Positions 1 through 45,497 of a stretch of 45,497 bases of DNA are shown here, one piece after another (position 1 is the first letter of the stretch; each line of letters opens with the position of its first letter). Position numbers and translations under genes: made by a program. Below the pieces are notes generated by a model. That model did no database searches and was not told the DNA's origin. It worked only from the letters and a program-made list of their open reading frames with translations. Source of the stretch: Anaerolineae bacterium (GTDB lineage Bacteria > Chloroflexota > Anaerolineae > B4-G1 > SLSP01); NCBI GenBank assembly GCA_026991395.1, contig JALXBP010000111.1, positions 1 to 45,497 on the forward strand, written 5' to 3'.

Positions 1-446
1 GAGGCGAGGGTGAAGGGCACATAGAGGAAGAAACTGAACGGCGGCAGCCGGGCCAAGTCGTCCTTGGTCAGGGCGGGGGTGTCGAAAGCCAAGTCATGCA
101 AATACGAATTCATCTCCTCAATGTATGCGTCATATTGACGGCGGTTGATGAGCGCTTCCACATAGACGGTTTTGGCCAATGTGTTCCACGTATTTTGCTT
201 CCCATCATCTCCATCAGGCTCTCCAACGGTCTGACTCAAAAGGCTGAATCGGGAGTACAAATCACGAACGGGGGCGAAGTTACCAGATTGTCGAACGATG
301 GGGATAAGCTCTTGCTTTCCCCGATTATCGATCTTTCTCCTGGTTACTTTCTTCTCTTTTCGTTCCAATTCCCTCCTTATCCTCGCTTCTGTTTCCGCCC
401 ACGGCCGAATACCCAACCGAAATTTTGCATGCCACTCGTAACTCAT
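1..446 (-). CDS. Type III CRISPR-associated protein, RAMP-like (partial, cut by window edge)
   Basis: An open frame of 148 codons runs from an ATG at 446 to the left edge with no stop, so the C-terminal part is missing. The start lies one base after the TGA of cmr1, and a GGAGGA ribosome site sits inside the cmr1 end; an ATG five bases further upstream reads into a stop at once. The visible protein begins MSYEWHAKFR, has a basic stretch (about residues 25-45, RRELERKEKKVTRRK), and ends LPPFSFFLYVPFTLA. That last hydrophobic strand, followed by the edge, looks to me like the opening beta strand of a RAMP (Cas7/Cas5-like) fold. Position directly after cmr1 in the same operon supports a Cmr/type III role. 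I cannot name the subunit; an accessory gene is also possible. Confidence 0.6.
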   Translation of the reverse strand, partial: MSYEWHAKFRLGIRPWAETEARIRRELERKEKKVTRRKIDNRGKQELIPIVRQSGNFAPVRDLYSRFSLLSQTVGEPDGDDGKQNTWNTLAKTVYVEALINRRQYDAYIEEMNSYLHDLAFDTPALTKDDLARLPPFSFFLYVPFTLA

Positions 447-447
447 C

Positions 448-1482
448 TCATTCCTCCATCAGGCTGCGCAGGTAATCCAGGCCGTCGGTGTATCGAGCCT
501 TCGTGTCTCGCTTTGAGTTGAACTCCCTCCAGTGAGAGACACTGCCTAACCCTGTGATCTGTTTATGCAAGATGCTCATCGCATGGTTGCGGGAGAATTT
601 GGGGGACAAGTTGTTGGGCACCCAGCCCCAGAGTCGCAGCGTGCGTTTGTCAGGCAGGAGGGCCATCTTGATTTTGGTGGCCTGGTTGTCGCTCCTGCTG
701 ACCTGGCCCAAGAGGAAATGGCGCACCTGGGCCGGGATGCCGCTGCTCCGGAACGCAGCCCGCAGGTCGTATTTGAAGTTGACAAAATCGGATGAGCTCC
801 ATGCTTTCTTCAGGCTCACTTGGACGAAGAACATCTCCCGCAGGTCGGGCCAGCGCCTGCTGGGGCCGCGCCGCCCTGTGGAGGCTCGGTCGGCCAGCAT
901 CTCGACCCAAGCGTCAACGGTGGGGAGGGTGGACGGAGGCGTCTTCCAGTCGAAGAGGCCGTATCCGAGGCCGGTCTTGGCCCCCAAAGCGGCGTTGCGG
1001 CGGATGAACTCCAGGAGGCCGAGGAGCAGGGGGAGCGTTTCCGTGTCACCAGGGCGGCGGGGGAGGATGGTGAGGGCGAGAGTGCCGGAGCGGCCGGGGT
1101 CAAAATACCAGGCGGAGGGTTTCCTCCAACGGTTCAATCGTCCGCCGGTCGTTCGGACCTGGCCCCGTCCGGTGGGGGGATAGTCCGGCTGAGTATGGTC
1201 GGTGACGGCCAGCGTAAAAGTTTTGGCCCAGCCGGTAGCGCCAAAGAGCTGACAGGCCGGGCAGAGCACGGTGGGGACGTTCTCCGGCGTCACCTTTGCG
1301 TTCCGTGGGGGACAGCGGGCATCGGCGTCGGTGGGATCGCAGGCCCAGCCCCCCAGCCCCCGCACGATGGCCTCGTACCACCAGCGCAGGCTGCCAATGA
1401 TGCCCGTCCCGACCGCCCGGCGCGTCTGTTTGCTGGCGTCGGCGGTCCAGAGCGGGGTCGTCAAGCGCAATGTAACGTGCAT
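448..1482 (-). CDS. cmr1: Type III-B CRISPR RAMP protein Cmr1
   Basis: 344 residues, in the usual size range of Cmr1. The N-terminus (LRLTTPLWTADASKQTRRAV) and the following GIIGSLRWWYEAIVRGLGG segment (about residues 27-46) match the conserved Cmr1 N-terminal RAMP motif. A cysteine-bearing stretch follows (CDPTD..RCPP, then CPACQLFGATGWAK, about residues 75-90), which is also family-typical. A glycine-rich segment ALGAKTGLGYGLFDW (about 168-183) resembles the G-rich loop of RAMP proteins. In the Cmr effector complex, Cmr1 caps the 3' end of the crRNA-bound filament that cleaves target RNA. The start is supported by TAGGAGGATGAT just before the ATG. The gene is followed by the RAMP-like gene with a one-base gap, so the two are translationally linked. 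No Cas10, Cmr3-6, cas1 or cas2 is in view; they may lie beyond the left edge. Confidence 0.85.
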   Translation of the reverse strand: MHVTLRLTTPLWTADASKQTRRAVGTGIIGSLRWWYEAIVRGLGGWACDPTDADARCPPRNAKVTPENVPTVLCPACQLFGATGWAKTFTLAVTDHTQPDYPPTGRGQVRTTGGRLNRWRKPSAWYFDPGRSGTLALTILPRRPGDTETLPLLLGLLEFIRRNAALGAKTGLGYGLFDWKTPPSTLPTVDAWVEMLADRASTGRRGPSRRWPDLREMFFVQVSLKKAWSSSDFVNFKYDLRAAFRSSGIPAQVRHFLLGQVSRSDNQATKIKMALLPDKRTLRLWGWVPNNLSPKFSRNHAMSILHKQITGLGSVSHWREFNSKRDTKARYTDGLDYLRSLMEE

Positions 1483-1564
1483 ATCATCCTCCTACGGCAA
1501 GTCATTCCCTGCCAGGGGCACAGGGGCGCGATCCGAAGGGCAACCCGACGAACCGCCTCTCTGA

Positions 1565-2027
1565 GGCTCCATCCCGCCTACCGGGACTGCTGCTGTTCTA
1601 CCCGATCTTGCTGCAGCTTGGCAGGAGATTACCGATGTCGGCGACGGGTTTCTATCCCGCTACTGGGATTATCGCTCTTCTAACCCTGTGAACCGATCGA
1701 GAAACGCGGCACGAACACGGAACACGCAACACGGAATACGCAACACGGAACAGCCCCCTTCCACCCACTTACCGAGAGCATCGCCCTTCCGCACCGTGAA
1801 CCAGGCAAACGCAGCGCGCAATACGGAACAGCCCCCTTTCCATCCCGCCTGCCGGGATTGTTGCTTTTCTCCGCGGCCAAGCGCGCAGTGGAGCGGATCA
1901 ACCTGCCCGCCATCATGTTTCCATCCCGCCTACCGGGATTGTTGCTTTTCTCCTGACGGGGACACCCCGAACGACCGGAATGGGATCGCGGTTTCCATCC
2001 CGCCTACCGGGATTGTTGCTTTTCTCC
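1565..2027 (-). CRISPR. Short, decaying CRISPR array (37-bp repeats)
   Basis: Three near-identical 37-bp repeats lie at 1836-1872, 1917-1953 and 1991-2027, with spacers of 44 bp (1873-1916) and 37 bp (1954-1990). Degenerate copies lie at 1648-1684 and 1565-1601, and a weak remnant at about 1756-1790. Read on the minus strand, the repeat starts GGAGAAAAGCAACAATCCCG, carries a small stem CCCG-GTAGG-CGGG, and ends GGATGGAAAC. This end is typical of Cas6-processed crRNA and would give the 8-nt tag ATGGAAAC. Repeat decay at the left marks that side as the old trailer end, so the leader lies to the right, next to cas6. The array is therefore transcribed leftward, in line with cas6 and cmr1. Few spacers and damaged repeats suggest little recent acquisition here. 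Confidence 0.85.
1714..1748. repeat. Tandem heptamer repeat AAYACGS, five copies
   Basis: Five perfect-register heptamers (AACACGG, AACACGC, AACACGG, AATACGC, AACACGG) run head to tail, followed by AACAGCC. A single further copy AATACGG-AACAGCC lies at 1820-1833. Both places run directly into a copy or remnant of the CRISPR repeat, so the stretch AYACGGAACAGCCCCCTT is itself duplicated (about 1743-1760 and 1821-1839). The same heptamer family recurs at 16834-16882 upstream of dgt. No coding role is apparent. Confidence 0.8.
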
Positions 2028-2060
2028 CGCAAGATATGGCCCTCGAATCAGCTTCGACCT

Positions 2061-2282
2061 CCTTTCTACCCCTACAGCTTGCACATGCGCGTCTCTCACC
2101 CACTACCGATAGGGGATACCCTCCCGATGCGACGATCTCGCAACGCCCTGTGGCGGGGGAGATCGTCGCGTTTTGGGCCTCCAAACGGCCCCCGAACGGC
2201 CTTTCAACCCCTACATCTGGGGGGTAGTTCCCTCTCACCTGCGACGATCGCCAAACCGCCCTCTACCCCCCAAGATCGTCGC
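2061..2282 (-). repeat. Duplicated hairpin modules in the CRISPR leader
   Basis: Between cas6 and the first repeat lie two copies of a two-part element. Part one is a hairpin: GCGACGATCTC at 2129-2139 pairs perfectly with GAGATCGTCGC at 2159-2169, and GCGACGATC at 2241-2249 pairs with GATCGTCGC at 2274-2282. Part two is a 39-base segment (2061-2099 and 2200-2238) which on the minus strand begins GTGAGAG and ends TGTAGGGGT(T/A)GAAAGG, with an unlike middle. The copies differ by about 28 extra bases between hairpin and 39-mer in the left one. The right hairpin contains the cas6 stop codon (2263-2265). Possible roles are cas6 terminator/attenuator, leader recognition site, or relics of a second CRISPR repeat type. 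Confidence 0.6.
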
Positions 2283-3153
2283 GTTGAGATACTACCGACA
2301 TTGTACTACGGCTTTTGTTTCCCTGCAAACGCGGCGGAGAAATCAGCGGATGCACCCGCGTCATTCCCATCCCCTGGGTGGTGCGGTGGCCGCTGCCGCA
2401 CCAGAAGGCGTAGGCGCTCAGGAGGGAGAAGACCGCCCGCTCCCCCGGCTTCATCCGCAAGGCCCGCAGGGTCATCCGGCCCACACAGCCGATGGTCGTG
2501 CGGCGTCCTTCGCGCACCGGCACGGTCTTGAGGGTGTAGGCGCTCACGGCCAGCCGCCGACGCGCCCAGATGGCCGTCTCCTCCGGCAGGCGCACCTGCC
2601 CGAAAAGCTGCCAGCGGCGCAGCCAAGAGCCGATCAACAGGTTGGGGAGCGGGAAGGGGATGTGCCCCTCCGCCCCGTGGAAGGCGGTCGGGGTCGCCAA
2701 GGTAACGCGCCAGCGCATCGGAGGGGAGCGGTCGAGGAGATACCTTTCGGCCAACTGCTGCGTATCGCCGCGCCCGGCCCAGGGATGGGCATCCGCCGTC
2801 GTCGCCGTTCCTGTGACCCGCCAGCGCAGCCCTCCCAGCGAGACGATGGCGGGCAAGCGGGGCAGCCACTCCGCCTCCAGGCGGGCGGAAAGGGAGGCGT
2901 CCAGCGTCGTGACGCGGAGCCAGGCCCGCCTCCCCGGCTCGACGGGCCTGGCTCCGGATCGAGGGGCGGGCAGCCCCATCAGCGGCGAGAGGGTGAAGGG
3001 ACGCGGGGCCGAGCCGTCGTGCAGCCGGTCGGCCACGGCCGGGGCCACGCGGCCCCATTGGTCGAACCAGAGGCCGTGGACATCCCGCCCGGTGGCGCGG
3101 CGGATGATGCCGCCTTCCAACGCTTCGAGGAGGATCACTGCGGACAGCAACAT
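2263..3153 (-). CDS. cas6: CRISPR-associated endoribonuclease Cas6
   Basis: 296 residues. The C-terminal part has the Cas6 glycine-rich loop, seen as FWCGSGHRTTQGMGMTR (about residues 252-268), in the expected position for a Cas6 RAMP protein. Cas6 cuts precursor crRNA at the 3' base of the repeat stem, which here would leave the ATGGAAAC tag. The gene lies just upstream of the leader and array, on the same strand, supporting the pairing. The ATG at 3153 is preceded by GAGAGG. Forty-five bases separate it from the upstream permease gene, with a 7-bp hairpin between, so it may have its own promoter or be read through from the transporter operon. The last codons (QRDDLGG) are encoded inside one arm of the leader hairpin. 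The function is well supported by motif and context. Confidence 0.88.
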   Translation of the reverse strand: MLLSAVILLEALEGGIIRRATGRDVHGLWFDQWGRVAPAVADRLHDGSAPRPFTLSPLMGLPAPRSGARPVEPGRRAWLRVTTLDASLSARLEAEWLPRLPAIVSLGGLRWRVTGTATTADAHPWAGRGDTQQLAERYLLDRSPPMRWRVTLATPTAFHGAEGHIPFPLPNLLIGSWLRRWQLFGQVRLPEETAIWARRRLAVSAYTLKTVPVREGRRTTIGCVGRMTLRALRMKPGERAVFSLLSAYAFWCGSGHRTTQGMGMTRVHPLISPPRLQGNKSRSTMSVVSQRDDLGG

Positions 3154-3169
3154 CGAGAGCCTCTCTTCC

Positions 3170-3188
3170 CACCCGCCCCGAGCGGGTG
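3170..3188 (-). other. Small hairpin between transporter operon and cas6
   Basis: CACCCGC at 3170-3176 pairs with GCGGGTG at 3182-3188 around a 5-base loop. It lies just beyond the stop of the last transporter gene and before cas6 on the minus strand. There is no T-run after it, so a rho-independent terminator is not convincing; a weak stop, a stability element or chance are all possible. Confidence 0.35.
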
Positions 3189-3198
3189 ATGGTGGCCC

Positions 3199-4116
3199 CT
3201 ATTCCCTCCGATAGGGTTTGAGCAGCGCGGCGGGGTAGGCCGCGTTGCGTCCGGCGATGACCAGCGCCGCGATCGTCACGAGGTATGGCAGGGCGAGGAA
3301 GGTCTCGTAAGGGATGGGGAGTTGCAGCCCCATCGCCTGCAGGCGAAGCTGGAGCGCGAAGGTGCCGCCGAAGATCAGCGAGCCGAGCGTAACCTTGAAG
3401 GGGTCCCAGTTCCCGAAGATGACCAGCGCAATGGCCACCCAGCCGCGTCCGGAGACGATGCCGTGGGTAAAGGCCCCCAGTTGGGCCAGCGAGAGGAAGG
3501 CCCCGCCCGCCGCCATCAGCCCCCCGGCGATGACCAGCGCCAGGTAGCGGATGCGGTACACATCCACCCCGGCGGCATCCACCGCCTCCGGATTCTCGCC
3601 CACGGCGCGAACCTTCAGCCCGAAGTCGGTATGGTAGAGCAGCCACCACGCCAGCGGGACGATGACCAGGAAGGTGATGTAGGTCAGCAGGTACTGTTCG
3701 CCCAACGTTTCCAGGATGGGGATACCTCGGAAGGGGGAGAGGAGCGGGAACGGCTCGATGGAGGGCGGCGTAGAACGTCCGCCGTATTTCAGCCGAAAGG
3801 CGAAGAGCGCCAGCCCGCTCAGGAGCAGCGTCAGCCCAAGGCCGGAGACGTGCTGATTGACGCCCAGGGTCACGGAAAAGAGGGCCATCAGCAGCCCGGC
3901 GATGATGCCGCTGAGGACGGCGACGGCCAGGCCGATCCACAGCGAACCGGTCAGGTCGGCGACGTAGAAGCCGACGAAGGCCCCGAAGAACATCGTGCCC
4001 TCGATGCCGAGATTGAGCACCCCCGCCCGCTCGGCGTAGGTCTCTCCGATGGCCGCGAGGAGGATCGAGGTGGCGACGCGCAGCGTCGCGGTGAGCAAGC
4101 TGACGATGAACTCCAT
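3199..4116 (-). CDS. BMP/nucleoside-type ABC importer permease 2 (YufQ/NupQ-like)
   Basis: 305 residues of mostly hydrophobic helices. The N-terminal segment GETYAERAGVLNLGIEGTM (about residues 24-42) is the hallmark of the BPD_transp_2 permeases that work with BMP lipoproteins, and NQHVSGLGLTLLLSGLA and FGLKVRAVGENPEAVDAAGVDV (about 165-186, the ATPase-coupling loop) also fit. The family forms the inner-membrane channel of nucleoside or simple-sugar importers. It is the last gene of the four-gene operon, beginning one base after permease 1 ends, so the two subunits are made in step. The neighbouring amidohydrolase favours a nucleobase or nucleoside substrate, but the sequence alone does not settle the ligand. 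Confidence 0.9.
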   Translation of the reverse strand: MEFIVSLLTATLRVATSILLAAIGETYAERAGVLNLGIEGTMFFGAFVGFYVADLTGSLWIGLAVAVLSGIIAGLLMALFSVTLGVNQHVSGLGLTLLLSGLALFAFRLKYGGRSTPPSIEPFPLLSPFRGIPILETLGEQYLLTYITFLVIVPLAWWLLYHTDFGLKVRAVGENPEAVDAAGVDVYRIRYLALVIAGGLMAAGGAFLSLAQLGAFTHGIVSGRGWVAIALVIFGNWDPFKVTLGSLIFGGTFALQLRLQAMGLQLPIPYETFLALPYLVTIAALVIAGRNAAYPAALLKPYRRE

Positions 4117-4117
4117 A

Positions 4118-5182
4118 TCAGCGCCTCCCTATTCGGATGCGGTAGTGCTGAAGCAGCAGGACGGCCAGCGTCACCAACAGCATCGTGGCCTGCGTAACCT
4201 CTCCCAGATAGACGGGGACGCCCAGGACGCGGCTCACCGTCTGCGCACCGGTATCGATGAGGCCGAAGAAGAGCGCGGCAGCCCCCACCCCCCAGGCATT
4301 CAGGCCGCCCAAGGTGGCGATGATGATGCCGGTGTAGCCGTAACCGGCGGAAAGCGCATCGATGAGGTGGTACTGGATACCGGCCACCTCGCAGACGCCC
4401 GCGATCCCCGCAATGCCGCCGCTGATGAGCGCGGCGGCGAACATCGTGCGCTCGACGGGGATACCGGCGAAGCGTGCCGCCGACTTCCCCAGGCCCACGG
4501 CTCGGAGCTTCAGGCCGAAGGCGGTATGATTGAGCACGTACCAGAGCACGATCAAGGTGAGGACGGCGATGAGGAAGCCGAGATTCAGCCGCGAGCGGGC
4601 CGCCAGCTTGGGCAGATGGGCGGAGGCGGCGATCTCCGGCGATTGCGGCCACCCCGACTCCGGATCACGCCAGGGGCCGTTGAGCAGTGCGCTGACGATG
4701 TAGGCCATCACCGAGTTGAGCAGCAGCGTCGTGACGACCTCATCCACGGCCCAGCGCACTTTCAACCAGGCCGGGAGCCACGCCCAGGCCATCCCCGCCA
4801 GGAAGCCGCTCACCAGGAGCACGAGGATGGCCAGCGGGACGGGCAGACCGCCGACGAGCAGCCCGACGCCCGCCGCCGCGATCGCGCCCGCGTAGAGTTG
4901 CCCCTCCGCGCCGATGTTGTAGTAGCCGCCGGAGAAGGCGAACGTTACGGATGCGCCGGTGAGGATGAGCGGCGTGGCGGAAACGAGCACCTCGAAGAGG
5001 CTGAAGCGGCTGGAAAGGGGCGCGATGAGGAAGTAGTAGTAGGCCCGCAAAGGATTGGCGTGGCCCCAGAGAATGAGTCCTGAGGTCAACAGGAAGGTGC
5101 CGCCCAAGGCCAGCAGAGGGATGAGGAGACGGGTGCCGAGGGGCGGCGTTTCACGCTTTTCCACGGTAATCCAGCGGCTCAC
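4118..5182 (-). CDS. BMP/nucleoside-type ABC importer permease 1 (YufP/NupP-like)
   Basis: 354 residues with about eight to ten predicted membrane helices. The first is LLIPLLALGGTFLLTSGLIL, followed by LVSATPLILTGASVTFAFSGGYYNIGAEGQLYAGA-type sequence (about residues 65-100), which is characteristic of the first permease of this importer class. The coupling-loop-like segment FGLKLRAVGLGKSAARFAGI lies at about residues 220-240. The ATG at 5182 overlaps the TGA of the ATPase gene by four bases (ATGA), a sign of translational coupling. With permease 2 it should form the heterodimeric membrane channel. Confidence 0.9.
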   Translation of the reverse strand: MSRWITVEKRETPPLGTRLLIPLLALGGTFLLTSGLILWGHANPLRAYYYFLIAPLSSRFSLFEVLVSATPLILTGASVTFAFSGGYYNIGAEGQLYAGAIAAAGVGLLVGGLPVPLAILVLLVSGFLAGMAWAWLPAWLKVRWAVDEVVTTLLLNSVMAYIVSALLNGPWRDPESGWPQSPEIAASAHLPKLAARSRLNLGFLIAVLTLIVLWYVLNHTAFGLKLRAVGLGKSAARFAGIPVERTMFAAALISGGIAGIAGVCEVAGIQYHLIDALSAGYGYTGIIIATLGGLNAWGVGAAALFFGLIDTGAQTVSRVLGVPVYLGEVTQATMLLVTLAVLLLQHYRIRIGRR

Positions 5183-6681
5183 GGCAACACCTCCTCGCGC
5201 GCGGCACCGGCCATCATCAGGCCGAGCCGCTCCACGTCGGCCTCCTGAGCCGGCAGGATGCCCACGATCTCCCCTTCGTAGATGACCGCGATGCGGTCGG
5301 AAAGGGCGAGGATTTCGTCCAAATCCTCGGAGATGAGCAGGACCCCCGCCCCCCGTTCCCGCTGGGCGAGAAGCTGGGAGCGCACGTAGTCGGTCGCCCC
5401 GATATCCAGGCCACGGGTGGGCTGCGGCGCGATCACCACCTTGGGTTTGCGCGAAAGGACCCGCGCCAGCAGCAGCTTCTGCATATTGCCGCCGGAAAGC
5501 GTCTTGGCGCGATCGGTCGGCCTGGCCTTGATCTGGAACTGCTCGATGAGACGGCGGGCGTGGGCGATGATGGCCTGGCGGTCGAGGCGGCCCTTTTTGA
5601 CGAAGCGCGGCAGCGTCTCCAACGCCATATTGTCCGCCACGGAAAGCTCGCCCACGATGCCCTCGTGCCGATCCTCCGGGATGCGACCAACACCGGCGGC
5701 GTTGAGTTCGGCGGGCGAGGCCCCGGTCATGTCGCGGCCTTCGACCAGGAGACGCCCCTCCGTCGGGCGGCGCAGACCGCTGAGCACCTCCGCCAGTTCG
5801 TGCTGGCCGTTGCCCCCCACCCCGGCGATGCCGAGGATTTCGCCGCTGTGAATCGTCAGGGAGACCCGCTTCAGCGCGGGCAGGCCGCGGTCATCCACCG
5901 CGCTGATCCCCTCCATCCGCAGGAGCGGCTCGCCGCGACGGGCGCTCGTCTCGCGGCGCACGCCGAAGCTCTCGCGCCCGACCATCATCCGTGCCAGCGC
6001 CTCCTCGTTCGTCGAGGCCGTGCGCACGGTCGCGATGGCCTTGCCGTCGCGCAGGACGGTTACGCGGTCGGTGATCGCCATCACCTCGGCCAGCTTGTGG
6101 GTGATGAAGATGACCGAAAGCCCCTCGTGCTGAAGCCGCCGAAGCGTGGCGAAGAGCGCTTCGACCTCCTGGGGCGTGAGGACGGCGGTCGGCTCATCCA
6201 GGATGAGGACGCGGGCGTGGCGGTAGAGAGCCTTGAGGATCTCCACCCGCTGGCGCTGCCCGACCGAGAGGTGGCCGACCTGCACCGCGGGGTCGATCTC
6301 GAGGCCGAAGCGACGGGCGGCCTCGGCGACCTCCTCCGCAATGCGTTGGCGGTCGAGGCGGAAGCCCTCGTTGAAGCCCAGGACGACGTTTTCCGCCACC
6401 GTCAGCGTGGGGACGAGGGCGAAGTGCTGCGTGACCATGCCGATCCCCAAGGCGATGGCGTCCTTGGGCGCGTGGATGGTAACCGGTCGGCCCTCGACGC
6501 GGATCTCCCCCTCGTCAGGACGGTAGAGGCCGTAGAGGATGCGCATCAGCGTCGTCTTGCCGGCACCGTTTTCCCCCAGCAGCGCGTGGATCTCCCCCCT
6601 TTCCAGGTCGAAATCCACGTGGTCGTTGGCGACGAGTGAAGCGAAGCGCTTGGTGATGCCGCGCATCTCGATGATTTTCAT
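5179..6681 (-). CDS. BMP/nucleoside-type ABC importer ATP-binding protein (double ABC, YufO/NupO-like)
   Basis: 500 residues with two ABC domains in one chain, as expected for this importer family. The first domain has Walker A GENGAGKTT (about residues 35-43), signature LSVGQRQRVEI (about 139-149) and Walker B LILDEPTAVL (about 159-168). The second has a degenerate Walker A (GVGGNGQHE, about 285-293), signature LSGGNMQKLLLARVL (about 395-409) and a Walker B written VVIAPQPTRGLD. The APQPTRGLD form, with Q where the catalytic Glu normally sits, is typical for the family, so one site is likely catalytically weak. The gene follows the binding-protein gene after 96 bases holding a strong hairpin, and overlaps permease 1 by four bases. 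Confidence 0.92.
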   Translation of the reverse strand: MKIIEMRGITKRFASLVANDHVDFDLERGEIHALLGENGAGKTTLMRILYGLYRPDEGEIRVEGRPVTIHAPKDAIALGIGMVTQHFALVPTLTVAENVVLGFNEGFRLDRQRIAEEVAEAARRFGLEIDPAVQVGHLSVGQRQRVEILKALYRHARVLILDEPTAVLTPQEVEALFATLRRLQHEGLSVIFITHKLAEVMAITDRVTVLRDGKAIATVRTASTNEEALARMMVGRESFGVRRETSARRGEPLLRMEGISAVDDRGLPALKRVSLTIHSGEILGIAGVGGNGQHELAEVLSGLRRPTEGRLLVEGRDMTGASPAELNAAGVGRIPEDRHEGIVGELSVADNMALETLPRFVKKGRLDRQAIIAHARRLIEQFQIKARPTDRAKTLSGGNMQKLLLARVLSRKPKVVIAPQPTRGLDIGATDYVRSQLLAQRERGAGVLLISEDLDEILALSDRIAVIYEGEIVGILPAQEADVERLGLMMAGAAREEVLP

Positions 6682-6734
6682 GCAAACCTCCAGTTGCGTG
6701 GGATGGTGGAGCGGCGGGACTCAGCCCTTAGGCA

Positions 6735-6767
6735 GAGAGCAGGCGGAGCATCGCCCCGCCTGCTCTC
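6735..6767 (-). other. Perfect 12-bp hairpin between binding-protein and ATPase genes
   Basis: GAGAGCAGGCGG (6735-6746) pairs perfectly with CCGCCTGCTCTC (6756-6767) around a 9-base loop. It stands in the 96-base gap after the BMP gene stop and before the ATPase gene. There is no T-run following it on the minus strand, so I read it as an mRNA stabiliser or partial terminator that would keep the binding-protein message more abundant than the membrane subunits, as is known for other importer operons. Confidence 0.7.
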
Positions 6768-6777
6768 ATCGCGCAGT

Positions 6778-7782
6778 TCAGTCGCTGACGGGAGGAGCTT
6801 CGTCAACGTCCACGCGGAAGGTGCCGTTCTTGATCTCCTGCTCGCGCTGCTGAACCAGTTCGAGGATATCCGCTGGGATCTTCGACTCCATCCCGTGGAA
6901 GGGGGCGAGACTGGCCCCGCCCTTCGCCATCATACTGAAATCCTTGAGGTCTTGCGCCGTGTAAGCCCCCGCCTGGATCTGCTTGATGATGTACTCGACG
7001 GTGGGGGTCATATTCCAGACCGGGCCGGTGAGGACGTGGTCGGGGCCAAGCTCGTACTGGTCGCTCATGTTGCCGAAGGCCAGCACGTCGCGCTCGACCG
7101 CCGCCTCGATGACGCCGAAGCGCTCGGCGAAGAGGACATCCGCGCCGGAATCGATCTGCGCCAGCGCCGCCTCCTTGGCCGCCGCCGGGTCGAACCAGCT
7201 ATTGATGAAGGTTACCAGCACCTTCGCATCCGGGTTGACCTCTTTGACGCCCTGGATGAAGGCGTTGACGATGCGGTTGACCTCCGGCACGGGGTAACCG
7301 CCCACCACGCCGATGACGTTGGACTTCGTGACGCCGCCCGCGATGAGGCCGCAGAGGTAGGCCGGTTCGTGGATCCAGTTGTCGAAGACGGAGAAGTTGG
7401 GATCGACCGGCCCGAGGCCGGAGCCGAAGACGAAGGCGATCTCCGGATAGTCCGCCGCCACGCGCCGCACCGCCTCCTCGTTGCCGAAGGCATCGCCGAA
7501 GATGGCATCGGGCTTCTGCTGCTCGGCCACCTCGCGCAGGACGCGCTCCATATCGCCGGAGTAGCCGACGTCGTCGGTCCACTCGTAGCGAATCTTGCCC
7601 TCATCGGCGGCCTTCTGCAGCGCGGCGTGGATGACGCCGTCCCACGGCTCCTCGATGGGCGTGGCATAGACGGCATAGATGAAGGGGACTTCGCTCTTGG
7701 CCTCCTCACCGCCGCCGGAACAGGCAGTCAGGCCGATAATGACGAGCACCATCACGATTGCGGCTGCACGTTTCCAGATCAT
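6778..7782 (-). CDS. BMP-family substrate-binding lipoprotein
   Basis: 334 residues from the ATG at 7782, chosen because AAAGGAGAG lies just upstream and the protein then opens with a lipoprotein signal: MIWKRAAAIVMVLVIIGLTAC, lipobox LTAC with Cys at residue 21. The mature part is of the BMP (basic membrane protein, PnrA-like) class. It has PDAIFGDAFGNEEAVRRVAADYPEIAF, then VFDNWIHEPAYLCGLIAGGVTKSN-type sequence (about residues 135-160), which is the conserved core, and NVIGVVGGYPVPEVNR. These proteins bind purine nucleosides or related compounds outside the membrane and pass them to the permeases. First gene of the operon, with a consensus promoter at 8011-8039. An upstream in-frame ATG at 7872 exists but would bury the signal peptide. 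Confidence 0.92.
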   Translation of the reverse strand: MIWKRAAAIVMVLVIIGLTACSGGGEEAKSEVPFIYAVYATPIEEPWDGVIHAALQKAADEGKIRYEWTDDVGYSGDMERVLREVAEQQKPDAIFGDAFGNEEAVRRVAADYPEIAFVFGSGLGPVDPNFSVFDNWIHEPAYLCGLIAGGVTKSNVIGVVGGYPVPEVNRIVNAFIQGVKEVNPDAKVLVTFINSWFDPAAAKEAALAQIDSGADVLFAERFGVIEAAVERDVLAFGNMSDQYELGPDHVLTGPVWNMTPTVEYIIKQIQAGAYTAQDLKDFSMMAKGGASLAPFHGMESKIPADILELVQQREQEIKNGTFRVDVDEAPPVSD

Positions 7783-8010
7783 AGCTCTCTCCTTTCTCGT
7801 GCTCAAAGATGAACGCAAAGACACACGGAACAACGACAGACACCGCTCGAACCTTCTCGACGCCGACATCACCTCCTATCGTGCAAAGTTTGGGGCTGCG
7901 CTTCGCGCCCCTGCGTGCCGTTTTCATATCTTCCGTGCCCGATGCGCACCCGACAGTGCACGGACAAACGGGGAATTTTAAGCGAGAGCCGGAAGAGCAT
8001 AGGCATGCTA
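7783..8010 (-). other. Structured 5' leader of the importer operon
   Basis: The transcript expected from the promoter at 8011-8039 has a leader of about 220 bases. It contains a compact hairpin, GGGGC (7892-7896) with GCCCC (7907-7911) and an inner GCG/CGC around CTT. A second, looser stem is CCGTGC (7933-7938) with GCACGG (7958-7963). I see no match to the purine riboswitch core. No gene is supported in this stretch. Confidence 0.4.
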
Positions 8011-8039
8011 ATTATACTGAAGCGGCGTGGGGCTGTCAA
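8011..8039 (-). promoter_or_regulatory. Consensus sigma70 promoter of the importer operon
   Basis: On the minus strand a perfect -35 box TTGACA (8039-8034) is followed after exactly 17 bases by a perfect -10 box TATAAT (8016-8011). It points at the BMP binding-protein gene. Confidence 0.88.
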
Positions 8040-8080
8040 CGCCATTTTCTGATGCGACGGTCGCCCGACGGCATAGGCTA

Positions 8081-8089
8081 TGGTATAAT
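8081..8089 (+). promoter_or_regulatory. Extended -10 promoter of the amidohydrolase gene
   Basis: TGGTATAAT, an extended -10 (TGnTATAAT), lies 36 bases before the ATG at 8125. No good -35 is seen, which is usual for extended -10 promoters. The same nine bases recur at 31804-31812 (plus) and 31757-31765 (minus). Confidence 0.75.
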
Positions 8090-8124
8090 CATCACGCATC
8101 ATATCCACAGAAAGGAGCATTGCC

Positions 8125-9327
8125 ATGGCTTACGATCTGCTTATCCGTCATGCCCGCACGCGCACGCACCAGGGAGAGGTGGACATTGCCATCGAGAGCG
8201 GTCGTATCGCGAAGATCGCGCCCGCCGTCGCCGGAGAAGCGGCGCAGATCATCGACGCGGACGGCTCGCTGGTGACCCCCTCCTTCGTCAACGGCCATCT
8301 CCACCTGTGCAAAGTGTACACCCTGGCGATGATGGACGACGAGGCGCTCAACGCCTACGTCGCCGGAGGGATGGGTGGCGCGATGACGGCCATCGAATTG
8401 GCGGCGCGCGTCAAGGCCAAATACGATGAGCGCTGGATCATCGAGAACGTCCGCCGCGCGCTCGATCTGGCGCTCAAGTTCGGCAACACCCACATCCGCG
8501 CCTTCGCCGACACCGACACCAAGGCGCGCCTGGAGGGCGTCAAGGCGTTGCTGCGGGCGCGAGAGGAGTACGCCGGCAAGGTGGAGGTGCAGGTCGTCGC
8601 CTTCCCCCAGGACGGCGTCGTGCGCGACCCCGGAGCCGAGGAGTACGTCGAAGAGGCACTCAAGATGGGGGCCGATGTCGTCGGCGGCATCCCCTGGATC
8701 GAGTACACCGACGCCGACGCGCAGGAACACATCGACCGCATGTTCGCGCTGGCGAAGAAGTACGACAAGGATATCTCGATGCTCATCGACGATGCCGGTG
8801 ATCCGGGGCTGCGCACCCTGGAGATGCTGGCCGTCACGACCATCCGCGAGGGATGGCAGGGGCGTGTTACGGCGCAGCACGCCCGCGCGATGGCGCTCTA
8901 CCCGGAGCCGTACTACCGCAAGGTGGAAGCGCTGCTGAAGCAGGCGGGCATCGGCATCGTCAGCGATCCGCAGACGGGGCCGCTCTACGCCCGCGTGCGC
9001 GACCTCTACGCGGCAGGCATCCCCGTCGCCCTGGGGCAGGACGACATCGCCGACGCCTACTACCCCTTCGGGCGCAACAACATGCTGGAAGTCGCCTTCC
9101 TCGCCGCCCACCTGATGTGGATGACCAAGCGCGAGGAGATGGAGATCCTCTACGACCTCATCACCACGCAGGCCGCCCGTGTCCTCGGCATCGAGGACTA
9201 CGGCCTGGAGGAGGGCAAGCGGGCCGATCTCGTCGTCCTCAACGCCGGGAGCGTCTGGGAAGCGATCTGGAACCACGAGGCCCCGCGTTTCGTCATCAAG
9301 GACGGCAAAGACGTAACCCTGCGATAG
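8125..9327 (+). CDS. Cytosine deaminase-like amidohydrolase
   Basis: 400 residues, about the length of CodA. The N-terminus has the amidohydrolase small beta domain and then the metal motif GHLHL (about residues 56-60). Later come VTAQHARAMALY (third metal His, about residue 252) and VALGQDDIADAYYPFG (catalytic Asp, about 300), then NNMLEVAFLAAHLM, all in the order and spacing of CodA. Known members hydrolyse cytosine, isoguanine or triazine-like rings with a metal ion. One deviation stands out: where CodA has HCDE, this protein reads LIDD (about residues 218-221, in YDKDISMLIDDAGD), so the conserved His and catalytic Glu are replaced. The substrate may thus differ. Ribosome site AAAGGAG. It is divergent from the nucleoside-type importer, suggesting shared physiology. 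It ends in a clear terminator. Confidence 0.83.
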   Translation: MAYDLLIRHARTRTHQGEVDIAIESGRIAKIAPAVAGEAAQIIDADGSLVTPSFVNGHLHLCKVYTLAMMDDEALNAYVAGGMGGAMTAIELAARVKAKYDERWIIENVRRALDLALKFGNTHIRAFADTDTKARLEGVKALLRAREEYAGKVEVQVVAFPQDGVVRDPGAEEYVEEALKMGADVVGGIPWIEYTDADAQEHIDRMFALAKKYDKDISMLIDDAGDPGLRTLEMLAVTTIREGWQGRVTAQHARAMALYPEPYYRKVEALLKQAGIGIVSDPQTGPLYARVRDLYAAGIPVALGQDDIADAYYPFGRNNMLEVAFLAAHLMWMTKREEMEILYDLITTQAARVLGIEDYGLEEGKRADLVVLNAGSVWEAIWNHEAPRFVIKDGKDVTLR

Positions 9328-9342
9328 CCCCGCACGCACGCC

Positions 9343-9372
9343 GCCCCCTCGCGTGGACGAGGGGGCGTTTTC
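9343..9372 (+). terminator. Rho-independent terminator after the amidohydrolase
   Basis: GCCCCCTCG (9343-9351) pairs with CGAGGGGGC (9358-9366) around CGTGGA, followed by GTTTTCGT. It lies 16 bases after the stop and also separates this gene from the convergent hsdR. Confidence 0.85.
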
Positions 9373-9375
9373 GTC

Positions 9376-12300
9376 TCAGGCGGCGGGGATGAAGAGGGCG
9401 GAGAGGGCGGCGGCCTGCTCCAGCACCAACTGCGTGGCACGCTCTTGCTTGTCGGGGGGATAACCGTACTTGCGCAGGAGGCGCTTGACCAACGCCCGCA
9501 GGCGAGCACGCACGTTCTCCCGCTGCTCCCAATCCACGGTGGCGTTCTCGCGCACGATGCGCACCAGTTCCTGGGCAATCTGACGCAGCGTTGCGTCGCC
9601 CAGCACTTGGCGGGCGCTTTCGTTATCGGCCAGCGCGTCGTAGAAGGCCAGCTCCTCCTCGCTCAGGCCCAGGGCTTCACCGCGACGGTCGGCCTCACGC
9701 ATCTCGCGGGCCAGGGCGATGAGTTCCTCGATGACCTGGGCCGCCTCCACGGCGCGGTTTTGGTAGCGCAGGACGGCCTGTTCCAGCAACTCCGAGAAAC
9801 GGCGGGCCTGGACGAGGTTCCTCTGCCGCCGTGTGCGGATTTCACCTGCCAACAGCTTGCGCAGCAGTTCAACGGCCAGGTTCTTGTGGGGCATGCCGCG
9901 CACCTCGGCCAGGAAATCCTCGGAGAGGATGGAGAGATCGGGCTTGTCCAGCCCGGCAGCGGCGAAGATACCCACGACCCCTTCGGGGGCGACGGCACGG
10001 GCGACGATCTCCCGGATGGCGTGATCCAGTTCCTCGTCGGTACGGACGCTTTCCTCCCCAGGGGTGCGTTTGACCAGGGCCGAACGGACGGCCTGGAAGA
10101 AGGCCACGTCATCCTGGATGCGCAGGGCCTCTTCGTGCGGGACGGCCAGGGCGAAGGCTTTGGAAAGATCGCGCACGGCCTGGACGAAACGCTCCTTGCC
10201 CCGAGGCTGGGCCAAGATGTGATCCTGGGCCGGGGGCAGGAGACGCAAGCGGGTTTCGGGATCGTCGCCGGACCAGGCCGAGCGGTCGAAGCCGTGGAAG
10301 AAGTCACAACATATCTCGTATTTTTCCAGCATCACGGTTACGGCTTCCTCCTGGTCGATCGCGGTGCGCCCGGTGCCGCCGCTGCGCGTGTAGGTCTCCA
10401 AAGCCCGCTTCAGATCGTGGGCCAGGCCGATGTAGTCCACGACCAGGCCGCCGGGCTTGTCGCGGAAGACACGGTTGACCCGCGCGATAGCCTGCATCAG
10501 CGTATGGCCGCGCATCGGCTTGTCGAGGTAGAGTGTGTGCAGCGGCGGGCAATCGAAGCCGGTCAACCACATATCCCGCACGATGACGATCTTCAGCGGA
10601 TCGTCGGGATCGCGGAAGCGGCGGGCGATGGCCTCGCGGCGGGCCTTGTTGCGGATGTGAGGCTGCCAGGCGACGGGATCGGAGGCCGAGCCGGTCATCA
10701 CGACCTTGATCACACCTTCGTTGTCGTCCTCGCCGTGCCATTGAGGACGCAGACGCACGATCTCGTCGTACATCTCCACCGCGATGCGGCGGCTCATCGT
10801 GACGATCATCGCCTTGCCGTCCAGAGCCTCCAGCCGCTTCTCGAAATGCTGCACGATGTCCTCGGCAACCATGCGCAGCCTCGGCGGGGCACCGACGATG
10901 GCCTCCAGTTGCGCCCACTTGCTCTTCAGGCGCTCCTTGCGCTCGACTTCCTCCCGTTCGGTAACTTCTTCGAAGGCCGCGTCAATCCGGGGCTTGATGC
11001 TTTCGGGGAGGCGCAGTTTGGCCAGACGGCTTTCGTAGTAGATGGGCACCGTCGCGCCATCCTCCACGGCGCGCTGGATGTCGTAGATGGAGATGTAATC
11101 GCCGAAGACCTGACGGGTGTTGCGATCTTCCAGTTCCAAAGGGGTGCCGGTGAAGGCGATGAAGGAGGCGCGGGGCAGGGCATCCCGCAGGTGGCGGGCG
11201 AAGCCCTTCACGAAACCGTATTGGCTGCGGTGGGCCTCGTCGGCGATGACCACGATGTTGCGCCGTTGGGAGAGCACGGGGTAACGTCCCCCCAGAGTTT
11301 CGGGGAAGAATTTCTGGATAGTGGTGAAGATCACGCCCCCGGCCTGGCGCTCGGCCAGTAACCGTTGCAGGTGCTCGCGGCTCTCGGCCTGGATGGGTTG
11401 CTGGCGCAGCAGGTCGTGTCCACGGGAGAAGACGCCGAAGAGCTGATCGTCCAGGTCATTGCGGTCGGTGAGCACCACCAAGGTGGGGTTCTGCATCGCC
11501 GGTTCGCGGGCCATACGGGCGGCGTAGAAGAGCATCGTCAAGCTCTTGCCGGAACCTTGGGTATGCCATACGACGCCAATGCGCCCGTCTCCCGGTGCGC
11601 CGCCGGGCTTGCGTCCCGCCTCGTAACGGCCGGAGGTTTCGCGGAGGCCGGATGACGGTTCGAGCATGCGGGCTGCCCGTAGCGTCTCCTGAACGGCCAC
11701 CCGCACGGCGTGGAATTGATGATAACCGGCCACCTTCTTGCTCAGATGACCGCCATCGTCTTCGAAGAGGACGAAATCCCGCAGCAGTTCCAGGAGCCGC
11801 GCCGGAGCCATGGCCCCTTTGAGCAGCACCTCCAATTGGGGCCGTCCGTCGTCTTCCACCCCCTCACCTGAAATGGTGCGCCACGGCTTGAACCATTCCC
11901 GCCCGGCGGTCAGCGTGCCCATGCGGGCCTCCAGCCCATCGGAGATGATCAGCAGTTCGTTGAGGGCGAAGAGGGTGGGAAGCTCGGCCTTGTAGGTCTG
12001 GAATTGCCGGTAAGCGCTCCAGAGGGTGGCCTTTTCGTCCACGGGGTTCTTCATCTCGATGAGTACCAGCGGCAATCCGTTGACGAAGAGCACGATGTCG
12101 GGCCGTCGCCGATGCCGGTCTTCGACCACGGTGAATTGATTGATGGCCAGGAAGTCGTTGGCTTCCGGATGCTCGAAATCCACACTCCGGACTCGTACCC
12201 CCCGGATGCTGCCGTCGGGACGCCGTACCTCCACGGGGATACCCTCCACCAGCATGCGGTGGAAGGCGCGGTTGCGGGCTTCCGGCGTTGCCCCTTCGGG

Positions 12301-12528
12301 GCGGGTGAGGCGACGGGCGGCCTCCTCCAGTGCCGGATAGGGCAGGTCGGGGTTGAGCGCGGCCAGCGCGTCCATCAGCCGGTAGTGCAGCACCACCTGG
12401 CGGTAGTCGTCCCGCTCGGCCATTGGCTCGCCGGGGGCGACCTCAGGACCGTAGGCGGTCTGCCAGCCGGTGGATTCCAGCCAGGCCAGGGCCACGGTTT
12501 CGGCTTCAGCTTCGGTCAAGCGAGTCAT
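9376..12528 (-). CDS. hsdR: Type I restriction enzyme, R subunit (HsdR)
   Basis: 1050 residues, normal for HsdR. The N-terminal nuclease domain shows the PD-ExK pattern as [22 protein letters not shown]-like sequence (Asp about residue 144, EMK about 158-160). The motor domain follows with Walker [10 protein letters not shown] (about 305-313), DEAH box [13 protein letters not shown] (about 430-442), FTGTPL, and helicase motif [18 protein letters not shown] (about 680-695). A C-terminal helical region for complex assembly ends the protein. HsdR pumps DNA past the HsdM2S complex using ATP and cuts unmethylated DNA. It is separated from hsdM and hsdS by the RAYT gene, leaving only 30 bases between the RAYT stop and the hsdR start. 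The frame looks intact and functional. Confidence 0.95.
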
Positions 12529-12558
12529 AGCGGGTTCCTCCGTAGATGGCGGGGCGGA

Positions 12559-13323
12559 CTACAACAGACGTTGCAGATCACCGGCCCAGGGGTCTGGGGC
12601 GATGGCGTGGGCATTGTAGCGATCCAGTTGCCAGCGTGAAGGGTTGGCCGCGATATAGCGCCGGATGGCGTGCAGGGCGCGTTCGTTGCGGATGATGTGT
12701 TCCCAATAATTGCGTTGCCAGACGGGCATGCCGGGGGTGTCCCGCAGGGCGTTGATGCGTTTGGTGGCGATGGATTTGAAACCCGCGATGAATGCCCCCA
12801 ACGAACGCGGCGCCGGGCCGCGTGGTGGTGGTGGTAGGGGCGACCGGCCGGGGGAGATCGATGTAGGGGCGACCGGTGTAGGGGCGACCGATGTAGGGGC
12901 GACCGGTGTAGGGGCGACCGGTGTAGGGGCGACCGGTGTAGGGGCGACCGGTGTAGGGGCGACCGGTGTAGGGGCGACCGGCCGGTCGCCCCTACTACGG
13001 TCCCGATCGACGGCATGGTCGTCCGTCCCCACGGGCGGATCGGCCACATCCACAATCCACACAATGCCGTGGATGTGATTGGGCATGACCACGAATTCCT
13101 CGGGGAACAATTCGATTTCGGCGCGGATCTCCGCGGAACGGAACCATTCCTCGCGCACGATCTCGCCCGGCGGATTCAACCGCATCTCCCCCTCCACCAC
13201 CTCGCCAAACAGACATTCGCGCCTGTGCGTCACGAGGGTCACGAAATAGGCCCCCGTCCGGGTGTAATCGTATCCTTTCAGGCGGATGGAGCGGCGATGA
13301 TGTTTTTGGGGATCATATCTCAT
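12559..13323 (-). CDS. REP-associated tyrosine transposase (RAYT, Y1/IS200-like) with internal VAPTP repeats
   Basis: 254 residues. The Y1 transposase fold is shown by the opening RSIRLKGYDYTRTGAYFVTL, the HUH motif PNHIHGIV (His 83 and 85) and the C-terminal helix NYWEHIIRNERALHAIRRYI (candidate nucleophile Tyr 206 or Tyr 223). RAYTs nick and rejoin single-stranded DNA at REP palindromes. Between the HUH motif and the C-terminal helix an in-frame insert (about residues 115-160) has eight VAPT units, encoded by tandem 15-bp DNA repeats and a 28-bp palindrome. Without it the protein would be close to the usual RAYT size. The ATG overlaps the hsdS stop (ATGA), so it is co-translated with the restriction operon. 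No terminal inverted repeats mark it as a mobile unit. The frame is intact; activity is unproven. Confidence 0.88.
   Translation of the reverse strand: MRYDPQKHHRRSIRLKGYDYTRTGAYFVTLVTHRRECLFGEVVEGEMRLNPPGEIVREEWFRSAEIRAEIELFPEEFVVMPNHIHGIVWIVDVADPPVGTDDHAVDRDRSRGDRPVAPTPVAPTPVAPTPVAPTPVAPTPVAPTSVAPTPVAPTSISPGRSPLPPPPRGPAPRSLGAFIAGFKSIATKRINALRDTPGMPVWQRNYWEHIIRNERALHAIRRYIAANPSRWQLDRYNAHAIAPDPWAGDLQRLL
12834..12995. repeat. 15-bp minisatellite of REP half-sites inside the RAYT gene
   Basis: Eight tandem 15-bp units (GTAGGGGCGACCGGT, with GAT replacing GGT in two) start at 12863 and repeat to 12982. The last runs into a perfect 28-bp palindrome at 12968-12995 whose half is GTAGGGGCGACCGG. 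A further half-site lies at 12834-12850. The unit length is divisible by three, so the coding frame is kept. The palindrome looks like the REP sequence that such transposases use. Confidence 0.92.
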
Positions 13324-14618
13324 AGTGCCTCCTCCAGAATCTTTTCCGCATCCGGCACGCGCACTTCGCCGGAGATGAGCTTGGGGAGGAGGGTATCGCG
13401 CAGGGCGGCGAGAGTGCGAGATTGTTCCTCAAAAGACCGAATTTTAGCATCAAAAGGATACATCTCATCTTCAAACAAGGATACCAAGTTATGCTTAGGC
13501 GCTATATTTGGTAAGTCATGAAACTGCTTCTTGTTTATAGCTCCGAATACTGTCCCCCCTGCCTCGTAACGTCTAAATAATTCACCAAGCGCACGCATCG
13601 CGTAGTAAGTGTAAGAGCGACTACCAGATTTATGTCTAACTGCTGCTACACCACGGCCAATAGCGCAGGTTTCATATGCCATATTGATATCACCAACGGG
13701 AGCACGAACGCTGACAAGAGTATCACCAGCATTTACAACACGCTTCGGCGCGGTGCAATAAACGCGATTGGTAGGATAGCGAAACCCAAAGTCACGCCGT
13801 CCTTGGAAAAAAGGTAACCCATGTCCGATTTCATTATAAGTCGAGCCCGGCGGAGATTGCCCCATCGTAATGTCAAATTCGTCCCCTACTTTAGACGCTC
13901 GCCACCCCGCCGGAATCGGCCCGAGTTCCGAATCCACAAAGCGGTCGGGGAAGAGACGCAGGGTCTCTTCGGACAGGCCGAGAGCGCCGGGATTCTCGCG
14001 ATAGTGCGCGGCGTGCTCGGCGAACTTCTCCGGGACGGGATTGCCCGCCTTGAGGGCGTTGACCACCACCGGGTCGAAGTCCACGAACCAGGACTTGAAG
14101 AGCGCCTGCGCCATTGCCTCCAGTGTCTCGTTCATGCGGCGGTTGAGTTCGATCTTGTCATCGAGCGTGCCCAGAATGCGGGCGATGGCGCGTCGCTCCT
14201 TCCGATCAGCGGGATAATGGATATGAATTCTATTTAGGTTGTGCTGATTCAGCTTGGCCTGTACAGAGCCGCTCATATAAGGGCGAATAGCAACGGTAGA
14301 AAGAGCGTAGTAAATAAATCTGGTATCCTCGTCGGTTTCGCCTCTTAGGACATGAGCATGATTATTCACCCAGAACCGGCCATTAACGAGTTGCAAGAAT
14401 GGTTTACCATCTGGCCGCTCCACTGAGCCATCCTCAGCTATCAGTAGATAAAGGCCGTCGAACAAGTAATCGTCCACATAATCCATAATGCCTGTGGCAC
14501 CATAATATGGATAAGGCCCCGGCCTCTTTTTTCGCTCTCGCCTGGAGAGAGGAATCCGGAGTGAATCGAAATTCTGGACTACATTGCCCAACTGGACCTT
14601 TCGCCACTCACCCCCCAT
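13320..14618 (-). CDS. hsdS: Type I restriction enzyme, specificity subunit (HsdS)
   Basis: 432 residues with the two-TRD layout of HsdS. TRD1 covers about residues 1-130. The first conserved helical spacer follows ([20 protein letters not shown], then [20 protein letters not shown], about 135-178). TRD2 spans about 235-380, opening after [23 protein letters not shown], and the distal spacer is [23 protein letters not shown]. Each TRD reads one half of a split target site. Both TRD-coding stretches (about 14220-14600 and 13440-13860) are visibly richer in A+T than the spacers and neighbours, a sign of TRD exchange from another genome. It overlaps hsdM by 11 bases and the RAYT gene by four. 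Confidence 0.95.
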
Positions 14619-16200
14619 AACCCAGCACCTCGAGATTCTTCCTGATCTCCGCTTCCAGCCGGCGGCTTTCCTCGAACTGCTCGTAGAGCGTGGCGGTCAG
14701 TCTGGCCATCTTCTCCTCGAAAGGCTCGTCGTCCTCCTCCCGCTCAGCCACGCCGACGTAGCGGCCCGGAGTGAGCACGTAGCCGTGTTTGCGGATCTCC
14801 TCCAGCGGAACGCGCTTGCAAAAGCCGGGGATATCCTCGTACTCACCCGCGCCGGATTCGCCGCGCCAGGCGTGGTAGATGCGGGCGATCTCCGCGATCT
14901 CCTCGTCGGTCAACTCCCGATGGGTGCGATCCATCATCCGCCCCATGCGACGGGCATCGATAAAGAGCACCTCACCCCGCCGGGAGCGCAGTGCCTCTCG
15001 CTGACCGCGCGGCGGGCGGCCGCTCTTGTCGCGGGCGAGGAACCAGAGCGCCGCCGGGATCTGCGTCGTGTAGAAGAGCTTGTCGGGCAGGGCCACGATG
15101 CAGTCCACCAGGTCGGCCTCGACGATCGCCTGACGGATCTTCCCCTCGCCCGACTGCTGCGACGAAAGGGAGCCGTTGGCCAGCACGAAGCCCGCATAAC
15201 CCGTCGGGGCCAGATGGTAGATGATGTGCTGGACCCAGGCGAAGTTGGCGTTACGCGCCGGAGGGAGGCCGAACTTCCAGCGCTTGTCGTGGAGCAACCG
15301 CTCGCGGCCCCAGTTTTTCATGTTGAAGGGCGGGTTGGCCAGGATGTAATCCACCTTGAGATCGGGAAAGCGGTCGTTGAGGAAGGTGTCGCCTTGCTCG
15401 ACCTTGGCATCGATGCCCCGGATGGCCAGATTCATCTTGCAGAGCCGCCACGTGGTGTAGTTGAGTTCCTGGCCGTAGATGCTGATCTGTGCCCGCACCC
15501 GTCCTCCGTTGCCGTTGCCTGTGGCATGGGCCTCGACGAAGCGCACGGACTGGACGAACATACCGCCCGAACCGGCACAGGGGTCATAGACGCGCCCTCG
15601 GAAAGGTTCCAGCATCTCGACCAGGAGCTTGACCACCGATGCCGGCGTGTAGAATTCGCCCCCCTTGCGGCCCTCGGCGCTGGCAAACTGCCCCAGGAAG
15701 TACTCGTACACCCGTCCGAGCACATCCTGGGCCTTGGCCTCCCCGCCGCCCACACGGATATTGCTGATCAGGTCGATGAGCTGGCCCAAACGATGCTGAT
15801 CCAGCGAGGGGCGAGCGTAATCCTTGGGCAGCACGCCCCGCAGCGAGGGATTGTCCCGCTCCACCGCCTCCATCGCCTCATTCACCAGGCCGCCGATCCC
15901 CGGCTGGCGAGCGTTCTGCTGGAGGCGTTCCCAGCGGGCCTCAGGAGGTACCCAGAAGATATCGTGCCCTCGATACTCGTCGGGGTCTTCGGGGTCGGCG
16001 AAAGGCTCATGCTGCAACTGCGCATAACGTTCCTCGAAAGCATCCGAGATGTACTTGAGGAAGATCAGCCCCAGGACGACGTGCTTGTAATCGGCGGCAT
16101 CCATTGAGCCACGTAACGTGTTGGCAAGCTCCCAGAGATGCGCTTCATACCCCAAGGTGCTGCCGTTCTTGGGCTTTCCTTTCGAACGTCGGCGTCCCAT
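14608..16200 (-). CDS. hsdM: Type I restriction enzyme, methyltransferase subunit (HsdM)
   Basis: 530 residues, a normal size. The N-terminal helical domain contains [20 protein letters not shown] (about residues 36-55). The AdoMet-binding motif appears as [12 protein letters not shown] (about 200-211) and the catalytic N6-adenine motif as [10 protein letters not shown] (about 287-296). [15 protein letters not shown] precedes motif I, as in other HsdM. With HsdS it methylates adenine in the split recognition site; with HsdR it forms the restriction complex. First gene of the operon, with ribosome site GGAGGACATTTT before the ATG and a strong promoter at 16230-16258. Complete and probably functional. 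Confidence 0.96.
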
Positions 16201-16229
16201 AAAATGTCCTCCTTGATGGTAGCGCGTGC

Positions 16230-16258
16230 AGTATAGGAAGATTCCCGAACTCTGTCAA
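16230..16258 (-). promoter_or_regulatory. Promoter of the hsd operon
   Basis: On the minus strand TTGACA (16258-16253), a 17-base spacer, then TATACT (16235-16230). Transcription would start about 25 bases before the hsdM ATG. Confidence 0.85.
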
Positions 16259-16360
16259 TGCCTCCAACGGACCTTCAGAGAGGAGTATAGAGATTGGGTG
16301 TGAGCCTCCTGCACGGCCGCTCGCATCCCATTCATCGGAGACGCCTTTTCTTTGCCCCCT

Positions 16361-16388
16361 TTGCCCAATCGACATTCTTCGCTATCAT
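16361..16388 (+). promoter_or_regulatory. Likely promoter of the small membrane protein gene
   Basis: TTGCCC (16361-16366), 16 bases, then TATCAT (16383-16388), followed by AAGGAGG and the ATG at 16407. Moderate match to sigma70. Confidence 0.5.
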
Positions 16389-16406
16389 AGAACAAGGAGG
16401 CACAGT

Positions 16407-16817
16407 ATGGCGATCGAGCTGCTCTCTATTGTCGTCTTCACCTTCGCCGTCGGCCTGCTCGTGCTGGGAGCCATCACCTGGTGGCTGGAGCGCGGGCTGC
16501 GGCGCAACTTCGGCCTGGCGATGATGGCTGCCGCCCTGCTCATCGCGGCCTTCTACGCCTTCCTCGGCAGCCGGTGGTCCATCGCCCTCTTCGGGCACCT
16601 GGTCATCGCCGTCGATCTGCCGCGGCTGATGTTCACCGCCCTGATCGACACGGTGGGCGTCGTCCTGGGACTGGGCATGGCCGCAGCGATCTTCCTCTGG
16701 GCATCGCGCCACCTCGTCCATCCCGCTGTCGGCGAGCGGCAACTGGCCGCCATCCTTGCCGTCATCCTCGCCCTCGGCCTGCTGCTCAGTTGGGTTGCCG
16801 TCCTGATGAGCCGCTGA
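16407..16817 (+). CDS. Small four-helix membrane protein of unknown function
   Basis: 136 residues with four likely membrane helices: about residues 5-27 (LLSIVVFTFAVGLLVLGAI), 36-56 (LAMMAAALLIAAFYAFL), 77-102 (LMFTALIDTVGVVLGLGMAAAI) and 112-133 (LAAILAVILALGLLLSWVAV). Short charged loops separate them (ERGLRRN after helix 1, RHLVHPAVGERQ after helix 3). I recognise no family or active-site motif. Good ribosome site AAGGAGG nine bases before the ATG and a plausible promoter at 16361-16388 support expression. It is followed by the heptamer repeat cluster and dgt on the same strand, so it may be co-transcribed with dgt, but no functional link is implied. Confidence 0.75.
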   Translation: MAIELLSIVVFTFAVGLLVLGAITWWLERGLRRNFGLAMMAAALLIAAFYAFLGSRWSIALFGHLVIAVDLPRLMFTALIDTVGVVLGLGMAAAIFLWASRHLVHPAVGERQLAAILAVILALGLLLSWVAVLMSR

Positions 16818-16833
16818 TATCCTGTGCGTCCGA

Positions 16834-16882
16834 AACACGCAACACGCAATACGGAACACGCAACACGGAATACACAACACGC
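16834..16882. repeat. Tandem heptamer repeat AAYACGS, seven copies
   Basis: Seven head-to-tail heptamers (AACACGC, AACACGC, AATACGG, AACACGC, AACACGG, AATACAC, AACACGC) occupy the gap between the membrane protein gene and dgt. Same family as 1714-1748. Copies vary only at the third base and the last two bases. Confidence 0.85.
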
Positions 16883-16914
16883 CGACGTCATCCGTCATCC
16901 TAAGGAGGAATCTG

Positions 16915-18072
16915 ATGATCCACACCCGTGAGGATTACGAAGCCATGGAGGACCAACTCCTCGCCCCTTACGCCCTGCGTAGCCGCCTTTCGCGCGGGCG
17001 CGAGTACCCTGAGCCAGAGCATCCCTACCGCAGCGCCTTCCAGCGGGACCGGGAACGCATCCTGCACACGACCGCCTTCCGCCGCCTGGAGTACAAAACC
17101 CAGGTCTTCATCATCCACGAGGGCGACTACTACCGCACACGCCTGACCCATACGCTGGAAGTCGCCCAGATCGGGCGGGCAATGGCCCGCGCCCTGGGGG
17201 CCAACGAGGACCTGGTCGAGGCCATCTGCCTGGCCCACGACCTCGGCCATCCGCCCTTCGGGCACGCGGGCGAGGCGACGCTCAACCGGCTGATGGCCGA
17301 CCACGGCGGCTTCAATCACAACGTCCAGTCGCTGCGCATCGTGGAAAAGCTGGAGCGCCGCTATCCCGACTTCCCCGGACTCAACCTGACGTGGGAGACG
17401 CGCGAGGGGATGGTCAAGCACGAGACGGAATACGACCGCTCCGACGCCTCGCGCTTCGAGCCGGACAAGCGCGGTTCGCTGGAAGCGCAGCTTGCCAATC
17501 CCGCCGACGAACTGGCCTACACCGCCCACGATCTCGACGACGGCCTGCGTTCCGGACTCCTCCATCCGCGCGACCTGGAGGGCGTGCGCTGGTGGCAGCG
17601 GCTGAAGGAGAGCCTCGGCTGGGACGGGAGCAACTTCGACGAGATGCTCCGCCATCGGCTGGTGCGTCGGCTCCTCGGCCTCCTGATTACCGACCTCATC
17701 CAGGAGACGAGCCGACGGCTGGACGAAGCCGGTTGCGCCTCGCCGAACGATGTGCGCTCGCTGCCGGAGAATGTCGTCGCCCTTCCGGCGGAGACGGCGG
17801 CGATGACCCGCGAACTGAAGCGCTTCCTCTACGAAAACCTCTACTACCACCCGCGCGTCGTGCGCATGCAGACGAAGGCCGAGCGCGTCCTGGAAGCACT
17901 CTTCGAAGCCTACATCGCCGAACCGCGCCAGCTTCCGCGGGAGGTGCAGGCGCAGATCGAGGCCGGCGATCGCCCCTTCCACCGCGTCGTCTGCGACTAC
18001 ATCGCCGGAATGACCGACCGCTACGCTCTGCAGGAGTACGCCAAGCTCTTCGATCCCAACGTCAAAGTCTGA
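16915..18072 (+). CDS. dgt: Deoxyguanosinetriphosphate triphosphohydrolase-like HD protein (dGTPase)
   Basis: 385 residues. The conserved opening RDRERILHTTAFRRLEYKTQVF (about residues 38-59) leads to the HD metal site: RLTHTLEVAQIGRA (His about residue 77) and CLAHDLGHPPFGHAGE (His-Asp about 108-109), then GGFNHNVQSLRIVEKLE. This is the standard layout of bacterial dGTPases, which split dNTPs into deoxynucleoside and triphosphate and so trim dNTP pools; some members restrict phage replication. The shorter type, about 380 residues, is common outside the enterobacteria. The ATG at 16915 has AAGGAGGAATCTG upstream. The gene ends before a bidirectional hairpin at 18102-18121. Confidence 0.93.
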   Translation: MIHTREDYEAMEDQLLAPYALRSRLSRGREYPEPEHPYRSAFQRDRERILHTTAFRRLEYKTQVFIIHEGDYYRTRLTHTLEVAQIGRAMARALGANEDLVEAICLAHDLGHPPFGHAGEATLNRLMADHGGFNHNVQSLRIVEKLERRYPDFPGLNLTWETREGMVKHETEYDRSDASRFEPDKRGSLEAQLANPADELAYTAHDLDDGLRSGLLHPRDLEGVRWWQRLKESLGWDGSNFDEMLRHRLVRRLLGLLITDLIQETSRRLDEAGCASPNDVRSLPENVVALPAETAAMTRELKRFLYENLYYHPRVVRMQTKAERVLEALFEAYIAEPRQLPREVQAQIEAGDRPFHRVVCDYIAGMTDRYALQEYAKLFDPNVKV

Positions 18073-18101
18073 CCGCCCCCGCAGAACGCCCCATAGTCAA
18101 A

Positions 18102-18121
18102 GCCCCCTGGTCTCAGGGGGC
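18102..18121. terminator. Bidirectional terminator hairpin between dgt and the mevalonate operon
   Basis: GCCCCCTG (18102-18109) pairs with CAGGGGGC (18114-18121) around GTCT. It lies between two convergent transcripts. The tail is TTGGGG on the plus strand and TTTGACT on the minus strand, so T-runs are short and efficiency may be modest. Confidence 0.65.
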
Positions 18122-18167
18122 TTGGGGAAAGAGCCGCGTGGAGCAACGCGCCGCGTTACGCGCCGCG

Positions 18168-18566
18168 CTACAGCATCGGGCGGAACTTGTAGCCGTAGAT
18201 GATCGTCCCCTCCTCGCCACGGGCGCGGAGCTTGCGCGTAACCATCTCCACCTTCATCCCGATCTCCACCTCGTCCGGGGCGACGTCGGTCAGTTGGGCG
18301 GTAACCATCGGCCCCTCCTCCAGCTTGACGAGCGCCACGGTGTAGGGGACGTAGGCTTCGAAGCCCTCCGGCGGGCTGTAGACGGTGCTGAAGCTGTAGA
18401 CCTCGCCCCGTCCGCTGAGCGGCTTCGGCTCCTTGGCCGGTTTGCCGCACTCCGGGCAGATGTCGCGCGGCGGGAAGATGACCGCGCCGCAGTGAGGGCA
18501 GACCTCGCCCTCCAGCCGGTAACGCTGTCCACGCAGACGCCAGTTGTCGGCTACCTTCTCGATCAT
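18168..18566 (-). CDS. DUF35 zinc-ribbon/OB-fold protein (thiolase-HMG-CoA synthase partner)
   Basis: 132 residues from the ATG at 18566, which has GAGGAGG upstream. The N-terminal zinc ribbon is CPHC (about residues 23-26) and CPEC (about 38-41), joined by GAVIFPPRDI, and an OB-fold follows (GRGEVYSFSTVYSPPEGFEAYVPYTVALVKLEEG). This is the DUF35 family. In archaea the homologous protein bridges acetoacetyl-CoA thiolase and HMG-CoA synthase in one complex that channels acetoacetyl-CoA. Its place directly after the thiolase and HMG-CoA synthase genes here supports the same role. Last gene of the operon; its stop lies in a short tandem repeat (ACGCGCCGCGTT and a near copy, 18147-18171). Confidence 0.88.
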   Translation of the reverse strand: MIEKVADNWRLRGQRYRLEGEVCPHCGAVIFPPRDICPECGKPAKEPKPLSGRGEVYSFSTVYSPPEGFEAYVPYTVALVKLEEGPMVTAQLTDVAPDEVEIGMKVEMVTRKLRARGEEGTIIYGYKFRPML

Positions 18567-18589
18567 CGCAGAACCTCCTCTTCTTGCTT

Positions 18590-19747
18590 TCAGACCATTC
18601 GTTCCAGAATGTGGGTGATGATGGTCGCGCCGCTGCCGCCGATGTTCTGCGTCATCCCCAAGCGGGCGTTGGGAATCTGGTTCGCGCCCGCCAGGCCGCG
18701 CAGTTGCAGCGCCGCTTCCACGACCTGATACATCCCCGTCGCGCCGACGGGGTGCCCCCGTGCCTTCAGCCCGCCCATCGTGGCGATGGGGATGCGCCCC
18801 GTGCGGGTGATCTCGCCCTCCACGGCCAGCGCCACGCCGCGCCCGCGCTCGGCGAAGCCCGCCGCCTCCAGACTGAGCGCCGACATAATCGTGAAGGCAT
18901 CGTGCAGTTCGAAGAAATCGATCGCCTCCGGCCCGACCCCCGCCGCCTCGTAGGCCTTGCGCGCCGAAAGCCGCGCCGCTTCCAGCGCCAGCGGGTCCTT
19001 GCGGTCGTGGACGGCGACGGGCGCGGTCGCCACCGCCGAGGCGCGGATGAGCACCGGCGCGGGGCTGAGCGTGCGGGCGTAGTCCGCAGGCGCGAGGACG
19101 ACCGCCGCCGCCCCGTCGCTGACGGGCGAGGCATCGAGCAGCCCGACCGGGGTGGCGATCATCGGGGCCTTGGCGTACTTCTCCGGCGTGATGCGGAGGT
19201 GGAACATTGCGTTGGGATTGTTCATCGCGTTCTCGTGCGCGACGACGGCGAAGTTGGCGAAATCCTCCCGCTTCCAGCCGTACTCGTGCATGTAGCGGCG
19301 CATCAGCAGGGCGTTGAGGGCGACGAAGGAGACGCCCTGGCTCACCTCGTATTCCGCATCCGCCGCCATCGCCAGGGCGGAGGTCGTCTCGCGCCCGGAG
19401 GTGTCGAGCATCTTCTCCACGCCGACGACGAGGACGAGGTCGGCCATCCCGCTGGCAACGGCCAGCGTCCCCACGCGCAGCGCGGCGGAGCCGGAGGCGC
19501 AGGCGGCCTCGATCTTCATCGCCTCCACGCCGCGCAGCCCCAACGCATCGGCGACGAGTGCGCCCAAGTGCTCCTGCCCGGTGATCTCGCCGGACATCAT
19601 ATTGCCCACGTAGAGGGCGTCCACCTTCTCCAGGTTGGCATCGCGCAGCGCCGCCAGGGATGCCTGAAGGGCCAGGTCGCGGATGCCCAGCGACCAGTGT
19701 TCGCCGACCTTCGTCTGTCCAATGCCGATGATGGCGACCTTTCGCAA
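18590..19747 (-). CDS. Thiolase family protein (archaeal/SCP2-type acetoacetyl-CoA thiolase)
   Basis: 385 residues. The nucleophilic cysteine is in EAACASGSAAL (about residue 84), the HDAF motif in FFELHDAFTIMSAL (His about 289) and the GHP motif in KARGHPVGATGMYQ (His about 336). The C-terminal CxG of classical thiolases is replaced by NIGGSG, as in SCP2-type and archaeal thiolases. The likely reaction is condensation of two acetyl-CoA to acetoacetyl-CoA, the first step of the mevalonate pathway. It lies 10 bases after the HMG-CoA synthase stop and 23 bases before DUF35, all on one strand. A role in fatty-acid breakdown is possible but less likely in this context. Confidence 0.9.
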   Translation of the reverse strand: MRKVAIIGIGQTKVGEHWSLGIRDLALQASLAALRDANLEKVDALYVGNMMSGEITGQEHLGALVADALGLRGVEAMKIEAACASGSAALRVGTLAVASGMADLVLVVGVEKMLDTSGRETTSALAMAADAEYEVSQGVSFVALNALLMRRYMHEYGWKREDFANFAVVAHENAMNNPNAMFHLRITPEKYAKAPMIATPVGLLDASPVSDGAAAVVLAPADYARTLSPAPVLIRASAVATAPVAVHDRKDPLALEAARLSARKAYEAAGVGPEAIDFFELHDAFTIMSALSLEAAGFAERGRGVALAVEGEITRTGRIPIATMGGLKARGHPVGATGMYQVVEAALQLRGLAGANQIPNARLGMTQNIGGSGATIITHILERMV

Positions 19748-19757
19748 GGGACACCTC

Positions 19758-20819
19758 CTACTTCATCAGGATTTTGCCGCGATAGCGGACGTAGAGCGCG
19801 TAGTCGATCTCCACGCGGCGGCGGATGTACGCCTCCACCGTGGGGGCGAGGTCGCGCCGCGCCTCGATCTTCTCCGTAACCTCCCAGACGAAGGCGTCGG
19901 AGCCTGCGCCGGAGCCGAAGCTGACCAGCAGGATGCGGTCGCCGGGGCGGGCCACGTCTAACGTGGCCGAGAAGCCGGTGATCGCCGCGCCCGCGTAGGT
20001 GTTGCCGATGCGGCCGCTGAGCAGGCCGGGCGCGATCTGCTCCGGCGTGAAGCCGAGCCGCTTCGCCACGCGGCGGGGGAACTTGACGTTGGGCTGGTGG
20101 AAGACGGCGTAGCGGAAGTCGGCGGCGGTCATCCCCATCGCTTCCATCAGCGCCCGCGCCGCCGATTCGATGTGGTGGAAGTAGGCCGGTTCGCCGGTGA
20201 AGCGCCCGCCGTGGCGCGGGTAGTGCTGGTAGGCCCGCCGCCAGAAGTCGGGCGTGTCGGTTACGTAGGAAAGCGAGCCGAGACAACGGGCCAGGGCCTC
20301 CTCCGCCGGGCCGACGATGAAGGCGGTACCGCCGCTGGCCGCCGTGTACTCCAGTTGGTCGCCGGGGCGTCCCTGCGCCGTGTCGGCCCCGATGGCGAGC
20401 GCGTAGTCACCCATCTCCGAGCCGACCAGCCCCATCGCCGCCTGCAGTGCCTCGGTGCCGGCCTTGCAGGCGAACTCGAAATCCGCCGCCAGATGCCACG
20501 GCGTCGCGCCGATGGCCTCCGCGACGAGCGTCGATGCCGGTTTGACGGCGTAAGGCGGGGATTCGCTCCCCACCCAGACAGCCTGCAGTGCCTGCGAGGG
20601 GATACCGGCGCGGGCCAAGGCGTTCCGCGCCGCCTCTATGGCGATGGTAACCGTATCTTCGTCCAGCCCGGCGACCGCCTTCTCCTCGACGGGGCCGCGC
20701 CCGCCGCCCTTCCAGACGCGGGCGATCTCCGCGTCGGACAGGCGATACATCGGAATGTAGGAGCCGTAGCCGACGATGCCCACGGCCCGACGGGACCGCA
20801 TCACTTTGACCTCTCCCAT
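19758..20819 (-). CDS. mvaS: Hydroxymethylglutaryl-CoA synthase (archaeal type)
   Basis: 353 residues from the ATG at 20819, chosen for AGGAGG five bases upstream; an internal ATG at 20801 is also possible. The protein opens [15 protein letters not shown]. The catalytic Glu is likely in [15 protein letters not shown], the Cys in [15 protein letters not shown] (about residue 117) and the His in [16 protein letters not shown] (about 241). GNTYAGAA near the end is also typical. The enzyme joins acetyl-CoA and acetoacetyl-CoA to HMG-CoA. Length and motifs resemble the archaeal enzyme (about 350 residues) rather than the longer eukaryotic form. It lies eight bases after HMG-CoA reductase and ten before the thiolase. 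Confidence 0.93.
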
Positions 20820-20827
20820 AGCACCTC

Positions 20828-22102
20828 CTACCGCGTTCGTTCTTCCAGGATGCGCCGCGCTTCGTCGATGCGCACGATACCGCGCTCGACCATCGCCTCG
20901 GCGACGAGGTCGATCAACTCGCCCCTGGCTCCGGCGGCGATGGCGACCTGCCGCGCGTGCAGCGTCATATGGCCGCGCTGGATGCCCTCCGTCGCCAGTG
21001 CCCGCAGCGCGGCGAAGTTCTGCGCCAGCCCCACGCTGACGATGATCTGCGCCAACGCCGCCGCCGTCTCCACGCCGAGCACCTTGAGCGCGGTGCGCAC
21101 GGTCGGATGGACGCGCGTCGCGCCGCCGACGATGCCCACCGCCATCGGCATCTCTAACGTGCCGACGAGATGGCCGCGCCCGTCGCGCCGCCAGGTGCTC
21201 AGACTGGTGTAGCGCCCGTCGCGGGCGGCGTAGGCGTGTGCCCCCGCCTCGACGGCCCGCCAGTCGTTGCCCGTCGCCACGACGACGGCGTCCACGCCGT
21301 TCATAATCCCCTTGTTGTGCGTCGCGGCGCGGTAGGGATCGGCAGCGGCGAAGGCCCAGGCCGCCTCGATCCCCTCGGCGACGGCTTCGCCGGAGAAATC
21401 GTCGAAGGCCAGCGCCTCCTCGGGGATGACGACGCGGGCGCGGGTGAGGCGGTGGTCGGCGAGGTTGCTGAGGATGCGCAGGAAGACCCGTCCGCCGCTC
21501 AGCGCCTCGATGCGCGGGGCAAGCCGTTCGCAGGCGGTGTTGACGGCGTTGGCCCCCATCGCGTCGCGCACATCGTAGAGCAGGTGGATGACGACCATCG
21601 GGCCGCGCGGCGAGTCGAGGACGCGCACCTCCAGCCCGCGAGCGCCGCCGCCCAGCCGCAGGAGGACGGGATCGACCTCGTTGGCGGCGGCGAGCAGCGC
21701 CTCGCGCTCGGCGAGGATATCCACCCGCGCCTGCCACGGGTCGGGCGCATCCACGACCTGAATCTGTCCGATCATCACCGGCTCATCGCTGTTGGCGAAG
21801 AAGCCGCCGCCCGCGCGGGCGATCTTGGCCGCCAGCGAGGCCCCGGCGACGACCGACGGCTCCTCGATCGCCATCGGGACGAGTACCTCGCGCCCGTTGA
21901 CGATGAAGTTGGTGGCGATCCCCAAGGGCAGGCTGTGCAGGCCGACGACGTTCTCGATCATATGGTCGGCGACCTCCGCCGGAAGCCCGGCGGCCAGCGC
22001 CTCGATCTCGGCCTCGTCCAGCGCGGCAAGCGCCGCCAGTTTTTGGCGGCGTTCTTCCAGGGAGAGATTGTAGAATCCGGCAATGCGGGACGTTTTGCTC
22101 AT
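20828..22102 (-). CDS. mvaA: Hydroxymethylglutaryl-CoA reductase, class II
   Basis: 424 residues, the length of class II (Pseudomonas mevalonii-type) HMG-CoA reductase. Catalytic residues are visible: Glu in [14 protein letters not shown] (about residue 80), Lys in [12 protein letters not shown] (about 264), Asp in [12 protein letters not shown] (about 280) and the C-terminal His in [11 protein letters not shown] (about 378-383). The N-terminus ([16 protein letters not shown]) is also class II-like. It reduces HMG-CoA to mevalonate or, in degraders, works in reverse. Clustering with HMG-CoA synthase and thiolase favours synthesis of isoprenoids. First gene of the operon; GGAGGGAAGAGC precedes the ATG, and the -10 at 22126-22131 gives a very short leader. 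Confidence 0.95.
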
Positions 22103-22125
22103 GCTCTTCCCTCCGTGCGGCCTTC

Positions 22126-22134
22126 ATCATACCA
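22126..22134 (-). promoter_or_regulatory. Extended -10 promoter of the mevalonate operon
   Basis: Minus strand TGGTATGAT, an extended -10, 24 bases before the mvaA start. It is preceded by CGCCG, giving CGCCGTGGTATGAT; the same 14 bases with one change stand before the glycosyltransferase gene at 31705. Confidence 0.65.
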
Positions 22135-22180
22135 CGGCGAAGCTCTCAAAAACTATCAACTGCCGCCGGGGACAACTTCG

Positions 22181-22208
22181 TTGTCTCCATCCCCCTTTGT
22201 GGTAGAGT
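22181..22208 (+). promoter_or_regulatory. Likely promoter of the tandem solute-binding protein gene
   Basis: TTGTCT (22181-22186), 16 bases, TAGAGT (22203-22208), the latter preceded by TGG. A small hairpin ACAAC-TTC-GTTGT (22172-22184) overlaps the -35 box. Confidence 0.5.
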
Positions 22209-22237
22209 GGCGGCACCATCCGGAAGGGGGTTCGTGT

Positions 22238-23935
22238 ATGCGGCGAATTGCGTGGTTGTGGCTGGTGCTTCTTCTGCTGAGTGCGGCGCTGGGTGGCTGC
22301 GCCAAGCTGCAGGAGGTGCTTCCCCAAGCAGAGCAGCCGGTGGAGGACCCGCTTCGGCTCTACCCCACCCCCACCCCCTGGCCGACGGCCCTTTCCACCG
22401 CCGCCCGCATCCGCGAACGCGGCACGATGATCGTCGGCATCCGCTATGACCTCGAACCGCTCTCCTACATCGACAGCACAGGGCGGCCCGCCGGGCTGGA
22501 GGTCGATCTGGCCCACGAACTGGCCCGCCGCTGGCTCGGCGACGCCTCCGCCGTCGAGTTTCGGCAGGTCCGCTCCGACACCGCCTTCCACCACTTGGAG
22601 CAGGGCGATGTCGATTTCGTCCTCGCCGGTATCGTGCACACGCAGGAGGCGGAGGACAAGGCGGATTTCGGGCCGGTTTACTTCTGGGACGGGATGGCCA
22701 TCCTTACCTTCCCGGAGACGAATATCACCGCCTTAGGCGATCTGGCGGGACACACGGTCGGCGTCCTCGGCTGGACGGAGAGCGAGCAAGCCCTGCGGGC
22801 GGCCACCGACATCTCCCTGACCGTCGAGAGCTTCGACACCTTTTCGGAGACGGTCGCCGCGCTGGAACATCGCCAGATCGAAGCCTACGTCGATCTCCGC
22901 CACCGTCTGGAGCGAGCCAGACGCGCCGTCCCCGCCTCGATCATCGTCGGGCAGTTCACCTTCCTCCCCGTTACCCCGCTCTATCCGGAAAACGATCCCT
23001 TCTTCGCCAATCTGCTCACCCTCACCTTCCAGGATATGGCCCGCGACGGCACCCGCGACCAACTCTACGCGCGGTGGCTGCCCAACAGCGCCCCGCCTTC
23101 CCCGCCGCCGTGGCCGGGCGAGATCGCCGCGCCGCCTTTGAGCCAGGCTCCCCGCGATCGCGCGCCGGGCGGGCTGCTCGACGGCGTCCGGCAGCGCGGC
23201 GTGCTGGAGGTCGGCTACCTCCCTCAACATTGGCCCTACAGCGCCGACCGCGGCGATGGCGTGCAGACGGGCTTCGAAGTCCACCTCATCGAGCGGGTAG
23301 CGGAGCGGTGGTTCGGCTCACGGCAGGCTGTAACCTTCGTGCCGGTTACGGAGGAGGATGCGCTCAACCGCCTGCAGCAGGGGGAGATCGACCTCCTCTT
23401 GGGCGGATGGATCCATACCCGCGAGGGCGAACTGCAGTACGACTACAGCCTGACGATCTTCGATGACGGCGTGAGCCTCCTCTCGCCCGCCGCGGACCCC
23501 GTCCCGACGCCGGAGGCGCTGGAAGGACGGACGGCGGGGGTCATTGCCGGCAGCGCGGGGGAGATGGCGTTGCCCACGCTGAACGCGCGACTTGGCACGG
23601 TCATCAACGTGGCGACCTATCCCGACGTGGAGACGGCGGTAGAGGCACTGCAGCGGGGTGAGATCGCGGCCATCCTCGCCGAACGTTGGCTCCTCCTCGA
23701 TCCCTTCTACCACGTCGGCGGCTTCTACCTCAGCGACGAGCGCTTCACCACGCGCCCCGTCGCCTACGTCGTGCCGCAGGGGAACAGCGACTTCCTCGAT
23801 CTGCTCGATCTGACGCTGGCCTCGCTCCGCGCGGACGGCACCTACGAGGAACTCTACCGCCTGTGGTTCGACGACCCCATCCCGCCCGCCGATCCCTGGC
23901 CCGGCGCGCCGGTGATCCCCCTCTCGTTGCATTAG
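22238..23935 (+). CDS. Lipoprotein with two tandem family-3 solute-binding domains
   Basis: 565 residues from the ATG at 22238 (GGAAGGGGG upstream). A lipoprotein signal ends in LGGC (Cys about residue 22). After a proline-rich linker comes a first SBP_bac_3 domain (about residues 55-285: RIRERGTMIVGIRYDLEPLSYID, then VEFRQVRSDTAFHHLEQGDVDFVLAGI). A second domain follows another linker (about 310-550: VRQRGVLEVGYLPQHWPYSA, then VTEEDALNRLQQGEIDLLLGG). Each domain has the family's opening strand and a hinge pattern. Such proteins bind polar amino acids or similar ligands. No amino-acid permease is adjacent, so it may serve a distant transporter or act as a receptor. The end overlaps the convergent Nudix gene by four bases. 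Confidence 0.88.
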   Translation: MRRIAWLWLVLLLLSAALGGCAKLQEVLPQAEQPVEDPLRLYPTPTPWPTALSTAARIRERGTMIVGIRYDLEPLSYIDSTGRPAGLEVDLAHELARRWLGDASAVEFRQVRSDTAFHHLEQGDVDFVLAGIVHTQEAEDKADFGPVYFWDGMAILTFPETNITALGDLAGHTVGVLGWTESEQALRAATDISLTVESFDTFSETVAALEHRQIEAYVDLRHRLERARRAVPASIIVGQFTFLPVTPLYPENDPFFANLLTLTFQDMARDGTRDQLYARWLPNSAPPSPPPWPGEIAAPPLSQAPRDRAPGGLLDGVRQRGVLEVGYLPQHWPYSADRGDGVQTGFEVHLIERVAERWFGSRQAVTFVPVTEEDALNRLQQGEIDLLLGGWIHTREGELQYDYSLTIFDDGVSLLSPAADPVPTPEALEGRTAGVIAGSAGEMALPTLNARLGTVINVATYPDVETAVEALQRGEIAAILAERWLLLDPFYHVGGFYLSDERFTTRPVAYVVPQGNSDFLDLLDLTLASLRADGTYEELYRLWFDDPIPPADPWPGAPVIPLSLH

Positions 23936-24363
23936 GAGGCGCGGCGCACAGGCGGCGTCTCCTGCCGACGGTAGAGCGGCTTCGGGTGCACCGAGAGCGC
24001 ATCGCGGATGCGCTCCACGTGCTTGGGGAGCGTGTTGGCCGGGAGCGCATCGGGCGGGAAATAGGCGCAGCGGCTCGCCTCCTCCGTCGGACGGAGCCTC
24101 CCTCCGACGACGCGGCAGCGGAACGTGAGGACGAGATCATCGCTGTAGCTCTTCAGGTAGAAGCCGAGCAGCCTCTCGACGACGACCTGCAGGCCGCACT
24201 CCTCGCGCACCTCGCGCACGACCGCCTCGTTGGGCAATTCGCCCCGTTCCACCCCGCCGCCGGGCAGGTTCCACCACGGCATATCGCGGCGCAGGCAGAG
24301 CAGCACGCGCCCCGCCTCATCGGTGATGACGGCGAAGGCTCCCAAGGTGAAGGCAGCGCCCAT
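23932..24363 (-). CDS. Nudix hydrolase
   Basis: 143 residues from the ATG at 24363. The Nudix box is complete: GGGVERGELPNEAVVREVREECGL (G-x5-E-x7-REVREE, about residues 34-57), seen after WWNLPGG. Nudix enzymes hydrolyse nucleoside diphosphate-linked compounds using Mg2+; the exact substrate cannot be read from sequence. The start codon shares a base with the stop of the ABC ATPase (TGATG), so translation is coupled. The C-terminal region has no extra domain. Grouping with an ABC ATPase and a membrane methyltransferase-like protein is unusual and gives no clear substrate hint. Confidence 0.9.
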   Translation of the reverse strand: MGAAFTLGAFAVITDEAGRVLLCLRRDMPWWNLPGGGVERGELPNEAVVREVREECGLQVVVERLLGFYLKSYSDDLVLTFRCRVVGGRLRPTEEASRCAYFPPDALPANTLPKHVERIRDALSVHPKPLYRRQETPPVRRAS

Positions 24364-25394
24364 CAGCCCTCCAGCCAGCGCAGCGCGGCGGGATCGATGG
24401 CGAAGGCCACCGTCTCGTGCAGCGACGGCACGTTCGAACCGGCGGGCAACGTCAGATGGAGCAGGCTCTCCCCGCCCACCGCCAGCGCGACCAGGTAGGT
24501 CGTCCCGTGGAAGACCCGGCGCACGATACGCCCGCGCCACGGCCCTTTCCCCACGTGGATGCCCCAGCCGTGGATGAGCAGCCAGCCACGCCCGCCCCGC
24601 GCCCCGGCAGGAGCGGGCAGCAACCCGAAGGGCACCTCGACGCGCCCTTCCCGCCCGCCTAACGAACGGGCGGGGAAGAGGTTGCGCAAGCCGAGGAAAC
24701 GGGCGACCCAGCGCGTGCGCGGGCGATCGTAGACCGCCTGCGGCGGCCCGCTCTGCACGATGCGCCCCTCGTGCAGCAGGAGCAGCCTGTCGGCCAGGGC
24801 GAAAGCCTCCTCCTGATCGTGGGTTACGGTCATCGTCGTCGTTCCGACACGCCGCAGGATGAGCGGCAGTTCGTCGAGGAGGCGCTCGCGCAGGGTGCGG
24901 TCGAGAGCGCCCAGCGGCTCATCGAGAAGAAGGAGGCGGGGGTTGGGGGCCAGCGTGCGGGCCAGCGCCACGCGCTGCTGCTCGCCGCCGGAGAGGGCCT
25001 GGACGTCGCGGTCGCCGAAGCCGTGCAGGCCAACGAGGTCGAGCATCTCCGCCACCCTCGCCGCGATGCTCTCCCGAGGCAGGCGCTGCATCCTCAGACC
25101 GAAGGCGATGTTCTCGGCCACGGTGCGATGGGGGAAGAGGGCGTAGTCCTGGAACATCAGGCCGATCCGGCGGCGATGGGGCGGCAGGCGCGTAACCTCC
25201 TCGCCGTCGAGGATGATGGCGCCCTTTTCGACAGGCTCCAGACCGGCGATGACGCGCAGCGTCGTCGTCTTGCCGCTGCCGGAAGGGCCGAGCAGCGAGA
25301 CGATCTCCCCCCGTTCGACGGTGAAGGAGAGGCCGCGGAGAAGGGGTTGGCCGCGATAGCGCTGCTCGATCTGCCGAACCTCGAGGAAGCTCAT
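24363..25394 (-). CDS. ABC importer ATPase, CysA/PotA/FbpC type
   Basis: 343 residues. Walker A GPSGSGKTT (about residues 36-44), Q-loop FQDYALFPHRTV (about 82-93), signature LSGGEQQRVALARTL (about 134-148), Walker B LLLLDEPLGALD (about 154-165) and switch His in TVTHDQEEAF (about 189) are all present. A C-terminal TOBE-like extension (about 240-343) matches the ATPases of iron, sulfate, molybdate or polyamine importers. No permease or binding protein lies beside it, so it is an orphan subunit in this window. It overlaps the upstream membrane gene by four bases and the Nudix gene by one. Confidence 0.9.
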   Translation of the reverse strand: MSFLEVRQIEQRYRGQPLLRGLSFTVERGEIVSLLGPSGSGKTTTLRVIAGLEPVEKGAIILDGEEVTRLPPHRRRIGLMFQDYALFPHRTVAENIAFGLRMQRLPRESIAARVAEMLDLVGLHGFGDRDVQALSGGEQQRVALARTLAPNPRLLLLDEPLGALDRTLRERLLDELPLILRRVGTTTMTVTHDQEEAFALADRLLLLHEGRIVQSGPPQAVYDRPRTRWVARFLGLRNLFPARSLGGREGRVEVPFGLLPAPAGARGGRGWLLIHGWGIHVGKGPWRGRIVRRVFHGTTYLVALAVGGESLLHLTLPAGSNVPSLHETVAFAIDPAALRWLEG

Positions 25395-25924
25395 CGCTCC
25401 TCAGCCAGGCGCGGCACGTCGCTGATGAGCATACGCAAGCAGCGCAGCGAGAGATTGAAGCGGGGCACTTCCGCCTCGTAAGCGCGGTAGGCTTCCCCGA
25501 ACTTGCGGCGGGCCTCCGGCTCCTCGACCAGGAGAACGAGCGCTACCATCAGCAGCGCCTCCAGCGGAGCCACGATGAAGATGAAGGTCGGCGAACCGAG
25601 GACAAGGCCGAAAGCCAGGGGGACGAAGAAGAGCGCCAGGTGCATAGGGTGCCGCATACAGCCGTAGATCTCCTCGCGGACAAGGCGGTTGGTCTCCAGG
25701 CGCGGCAGTTCGCCCTCGCGTCCGTAACGGGCAAGGATGCGCCCCGTGTGGCGGGCAGCCCGCATCACCAGCACGAAGAGGAGGAGGCCCAAGGCCGCCG
25801 TGACGAGGTGCCACAGCCATCCCCGCCGCCATGCCGCGAAGAGGTGCGCATCGCCCCAGAGGCTCAACGCCGTTCCTCCAACGATCAGCCCAATCCAGAA
25901 GAAAATGCGGCCTTTGGTGCTCAT
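25391..25924 (-). CDS. Isoprenylcysteine/phospholipid methyltransferase-like membrane protein
   Basis: 177 residues from the ATG at 25924 (GGGAGG upstream). Likely membrane helices lie at about residues 7-27, 37-57, 98-115 and 120-137. The segment EEIYGCMRHPMHLALFFVPL (about 85-104) and the C-terminal EEPEARRKFGEAYRAYEAEVPRF (about 139-161) are the two hallmarks of the ICMT/PEMT-like methyltransferase superfamily: the RHPxY-like motif and the E-E-x3-xxFGxxYxxYxxxVPR motif. Members methylate small lipophilic substrates at the membrane with AdoMet. Here the usual Tyr after RHP is Met-His (RHPMH). Substrate unknown. It opens a coupled three-gene set with the ABC ATPase and the Nudix hydrolase. 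Confidence 0.78.
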   Translation of the reverse strand: MSTKGRIFFWIGLIVGGTALSLWGDAHLFAAWRRGWLWHLVTAALGLLLFVLVMRAARHTGRILARYGREGELPRLETNRLVREEIYGCMRHPMHLALFFVPLAFGLVLGSPTFIFIVAPLEALLMVALVLLVEEPEARRKFGEAYRAYEAEVPRFNLSLRCLRMLISDVPRLAEER

Positions 25925-25986
25925 AGCGCCTCCCCGGCGGAAGATGGTCGATGAAAAGGCCCGCAAGACCTCTCCTGCGGGCACTG

Positions 25987-26060
25987 TCGGGGCAGGCGGA
26001 TTTGAACCGCCGACCTCCTGGACCCAAACCAGGCGCGCTGCCAAACTGCGCTATGCCCCG
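25987..26060 (-). tRNA. tRNA-Pro (anticodon TGG)
   Basis: A full cloverleaf can be folded: acceptor CGGGGCA (26060-26054) with TGCCCCG (25994-25988), D arm GCGC..GCGC, anticodon stem CCTGG/CCAGG around loop TTTGGGT, and T arm GGCGG-TTCAAAT-CCGCC. The discriminator is A at 25987. CCA is not encoded. The anticodon TGG reads proline codons. A good promoter stands at 26069-26096. Confidence 0.96.
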
Positions 26061-26068
26061 CCGCACAC

Positions 26069-26096
26069 CTTATACCCCGAAGAGAGAGCGCGTCAA
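26069..26096 (-). promoter_or_regulatory. Promoter of tRNA-Pro
   Basis: Minus strand TTGACG (26096-26091), 16 bases, TATAAG (26074-26069), ending nine bases before the tRNA 5' end. Confidence 0.75.
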
Positions 26097-26108
26097 GAGC
26101 GGCGCTGG

Positions 26109-26136
26109 TTGTTTTCTCCAGACAAACCGCTATACT
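26109..26136 (+). promoter_or_regulatory. Promoter giving a nearly leaderless Wzt-like mRNA
   Basis: TTGTTT (26109-26114), 16 bases, TATACT (26131-26136). The expected start of RNA is about 26143, only a few bases before the ATG at 26148, and no Shine-Dalgarno sequence is seen there. Confidence 0.6.
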
Positions 26137-26147
26137 TCGACACGCCT

Positions 26148-27389
26148 ATGAAGATGGTAATCCGTTTCGACCATGTCTCCAAGCGCTTCCGGCTGCACCA
26201 TCACAACCGCACGCTGAGGGAGATGCTCGCCGCCCCCTTCCGAAAAGCACACGTCCAGGAGGAAGAGGCGTTCTGGCCGCTGCGCGACCTGAGCTTCGAA
26301 GTCGCCAAAGGAGAGACGGTCGGGATCGTCGGCCCCAACGGCGTAGGCAAGAGTACCATCCTCAAGCTGATTGCCCGCATCCTCGAACCGACGAGCGGGA
26401 CGATCACGACGCACGGGCGCATCGGGACCTTGCTGGAGCTTGGCGCAGGCTTCCACCCCGACCTGAGCGGACGGGAGAATATCTACCTCAACGGCGCGGT
26501 TATGGGGATGGATCGCCACGAGATCGAGCGGAAATTCCCGGCCATCGTCGAGTTCGCCGGACTGGGGCGGTTCATCGATATGCCGGTCAAGCACTACTCC
26601 TCCGGGATGTACGTGCGCCTCGGCTTTTCGGTCGCCATCCACGCCGATCCGGACATCCTCCTCATCGACGAGGTGCTGTCGGTCGGCGATGCCGAATTCC
26701 AGCGCCGCTGCCTGGAAAAGATCGACGAACTGCGCGAGAACGGCGTAACGATCCTCTTCGTCTCCCACGCCGCCGAAGCGGTACGCGCGGTCTGCTCACG
26801 GGCGCTCTGGCTGGACGAGGGGAGGCTGGTCGCCGACGGCCCGGTGGATAGCGTCGTGATGCAATACCTCGACGAGACGTGGCGACGCCAGGAGGGCCGC
26901 CCCACCGTTGCCCACAAGGGAGCGCACCGCTGGGGCAGCGGGCGGGCGCAGATCACGGCGGTACACCTCCTCGACAGGGCCGGCGAACCGCGCCAACAAT
27001 TCCACACCGGCGAGCCGCTCACCGTGGAGATGCACTATCGCGCGGCGGAGCGGATCGTGCATCCCGTCTTCGGCATCGCCATCCATCGCCGCGACGGGGT
27101 GCATATCGCCGGGCCGAATACACACTTCGACGCCTTCGAGATTCCTTTCATCGAGGGGGAAGGCGTGGTGCGCTTCACCGTTCCCGCCCTCCCTTTGCTC
27201 AAGGGACTGTACTTCGTCTCCGTGGCCGTCCACAACGAGGCCGATACGGAGATATTCGATTATCACAACCGTATGTACGCCTTCCGCGTCCTGGAATCGG
27301 CCAACGTGGGTTACGGGCTGATGAGGCTGACCGGTCGATGGTCGCTGTCTGCGGATGTCGGCTCCGAGGCGGGTCGCTATGCTCCCTGA
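26148..27389 (+). CDS. Polysaccharide export ABC ATPase (Wzt/TagH-like) with C-terminal binding domain
   Basis: 413 residues. The ATPase domain (about residues 1-245) has Walker A GPNGVGKST (about 62-70), signature HYSSGMYVRLGFSVAI (about 149-164) and Walker B ILLIDEVLSVGD (about 169-180). The HYSSGMYVRLGF form of the signature is specific to the Wzt/TagH class that exports O-antigen or teichoic-acid-like polymers. The C-terminal beta-rich domain (about 265-400; FGIAIHRRDGVHIAGPNTHFD) matches the Wzt domain that recognises the end of the polymer. The partner membrane permease (Wzm) is not in the window. An alternative ATG at 26154 would drop two residues. It overlaps the next glycosyltransferase gene by 11 bases. 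First gene of the surface-polysaccharide region. Confidence 0.92.
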   Translation: MKMVIRFDHVSKRFRLHHHNRTLREMLAAPFRKAHVQEEEAFWPLRDLSFEVAKGETVGIVGPNGVGKSTILKLIARILEPTSGTITTHGRIGTLLELGAGFHPDLSGRENIYLNGAVMGMDRHEIERKFPAIVEFAGLGRFIDMPVKHYSSGMYVRLGFSVAIHADPDILLIDEVLSVGDAEFQRRCLEKIDELRENGVTILFVSHAAEAVRAVCSRALWLDEGRLVADGPVDSVVMQYLDETWRRQEGRPTVAHKGAHRWGSGRAQITAVHLLDRAGEPRQQFHTGEPLTVEMHYRAAERIVHPVFGIAIHRRDGVHIAGPNTHFDAFEIPFIEGEGVVRFTVPALPLLKGLYFVSVAVHNEADTEIFDYHNRMYAFRVLESANVGYGLMRLTGRWSLSADVGSEAGRYAP

Positions 27390-28755
27390 ATCGTTTCGCG
27401 TCCTCTTCGTCAGCGGCATCGGCGGTGCCACGCGGCGCTATCGCTGCGTCCACCTGCAGGAGCAGTTGGCTCTGCAGGGTATCGAAAGCACCTTGCGCGA
27501 GGCCAACGATGCCCATCTGCTGACGGAGGTGATGGACTACGATCTCTTCATTCTCCATCGGGTCCCCTTCACCCCTCTCATCGAGCACCTCGTGGAGATC
27601 GCCCACCTGCGTGGCAAGCCCGTCGTCTTCGAAACCGACGATCTCCTCTTCGACCCGGCGACGGTCGAGCACATCACCTTCATCGATGGCCTTTCCCCGC
27701 AGATGGCCTACCGATTCCGCACGAACCTGGCGCGGATGGCGGAGACCTTCCGGCGTGCCGACTGCCTGCTGACCACAACGACCTTCCTGGCCGAACAGGG
27801 GCGACGGTTCGGCAAGACGGCCTACGTACACCGCAACGGGCCGAGCGCGGCGATGTTCCACCTTGCCGAGGCGGCCCTGGCCGAGCGCAAGGCAGCCGTT
27901 CCGGAGAACGATGAGACCGTCGTCCTCGCTTACTTCAGCGGCACCGCATCGCACGAGCGGGATTTCCGCACCATCGTCGAGCCGCTGAGCCGTATCCTGC
28001 GCACCTATCCGCACGTCTGGCTGCACATCGGCGGCTACCTTGAACTCGACGAGGCACTGCGTCCCTTCTGGCCGCGCATTCGGCAGACCCCTTTCGTCAG
28101 TTGGAAGACGCTTCCCTCCATCATCGCCGGTACGGACATCAACTTGGTTCCCCTGGAGGCCGACAACCCCTTCTGCCAAGCCAAGAGCGAGATCAAGTTC
28201 CTCGAAGCGGCGCTGGTGGGCGTTCCGACCATCGCCACGCCGGTTGGGGCCTACGCTCACGTCATCGACAACGGCGTGAACGGTCTCCTCGCCGACACGC
28301 CGGAGGACTGGTTCAATGCGATGCAGCAACTCATCGAAGGGGCAGCGCTACGGCGCTCGATGGGAGAGGCGGCACGGCGCACTGTTTACGAATCCTACAC
28401 ACCGGCCAAGCAGGCCAAAGCGCTCATCGCGACGCTGGAGGCAATCACGACGCGCTTCGGCGGTTCCGCCATCGAGCCGACGGCCCTCGAAAGCCGTTTC
28501 ATCACCAGCATCGAGCACTACGCCGCCTCGATGGAAGCGGAGCGGGAGGAGCGCGAACAGCAGATCGCCGAACTCCGCCACACCCTGCGCCAGTACGAAG
28601 CCCATATGGCGGCGATGAAGCGGCAGATCGACCGTGTGGAAAGCACCTTGCAGCAGATTCAAGCGGGCCGGGTGATGCGGTTGATGAACGGCTTGCAGCG
28701 GCGGTGGCGCAGGCTGAGGGGACGAAGGAGCCATTCGGAACGGCAGGAGAGGTAG
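27379..28755 (+). CDS. Glycosyltransferase (GT-B fold) with C-terminal coiled coil
   Basis: 458 residues from the ATG at 27379, inside the end of the Wzt-like gene; an in-frame ATG at 27355 is an alternative. The N-terminal half opens FRVLFVSGIGGATRRYRCVH. Midway comes GKPVVFETDDLLFDPATVEH, and the nucleotide-sugar half has NPFCQAKSEIKFLEAALVGV then PTIATPVGAYAHVIDNGVNG (about residues 255-300), the E-x-x-A-x-x-x-G-x-P-x-I pattern of GT4-like enzymes. The last 80 residues (about 375-455) are a charged coiled coil (EREEREQQIAELRHTLRQYE) ending in a basic tail. It is clearly related to the N-terminal third of the 982-residue protein encoded convergently at 28757-31705. It likely adds a sugar to the exported polymer. 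Confidence 0.85.
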   Translation: MLPESFRVLFVSGIGGATRRYRCVHLQEQLALQGIESTLREANDAHLLTEVMDYDLFILHRVPFTPLIEHLVEIAHLRGKPVVFETDDLLFDPATVEHITFIDGLSPQMAYRFRTNLARMAETFRRADCLLTTTTFLAEQGRRFGKTAYVHRNGPSAAMFHLAEAALAERKAAVPENDETVVLAYFSGTASHERDFRTIVEPLSRILRTYPHVWLHIGGYLELDEALRPFWPRIRQTPFVSWKTLPSIIAGTDINLVPLEADNPFCQAKSEIKFLEAALVGVPTIATPVGAYAHVIDNGVNGLLADTPEDWFNAMQQLIEGAALRRSMGEAARRTVYESYTPAKQAKALIATLEAITTRFGGSAIEPTALESRFITSIEHYAASMEAEREEREQQIAELRHTLRQYEAHMAAMKRQIDRVESTLQQIQAGRVMRLMNGLQRRWRRLRGRRSHSERQER

Positions 28756-28756
28756 C

Positions 28757-31705
28757 CTACTTCGACAACGCCCGTGCCCGCAGCCGCAATCCCACCCACC
28801 GCAGGTAGCCGAGGCTCTCGCGAACCAGCCCTCGCACGCCCTCATCCCGCACCAGCCTGATAGCCTGCACCATCCGGTCCCAGAAGCTCTTCTGCTTCGT
28901 CCAGATCGGCAGCGGGCGTTCCCCCGTCAAGCCGAACGAAGGATCAGCGTAGAACAACCCCAGTACCAAATGCCCCTTCACGGGACGGCCGTTGCGCGTC
29001 ATCTCCGCACCAGCGACGACGGCCTTGGGGAAGTGCCAGAACGTTACCGCATCTCCGGCCACAGCATGCGGGGCCTCGATGGTGAGCGTGTACCTCTTGC
29101 CGCGAGAATCGGGAAGGGGCGCGAAGACGAAGGAGAGGTAACCGCGATTGGGCACCAGGCTGGCATTCAGGCGCACCACCGCCACCTCCTGCCCGCCTTC
29201 CCACAGGCGGAAGAGGAGATCGCGCGTGTTACGCCGATCGTAGGCATAGACGAGCAGATCAATGCGACAGAGGCCATTCTGCCGTGCGACGAAGCGCTGG
29301 CCAATCCGACGTCCACCCCGCACCTCCCCCACCGTCCGCACCGGCGCATCGTTCAGCAACAAGCCGCTTTCCACGCCCGCCAAGCGCCGCAATCCTCCCC
29401 TGAGCCGGGCCATTCCCCGCCGCCAGAGCCGTCGGCGCTCGGCGTGCAGGCCGTCCAGACGCCGCTGCTGATCGAGGGGCAGCTCATCGAAGGCGGGAAG
29501 CGGCGGGAGCTTCGCAAAGCGATGGGGCAAACGGGCATGCCGCAGGGGAGGCAGCTTCGCTTCGAGAATAGCTTCGACTTTCCGCGCCGATTTGACCCAC
29601 GACCGCTCCTTGACCTGCCGATAAGCCTCCTCGACCAGCCGTCGGCGCAGCGGCTTATCCTCCAGCAGACGCAGCACGGCATCGGCGATAGCCTCCGGCG
29701 TCGGTTCGGCGAGGAGGGCGTTGACCTCGTGCTCCAGCACACCCATCACCGTCTCGCGGTCGAGATCGACCACGGCACACTTGCAGGCCATCATCTCCGG
29801 CGGAACGAGCGAGCAATTGGTCGGCGAAAGGACGATGCCGACCTCGCAACTCGAAAACAACTCGGCAAGCTCCTCCTCGGTGAGGATGCCCTCGTTGACG
29901 TAAGGGAAGGGGAGCGCGTAGGAGCGCAGTTCCGTTTCCGGCGTGCCGTAGAGGACGATCTCCACATCGGGACGGCGCTCGTGGATGATCGCCAGCGCCT
30001 CCGTCCCGATGGGGAAGAGCCGCCGCGGCGTCGAAGGGCGGGCGTAGAAGCAGATGCGCGGACGTTCGGGCTTCTCCACCGCCCGCGGGTAGTAGATGGT
30101 GTGATCAACGGCCAGATCGAAGTAGTCGGCGTCGGCTCCATACCACTCACGCAGCCGCTTGGTCAACCATCGCCCCAAGGTGATGGCGGGAAAGCCCATC
30201 TTGTAGGTCTGCTCCGCCCGCAGGTATTCCGTCCCCATCGGGAAGAAAAACGGCTCCCAATCCTGCACAAAGTAGAAAATCCTGGCCGAAGTTCGCGTTC
30301 GATCGACGAGATAGGCCGTTGACCAATGGGTGAGCATCACGACGTCCGCCTCCGCCATCGTCGGCGGCCCCCACTTGAAGAGGTGGGCTTCCAAGCGTCC
30401 GAAGTGGCGCTCCACGAAGGCCCGGATTTCCGGATCGCTCTTGTCCAACAGGTGCACACGCGGCACGACGTAGGCGTGGATCCGATGGCCAAAGCCGGCC
30501 AGCAGATTGATCATCCGCACGATGTCGCGATGCCCGCCCGATCCCGGCAACGGCTCGGGGAAGATCCAATTGAGGATCAGGGGAGCCTTCTCCGATGAGG
30601 CCGCCTCGCGTTCGCGGCGCTTCCCATCGCGGATACGCTCCAGCGTCTGCAGGAGCGTCGGGGCCAGGGCCTGCGGACTGTATCGCGCCAGCACGTCGGC
30701 CCGTGCCGCCGCGCCCATCCGGCGGCGCAGCCCCGCGTCGGCAACGAGCGCCTCCAGCTTATCCCGCCACGCGGCCACATCCTCGGCCAGGAAGCCCGTT
30801 TCGCCATCACGAATGGCGAACTCGAAGGCCGCCGTCCGGCTGGCGACCGTCGGCACGCCAACCACCGCTGCCTCCGTGTACTTGATCTCGCTCTTGGCCT
30901 CGCAGTAGGGATTGCCCAGCTCCAGCGGCGCAATGTTGATGTCGAAGCGGCGCTGCACCGCCAACCAGCGGGACCACGGCACCGCAGGCAGAGAGCGGAT
31001 GCGTTCGGCAAAGGGACGCAGCACCTCCGGCAGGGGCGCAGGCGCTCCCCGGTGGAGATCACCAACGATCTGCAGTTCCACTTCAGGATGCGCCGCCATC
31101 ACCGCCGCCAGTGCCTCGGCGGCTTCGGCAAAGTCGCGACGATGGGTTGCCGTCCCGCTGCCGTACCCGATGACGACGCGCCCATCCTCGGCACGAGGCT
31201 CGGCCAGCAGACGTTCGGCCTCGGCGATCATCCATCCGCTGAGGCCGTTACGATGGACAAAGGCCGCCTTGCCCAGCGCACGAACGCGGTCGGCCAGGTA
31301 AGCCGTGGAGGTCGTGACGGCATCGCTCGCCAGGATGGCGCGGCGATAGCGCCACACACCGGCGTAGTAGAGCACCGCCTCATCGTGCCCCATGGCGCGC
31401 ACAGGATCGATGCGCTCGACGATGGCCGGTTCGAAGACGAGATCATCGACATCGAAGACGACAGGGATCCCCCGGCTGTGTGCAGCCTCGATCAGGCCAT
31501 CGAGGACAGGGCCGTAAGCCACACGGTAAAGGTAGAGGAGATCGTGTTCGATCAGTTCATCGAGCAAGCGCCGGAAATCGGGGACGAAGTCCCGAACGGT
31601 GCACCGTGCGCCAGAGGCGGCCAGTTGCTCCTCTTTCTGCAGAACACGATATTCGAAGGTCGTGCCGGCACGGCAGCCACTGAGCAGATAGACGGACAAG
31701 GGCAT
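28757..31705 (-). CDS. Large protein with two glycosyltransferase domains and a C-terminal beta domain
   Basis: 982 residues, about twice the usual length. Domain 1 (about residues 1-370) parallels the 27379 protein: GIPVVFDVDDLVFEPAIVER, VHRNGLSGWM, and NPYCEAKSEIKYTEAAVVGV-PTVASRTAAFEFAIRDGETG. Domain 2 (about 385-740) is a second GT-B enzyme resembling the rhamnan-type WsaF group: LILNWIFPEPLPGSGGHRDI, IFYFVQDWEPFFFPMGTEYL, CEVGIVLSPTNCSLVPPEMM (about 645-670). A C-terminal region (about 790-940) contains alternating strands (CRIDLLVYAYDRRNTRDLLFRL), perhaps a carbohydrate-binding module. It probably adds two sugars in succession. Extended -10 promoter at 31757-31765. The fusion is intact, with no frameshift visible. 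Confidence 0.85.
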   Translation of the reverse strand: MPLSVYLLSGCRAGTTFEYRVLQKEEQLAASGARCTVRDFVPDFRRLLDELIEHDLLYLYRVAYGPVLDGLIEAAHSRGIPVVFDVDDLVFEPAIVERIDPVRAMGHDEAVLYYAGVWRYRRAILASDAVTTSTAYLADRVRALGKAAFVHRNGLSGWMIAEAERLLAEPRAEDGRVVIGYGSGTATHRRDFAEAAEALAAVMAAHPEVELQIVGDLHRGAPAPLPEVLRPFAERIRSLPAVPWSRWLAVQRRFDINIAPLELGNPYCEAKSEIKYTEAAVVGVPTVASRTAAFEFAIRDGETGFLAEDVAAWRDKLEALVADAGLRRRMGAAARADVLARYSPQALAPTLLQTLERIRDGKRREREAASSEKAPLILNWIFPEPLPGSGGHRDIVRMINLLAGFGHRIHAYVVPRVHLLDKSDPEIRAFVERHFGRLEAHLFKWGPPTMAEADVVMLTHWSTAYLVDRTRTSARIFYFVQDWEPFFFPMGTEYLRAEQTYKMGFPAITLGRWLTKRLREWYGADADYFDLAVDHTIYYPRAVEKPERPRICFYARPSTPRRLFPIGTEALAIIHERRPDVEIVLYGTPETELRSYALPFPYVNEGILTEEELAELFSSCEVGIVLSPTNCSLVPPEMMACKCAVVDLDRETVMGVLEHEVNALLAEPTPEAIADAVLRLLEDKPLRRRLVEEAYRQVKERSWVKSARKVEAILEAKLPPLRHARLPHRFAKLPPLPAFDELPLDQQRRLDGLHAERRRLWRRGMARLRGGLRRLAGVESGLLLNDAPVRTVGEVRGGRRIGQRFVARQNGLCRIDLLVYAYDRRNTRDLLFRLWEGGQEVAVVRLNASLVPNRGYLSFVFAPLPDSRGKRYTLTIEAPHAVAGDAVTFWHFPKAVVAGAEMTRNGRPVKGHLVLGLFYADPSFGLTGERPLPIWTKQKSFWDRMVQAIRLVRDEGVRGLVRESLGYLRWVGLRLRARALSK

Positions 31706-31756
31706 CGTTGTCTCTTCACCTTGGTGGAATCTCCCATCGAGGATGGGCGGGGGGAA

Positions 31757-31765
31757 TTATACCAC
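31757..31765 (-). promoter_or_regulatory. Extended -10 promoter of the large glycosyltransferase gene
   Basis: Minus strand TGGTATAAT, preceded by CGCCG, 52 bases before the ATG at 31705. The -35 region is weak. Confidence 0.65.
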
Positions 31766-31803
31766 GGCGATGAGAAATCCGAAAAAGTCCTCAGATAAAC
31801 CGA

Positions 31804-31812
31804 TGGTATAAT
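31804..31812 (+). promoter_or_regulatory. Extended -10 promoter of the glycosyltransferase gene at 31832
   Basis: TGGTATAAT on the plus strand, 19 bases before the ATG, divergent from the identical box at 31757-31765. GGGGAAAGGA serves as ribosome site. Confidence 0.7.
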
Positions 31813-31831
31813 CCAGGGGAAAGGACGAACG

Positions 31832-33151
31832 ATGACCCGTCTGCTCCTCATTGCCAACGATGTCTTCGGTGAGCACATGGCCGGACCGGCGATCCGCTAC
31901 TGGGAGATGGCCCGCGCGTTGCGCACGCGGTGCGAGGTCATCCTGGCCATTCCGCCCTTCGTCGCCGAAGCGAGCCATCCTCCGGCCCGCCCGTGGATCC
32001 GCCGCTGCACGGACGAAGCGCAGTTACGGGCCTTGGTCGCCTGGAGCGAGATCATCGTTACCCTGGGCATCGTGCCGAGGCTCTACCCCTTCATCATACG
32101 GGCGGGCAAGCCGCTGGTGATCGACCTCTACGATCCCGCCCTCCTGGAGGAGCTGGCACGCCATCCCCAATGGGCGATGCACCGGCGAGTGGGGTCATAC
32201 GCCCGCCGCCTGGAAGCGATGTGGCATTCGCTGCGGGCTGGGGACTTCTTCCTCTGCGCGGAGGAGCGGCAGCGCGACTATTGGCTGGGGATGCTCTCGG
32301 CGGCAGGGCGGCTCAATCCCTACACCTACGACGACGATCCGAGCTTCCGACGCCTCATCGACCTGCTTCCCTTCGGCCTGCCCGCGGAACCGCCGCAGCA
32401 TCGGCACCCCGTCCTCAAGGGACACCATCCCGCCATCGGCGCGGCGGACAAGGTCATCCTCTGGGGGGGCGGTCTGTGGCCCTGGTTCGACGCTCCGACG
32501 CTCGTGCGGGCGATGCCGCATATCCTGAAGGTGCGATCCGATGTCAGGCTCCTCTTCCTCGGCGTGCAACGTCCGGGCCATCGCGCCCCTTCCCCCACCG
32601 TCGAGGCCGTTATCGCGCTGAGCCGCCAGCTTGGGCTGGAGGAGCACGTCGTTTTCGGCGACTGGGTTCCTTACGCCGAGCGGGAAAATTACCTCCTGGA
32701 GGCCGATGTGGGCGTGAGCCTCCACCTCGACAATGTGGAGACGCGGTTCGCCTTTCGGACGCGCCTGCTGGACTACCTCTGGGCGGGGCTGCCCATCGTA
32801 GCCACGATGGGCGATCCTCTCGGCGAGCGATTGGCCGATGCCGACCTGGCCATACCGGTAGCGCCGGGCGATGCCCGCGGCGTGGCGCAGGCCATCGTGC
32901 AGGCGCTGGGAAGACCCCGTGAGGCCGTGCGGCGGAAGGCGGAGGCGCTCGCCCCCCGCTTCTACTGGGATCGAGTCGTGCAGCCGCTGGTGGATTTCTG
33001 CAACGCCCCGCATCTCGCAGCCGACAAGGGGAAACCGCCCTTCATCCTCACGCGGAGCAGTCGGCGGACACTGTGGGAGAAGGTGCGCTTCGCCTACCGC
33101 ACCGGCGGGATCGAAGCGCTCATCGCCGAGCTACGCAACCGCCGCGCCTGA
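31832..33151 (+). CDS. Glycosyltransferase, GT4-like
   Basis: 439 residues. The N-terminus LLLIANDVFGEHMAGPAIRYWEMARAL is typical of GT-B enzymes of surface-polymer loci. The central VILWGGGLWPWFDAPTLVRA (about residues 209-228) and EENYLLEADVGVSLHLDNVETRFAFRTRLLDYLWAGLPIV (about 285-325) form the donor-binding half. The latter carries R-x-R-x-L-D-Y-L-W-A-G-L-P instead of the commoner E-A-x-A-x-G pattern, which I have seen in a group of Chloroflexota and actinobacterial GTs. The product is likely a sugar transferase of the exported polymer. Its end overlaps the convergent methyltransferase gene by 21 bases. Confidence 0.83.
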   Translation: MTRLLLIANDVFGEHMAGPAIRYWEMARALRTRCEVILAIPPFVAEASHPPARPWIRRCTDEAQLRALVAWSEIIVTLGIVPRLYPFIIRAGKPLVIDLYDPALLEELARHPQWAMHRRVGSYARRLEAMWHSLRAGDFFLCAEERQRDYWLGMLSAAGRLNPYTYDDDPSFRRLIDLLPFGLPAEPPQHRHPVLKGHHPAIGAADKVILWGGGLWPWFDAPTLVRAMPHILKVRSDVRLLFLGVQRPGHRAPSPTVEAVIALSRQLGLEEHVVFGDWVPYAERENYLLEADVGVSLHLDNVETRFAFRTRLLDYLWAGLPIVATMGDPLGERLADADLAIPVAPGDARGVAQAIVQALGRPREAVRRKAEALAPRFYWDRVVQPLVDFCNAPHLAADKGKPPFILTRSSRRTLWEKVRFAYRTGGIEALIAELRNRRA

Positions 33152-33997
33152 CGGGACAGGGGCCTCCTTGACGGCCACGACAATGTCCTGGTAGCTCAGG
33201 AAGTTCTCCCGCCCGCACCACGAACCGTAGTGGATCGGTGGAGAAAGTCGCAATCCAGCCGCGGAAAGCAGGGCGAAGACCGCCTCCTCCTCGTAGGCCA
33301 CGGCGGCTTCCGGATCGCGTGTGCTGAGCGTCAGACAGCCTTCGACCTCGTAGCGGAACGGCAAGGTACTGCGCCCGGCACGGATGAGCGCCTTCGATTC
33401 CTCGTTGAGGACGAAGAAGGTCGCCATACACCGCCCGCCGACCTTCAGCACACGGGCGATCTCGTCGAGATAGTGCGCCACATCTCCGGGCAGCATATGC
33501 GTGAAGACGGAGGTCAGGAAGACGAAGTCGAAGAAGTCATCCTCGTAGGGGAAGCGGAAATCCCGAGGCCGAACGGTTCCCCGCGGATTGTAATGCCTGT
33601 TGTAGATGTCCACGTGCCGGAAGTGAAAGTGGCCAAACTGCGGCGTGATGTGCGTCCGGCACCAGCGGATCTCCCGCGCGATGATGTCGAATCCCCAGTA
33701 GCCCCCCTTGGGCGAAAGGTACTCCGTGAGAGGAATGGCCATGCGCCCCACACCGCAGCCGACATCCAGGACGCGGTCGTCCGGGCGCAAGCCCCCCAGT
33801 TCGATGAAGTAGCCCATAAACTCGCGACCGACCTTCTCGAAACCGCCGCCTCCGACCATCCCCGTCATCGATTTCGGCGGGACGAGGCTGTCTGCGCCCG
33901 CCGTGAGGTGATAGAGGAGATCGCTCGGCAGGTAGTAGAGCCGACGCAGCAACAGCCTCAAGGAACTCGGAAGCGTGCTCAGCAGACGTTCGATCAT
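33131..33997 (-). CDS. Class I SAM-dependent methyltransferase
   Basis: 288 residues. Motif I is DDRVLDVGCGVGRMAIPLTEY (GxGxG-like, about residues 76-96), followed by YWGFDIIAREIRWCRTHI (acidic residue of strand 2) and FDFVFLTSVFTHMLP (motif IV/post-IV, about 155-169). VARVLKVGGRCMATFFVLN closes the Rossmann core. The N-terminal 60 residues are not part of the fold and may interact with partner enzymes. Set among glycosyltransferases, it probably methylates a sugar, perhaps the capping residue recognised by the Wzt C-terminal domain. It starts in an ATGA overlap with the GT2 gene upstream. Confidence 0.88.
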   Translation of the reverse strand: MIERLLSTLPSSLRLLLRRLYYLPSDLLYHLTAGADSLVPPKSMTGMVGGGGFEKVGREFMGYFIELGGLRPDDRVLDVGCGVGRMAIPLTEYLSPKGGYWGFDIIAREIRWCRTHITPQFGHFHFRHVDIYNRHYNPRGTVRPRDFRFPYEDDFFDFVFLTSVFTHMLPGDVAHYLDEIARVLKVGGRCMATFFVLNEESKALIRAGRSTLPFRYEVEGCLTLSTRDPEAAVAYEEEAVFALLSAAGLRLSPPIHYGSWCGRENFLSYQDIVVAVKEAPVPSGAAVA

Positions 33998-35016
33998 CTC
34001 TCCTCCTTCTCCGACCTCGTCGGCGAACCCGACCGCGGGACGAGGGAACGGAGCTTGGCTTTCAGGATTGAGCGCAGCGGCGGCTCTCCCAGCTCATCGA
34101 TGAGCATCGCATCGAGCGCGGCATCATCCACGACCCGCGCGGCCAGGATGGTCCGTCGCTGCCGCAGCAGGTAAGGCAGGGAGATCGCCCAGGCGACGAT
34201 ACCGGCCAGCGCGGCCAGCGGGCGTTTGTACACCAGGAAGAAGTACAACTGCCCGTAGAGCAAAGTGCGGCGGTGCCGCCAGAGGAGCGAAAGGGGGATA
34301 TTCTTGGTAAAGAGGGCCAGGCGATTACGCATCATCAGGTAAACGTAACGCGAACGGGCAATCCCCGCCCCGTGGCCGTGGTGCAACACCTCCGCCCGCG
34401 GTTCGTACAGACAGCGATAGCCCCTCAGCCTGGCCCGCAGCCCCACATCGATGTCCTCCAGATAGCTGATGAACCACGCATCGAAGCCGCCGATCTCCTC
34501 GAAGAGCGAGCGCCGATAGAGCGCGGCTCCGGCGCACGCCGAAAAGACCTCCATCGGCTCCGCGAAGCCCGCGGCATCATCCCCCTGTCCGCGTTTGCGG
34601 GCCGAACCGTACCAGCTCAGCGTATCACCGGCGGCATCGATACGCCGGGGGTCCTCCAGGTTGAGCATCCGGGAAGCGACACAGGCAACACCATCGTCGC
34701 GTTCGATCGCCCGGACGAGATGCCAAAGCCATTCCGAACGTGGCCGCGTATCGACGTTGAGGAGGGCGACGTAAGGCCCATCTGCCTCGGCAATTCCGGC
34801 GTTGACGGCAGCAGCGAAGCCGCGGTTGCGGGGAAAAGCGATGATCTCGACATCCGGGTAGTGCTCACGGACGAAAGCCACCGACCCGTCGCTCGAACCG
34901 TTGTCCACGAGGATGGTGCGGAACGCCTTGTACCGTTGTTCGCGCAATCCCCCCAAGCAGCCGTCGAGCCATCGGCGCGTGTTCCAATTGGGGATGATAA
35001 CCGTCGTCTCCGCCAT
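33994..35016 (-). CDS. Family 2 glycosyltransferase
   Basis: 340 residues. The GT-A fold is shown by TVIIPNWNTRRWLDGCLGGL (about residues 5-24), ILVDNGSSDGSVAFVREHYP (about 35-54), NRGFAAAVNAGIAEADGPYVALLNVDT (DxD-like at NVD, about 86) and GGFDAWFISYLEDIDVGLRARLRGY (ED motif, about 187-192). The C-terminal part has a hydrophobic patch (ALAGIVAWAISLPYLL, about 278-293), probably membrane-attached. It resembles rhamnosyltransferase-like GT2 enzymes. A 103-base gap separates it from the preceding GT4 gene; it is coupled to the methyltransferase by a four-base overlap. Confidence 0.92.
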   Translation of the reverse strand: MAETTVIIPNWNTRRWLDGCLGGLREQRYKAFRTILVDNGSSDGSVAFVREHYPDVEIIAFPRNRGFAAAVNAGIAEADGPYVALLNVDTRPRSEWLWHLVRAIERDDGVACVASRMLNLEDPRRIDAAGDTLSWYGSARKRGQGDDAAGFAEPMEVFSACAGAALYRRSLFEEIGGFDAWFISYLEDIDVGLRARLRGYRCLYEPRAEVLHHGHGAGIARSRYVYLMMRNRLALFTKNIPLSLLWRHRRTLLYGQLYFFLVYKRPLAALAGIVAWAISLPYLLRQRRTILAARVVDDAALDAMLIDELGEPPLRSILKAKLRSLVPRSGSPTRSEKEER

Positions 35017-35119
35017 AACCGCCTACCGCCAAGCGCCCGCCGCACCCATCAATGCCCGCGCAGGACGAGCGGCAGGTAGACGGGCTGTACGATTCGGCAT
35101 CATCCTGCACCTCCTGATC

Positions 35120-36136
35120 TCAAGCCAAGCGAAGGACGCTCCGATAGACCGCCCGAAACGAGGCGAGCATCGCCTCCTGCGAAAAGGCCGGGCGAGCGGA
35201 CTCCAGGGCCGCGCGGCTGTAGCGAGCATAGTCGCTCTGCAGCCTTTCCACTGCCTCCAGGATGGCCTCCGCCGAAAGCTGCTCGACGACGACGCCACAT
35301 CCGAGCCGCTCCACCGTCATCGCCATCGGAATCGCCCGGCTGACGAGCACCGGCTTGCCCGCGGCCAGCGCTTCCATCAGCGAATGCGGATAGGCTTTGA
35401 CGATCGTCGGCGTGGCGGCCAAGACGATGGCCGCGTGCATCTCTCCCAGCAGCGCATCGACATCCACCAGGCGATCCAGCACGCTTACCTGTGAGGCCAC
35501 GCCCATCGCCTCCACCCGGCGGGCCATCTCCTCCGCCAGAATGCCGCGCCAGAGGAAGGTCAGCCGCAGCCGCGGCGCCCGTCGGGCCGCCTCCAGCAGG
35601 GCGAGGACCCCCTTGCTGCGGAACTGCTCTCGGCTCCAGGGAGCCGAACCGACCAACAGGTGGAAGGTCGTCCCCAGCGGCTTCGGCCTCGGCGTGAACC
35701 GTGCCGTCTCGATCCCCGGCCTGACGAGGAAGAGCCGCTCCACCCCCATCTCACGCAGCCGACGCCAGCTTGCCTCGTCGGCCACCGTGATTGCCGCCAT
35801 ATGCGAGAAGTAGCCGCGCCGCAAGCGGTCCACGCCGCCGGTCAGCGAGTAGATGACCGGACGACGGAGCAAGCGCAGGTAAGGGAAGGGAAAAGGATCG
35901 GGATTGTAGAAGTGGTGCATCACCCCCGCCCGCTCGCGCCGCCAGAGCATCGGCAGCCTGTGGAAACCGAAGAGCAACCGCGGTATGTGGAGCGGCAGGG
36001 CGGCGTTTGGATTGACGTAGACGACCTCCCCCGCGATCAGGCGACGCAGCGCCGCAACTTCCTGCGAGATCGCCTCCCAAGCAGCGTAACGCGGCGGCAG
36101 GAAGGGCAGGTGGTAGAGGACGTAGCCGTCCATCAT
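35120..36136 (-). CDS. Glycosyltransferase, GT4-like
   Basis: 338 residues from ATG 36136 (a second ATG follows at once at 36133). N-terminal half: YVLYHLPFLPPRYAAWEAIS and VMHHFYNPDPFPFPYL. Donor half: FHLLVGSAPWSREQFRSKGV (about residues 164-183), LDRLVDVDALLGEMHAAIVL and YPHSLMEALAAGKPVLVSRA (about 262-281), the last being the E-A-x-A-x-G-x-P motif of GT4. It lies three bases after the GT2 gene that precedes it, so the two are one transcription unit. No ribosome site is evident, suggesting translational coupling. Substrate unknown. Confidence 0.87.
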   Translation of the reverse strand: MMDGYVLYHLPFLPPRYAAWEAISQEVAALRRLIAGEVVYVNPNAALPLHIPRLLFGFHRLPMLWRRERAGVMHHFYNPDPFPFPYLRLLRRPVIYSLTGGVDRLRRGYFSHMAAITVADEASWRRLREMGVERLFLVRPGIETARFTPRPKPLGTTFHLLVGSAPWSREQFRSKGVLALLEAARRAPRLRLTFLWRGILAEEMARRVEAMGVASQVSVLDRLVDVDALLGEMHAAIVLAATPTIVKAYPHSLMEALAAGKPVLVSRAIPMAMTVERLGCGVVVEQLSAEAILEAVERLQSDYARYSRAALESARPAFSQEAMLASFRAVYRSVLRLA

Positions 36137-36139
36137 CGT

Positions 36140-37063
36140 CTACACCGACCGCACCGCGTCCAGCAGACGGCGGTTCTGCCCGCCGAAACGCCCTCGCAGC
36201 CCATCGACAAGCCCCATCCAGACCGCCCTGGCCGCGGCGCGCTGTCCGCGCATCCGCAGCTTCAACCACAGCGCCATGCCGTAAGCCGTCCAGGCCGGGA
36301 CGAGGAGAAAACGCCCTCGCGGGTAGAAGTTGCGGACGAAGAGATAGCGGTTGCGGATGATGTAGTACACGTAGAGGGTTTGACGCAACGCAGATGGACG
36401 CGCCTCCAGCGTGTGATAGGCGCGCGCACGCCGATCGATGACGCTGCGATAGCCCACACGGGACGCCCGCATACAGAGATCGGCAACCTCCATCGAGAAA
36501 AAGTAGCGCTCGTCCAGCAGGCCGACGGTGCGGAAGACCTCCGCCCGCGCCAGCAAGACCGTTCCCGGCACGTATTCGACGGTGCAGACCGCCTCCTCGC
36601 AGGGAGGAGCCTCCAGGTGCGAAAGGTGATGCAATACCGGATTACGCCCCCCGGCGGCCAGGAGCCGCTCGCCTCGTCCGTCGAGGAGCAGCGGCCCGAC
36701 GAAACCGATCCGCGCATCCTCCCGCAACGTGGCCAGCAAGCGCAGCACATCGGACTCGGCGACGGAGGCATCGTTGTTGAGGAGCATCACGGGATGATCA
36801 CCTTCCGCCAAGGCCGCCCTGATCCCGCGATTGTTGCCGCCTGCAAAGCCCAGATTGGCCTCGTTGCAGATGAGGTGCAGATCGGGAAAGTGCTTCCGGA
36901 TGCGCTCGACACTGTCATCGGTCGAGGCGTTGTCCACAATCCACAGCGTGGGATGCAGGTGCTGCCATCGCACGATCTCACGCACGCAGCGAATCGTATC
37001 ATCCGCGGCGTTCCAGTTCAGGATAACGATGGCCAGATCATCTGGCGGGGGCTGAGTCCTCAT
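36140..37063 (-). CDS. Family 2 glycosyltransferase
   Basis: 307 residues from the ATG at 37063; a GTG at 37078 would add MAQST. The GT-A domain shows LAIVILNWNAADDTIRCVRE (about residues 11-30), LWIVDNASTDDSVERIRKHF, LGFAGGNNRGIRAALAEGDH, then PVMLLNNDASVAESDVLRLL (NND as DxD). FFSMEVADLCMRASRVGYRS replaces the usual ED motif with EVAD (about 182-185). The C-terminus has one or two hydrophobic stretches (FLLVPAWTAYGMALWLKL). First gene of the leftward GT2-GT4-GT2-methyltransferase set. Neither start has a good ribosome site, and the start region overlaps the promoter of the divergent gene. Confidence 0.88.
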   Translation of the reverse strand: MRTQPPPDDLAIVILNWNAADDTIRCVREIVRWQHLHPTLWIVDNASTDDSVERIRKHFPDLHLICNEANLGFAGGNNRGIRAALAEGDHPVMLLNNDASVAESDVLRLLATLREDARIGFVGPLLLDGRGERLLAAGGRNPVLHHLSHLEAPPCEEAVCTVEYVPGTVLLARAEVFRTVGLLDERYFFSMEVADLCMRASRVGYRSVIDRRARAYHTLEARPSALRQTLYVYYIIRNRYLFVRNFYPRGRFLLVPAWTAYGMALWLKLRMRGQRAAARAVWMGLVDGLRGRFGGQNRRLLDAVRSV

Positions 37064-37065
37064 AG

Positions 37066-37093
37066 TTGACTGGGCCACGTTCTAACATAGGAT
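37066..37093 (+). promoter_or_regulatory. Promoter of the glycosyltransferase gene at 37127
   Basis: TTGACT (37066-37071), 16 bases, TAGGAT (37088-37093). A minus-strand TTGACT at 37106-37101 faces it, so divergent promoters probably overlap here. Confidence 0.55.
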
Positions 37094-37126
37094 AGCCAAT
37101 AGTCAAAAGAGCGGAGAGGGAGACCG

Positions 37127-38362
37127 ATGCGCATCCTCCATATCGCCCACCAGTACCTCCCGGAAAAAGTCGGGGGGGTGGAACTCTACACCCGCTGGGT
37201 AACGCAATCGCTGAGCCGACGAGGCCATCAAGTCGCCGTCTTTTACCGCCGCAGTGCGCCGGGGAGCGGTCTGGCCGCCCGTACTGACGAAGCCGATGTG
37301 CGCATCTGGGCCGTCTGGGACGGCCCCCTCACGCCCGTCGGTCGCTTTCTGGCAACCTGGCGTGCTCCACTCGTGCACCGCCATTTCGAGCACGTGCTGG
37401 ACGCCTTCGCCCCCGACCTCATCCACGTCGAGCACCTGATGGGGCTACCCGCTGCGCTGATCCACTTCGTCCGGCAGCGCGGCATTCCCTACGTCATTAC
37501 ACTATGGGATTTCTGGTGGGTCTGCGCCAACGCCCAACTGCTGACCAACGACCGCCATCTGATCTGCGATGGGCCGCGGCTCTACCTCAACTGCGCCCGC
37601 TGCGCCCTCGCTCGCGCCGAGCACGAAGCGCTGTGGCCCGCCCTCCCGCCGCTGGCCGTTCTGCTGGCCGATCGCAACCGCCGCCTGCGCCGCATCCTGA
37701 TGGAGGCGGAGCAACTGATCGCCCCCACCGAGTTCGTCCGCCGGTGGTACGCCGCCCACCGCATTCCGGAAGAGCGGCTGCTCACGCTCCCCCCTGGTTT
37801 GACCTACCCCGCCATCCCCCGCCGCGAGCGCGGGGGCGGGGAGCCGCTGCGCTTCGCCTACATCGGCGGGCTTTCCTGGCAAAAGGGCGTCCACGTACTC
37901 GTAGAAGCCCTCGGCGGCCTTTCGGGCTGTGAGCTGTGGATCGCGGGGGACGAGAGCGCCGATCCGGCCTATGTCGCCCGCCTGAAGGCCGCCGCCTCGC
38001 CGAACATCCGCTTCCTGGGCCGCCTGACGCGCGAACAGGTCTGGGCAACGCTCGCGCAGGTCGATGTGGTGGTCGTTCCCACCCTGTGGTACGAGACCTT
38101 CTCCATCATCGTCTCCGAAGCCTTCGCTGCCGGATGTCCGGTGCTCGCCTCCCGCCTGGGCCCGCTGGTCGATCGCGTGCGCGATGGCGTGGACGGCCTC
38201 CTGCTTCCGCCGGGCGATGTGCAGGCATGGCGCGCAGCGGCATGGCGTCTGCTCACGGAGCCGGCGTTGCTCCGCCGCCTCCGGGCCAACGTCCGCCCCC
38301 CGCTGACGCTGGAGGAGCATGCCGAGCGTCTCGAAGCAACCTACCGGCGGCTCATCCGCTGA
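37127..38362 (+). CDS. Glycosyltransferase family 4 protein
   Basis: 411 residues. It opens with MRILHIAHQYLPEKVGGVELYT, the glycine-rich acceptor-side loop of GT4. A four-cysteine patch lies midway (WVCANAQLL, then CDGPRLYLNCARCALAR, about residues 127-165), which is common in this GT4 subgroup. The donor side has RFAYIGGLSWQKGVHVLVEAL (about 242-262), then VVVPTLWYETFSIIVSEAFA and AGCPVLASRLGPLVD (E-x7-E, about 312-345). It likely transfers a hexose to the surface polymer. Ribosome site GGAGAGGGAG. Ends before a strong bidirectional hairpin. Confidence 0.93.
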   Translation: MRILHIAHQYLPEKVGGVELYTRWVTQSLSRRGHQVAVFYRRSAPGSGLAARTDEADVRIWAVWDGPLTPVGRFLATWRAPLVHRHFEHVLDAFAPDLIHVEHLMGLPAALIHFVRQRGIPYVITLWDFWWVCANAQLLTNDRHLICDGPRLYLNCARCALARAEHEALWPALPPLAVLLADRNRRLRRILMEAEQLIAPTEFVRRWYAAHRIPEERLLTLPPGLTYPAIPRRERGGGEPLRFAYIGGLSWQKGVHVLVEALGGLSGCELWIAGDESADPAYVARLKAAASPNIRFLGRLTREQVWATLAQVDVVVVPTLWYETFSIIVSEAFAAGCPVLASRLGPLVDRVRDGVDGLLLPPGDVQAWRAAAWRLLTEPALLRRLRANVRPPLTLEEHAERLEATYRRLIR

Positions 38363-38370
38363 CGCGAAAG

Positions 38371-38394
38371 AGGGGAGGCCGCAGGGCCTCCCCT
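38371..38394. terminator. Bidirectional terminator-like hairpin between convergent genes
   Basis: AGGGGAGGCC (38371-38380) pairs with GGCCTCCCCT (38385-38394) around GCAG, midway between the stops of two convergent genes. No T-run on either side, so it may only slow polymerase or protect 3' ends. Confidence 0.6.
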
Positions 38395-38412
38395 CACCTC
38401 GATGGATGTGCC

Positions 38413-39354
38413 TCAGCGCGGGCGTGCAAAGCCGATGACCACGCGCAGCGCCAGCCAGGTGCCGTCGTCCTGCTTCTCGCCCGCGACGGTTACGAACTGT
38501 CCCTCCGCCAGGGCATCGAAGCCGACCTCCTCGCCTCCCTGCCGATAGCGCGTCGCCTCGTCCACCTGTACGGTCACGACCCCGTCCATCGTACCGAGGG
38601 TAAACTGGGACGTCCCAAGCGTGAGAATCCGTCCCCGTGCCATGCGGCGGATCGGGCGACGATCGACGCGGATGATCCACGCCTGGAAGGTGCTCGTGTC
38701 GAGCCAGCGCCCGCCGATCTCGACGCGATCGCCCTCCTGCAGGGCCTCCGGCGTCGCCCCCTCCTCTCCGGGGATGAGGACGCGGGTCGTCTCGTCCACC
38801 TGGACGGTGATCGACTGATCGAGCCGCGTCTCGACCGTTACGCTCGTCTCTCCGACGGCGCTCAGGGTGCCGCGCAACCCCGCCGCATCCTCCGGAATGA
38901 CGGCGACGCTGCGGGCGACGGGCACCGCCTCCGGTTCCGCGGGCGGACGCAGCCCCACGCGCACCCGGTCGCCGACGTGAATGTCCTCCAGCGTCGGCTC
39001 GGCGACCTCCGGCACGAAGTAGCGCGTCGCCTCATCCACCGCGATCTGCCGTTCCTCGCCGTTGGGGAGCGCCAGGGTCAGCCCGTCCGGCTCCACGGCA
39101 GTAACGTCGCCGATCAGGGGACGATGGGGGTGTGCACCCTGCTGAGGGGCCAGTTGCCTGCCGACGGAAGGACGCATACCGCCGCCGGGCGGATTCATCC
39201 CCTGCGGATGGGCCAATCGCCCGCCCTGCGGCGCAGGGTTCATGAGCATCGGCGTTCCGCCGCCCTGGGGCGGGGGCGGTGCCGCCGCCACCGGCAGGGC
39301 CGGGACCAGGCATAGCGCGGCCAACAGCATCAGCCACAAACGTAAGCGTTTCAT
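38413..39354 (-). CDS. Exported protein with DUF5666-like repeats
   Basis: 313 residues. A signal peptide (MKRLRLWLMLLAALCLVPAL, cleavage near AAA, about residue 25) is followed by a Pro/Gly/Met-rich linker (about 26-80). Then come three similar beta units of 65-75 residues: IGDVTAVEPDGLTLALPNGE.. ITVDEATRYFVPE; LRGTLSAVGETSVTVETRLD..VQVDETTRVLIPGEEG; and ARGRILTLGTSQFTLGTMDG..VQVDEATRYRQGGEE. Each ends in a D-E-x-T-R motif and a 'GDRVRV' or 'GQFVTV' strand. This is the DUF5666 pattern of secreted bacterial proteins; function unknown. Good ribosome site (AAGGAGG). Separate transcript from the superoxide reductase gene upstream. Confidence 0.82.
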   Translation of the reverse strand: MKRLRLWLMLLAALCLVPALPVAAAPPPPQGGGTPMLMNPAPQGGRLAHPQGMNPPGGGMRPSVGRQLAPQQGAHPHRPLIGDVTAVEPDGLTLALPNGEERQIAVDEATRYFVPEVAEPTLEDIHVGDRVRVGLRPPAEPEAVPVARSVAVIPEDAAGLRGTLSAVGETSVTVETRLDQSITVQVDETTRVLIPGEEGATPEALQEGDRVEIGGRWLDTSTFQAWIIRVDRRPIRRMARGRILTLGTSQFTLGTMDGVVTVQVDEATRYRQGGEEVGFDALAEGQFVTVAGEKQDDGTWLALRVVIGFARPR

Positions 39355-39423
39355 TGTTCACCTCCTTGATTGTGCTACACCCTTATCTTCCCCGTCCTTG
39401 TTATCGCCGCCCCCAAAAGCTGT

Positions 39424-39461
39424 AAAAAGTATGTAAAAAGGCCCGCCGAGTGGCGGGCCTT
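39424..39461 (-). terminator. Rho-independent terminator of the superoxide reductase gene
   Basis: On the minus strand AAGGCCCGCC pairs with GGCGGGCCTT (39461-39452 with 39447-39438), followed by TTTTTACATACTTTTT. A strong terminator 15 bases after the stop. Confidence 0.9.
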
Positions 39462-39476
39462 GGCGGGAACGGTGGC

Positions 39477-39851
39477 TCAAGCGATCTCGATCTCCACGCT
39501 GCTCTCCCACAGCCCGTGGATGTTGCAGAGCGAAAGGGCACGCAAGGTACCGGACTGGGCAACTCGCATCGTGACGGAGGCGGCGGGAATGGTGTAGGTC
39601 TCCAGTTCCCCGTGAGCCTTGAATTCGATGCGGGCGACGTGGTAGACGAACTTGTTCCCCTTCGGCTGGAAGAAGAGGTCAATCCAGGCGATGTGGTGAT
39701 CCAGCGTATTGGGATGCGGAATCTCCTTGCCGACGCTGACGCTGACGGTGAACGGTTCCCCCGCCTTGATCGTCTCAGGCACTTCGATGACCGGCGCATG
39801 CTTCTCGCGCTTCCAGTCCGCGCCCTGGATGAAATCGCCAATCTTACTCAT
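39477..39851 (-). CDS. Superoxide reductase, one-iron (neelaredoxin) type
   Basis: 124 residues. The mononuclear iron site is complete: Glu16-Lys17-His18 (REKHAPVIE), His46 (IPHPNT), His52 (LDHHIAW) and the Cys109-x-x-His112 motif (LCNIHGLW). The N-terminal desulforedoxin domain of two-iron enzymes is absent, so this is the class II form. It reduces superoxide to peroxide in the cytoplasm without making oxygen, typical of anaerobes and microaerophiles. Consensus promoter at 39893-39921, ribosome site AAGGAGG, and its own terminator show a single-gene transcript. Rubredoxin or a peroxide-removing enzyme is not in view. Confidence 0.95.
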   Translation of the reverse strand: MSKIGDFIQGADWKREKHAPVIEVPETIKAGEPFTVSVSVGKEIPHPNTLDHHIAWIDLFFQPKGNKFVYHVARIEFKAHGELETYTIPAASVTMRVAQSGTLRALSLCNIHGLWESSVEIEIA

Positions 39852-39892
39852 CGTCAGACCTCCTTACGTGATGTGGTTCAGTGTGCGCACGC

Positions 39893-39921
39893 AGTATAGG
39901 GCGAAGGTGCCGGACTGTCAA
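39893..39921 (-). promoter_or_regulatory. Promoter of the superoxide reductase gene
   Basis: Minus strand TTGACA (39921-39916), exactly 17 bases, TATACT (39898-39893); 42 bases before the ATG. Lies just after the stop of the ABC-2 permease gene. Confidence 0.87.
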
Positions 39922-39931
39922 ATCCGCGCCC

Positions 39932-40675
39932 TCATTCCCAGCGGAAGGTCTCGACGGTGATGAGCACGCCGACCACCAGCACGCCCAGCAGCACGGCCAC
40001 TTCTTTCAGATGGTCGCCGAACGGCTCGCCGAACCACAGTCCCTGCAGCAGGGTGACGACGTGCGTCAGCGGCAGGAACTCGCTGAAGCGCCGCAGCCAC
40101 TCCGGAAGCTCCTGCCAGGGGATCGTCGCCCCGGAAAGGAAGAGCATCGGGTAGAAGAGCACCATCCCCAGCACCTGGGCCACGCGGGCCGTCGGCGAGA
40201 CGCTGGCGATGACGAAGCCGAGGGCGAAGAAGCTCAGCGCAGAGAGCAGGAAGGCGAGCAAAACGCCGACGGCGTTGCCCTCGAAGTGCAGGCCGTAGAC
40301 CGCTCTGGCGGCGAGGATCAGCAGCAGCCCGCCCAAGAAGGTCATCACCAGGTTGACAAGCACCGAGGCGGCCAGGATGGCCTGAGGACGCAGGGGCGTC
40401 GCCCGGTAGCGGCGCAGGACGCCGTTTTCCCGATAGACGGCGATGTTGATGGTGATGGAGAGCAGCCCCACCGTGGCGATGATCATCGCGATGTAGGCCG
40501 GTACCGAGACATCCACCGCCCCGTGTCCGTCGAAGTAGTCCGTCGGTTCGTTGCCGTAGATGCTCCCGAAGATGAAGAGCATCACCAGCGGGAAGAGGAG
40601 CGTGAAGAAGGCCGCCGCCGGTTCCCGCAGGAACAGCTTGGCTTCCACCCACGTCAGTTTTCGCAGTCCACGCAT
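39932..40675 (-). CDS. ABC-2 type transporter permease
   Basis: 247 residues with six likely membrane helices (first about 23-42, AFFTLLFPLVMLFIFGSIYG; then at about 62-80, 105-125, 135-160, 165-188 and 220-243). VGLLSITINIAVYRENGVLRRYRATPLRP (about 68-96) is the conserved coupling region of ABC-2 exporters. MLFLSGATIPWQELPEWLRR is the usual periplasmic segment (about 178-197). It pairs with the ATPase encoded three bases upstream to export an unknown substrate, possibly a drug or lipid. Last gene of the regulated operon starting at 42471. Confidence 0.92.
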   Translation of the reverse strand: MRGLRKLTWVEAKLFLREPAAAFFTLLFPLVMLFIFGSIYGNEPTDYFDGHGAVDVSVPAYIAMIIATVGLLSITINIAVYRENGVLRRYRATPLRPQAILAASVLVNLVMTFLGGLLLILAARAVYGLHFEGNAVGVLLAFLLSALSFFALGFVIASVSPTARVAQVLGMVLFYPMLFLSGATIPWQELPEWLRRFSEFLPLTHVVTLLQGLWFGEPFGDHLKEVAVLLGVLVVGVLITVETFRWE

Positions 40676-40678
40676 CGC

Positions 40679-41593
40679 TCACCCCCTGATCTGTTTGCCC
40701 GTCAGGGCCAGGAAGACATCCTCCAGCGTCGGCTGCTCGGTGCGCAGGTCGCGGAAGGGCACGCCGCCCGTCTCCAGCGCGTTCACCACCCCGCCGACCA
40801 GCCGATCGCCCGTGCCGTACACCGTGACCCGCTCGCCGTTCCGCTCCACCTTGGTGACGCCCGGCACCGCCCGCAAGGCCGCCTCGTCGAAGGCCCGCTC
40901 CACGCTGAAGACCACCCGCTTTTCGGCCCCCAGCGAGCGCACCAGCTTCTCCGGCGAGTCCAGCGCGACGATGCGCCCGTCGTCCACGATCGCCACCCGG
41001 TCGCACAGCCGCTCCGCCTCCTCCATGAAGTGGGTCGTCAGGAAGACGGTCTTGCCCTGCTCGCGGATGTCGAAGACCAACTGCCACATCGCCCGGCGGG
41101 CCTGGGGGTCGAGGCCGGTCGTCAACTCGTCCAGGAAAACCAGTTCCGGGTCGTTGATCAGGGCGAGGGCGATGAAGAGCCGCTGCTTCTGCCCGCCGGA
41201 CAGTTTGGCGAAGTCGGTATTCCGCTTCTCCGCCAGACCAAGCCGTTCGAGCAGCGGCTTCCAATCCACCGAGCGGCGGTAGAAGGAGGCGAACATGTCC
41301 ACCGCCTCCCAGACCTTGATGCGGTTCGGCAGGGCGGATTCCTGCAACTGCACGCCGATGCGCTCCCGCAACTCGTAGCCGTCCCGCTGCGGGTCCAAGC
41401 CGAGCGTCGTCACCGTCCCTTCGTCTGGCCGCCGCAGCCCCTCGATGCACTCGATGGTGGTCGTCTTGCCGGCCCCGTTTGGGCCGACCATCCCGAAGAT
41501 CTCCCCGCGCCGCACCTCGAACGAGATGCCGTCCACGGCCACCACCTCCCCGTAGACTTTGCGCAGTCCCTCGACGACGATCGCCGTCTCCAT
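40679..41593 (-). CDS. ABC-2 type transporter ATP-binding protein
   Basis: 304 residues from the ATG at 41593 (GGAGGCGTAACG upstream). Walker A GPNGAGKTTT (about residues 38-47), Q-loop VQLQESALPN (about 83-92), signature LSGGQKQRLFIALAL (about 130-144), Walker B LVFLDELTTGLD (about 150-161) and H-loop LTTHFMEEAERL (about 183-194) are all present. The ELTTGLD form of the Walker B end is characteristic of DrrA/CcmA-like exporters. The C-terminal about 80 residues (AEKRVVFSVERAFDEAALRA, then PTLEDVFLALTG) are the usual accessory tail. It begins two bases after the winged-helix regulator gene ends and is followed after three bases by the permease gene. Confidence 0.94.
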   Translation of the reverse strand: METAIVVEGLRKVYGEVVAVDGISFEVRRGEIFGMVGPNGAGKTTTIECIEGLRRPDEGTVTTLGLDPQRDGYELRERIGVQLQESALPNRIKVWEAVDMFASFYRRSVDWKPLLERLGLAEKRNTDFAKLSGGQKQRLFIALALINDPELVFLDELTTGLDPQARRAMWQLVFDIREQGKTVFLTTHFMEEAERLCDRVAIVDDGRIVALDSPEKLVRSLGAEKRVVFSVERAFDEAALRAVPGVTKVERNGERVTVYGTGDRLVGGVVNALETGGVPFRDLRTEQPTLEDVFLALTGKQIRG

Positions 41594-41595
41594 CG

Positions 41596-41898
41596 TTACG
41601 CCTCCTTCGTCTGCCTGATGATCTTCTCCAGCGCGTCCACGTGCGCGGCGAAAGCCTCCCGTCCCGACTCGGTGGCCCATATCCACGTCTTGGGCCGCCG
41701 TCCGACGAAGGTCTTCTCCGTCGCCACGTATCCGGCCTCCTCCAGCCGCCGCAGATGCACACTGAGATTGCCGTCGGTCAGCTCGAGCAGGTCGCGCAGG
41801 AGGGTGAAGTCGGCCCGATCGCCCTCCGGCAGGCTGACCAGGGCGGCCATAATGCGCAGCCGGGTCGGCTGGTGAATGACGGGATTCAACGCCGCCAT
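41596..41898 (-). CDS. Winged-helix transcriptional regulator
   Basis: 100 residues. The start NPVIHQPTRLRIMAALVSLPEGDRADFTLL (about residues 5-34) and the recognition-helix region LTDGNLSVHLRRLEEAGYVA (about 40-59), followed by the wing TEKTFVGRRPKTWIWATESGREAF, fit the HTH_27/ArsR-MarR-like group often found beside ABC-2 exporters and a small membrane protein. It carries no ligand or metal domain. Likely the autoregulator of this operon, acting at the palindrome at 42493-42516. It lies nine bases after the membrane protein gene and two before the ATPase gene. Confidence 0.9.
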   Translation of the reverse strand: MAALNPVIHQPTRLRIMAALVSLPEGDRADFTLLRDLLELTDGNLSVHLRRLEEAGYVATEKTFVGRRPKTWIWATESGREAFAAHVDALEKIIRQTKEA

Positions 41899-41907
41899 CG
41901 CTCACCC

Positions 41908-42471
41908 TCACCCTTCGCGGCTCTGCCGAATGGCACGCAGTCCGCTGCCGATGAGCAGCGCGCCGCCCAGGACGGCCACCACGGCGTAGAAATAGTCGCT
42001 CAAAAACAGCGCGGCGAGCACCGTCAGCAGGGCCAGCGTAGCGCCGATGACGCTGATGCTCCAGTGGGTGAAGAGGCCGAACTGGACGTAGCCCAGGGCG
42101 ATGGTGAGGATGATCAGCATGGCCACGTCGCGCCCGTCCCGGATGCGCAGCAGGCCGATCAGCAGGACATCGAAGGCGAAGAGGGCGAGCCACCAGAGGG
42201 TTACCACCTTGCCGATGTTCGAGCGCACTCGCCCGTGCCGCCGCTCGCGCCACACCAGCCAGAAGCTGACCAGTGCGCCCAAGGCATCCAGCACCGCCCA
42301 AGTCCAGTTGCTGGCCGTCTCGGAGAGGAACTGATTGCCCAGGAAGCCGACCAGCCAGACCACGCCCCAGAGGAGCATGAACCATCCGCCGACGGTCGAA
42401 GAGGCCCGGCGGGTGCGCTCCATCACCTGACGAATGACGCGCAGATCGTCCAATGCCTTCTCTCGTTCCAT
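41908..42471 (-). CDS. Multi-helix membrane protein of a regulator-exporter operon
   Basis: 187 residues. After a cytoplasmic helix (MEREKALDDLRVIRQVMERT) there are about six membrane segments: near residues 27-45 (GGWFMLLWGVVWLVGFLG), 57-72, 88-106, 115-130, 133-152 and 156-176. I recognise no catalytic motif. Proteins of this shape often stand beside a winged-helix regulator and an ABC-2 exporter, and may sense the membrane or the drug, but the role is not known. First gene of the operon; ribosome site AGGAGG. Promoter and operator lie just upstream. Confidence 0.8.
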   Translation of the reverse strand: MEREKALDDLRVIRQVMERTRRASSTVGGWFMLLWGVVWLVGFLGNQFLSETASNWTWAVLDALGALVSFWLVWRERRHGRVRSNIGKVVTLWWLALFAFDVLLIGLLRIRDGRDVAMLIILTIALGYVQFGLFTHWSISVIGATLALLTVLAALFLSDYFYAVVAVLGGALLIGSGLRAIRQSREG

Positions 42472-42492
42472 ACGCCACCTCCTGCCGCATAT

Positions 42493-42516
42493 ACTTTACT
42501 TCGTAAAGTACTTTAC
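42493..42516. promoter_or_regulatory. Palindromic operator of the regulator-exporter operon
   Basis: Three alternating 7-mers stand side by side: ACTTTAC (42493-42499), a TTC spacer, GTAAAGT (42503-42509), ACTTTAC (42510-42516). The last two form a perfect 14-bp palindrome over the -10 box; the first two form a hairpin-like inverted repeat. Such a layout fits a winged-helix dimer, with room for two dimers in succession. Confidence 0.8.
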
Positions 42517-42539
42517 CACACAACGCGAGCCTTGTCAAG
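42510..42539 (-). promoter_or_regulatory. Promoter of the regulator-exporter operon
   Basis: Minus strand TTGACA (42539-42534), 17 bases, TAAAGT (42515-42510). The -10 box is part of the operator palindrome, so repressor and RNA polymerase should exclude each other. Confidence 0.8.
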
Positions 42540-42614
42540 TCCCTCCATGCCCGAACAGCACCGGCATTCCGTGCTCTGCGCCCCGTGCGCCTCGCAATGC
42601 CGACTAACCTGAAT

Positions 42615-42642
42615 TTGCACGTCGCCCCTTTCTCCCTACAAT
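42615..42642 (+). promoter_or_regulatory. Promoter of the heparinase-like gene
   Basis: TTGCAC (42615-42620), 16 bases, TACAAT (42637-42642). Leader of about 120 bases before the ATG at 42772. Confidence 0.6.
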
Positions 42643-42720
42643 GAATGTCGGGCTTCCTGTGCGACGCGCGGCCTCGAGCGCATCACCACGCAGCGCCCTC
42701 CCCCGCGCCGACACAACGTC

Positions 42721-42736
42721 GAGACCCGCCGGTCTC
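42721..42736 (+). other. Small hairpin in the leader of the heparinase-like gene
   Basis: GAGACC (42721-42726) pairs with GGTCTC (42731-42736) around CGCC, 36 bases before the ribosome site GAGGAGG. Possibly an RNA stability or regulatory element; otherwise nothing distinctive in this leader. Confidence 0.4.
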
Positions 42737-42771
42737 TTCCGTTCCTTTCCCCCACGCGAGGAGGACGAACG

Positions 42772-45497
42772 ATGAAACTGAAGAAATTCCTGCTCCCCCT
42801 GGCCATCGCGATCCTGCTCCTGGCGGCGACCTGCGCTGCGACCGAGGAGAGGCCGACCACGGCACCCGCCCCCGCACCGGCGGGGCCGCACGCCGTCCGC
42901 CCGGAACATCCCCGCATCTACCTGACGGCGGAGAAACTGGCCGACCTGCGGGCGCGGGCCGTCCCCACCAACACCCGCTGGACACAACTCCTGGCGGAGG
43001 CGGACAAATCCGACGGCACGCCGGCCGCTCAGGCCCTCGTCTACCAGATCACCGGGCAGGCCGCCTACTGCGACCAGGCCATCTCCGCCGCGCTGGACGC
43101 GCTGGACGATGACGACTACGCCACCAAAGCGGGCGACCTGGCCTTGATCTACGACTGGTGCTATGACCGCTTGAGCGCATCCCAGCGGGACACCTTCATC
43201 GCCTACTTCAACGACTGGGGAGACGCGCACCTCGCCGACCCCGGCGACGACATCCCCGGCTGGGGCAACTACTGGCCGCGCTACGGCTACTCCTTCGCCC
43301 TCGTCGGCCTGGCGACCTACGGGGACAATCCCCGCGCCCAGGAGTGGATGGACGAGTTCCGCACCCGCCGCTACCAGGACGTTGACCTGCCCCTGCTGAA
43401 CCGCATCGCCGACGGCGGCGGCTGGCCGGAGGGCACCGTCTACGACTGGATCGCCAACTGGCCGCGCGTCAAGGCGTTGGAGGCCTGGCGCACCGCCACC
43501 GGCGAAGACCTCTTCCAATCCACCGCCTGGTACCGCGAGCGGCTGGGCTACATCCTCCTCCATCGGTTGCCGGGACAGGCCGAGTTGTGGGGTTACGTCT
43601 ACCACCCCTACCTCTCCACCGGCGACGCGGAGCGCAACCGGGGCCCGCTGGCGAACTACGAGCGCATCATGGCCCTCATCCTCATCTCCCGCTTCCCCGA
43701 CGACCCGCGCGCGCAGCAACTGCAAGCCCACCTTGCCGCCCCGCCGACCGACAACTCCGACGACTTCCTCTACCACGAGGATTTCCTCTGGTTCGACCCC
43801 GACCAAGTGGCCATCACCCCTACGCTGCGCACCCACTACGCCCCGGCCCTCGGTACGGTCTTCATGCGCTCTGGCTGGCCCTCCGGCGCGGCCGACACCG
43901 ACACCGGCGCGACCTACCTCACCTTCCAGTGCGGCGACCACTTCTCTTACCACCAGCACTACGACCAAAACAGTTTCACCCTCTTCAAGTACGGCGACCT
44001 GGCGGTAGATAGCGGCGTCTACAGCGGCGAGGGCCTTTCGTACCACGACATCAACTACTACATCCGCACCATCGCCCACAACACGCTGGTGGTCTACAAT
44101 CCGGCGGAGGATTTCTCGGACGTGCGGGCCGACGCCTCGTCCAACGACGGCGGCCAGCGGACGATGTACCCCGCCAGCCGCGCCCCGATGACCATCACCT
44201 ACTACAACGAGCACGCCGTCCACTACGAGACCGGCGACATCCTCCGCTTCGACGACGCGCCGCTCTACACCTACGCCTTAGGGGACGCGACCGCCGCCTA
44301 CAACAACCCCGCTTACAATCAGGCTCAAGACACCGACCGGGACGGCAACGTCGCCAAAGTGGGCCGTTTCCAGCGGGAGTTCGTCTACCTGCGCCCCTAC
44401 CGACACGGCGGCGACTACCTCGTCCTCTTCGACCGCGTTACCGTCGTCTCCCCGACCTTCGGCTACTCCAACACCAAACTGCTCTTCCACACCCTCTCCA
44501 CCCCCACCGTCGCCGGGACGGGGCACGAGATCGCCCCCGGCGAGACGCTCTACCCCGGCGCGGACGCGGCGACGATCACCTCCGGCGACGGGAAACTCTT
44601 CCTCGCGGTGCTCCTGCCGCCGGAACACAACCTGCGCCGCGTCGGTGGACGGGGACGCCGGTCTTTCTGGGTCTTCGACGGCAACTACGATTACCACTGG
44701 GAGGCCGACGAACCCCAGCCGCGTCCCGTCAACGACTACGAGGATTTCCCCTACGGCGAGTGGCGGCTGGAACTGGAGCCTGCCGACGGCGACCTGAGCC
44801 ACAACTTCCTCACCGTCCTCCACCCCGCCGTCAGCACCACCCTCGCCATGCCGGTGGCGACCCTCATCACCGGCACCGGAGTATCCGGCGTCCACATCGC
44901 CGATCCTATGCTGAACCGCGTCGTCCTCTTCTCGGCGGATGAGGACGGCCACACGCTCACCGGCACCGTCCGCTACGCCTATGCGCCGACCACCGCCACG
45001 CTCAACCTCATCTTCGACCTGCGGCCCGACCAACGCTATACCGTAACCGCGTGGAGCGCAGGCTCGCCGTCCCCCCTCCACGCTCCCACGGCGATGCGGA
45101 GCAATGCCCAAGGCGTCCTCAGTTTCACCCTCCAGGCCGCGAGTGCGATCAGCGTCGTCGTCGAGCCGTTCGTCTGGCAGCCGAGCCATTGGCTCTACCT
45201 GCCGGTGGTGCTGCGCGACTACTCGCCCGCCTGCAGCGACGACACCGCCTCGATGACGAACACCGCCGACCCGGAAACGATGACCGTCGGCGAGGCTGCG
45301 GTCGTGACCGTCACGCTGCACAATGAGGGATGCTCCGCGCTCGGCCTGATCCAGTATCGCCTCATCCTCGAGCCGACGACCGTCCTCAGCCCCGCCCATC
45401 CCGCGCCGATCATCCACTCCTTCGCGCTCTCCCCCGGCCACACCGATAGCGTAACCTTCACCCTGTGGGCGACGACGACCGGCACGGTCAACGTGCA
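42772..45497 (+). CDS. Secreted heparinase II/III-like protein (partial, runs off right edge)
   Basis: At least 908 residues from the ATG at 42772 (GAGGAGG upstream); no stop before the edge. Signal peptide MKLKKFLLPLAIAILLLAATC. After a Pro-rich linker comes an alpha/alpha-toroid region opening HPRIYLTAEKLADLRARAV (about residues 45-63), with YDWCYDRLSASQRDTFIAYF and GGWPEGTVYDWIANWPRVKA. A beta-sheet domain follows with QCGDHFSYHQHYDQNSFTLF and HNTLVVYNP (about 382-450), the histidine-tyrosine site typical of heparinase II/III-type polysaccharide lyases. Near residue 805 stands WLYLPVVLRDYSPAC, then a CARDB-like beta domain (TVGEAAVVTVTLHNEGCSAL) that is cut by the edge. Probably cleaves an acidic polysaccharide outside the cell. 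Confidence 0.82.
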   Translation, partial: MKLKKFLLPLAIAILLLAATCAATEERPTTAPAPAPAGPHAVRPEHPRIYLTAEKLADLRARAVPTNTRWTQLLAEADKSDGTPAAQALVYQITGQAAYCDQAISAALDALDDDDYATKAGDLALIYDWCYDRLSASQRDTFIAYFNDWGDAHLADPGDDIPGWGNYWPRYGYSFALVGLATYGDNPRAQEWMDEFRTRRYQDVDLPLLNRIADGGGWPEGTVYDWIANWPRVKALEAWRTATGEDLFQSTAWYRERLGYILLHRLPGQAELWGYVYHPYLSTGDAERNRGPLANYERIMALILISRFPDDPRAQQLQAHLAAPPTDNSDDFLYHEDFLWFDPDQVAITPTLRTHYAPALGTVFMRSGWPSGAADTDTGATYLTFQCGDHFSYHQHYDQNSFTLFKYGDLAVDSGVYSGEGLSYHDINYYIRTIAHNTLVVYNPAEDFSDVRADASSNDGGQRTMYPASRAPMTITYYNEHAVHYETGDILRFDDAPLYTYALGDATAAYNNPAYNQAQDTDRDGNVAKVGRFQREFVYLRPYRHGGDYLVLFDRVTVVSPTFGYSNTKLLFHTLSTPTVAGTGHEIAPGETLYPGADAATITSGDGKLFLAVLLPPEHNLRRVGGRGRRSFWVFDGNYDYHWEADEPQPRPVNDYEDFPYGEWRLELEPADGDLSHNFLTVLHPAVSTTLAMPVATLITGTGVSGVHIADPMLNRVVLFSADEDGHTLTGTVRYAYAPTTATLNLIFDLRPDQRYTVTAWSAGSPSPLHAPTAMRSNAQGVLSFTLQAASAISVVVEPFVWQPSHWLYLPVVLRDYSPACSDDTASMTNTADPETMTVGEAAVVTVTLHNEGCSALGLIQYRLILEPTTVLSPAHPAPIIHSFALSPGHTDSVTFTLWATTTGTVNV

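Follow-up and report, generated by a model that had tools for sequence, protein, structure and literature searches.

A CodA/AtzC-type amidohydrolase subfamily with leucine at the beta5 metal position, encoded near nucleoside-type importers and molybdenum hydroxylases

In cytosine deaminase (CodA), His214 is a metal ligand, and Glu217 deprotonates the water and protonates N3 of cytosine (PMC11796326). The metal ligands of AtzC, an enzyme of herbicide degradation, are His60, His62, His217, and Asp303; this set and the assignment to mononuclear subtype III (HxH on beta1, His on beta5, and Asp on beta8) are given in PMC4577212. Among the AtzC variants described there, His249Ala had undetectable activity, His219Ala, altered at the residue that occupies the place of CodA Glu217, was still active (kcat, 16.8 versus 26.2 per s), and the Asp303Ala enzyme was also still active (PMC4577212).

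The window analyzed here, a stretch of 45,497 nucleotides on a contig from an Anaerolineae bacterium, carries a gene for a relative of these enzymes in which the beta5 segment is changed. The gene and the codons for its predicted active-site residues, the latter placed by alignment, were as follows:

8111..8117, + strand, Shine-Dalgarno-like aaaggag, 7 bases 5' of the ATG (direct reading)
8125..9327, + strand, CodA/AtzC-type amidohydrolase of the L-x-D-D subfamily, 400 aa, frame intact
8296..8304, + strand, His58-Leu-His60, the HxH metal ligands of beta1, kept in 90/90 sequences
8311..8313, + strand, Lys63, at the position of AtzC Lys65, a substrate contact in AtzC
8608..8610, + strand, Gln162, at the position of CodA Gln156 and AtzC Gln160
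8782..8793, + strand, Leu220-Ile221-Asp222-Asp223, in place of CodA His214-Cys-Asp-Glu217
8878..8880, + strand, His252, the beta6 His (CodA His246, AtzC His249)
9040..9045, + strand, Asp306-Asp307, with the beta8 Asp (CodA Asp313-Asp314)

The protein contained Amidohydro_3 (154 bits) and Amidohydro_1 as its sole Pfam domains, and the nearest solved sequences were AtzC (5akq; E = 1.5e-57) and then E. coli CodA (1k6w; E = 2.9e-53). The best NCBIfam subfamily was PRK07572, named cytosine deaminase, at 290.2 bits against a cut-off of 438, which was not reached; PRK09230, at 241.7 bits, likewise fell below its cut-off of 483. An AlphaFold2 model built with 60 family members had a mean pLDDT of 90.8 and a pTM of 0.90, with a pLDDT of 77 for the block containing residues 221 to 230. 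CodA and AtzC ranked first in Foldseek (TM-score normalized to the query, 0.85 to 0.91). In VIA-align, the model matched AtzC (5akq_A) with Z = 52.6, an rmsd of 2.0, 386 aligned residues, and 32% identity and CodA (3g77) with Z = 52.1, an rmsd of 2.2, and 385 aligned residues; the next group, the imidazolonepropionases, was far below (Z = 37.6). An earlier note, made from the sequence alone, had called the product a cytosine-deaminase-like enzyme and proposed structure prediction against CodA with metal. The CodA/AtzC relationship and a CodA-like fold over the full length were borne out by sequence, Foldseek, and VIA-align, with a model made without metal.

The same note had described a change of the HCDE motif to LIDD, and this was confirmed against both reference enzymes. 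In the MAFFT alignment with E. coli CodA, IDVHCDEIDDEQ stood opposite ISMLIDDAGDPG, ungapped for dozens of residues on each side, such that the CodA segment IDVHCDEIDD corresponded to ISMLIDDAGD; phmmer placed AtzC IDYHIHDIG opposite ISMLIDDAG, also ungapped. A sequencing error or pseudogene was ruled out by the intact frame and by the motif being fixed throughout the relatives (90 of 90 family members). Both of the replacements in the note, of the His and of the catalytic Glu, were found, and its stress on the Glu was misplaced, since the lost His is a metal ligand: loss of the beta5 metal His (CodA His214, AtzC His217), judged from sequence, is a more radical change than Glu to Asp. Either Asp222 or Asp223, both invariant, could occupy the place of CodA Glu217 and AtzC His219. 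The further statement that all other CodA landmarks are kept held for GHLHL (residues 57 to 61), VTAQH (248 to 252), GQDD (304 to 307), and NNML and failed at three places: the His of CodA RTHVD is Phe127, the CodA Trp319 position is Tyr312, and approximately 10 residues preceding GPL are absent. An alternative alignment restoring a conserved HxxE elsewhere, which the note had named beforehand as counterevidence, was sought with the patterns HxxE, HxE, HxxD, HxD, and HxxxE across 90 L-x-D-D sequences. No conserved HxxE was found in these sequences, and the sole tested pattern present at one place in more than half of them was H202-x-D (69/90), which lies in helix 196-213.

The protein can thus be compared with its two relatives position by position. 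It shares with CodA the fold, 34% identity (MAFFT), and counterparts of Gln156, His246, and Asp313-Asp314, and it differs in having Leu for His214 and Asp for Glu217, a shorter loop before GPL, an insert at approximately residues 69 to 80, and, among its relatives, molybdenum hydroxylase neighbors. It resembles AtzC in fold, HxH, beta6 His, beta8 Asp, and the positions of Lys63 and Gln162, and AtzC also lacks an equivalent of CodA Glu217 (His219 in PMC4577212); however, AtzC retains the beta5 metal ligand His217, where Leu220 is found here, and it belongs to herbicide degradation rather than to a nucleobase-type operon. Of the AtzC substrate residues (Lys65, Gln160, His219, Asn304, and Trp309), Lys65 and Gln160 were matched by Lys63 and Gln162, whereas His219 lies in the segment changed to LIDD and Asn304 and Trp309 were replaced by Asp307 and Tyr312, so that the AtzC set is incomplete. 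Of the subtype III ligands, HxH and the beta8 Asp were present and the beta5 His was not (Leu in 90/90), and the CodA signature HxxE, comprising the ligand His214 and the shuttle Glu217, was absent from the protein. The L-x-D-D enzymes are therefore of the CodA/AtzC type by fold and sequence and neither CodA nor subtype III by metal ligands.

A scan of genome contigs produced 145 relatives. The best 80 of these 145 (61 to 84% identity) were examined, and together with the window protein, all 81 sequences had Leu followed by x-Asp-Asp at the motif, with x being Ile, Val, Leu, or Met. With more loci added, L-x-D-D was found in 90/90 sequences, all of which also kept HxH, Lys63, Gln162, the beta6 His, both motif Asp residues, Asp306-Asp307, and Tyr312; Lys63 and Arg254 were invariant in the family alignment. 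By record title, members belonged to Chloroflexi, Synergistota, Spirochaetes, Firmicutes, Coriobacteriales, Acidobacteria, Verrucomicrobia, Deltaproteobacteria, Riflebacteria, Auribacterota, and one archaeon, with the qualification that nearly all records are metagenome bins and single odd taxa may be misbinned. Named strains with the gene included Bellilinea caldifistulae GOMI-1 and Acetomicrobium hydrogeniformans OS1. Within the class of the window, 13 of 199 genomes contained a member (E ≤ 3.3e-192), and 9 weaker matches among the 199 were clearly separate (E = 3e-56 to 8e-96). None of the 19 CodA-like sequences examined outside the L-x-D-D family and its V-x-D-D sister (see below), CodA itself among them, had lost the beta5 His. 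In a 71-row tree of 30 L-x-D-D sequences drawn randomly from the 80 loci plus all others, the L-x-D-D sequences were monophyletic with 100/100 support. The family tree and neighborhood comparison of LIDD-type sequences proposed in the earlier note returned one fully supported clade with recurrent neighbors. Fixation of the motif across the family goes beyond what the note foresaw, as do the missing metal ligand, the more strongly altered sister clade, and the hydroxylase and transcarbamoylase neighbors. The 8125-9327 gene belongs to a distinct monophyletic CodA/AtzC-type subfamily with Leu for the beta5 His and Asp-Asp in the catalytic acid region. No description of the L-x-D-D family or its operon was found in the open-licence full-text literature of PubMed Central.

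A sister clade with V-x-D-D at the motif comprised 12 sequences, 3 from among the weaker class matches (L095, L096, and L097) and 9 others from 395 class genomes. The beta5 His was lost (Val) with Asp-Asp kept in 12/12, the beta6 His was Gln in 12/12, and the first beta1 His was Gln in 11/12, the exception (L127) retaining HLH. The clade had 100/100 support and joined L-x-D-D at 100/97 in the 71-row tree; in a 47-row tree containing AtzC, AtzC fell outside and the join held at 100/98, although long branches meet at this join and the outgroups are almost all from one class. Seven of the 12 V-x-D-D genes (L095:308-2763, L117 to L121, and L127) adjoined a CodA-like gene that still encodes the beta5 His, and in an eighth genome (G379), a second CodA-like gene lay approximately 1 kb from the V-x-D-D gene. 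This arrangement looks like a tandem pair of an active and a degenerate copy, possibly forming a mixed oligomer.

Divergent from the amidohydrolase gene in the window were the genes for an importer:

6778..7872, - strand, BMP/PnrA-type ABC substrate-binding lipoprotein (PF02608), transcribed away from the amidohydrolase gene (Pfam)
5179..6681, - strand, importer ATPase with two ABC domains (Pfam, NCBIfam)
4118..5182, - strand, importer permease A, BPD_transp_2 (Pfam, NCBIfam)
3199..4116, - strand, importer permease B, BPD_transp_2 (Pfam, NCBIfam)

The PF02608 lipoprotein, ATPase, and two BPD_transp_2 permeases are the components of a BMP/PnrA nucleoside importer, in agreement with the nucleoside-type importer of the earlier note. 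Vitamin B6 was rejected as the substrate suggested by the NCBIfam "putative B6" names (ABC_ATP_B6 and partners), all four matches being below cut-off (500.6/670, 96/400, 165.8/400, and 196/465 bits). Because this importer adjoins the gene, an imported heterocycle is a likely substrate, as the note had suggested. Elsewhere in the window, type I restriction-modification genes (hsdR, hsdS, and hsdM) occupied positions 9376-16200 on the - strand. A 254-aa ORF between hsdR and hsdS (12559-13323) had no Pfam match and resembles what we take to be a REP-associated transposase; within it, 9.9 tandem copies of a 15-base unit (12834-12981) gave a VAPTP-type protein repeat.

Neighbors were identified at the best 80 of 145 relatives by all-against-all ORF clustering and seed searches. 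A molybdenum hydroxylase large subunit was found at 49/80 loci, a BMP-type importer at 37/80, and either of these at 54/80; among the 39 loci with at least approximately 6 to 7 kb on each side, 30 had the hydroxylase or the importer. The commonest gene order, co-directional, was BMP-ATPase-PermA-PermB-XDHL-XDHS-gene. The models that came closest to the hydroxylase were those of XdhA and 4-hydroxybenzoyl-CoA reductase, with scores under the NCBIfam cut-off. The oxamate-transcarbamoylase-like AllF (FdrA) or AllG, or a PF04199 cyclase, distant kin of isatin hydrolase and kynurenine formamidase, occurred at 10/80 loci; AllFGH has been shown to act on oxalurate (PMC11326118). The Acetomicrobium locus (L025) additionally encoded AllH, a carbon-nitrogen hydrolase, a PucR regulator (also found in L027), and a class III CoA-transferase with CoA:oxalate CoA-transferase as its best match, below cut-off. 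Carbamate kinase, above cut-off, was encoded at L056.

Four loci (L066, L073, L075, and L079) carried genes for an MmdA-like carboxyltransferase and an OadB-like decarboxylase subunit 3' or 5' of the gene, in three cases within one co-directional run with the hydroxylase, gene, and importer. By sequence, this set would be a Na+-pumping malonyl/methylmalonyl-CoA-type decarboxylase, the MmdA name being below the NCBIfam cut-off. The order on a single strand at L066 was NCS2 permease-XDHM-XDHS-XDHL-gene-BMP-ATPase-PermA-PermB-MmdA-(116 aa)-biotin carrier-OadB. For the permeases of L066 and L112, the uracil permease model gave the better scores (209.5 and 226.5 bits, versus 121.2 and 141.7 bits with the xanthine permease model), with all values below cut-off. 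Pyrimidine-nucleoside phosphorylase (PyNP), purine nucleoside phosphorylase (PNP), XDHL, XDHS, and the gene were arranged in this order at L062; PNP was also found at L064, and xanthine-permease-like and 8-oxoguanine-deaminase-like genes were found at L056 and L074.

Other recurrent genes were observed in these neighborhoods and in the class. Aldehyde ferredoxin oxidoreductase-like genes lay beside a cyclase (L110:4008-5870) and beside an L-x-D-D gene (L105:10256-12031), and a double cyclase-like match in a single open frame of approximately 560 aa recurred in the class near AllG (G017, G072, G101, and others). A protein of approximately 240 aa adjoined a cyclase, AllG, or thiolase gene at six loci, and neither Pfam nor NCBIfam gave a match for the three copies scanned. 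Its positions were as follows:

L079:13244-13966, protein of approximately 240 aa
L111:6634-7359, the same protein
L112:7203-7928, the same protein
L046:878-1549, the same protein
L106:10397-11164, the same protein
L093, near 1892, the same protein

In the genome of the window, only the importer is beside the gene, and the other pathway parts are on other contigs. These included an XDHL-XDHS pair (C117; 75% and 64% identity to the neighbors' subunits), MmdA and OadB (C107), and AllF, AllG, cyclase, NCS2 permease, and a second hydroxylase (C31 and C12, with AllG split across the two contig ends). A role of the protein as partner of a canonical CodA was ruled out for this genome, which had a single CodA-like match. 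Among the 199 class genomes, AllG was present in 10/13 with the gene versus 65/186 without it (P = 0.004), a close cyclase in 10/13 versus 44/186 (P = 0.0002), and either in 13/13 versus 69/186 (Fisher, P = 5e-6); these P values ignore relatedness, and the definition of "close" (best E ≤ 1e-90) and the combined test were chosen after the match lists had been viewed.

From these neighborhoods, we infer, tentatively and at a little less than an even chance, that the protein is a ring-opening amidohydrolase acting downstream of the molybdenum hydroxylase in anaerobic base degradation, most likely converting barbiturate to ureidomalonate. The BMP-type importer would bring in a nucleobase or nucleoside, and the xanthine-dehydrogenase-family enzyme would hydroxylate the imported ring. 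The L-x-D-D enzyme would then add water to a ring carbonyl placed where CodA attacks C4, with the water activated by His252 and whatever metal stays on HxH and Asp306 and with the pyrimidine-like ring retained via Gln162, Asp306-307, and Lys63. In CodA, the Glu217 proton passes on to the leaving ammonia. If a carbonyl replaces the amine in the substrate, the same geometry would cleave a ring C-N bond, the Asp at the place of Glu217 protonating the ring nitrogen. Since enzymes of the hydroxylase family add ring carbonyls and since transcarbamoylase, amidase, CoA-transferase, and malonyl-CoA-type decarboxylase fit ureidomalonate, the favored substrate would be barbiturate, formed from uracil, or 5-methylbarbiturate, formed from thymine. 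AllF/AllG would transfer the carbamoyl group onto phosphate, after which carbamate kinase would form ATP, and the carbon skeleton would exit via malonyl- or methylmalonyl-CoA decarboxylase. Barbiturase and cyanuric acid hydrolase (AtzD) are alike only in the proposed reaction, hydrolytic opening of barbiturate; they have a separate fold (PMC4051656, PMC3758960), and no AtzD-type domain was detected in the 8125-9327 protein by Pfam.

Ring opening is favored by the kept residues of a predicted pyrimidine/triazine-binding pocket (Gln162, Asp306-307, and Lys63), and the invariant Lys63 and Arg254 would suit an anionic substrate. A pyrimidine is favored by the phosphorylase run at L062, which is headed by PyNP, and by the malonate-type endpoint at the four MmdA/OadB loci. 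Against barbiturate, the L056 and L074 genes point to purines, and the oxalate-like CoA-transferase of L025, together with the action of AllFGH on oxalurate (PMC11326118), means that the product could be an oxalurate; given the MmdA/OadB loci, an oxalurate/oxalate endpoint (AllFGH and the CoA:oxalate-like transferase) was ranked lower. None of the names given to the hydroxylase, permease, and MmdA reaches its curated NCBIfam cut-off, the PF04199 cyclase could itself be the ring opener, AllG and the cyclase are also common in class genomes without the gene, and the ring-opening reading does not account for metal binding at a site that lacks the beta5 His.

The same operons can be read for purines, with the enzyme opening the pyrimidine ring of xanthine or another oxopurine, as a xanthinase would, and AllF/AllG or the cyclase then removing the ureido group. 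The XdhA models as best hydroxylase matches (below cut-off), PucR at L025 and L027, the permease-like and deaminase-like genes at L056 and L074, and PNP at L062 and L064 point in this direction, and anaerobic routes with xanthine ring opening exist (PMC3519856, PMC12507026). The description of xanthinase as an orphan enzyme (PMC3519856, from 2012) is outdated, the gene cluster having since been identified (PMC12507026). That cluster was reported in Clostridia and Bacilli (PMC12507026), however; the malonyl/methylmalonyl-CoA-type decarboxylase at four loci has no role in the xanthinase route, and no later enzyme of the route was recognized among the annotated neighbors, a minority of all neighbors. 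A purine substrate is regarded as unlikely, although, like deamination, it is a serious competitor of the barbiturate reading. Retained deamination of a cytosine-like base (cytosine, 5-methylcytosine, isocytosine, or a hydroxylated form), with Asp replacing Glu217 and metal on HxH, Asp306, and perhaps Asp222, is in keeping with the closest characterized relatives, AtzC and CodA, both of which remove exocyclic amines, with PRK07572 as the best subfamily (290 bits), and with the tolerance of AtzC to His219Ala, at the Glu217 counterpart, and to Asp303 replacement (PMC4577212). It is nevertheless improbable: the PRK07572 cut-off of 438 was not reached, the beta5 His is kept in 19/19 other CodA-like sequences versus Leu in 90/90 here, and loss of both a ligand and the Glu is an odd route to unchanged chemistry.

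A non-catalytic binding or scaffolding protein, such as a substrate carrier for the hydroxylase, would account for the lost metal ligand, for a V-x-D-D sister without one or two more, and for the 7/12 sister genes adjoined by a CodA-like gene in which the beta5 His is preserved. It is very unlikely, as the invariance of HxH, the beta6 His, the beta8 Asp, Gln162, and both motif Asp residues in 90/90 sequences goes beyond the needs of a scaffold, and the genome of the window is without a second CodA-like gene as a possible active partner. Returning to ring opening of barbiturate, a fuller version, doubtful when taken as one whole, combines a remodeled metal site (HxH and Asp306 joined by one Asp of the pair as a new ligand, or metal-light catalysis) with a new energy-conserving anaerobic pathway, in which uracil or thymine would enter by BMP import and pass through (methyl)barbiturate to ureido(methyl)malonate, with a carbamoyl phosphate-type ATP gain and Na+-pumping (methyl)malonyl-CoA decarboxylation. 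The V-x-D-D clade would, in this whole, represent a further step towards a metal-free amidohydrolase.

A clade spread across approximately ten labeled higher taxa has fixed Leu at the beta5 metal position with the rest of the site retained. It can serve as a natural experiment, both on the minimum metal center with which an amidohydrolase can work and on the possibility that alteration of the site shifts the chemistry from deamination to ring opening. The neighborhood makes the substrate question testable with two operon proteins, the hydroxylase and the L-x-D-D enzyme, and a few pyrimidines and purines. L-x-D-D genes risk being named "cytosine deaminase" on the basis of similarity. If the pyrimidine reading is true, lineages such as Anaerolineae, Synergistota, and Spirochaetota would have an anaerobic fate for uracil or thymine that yields ATP and a Na+ gradient.
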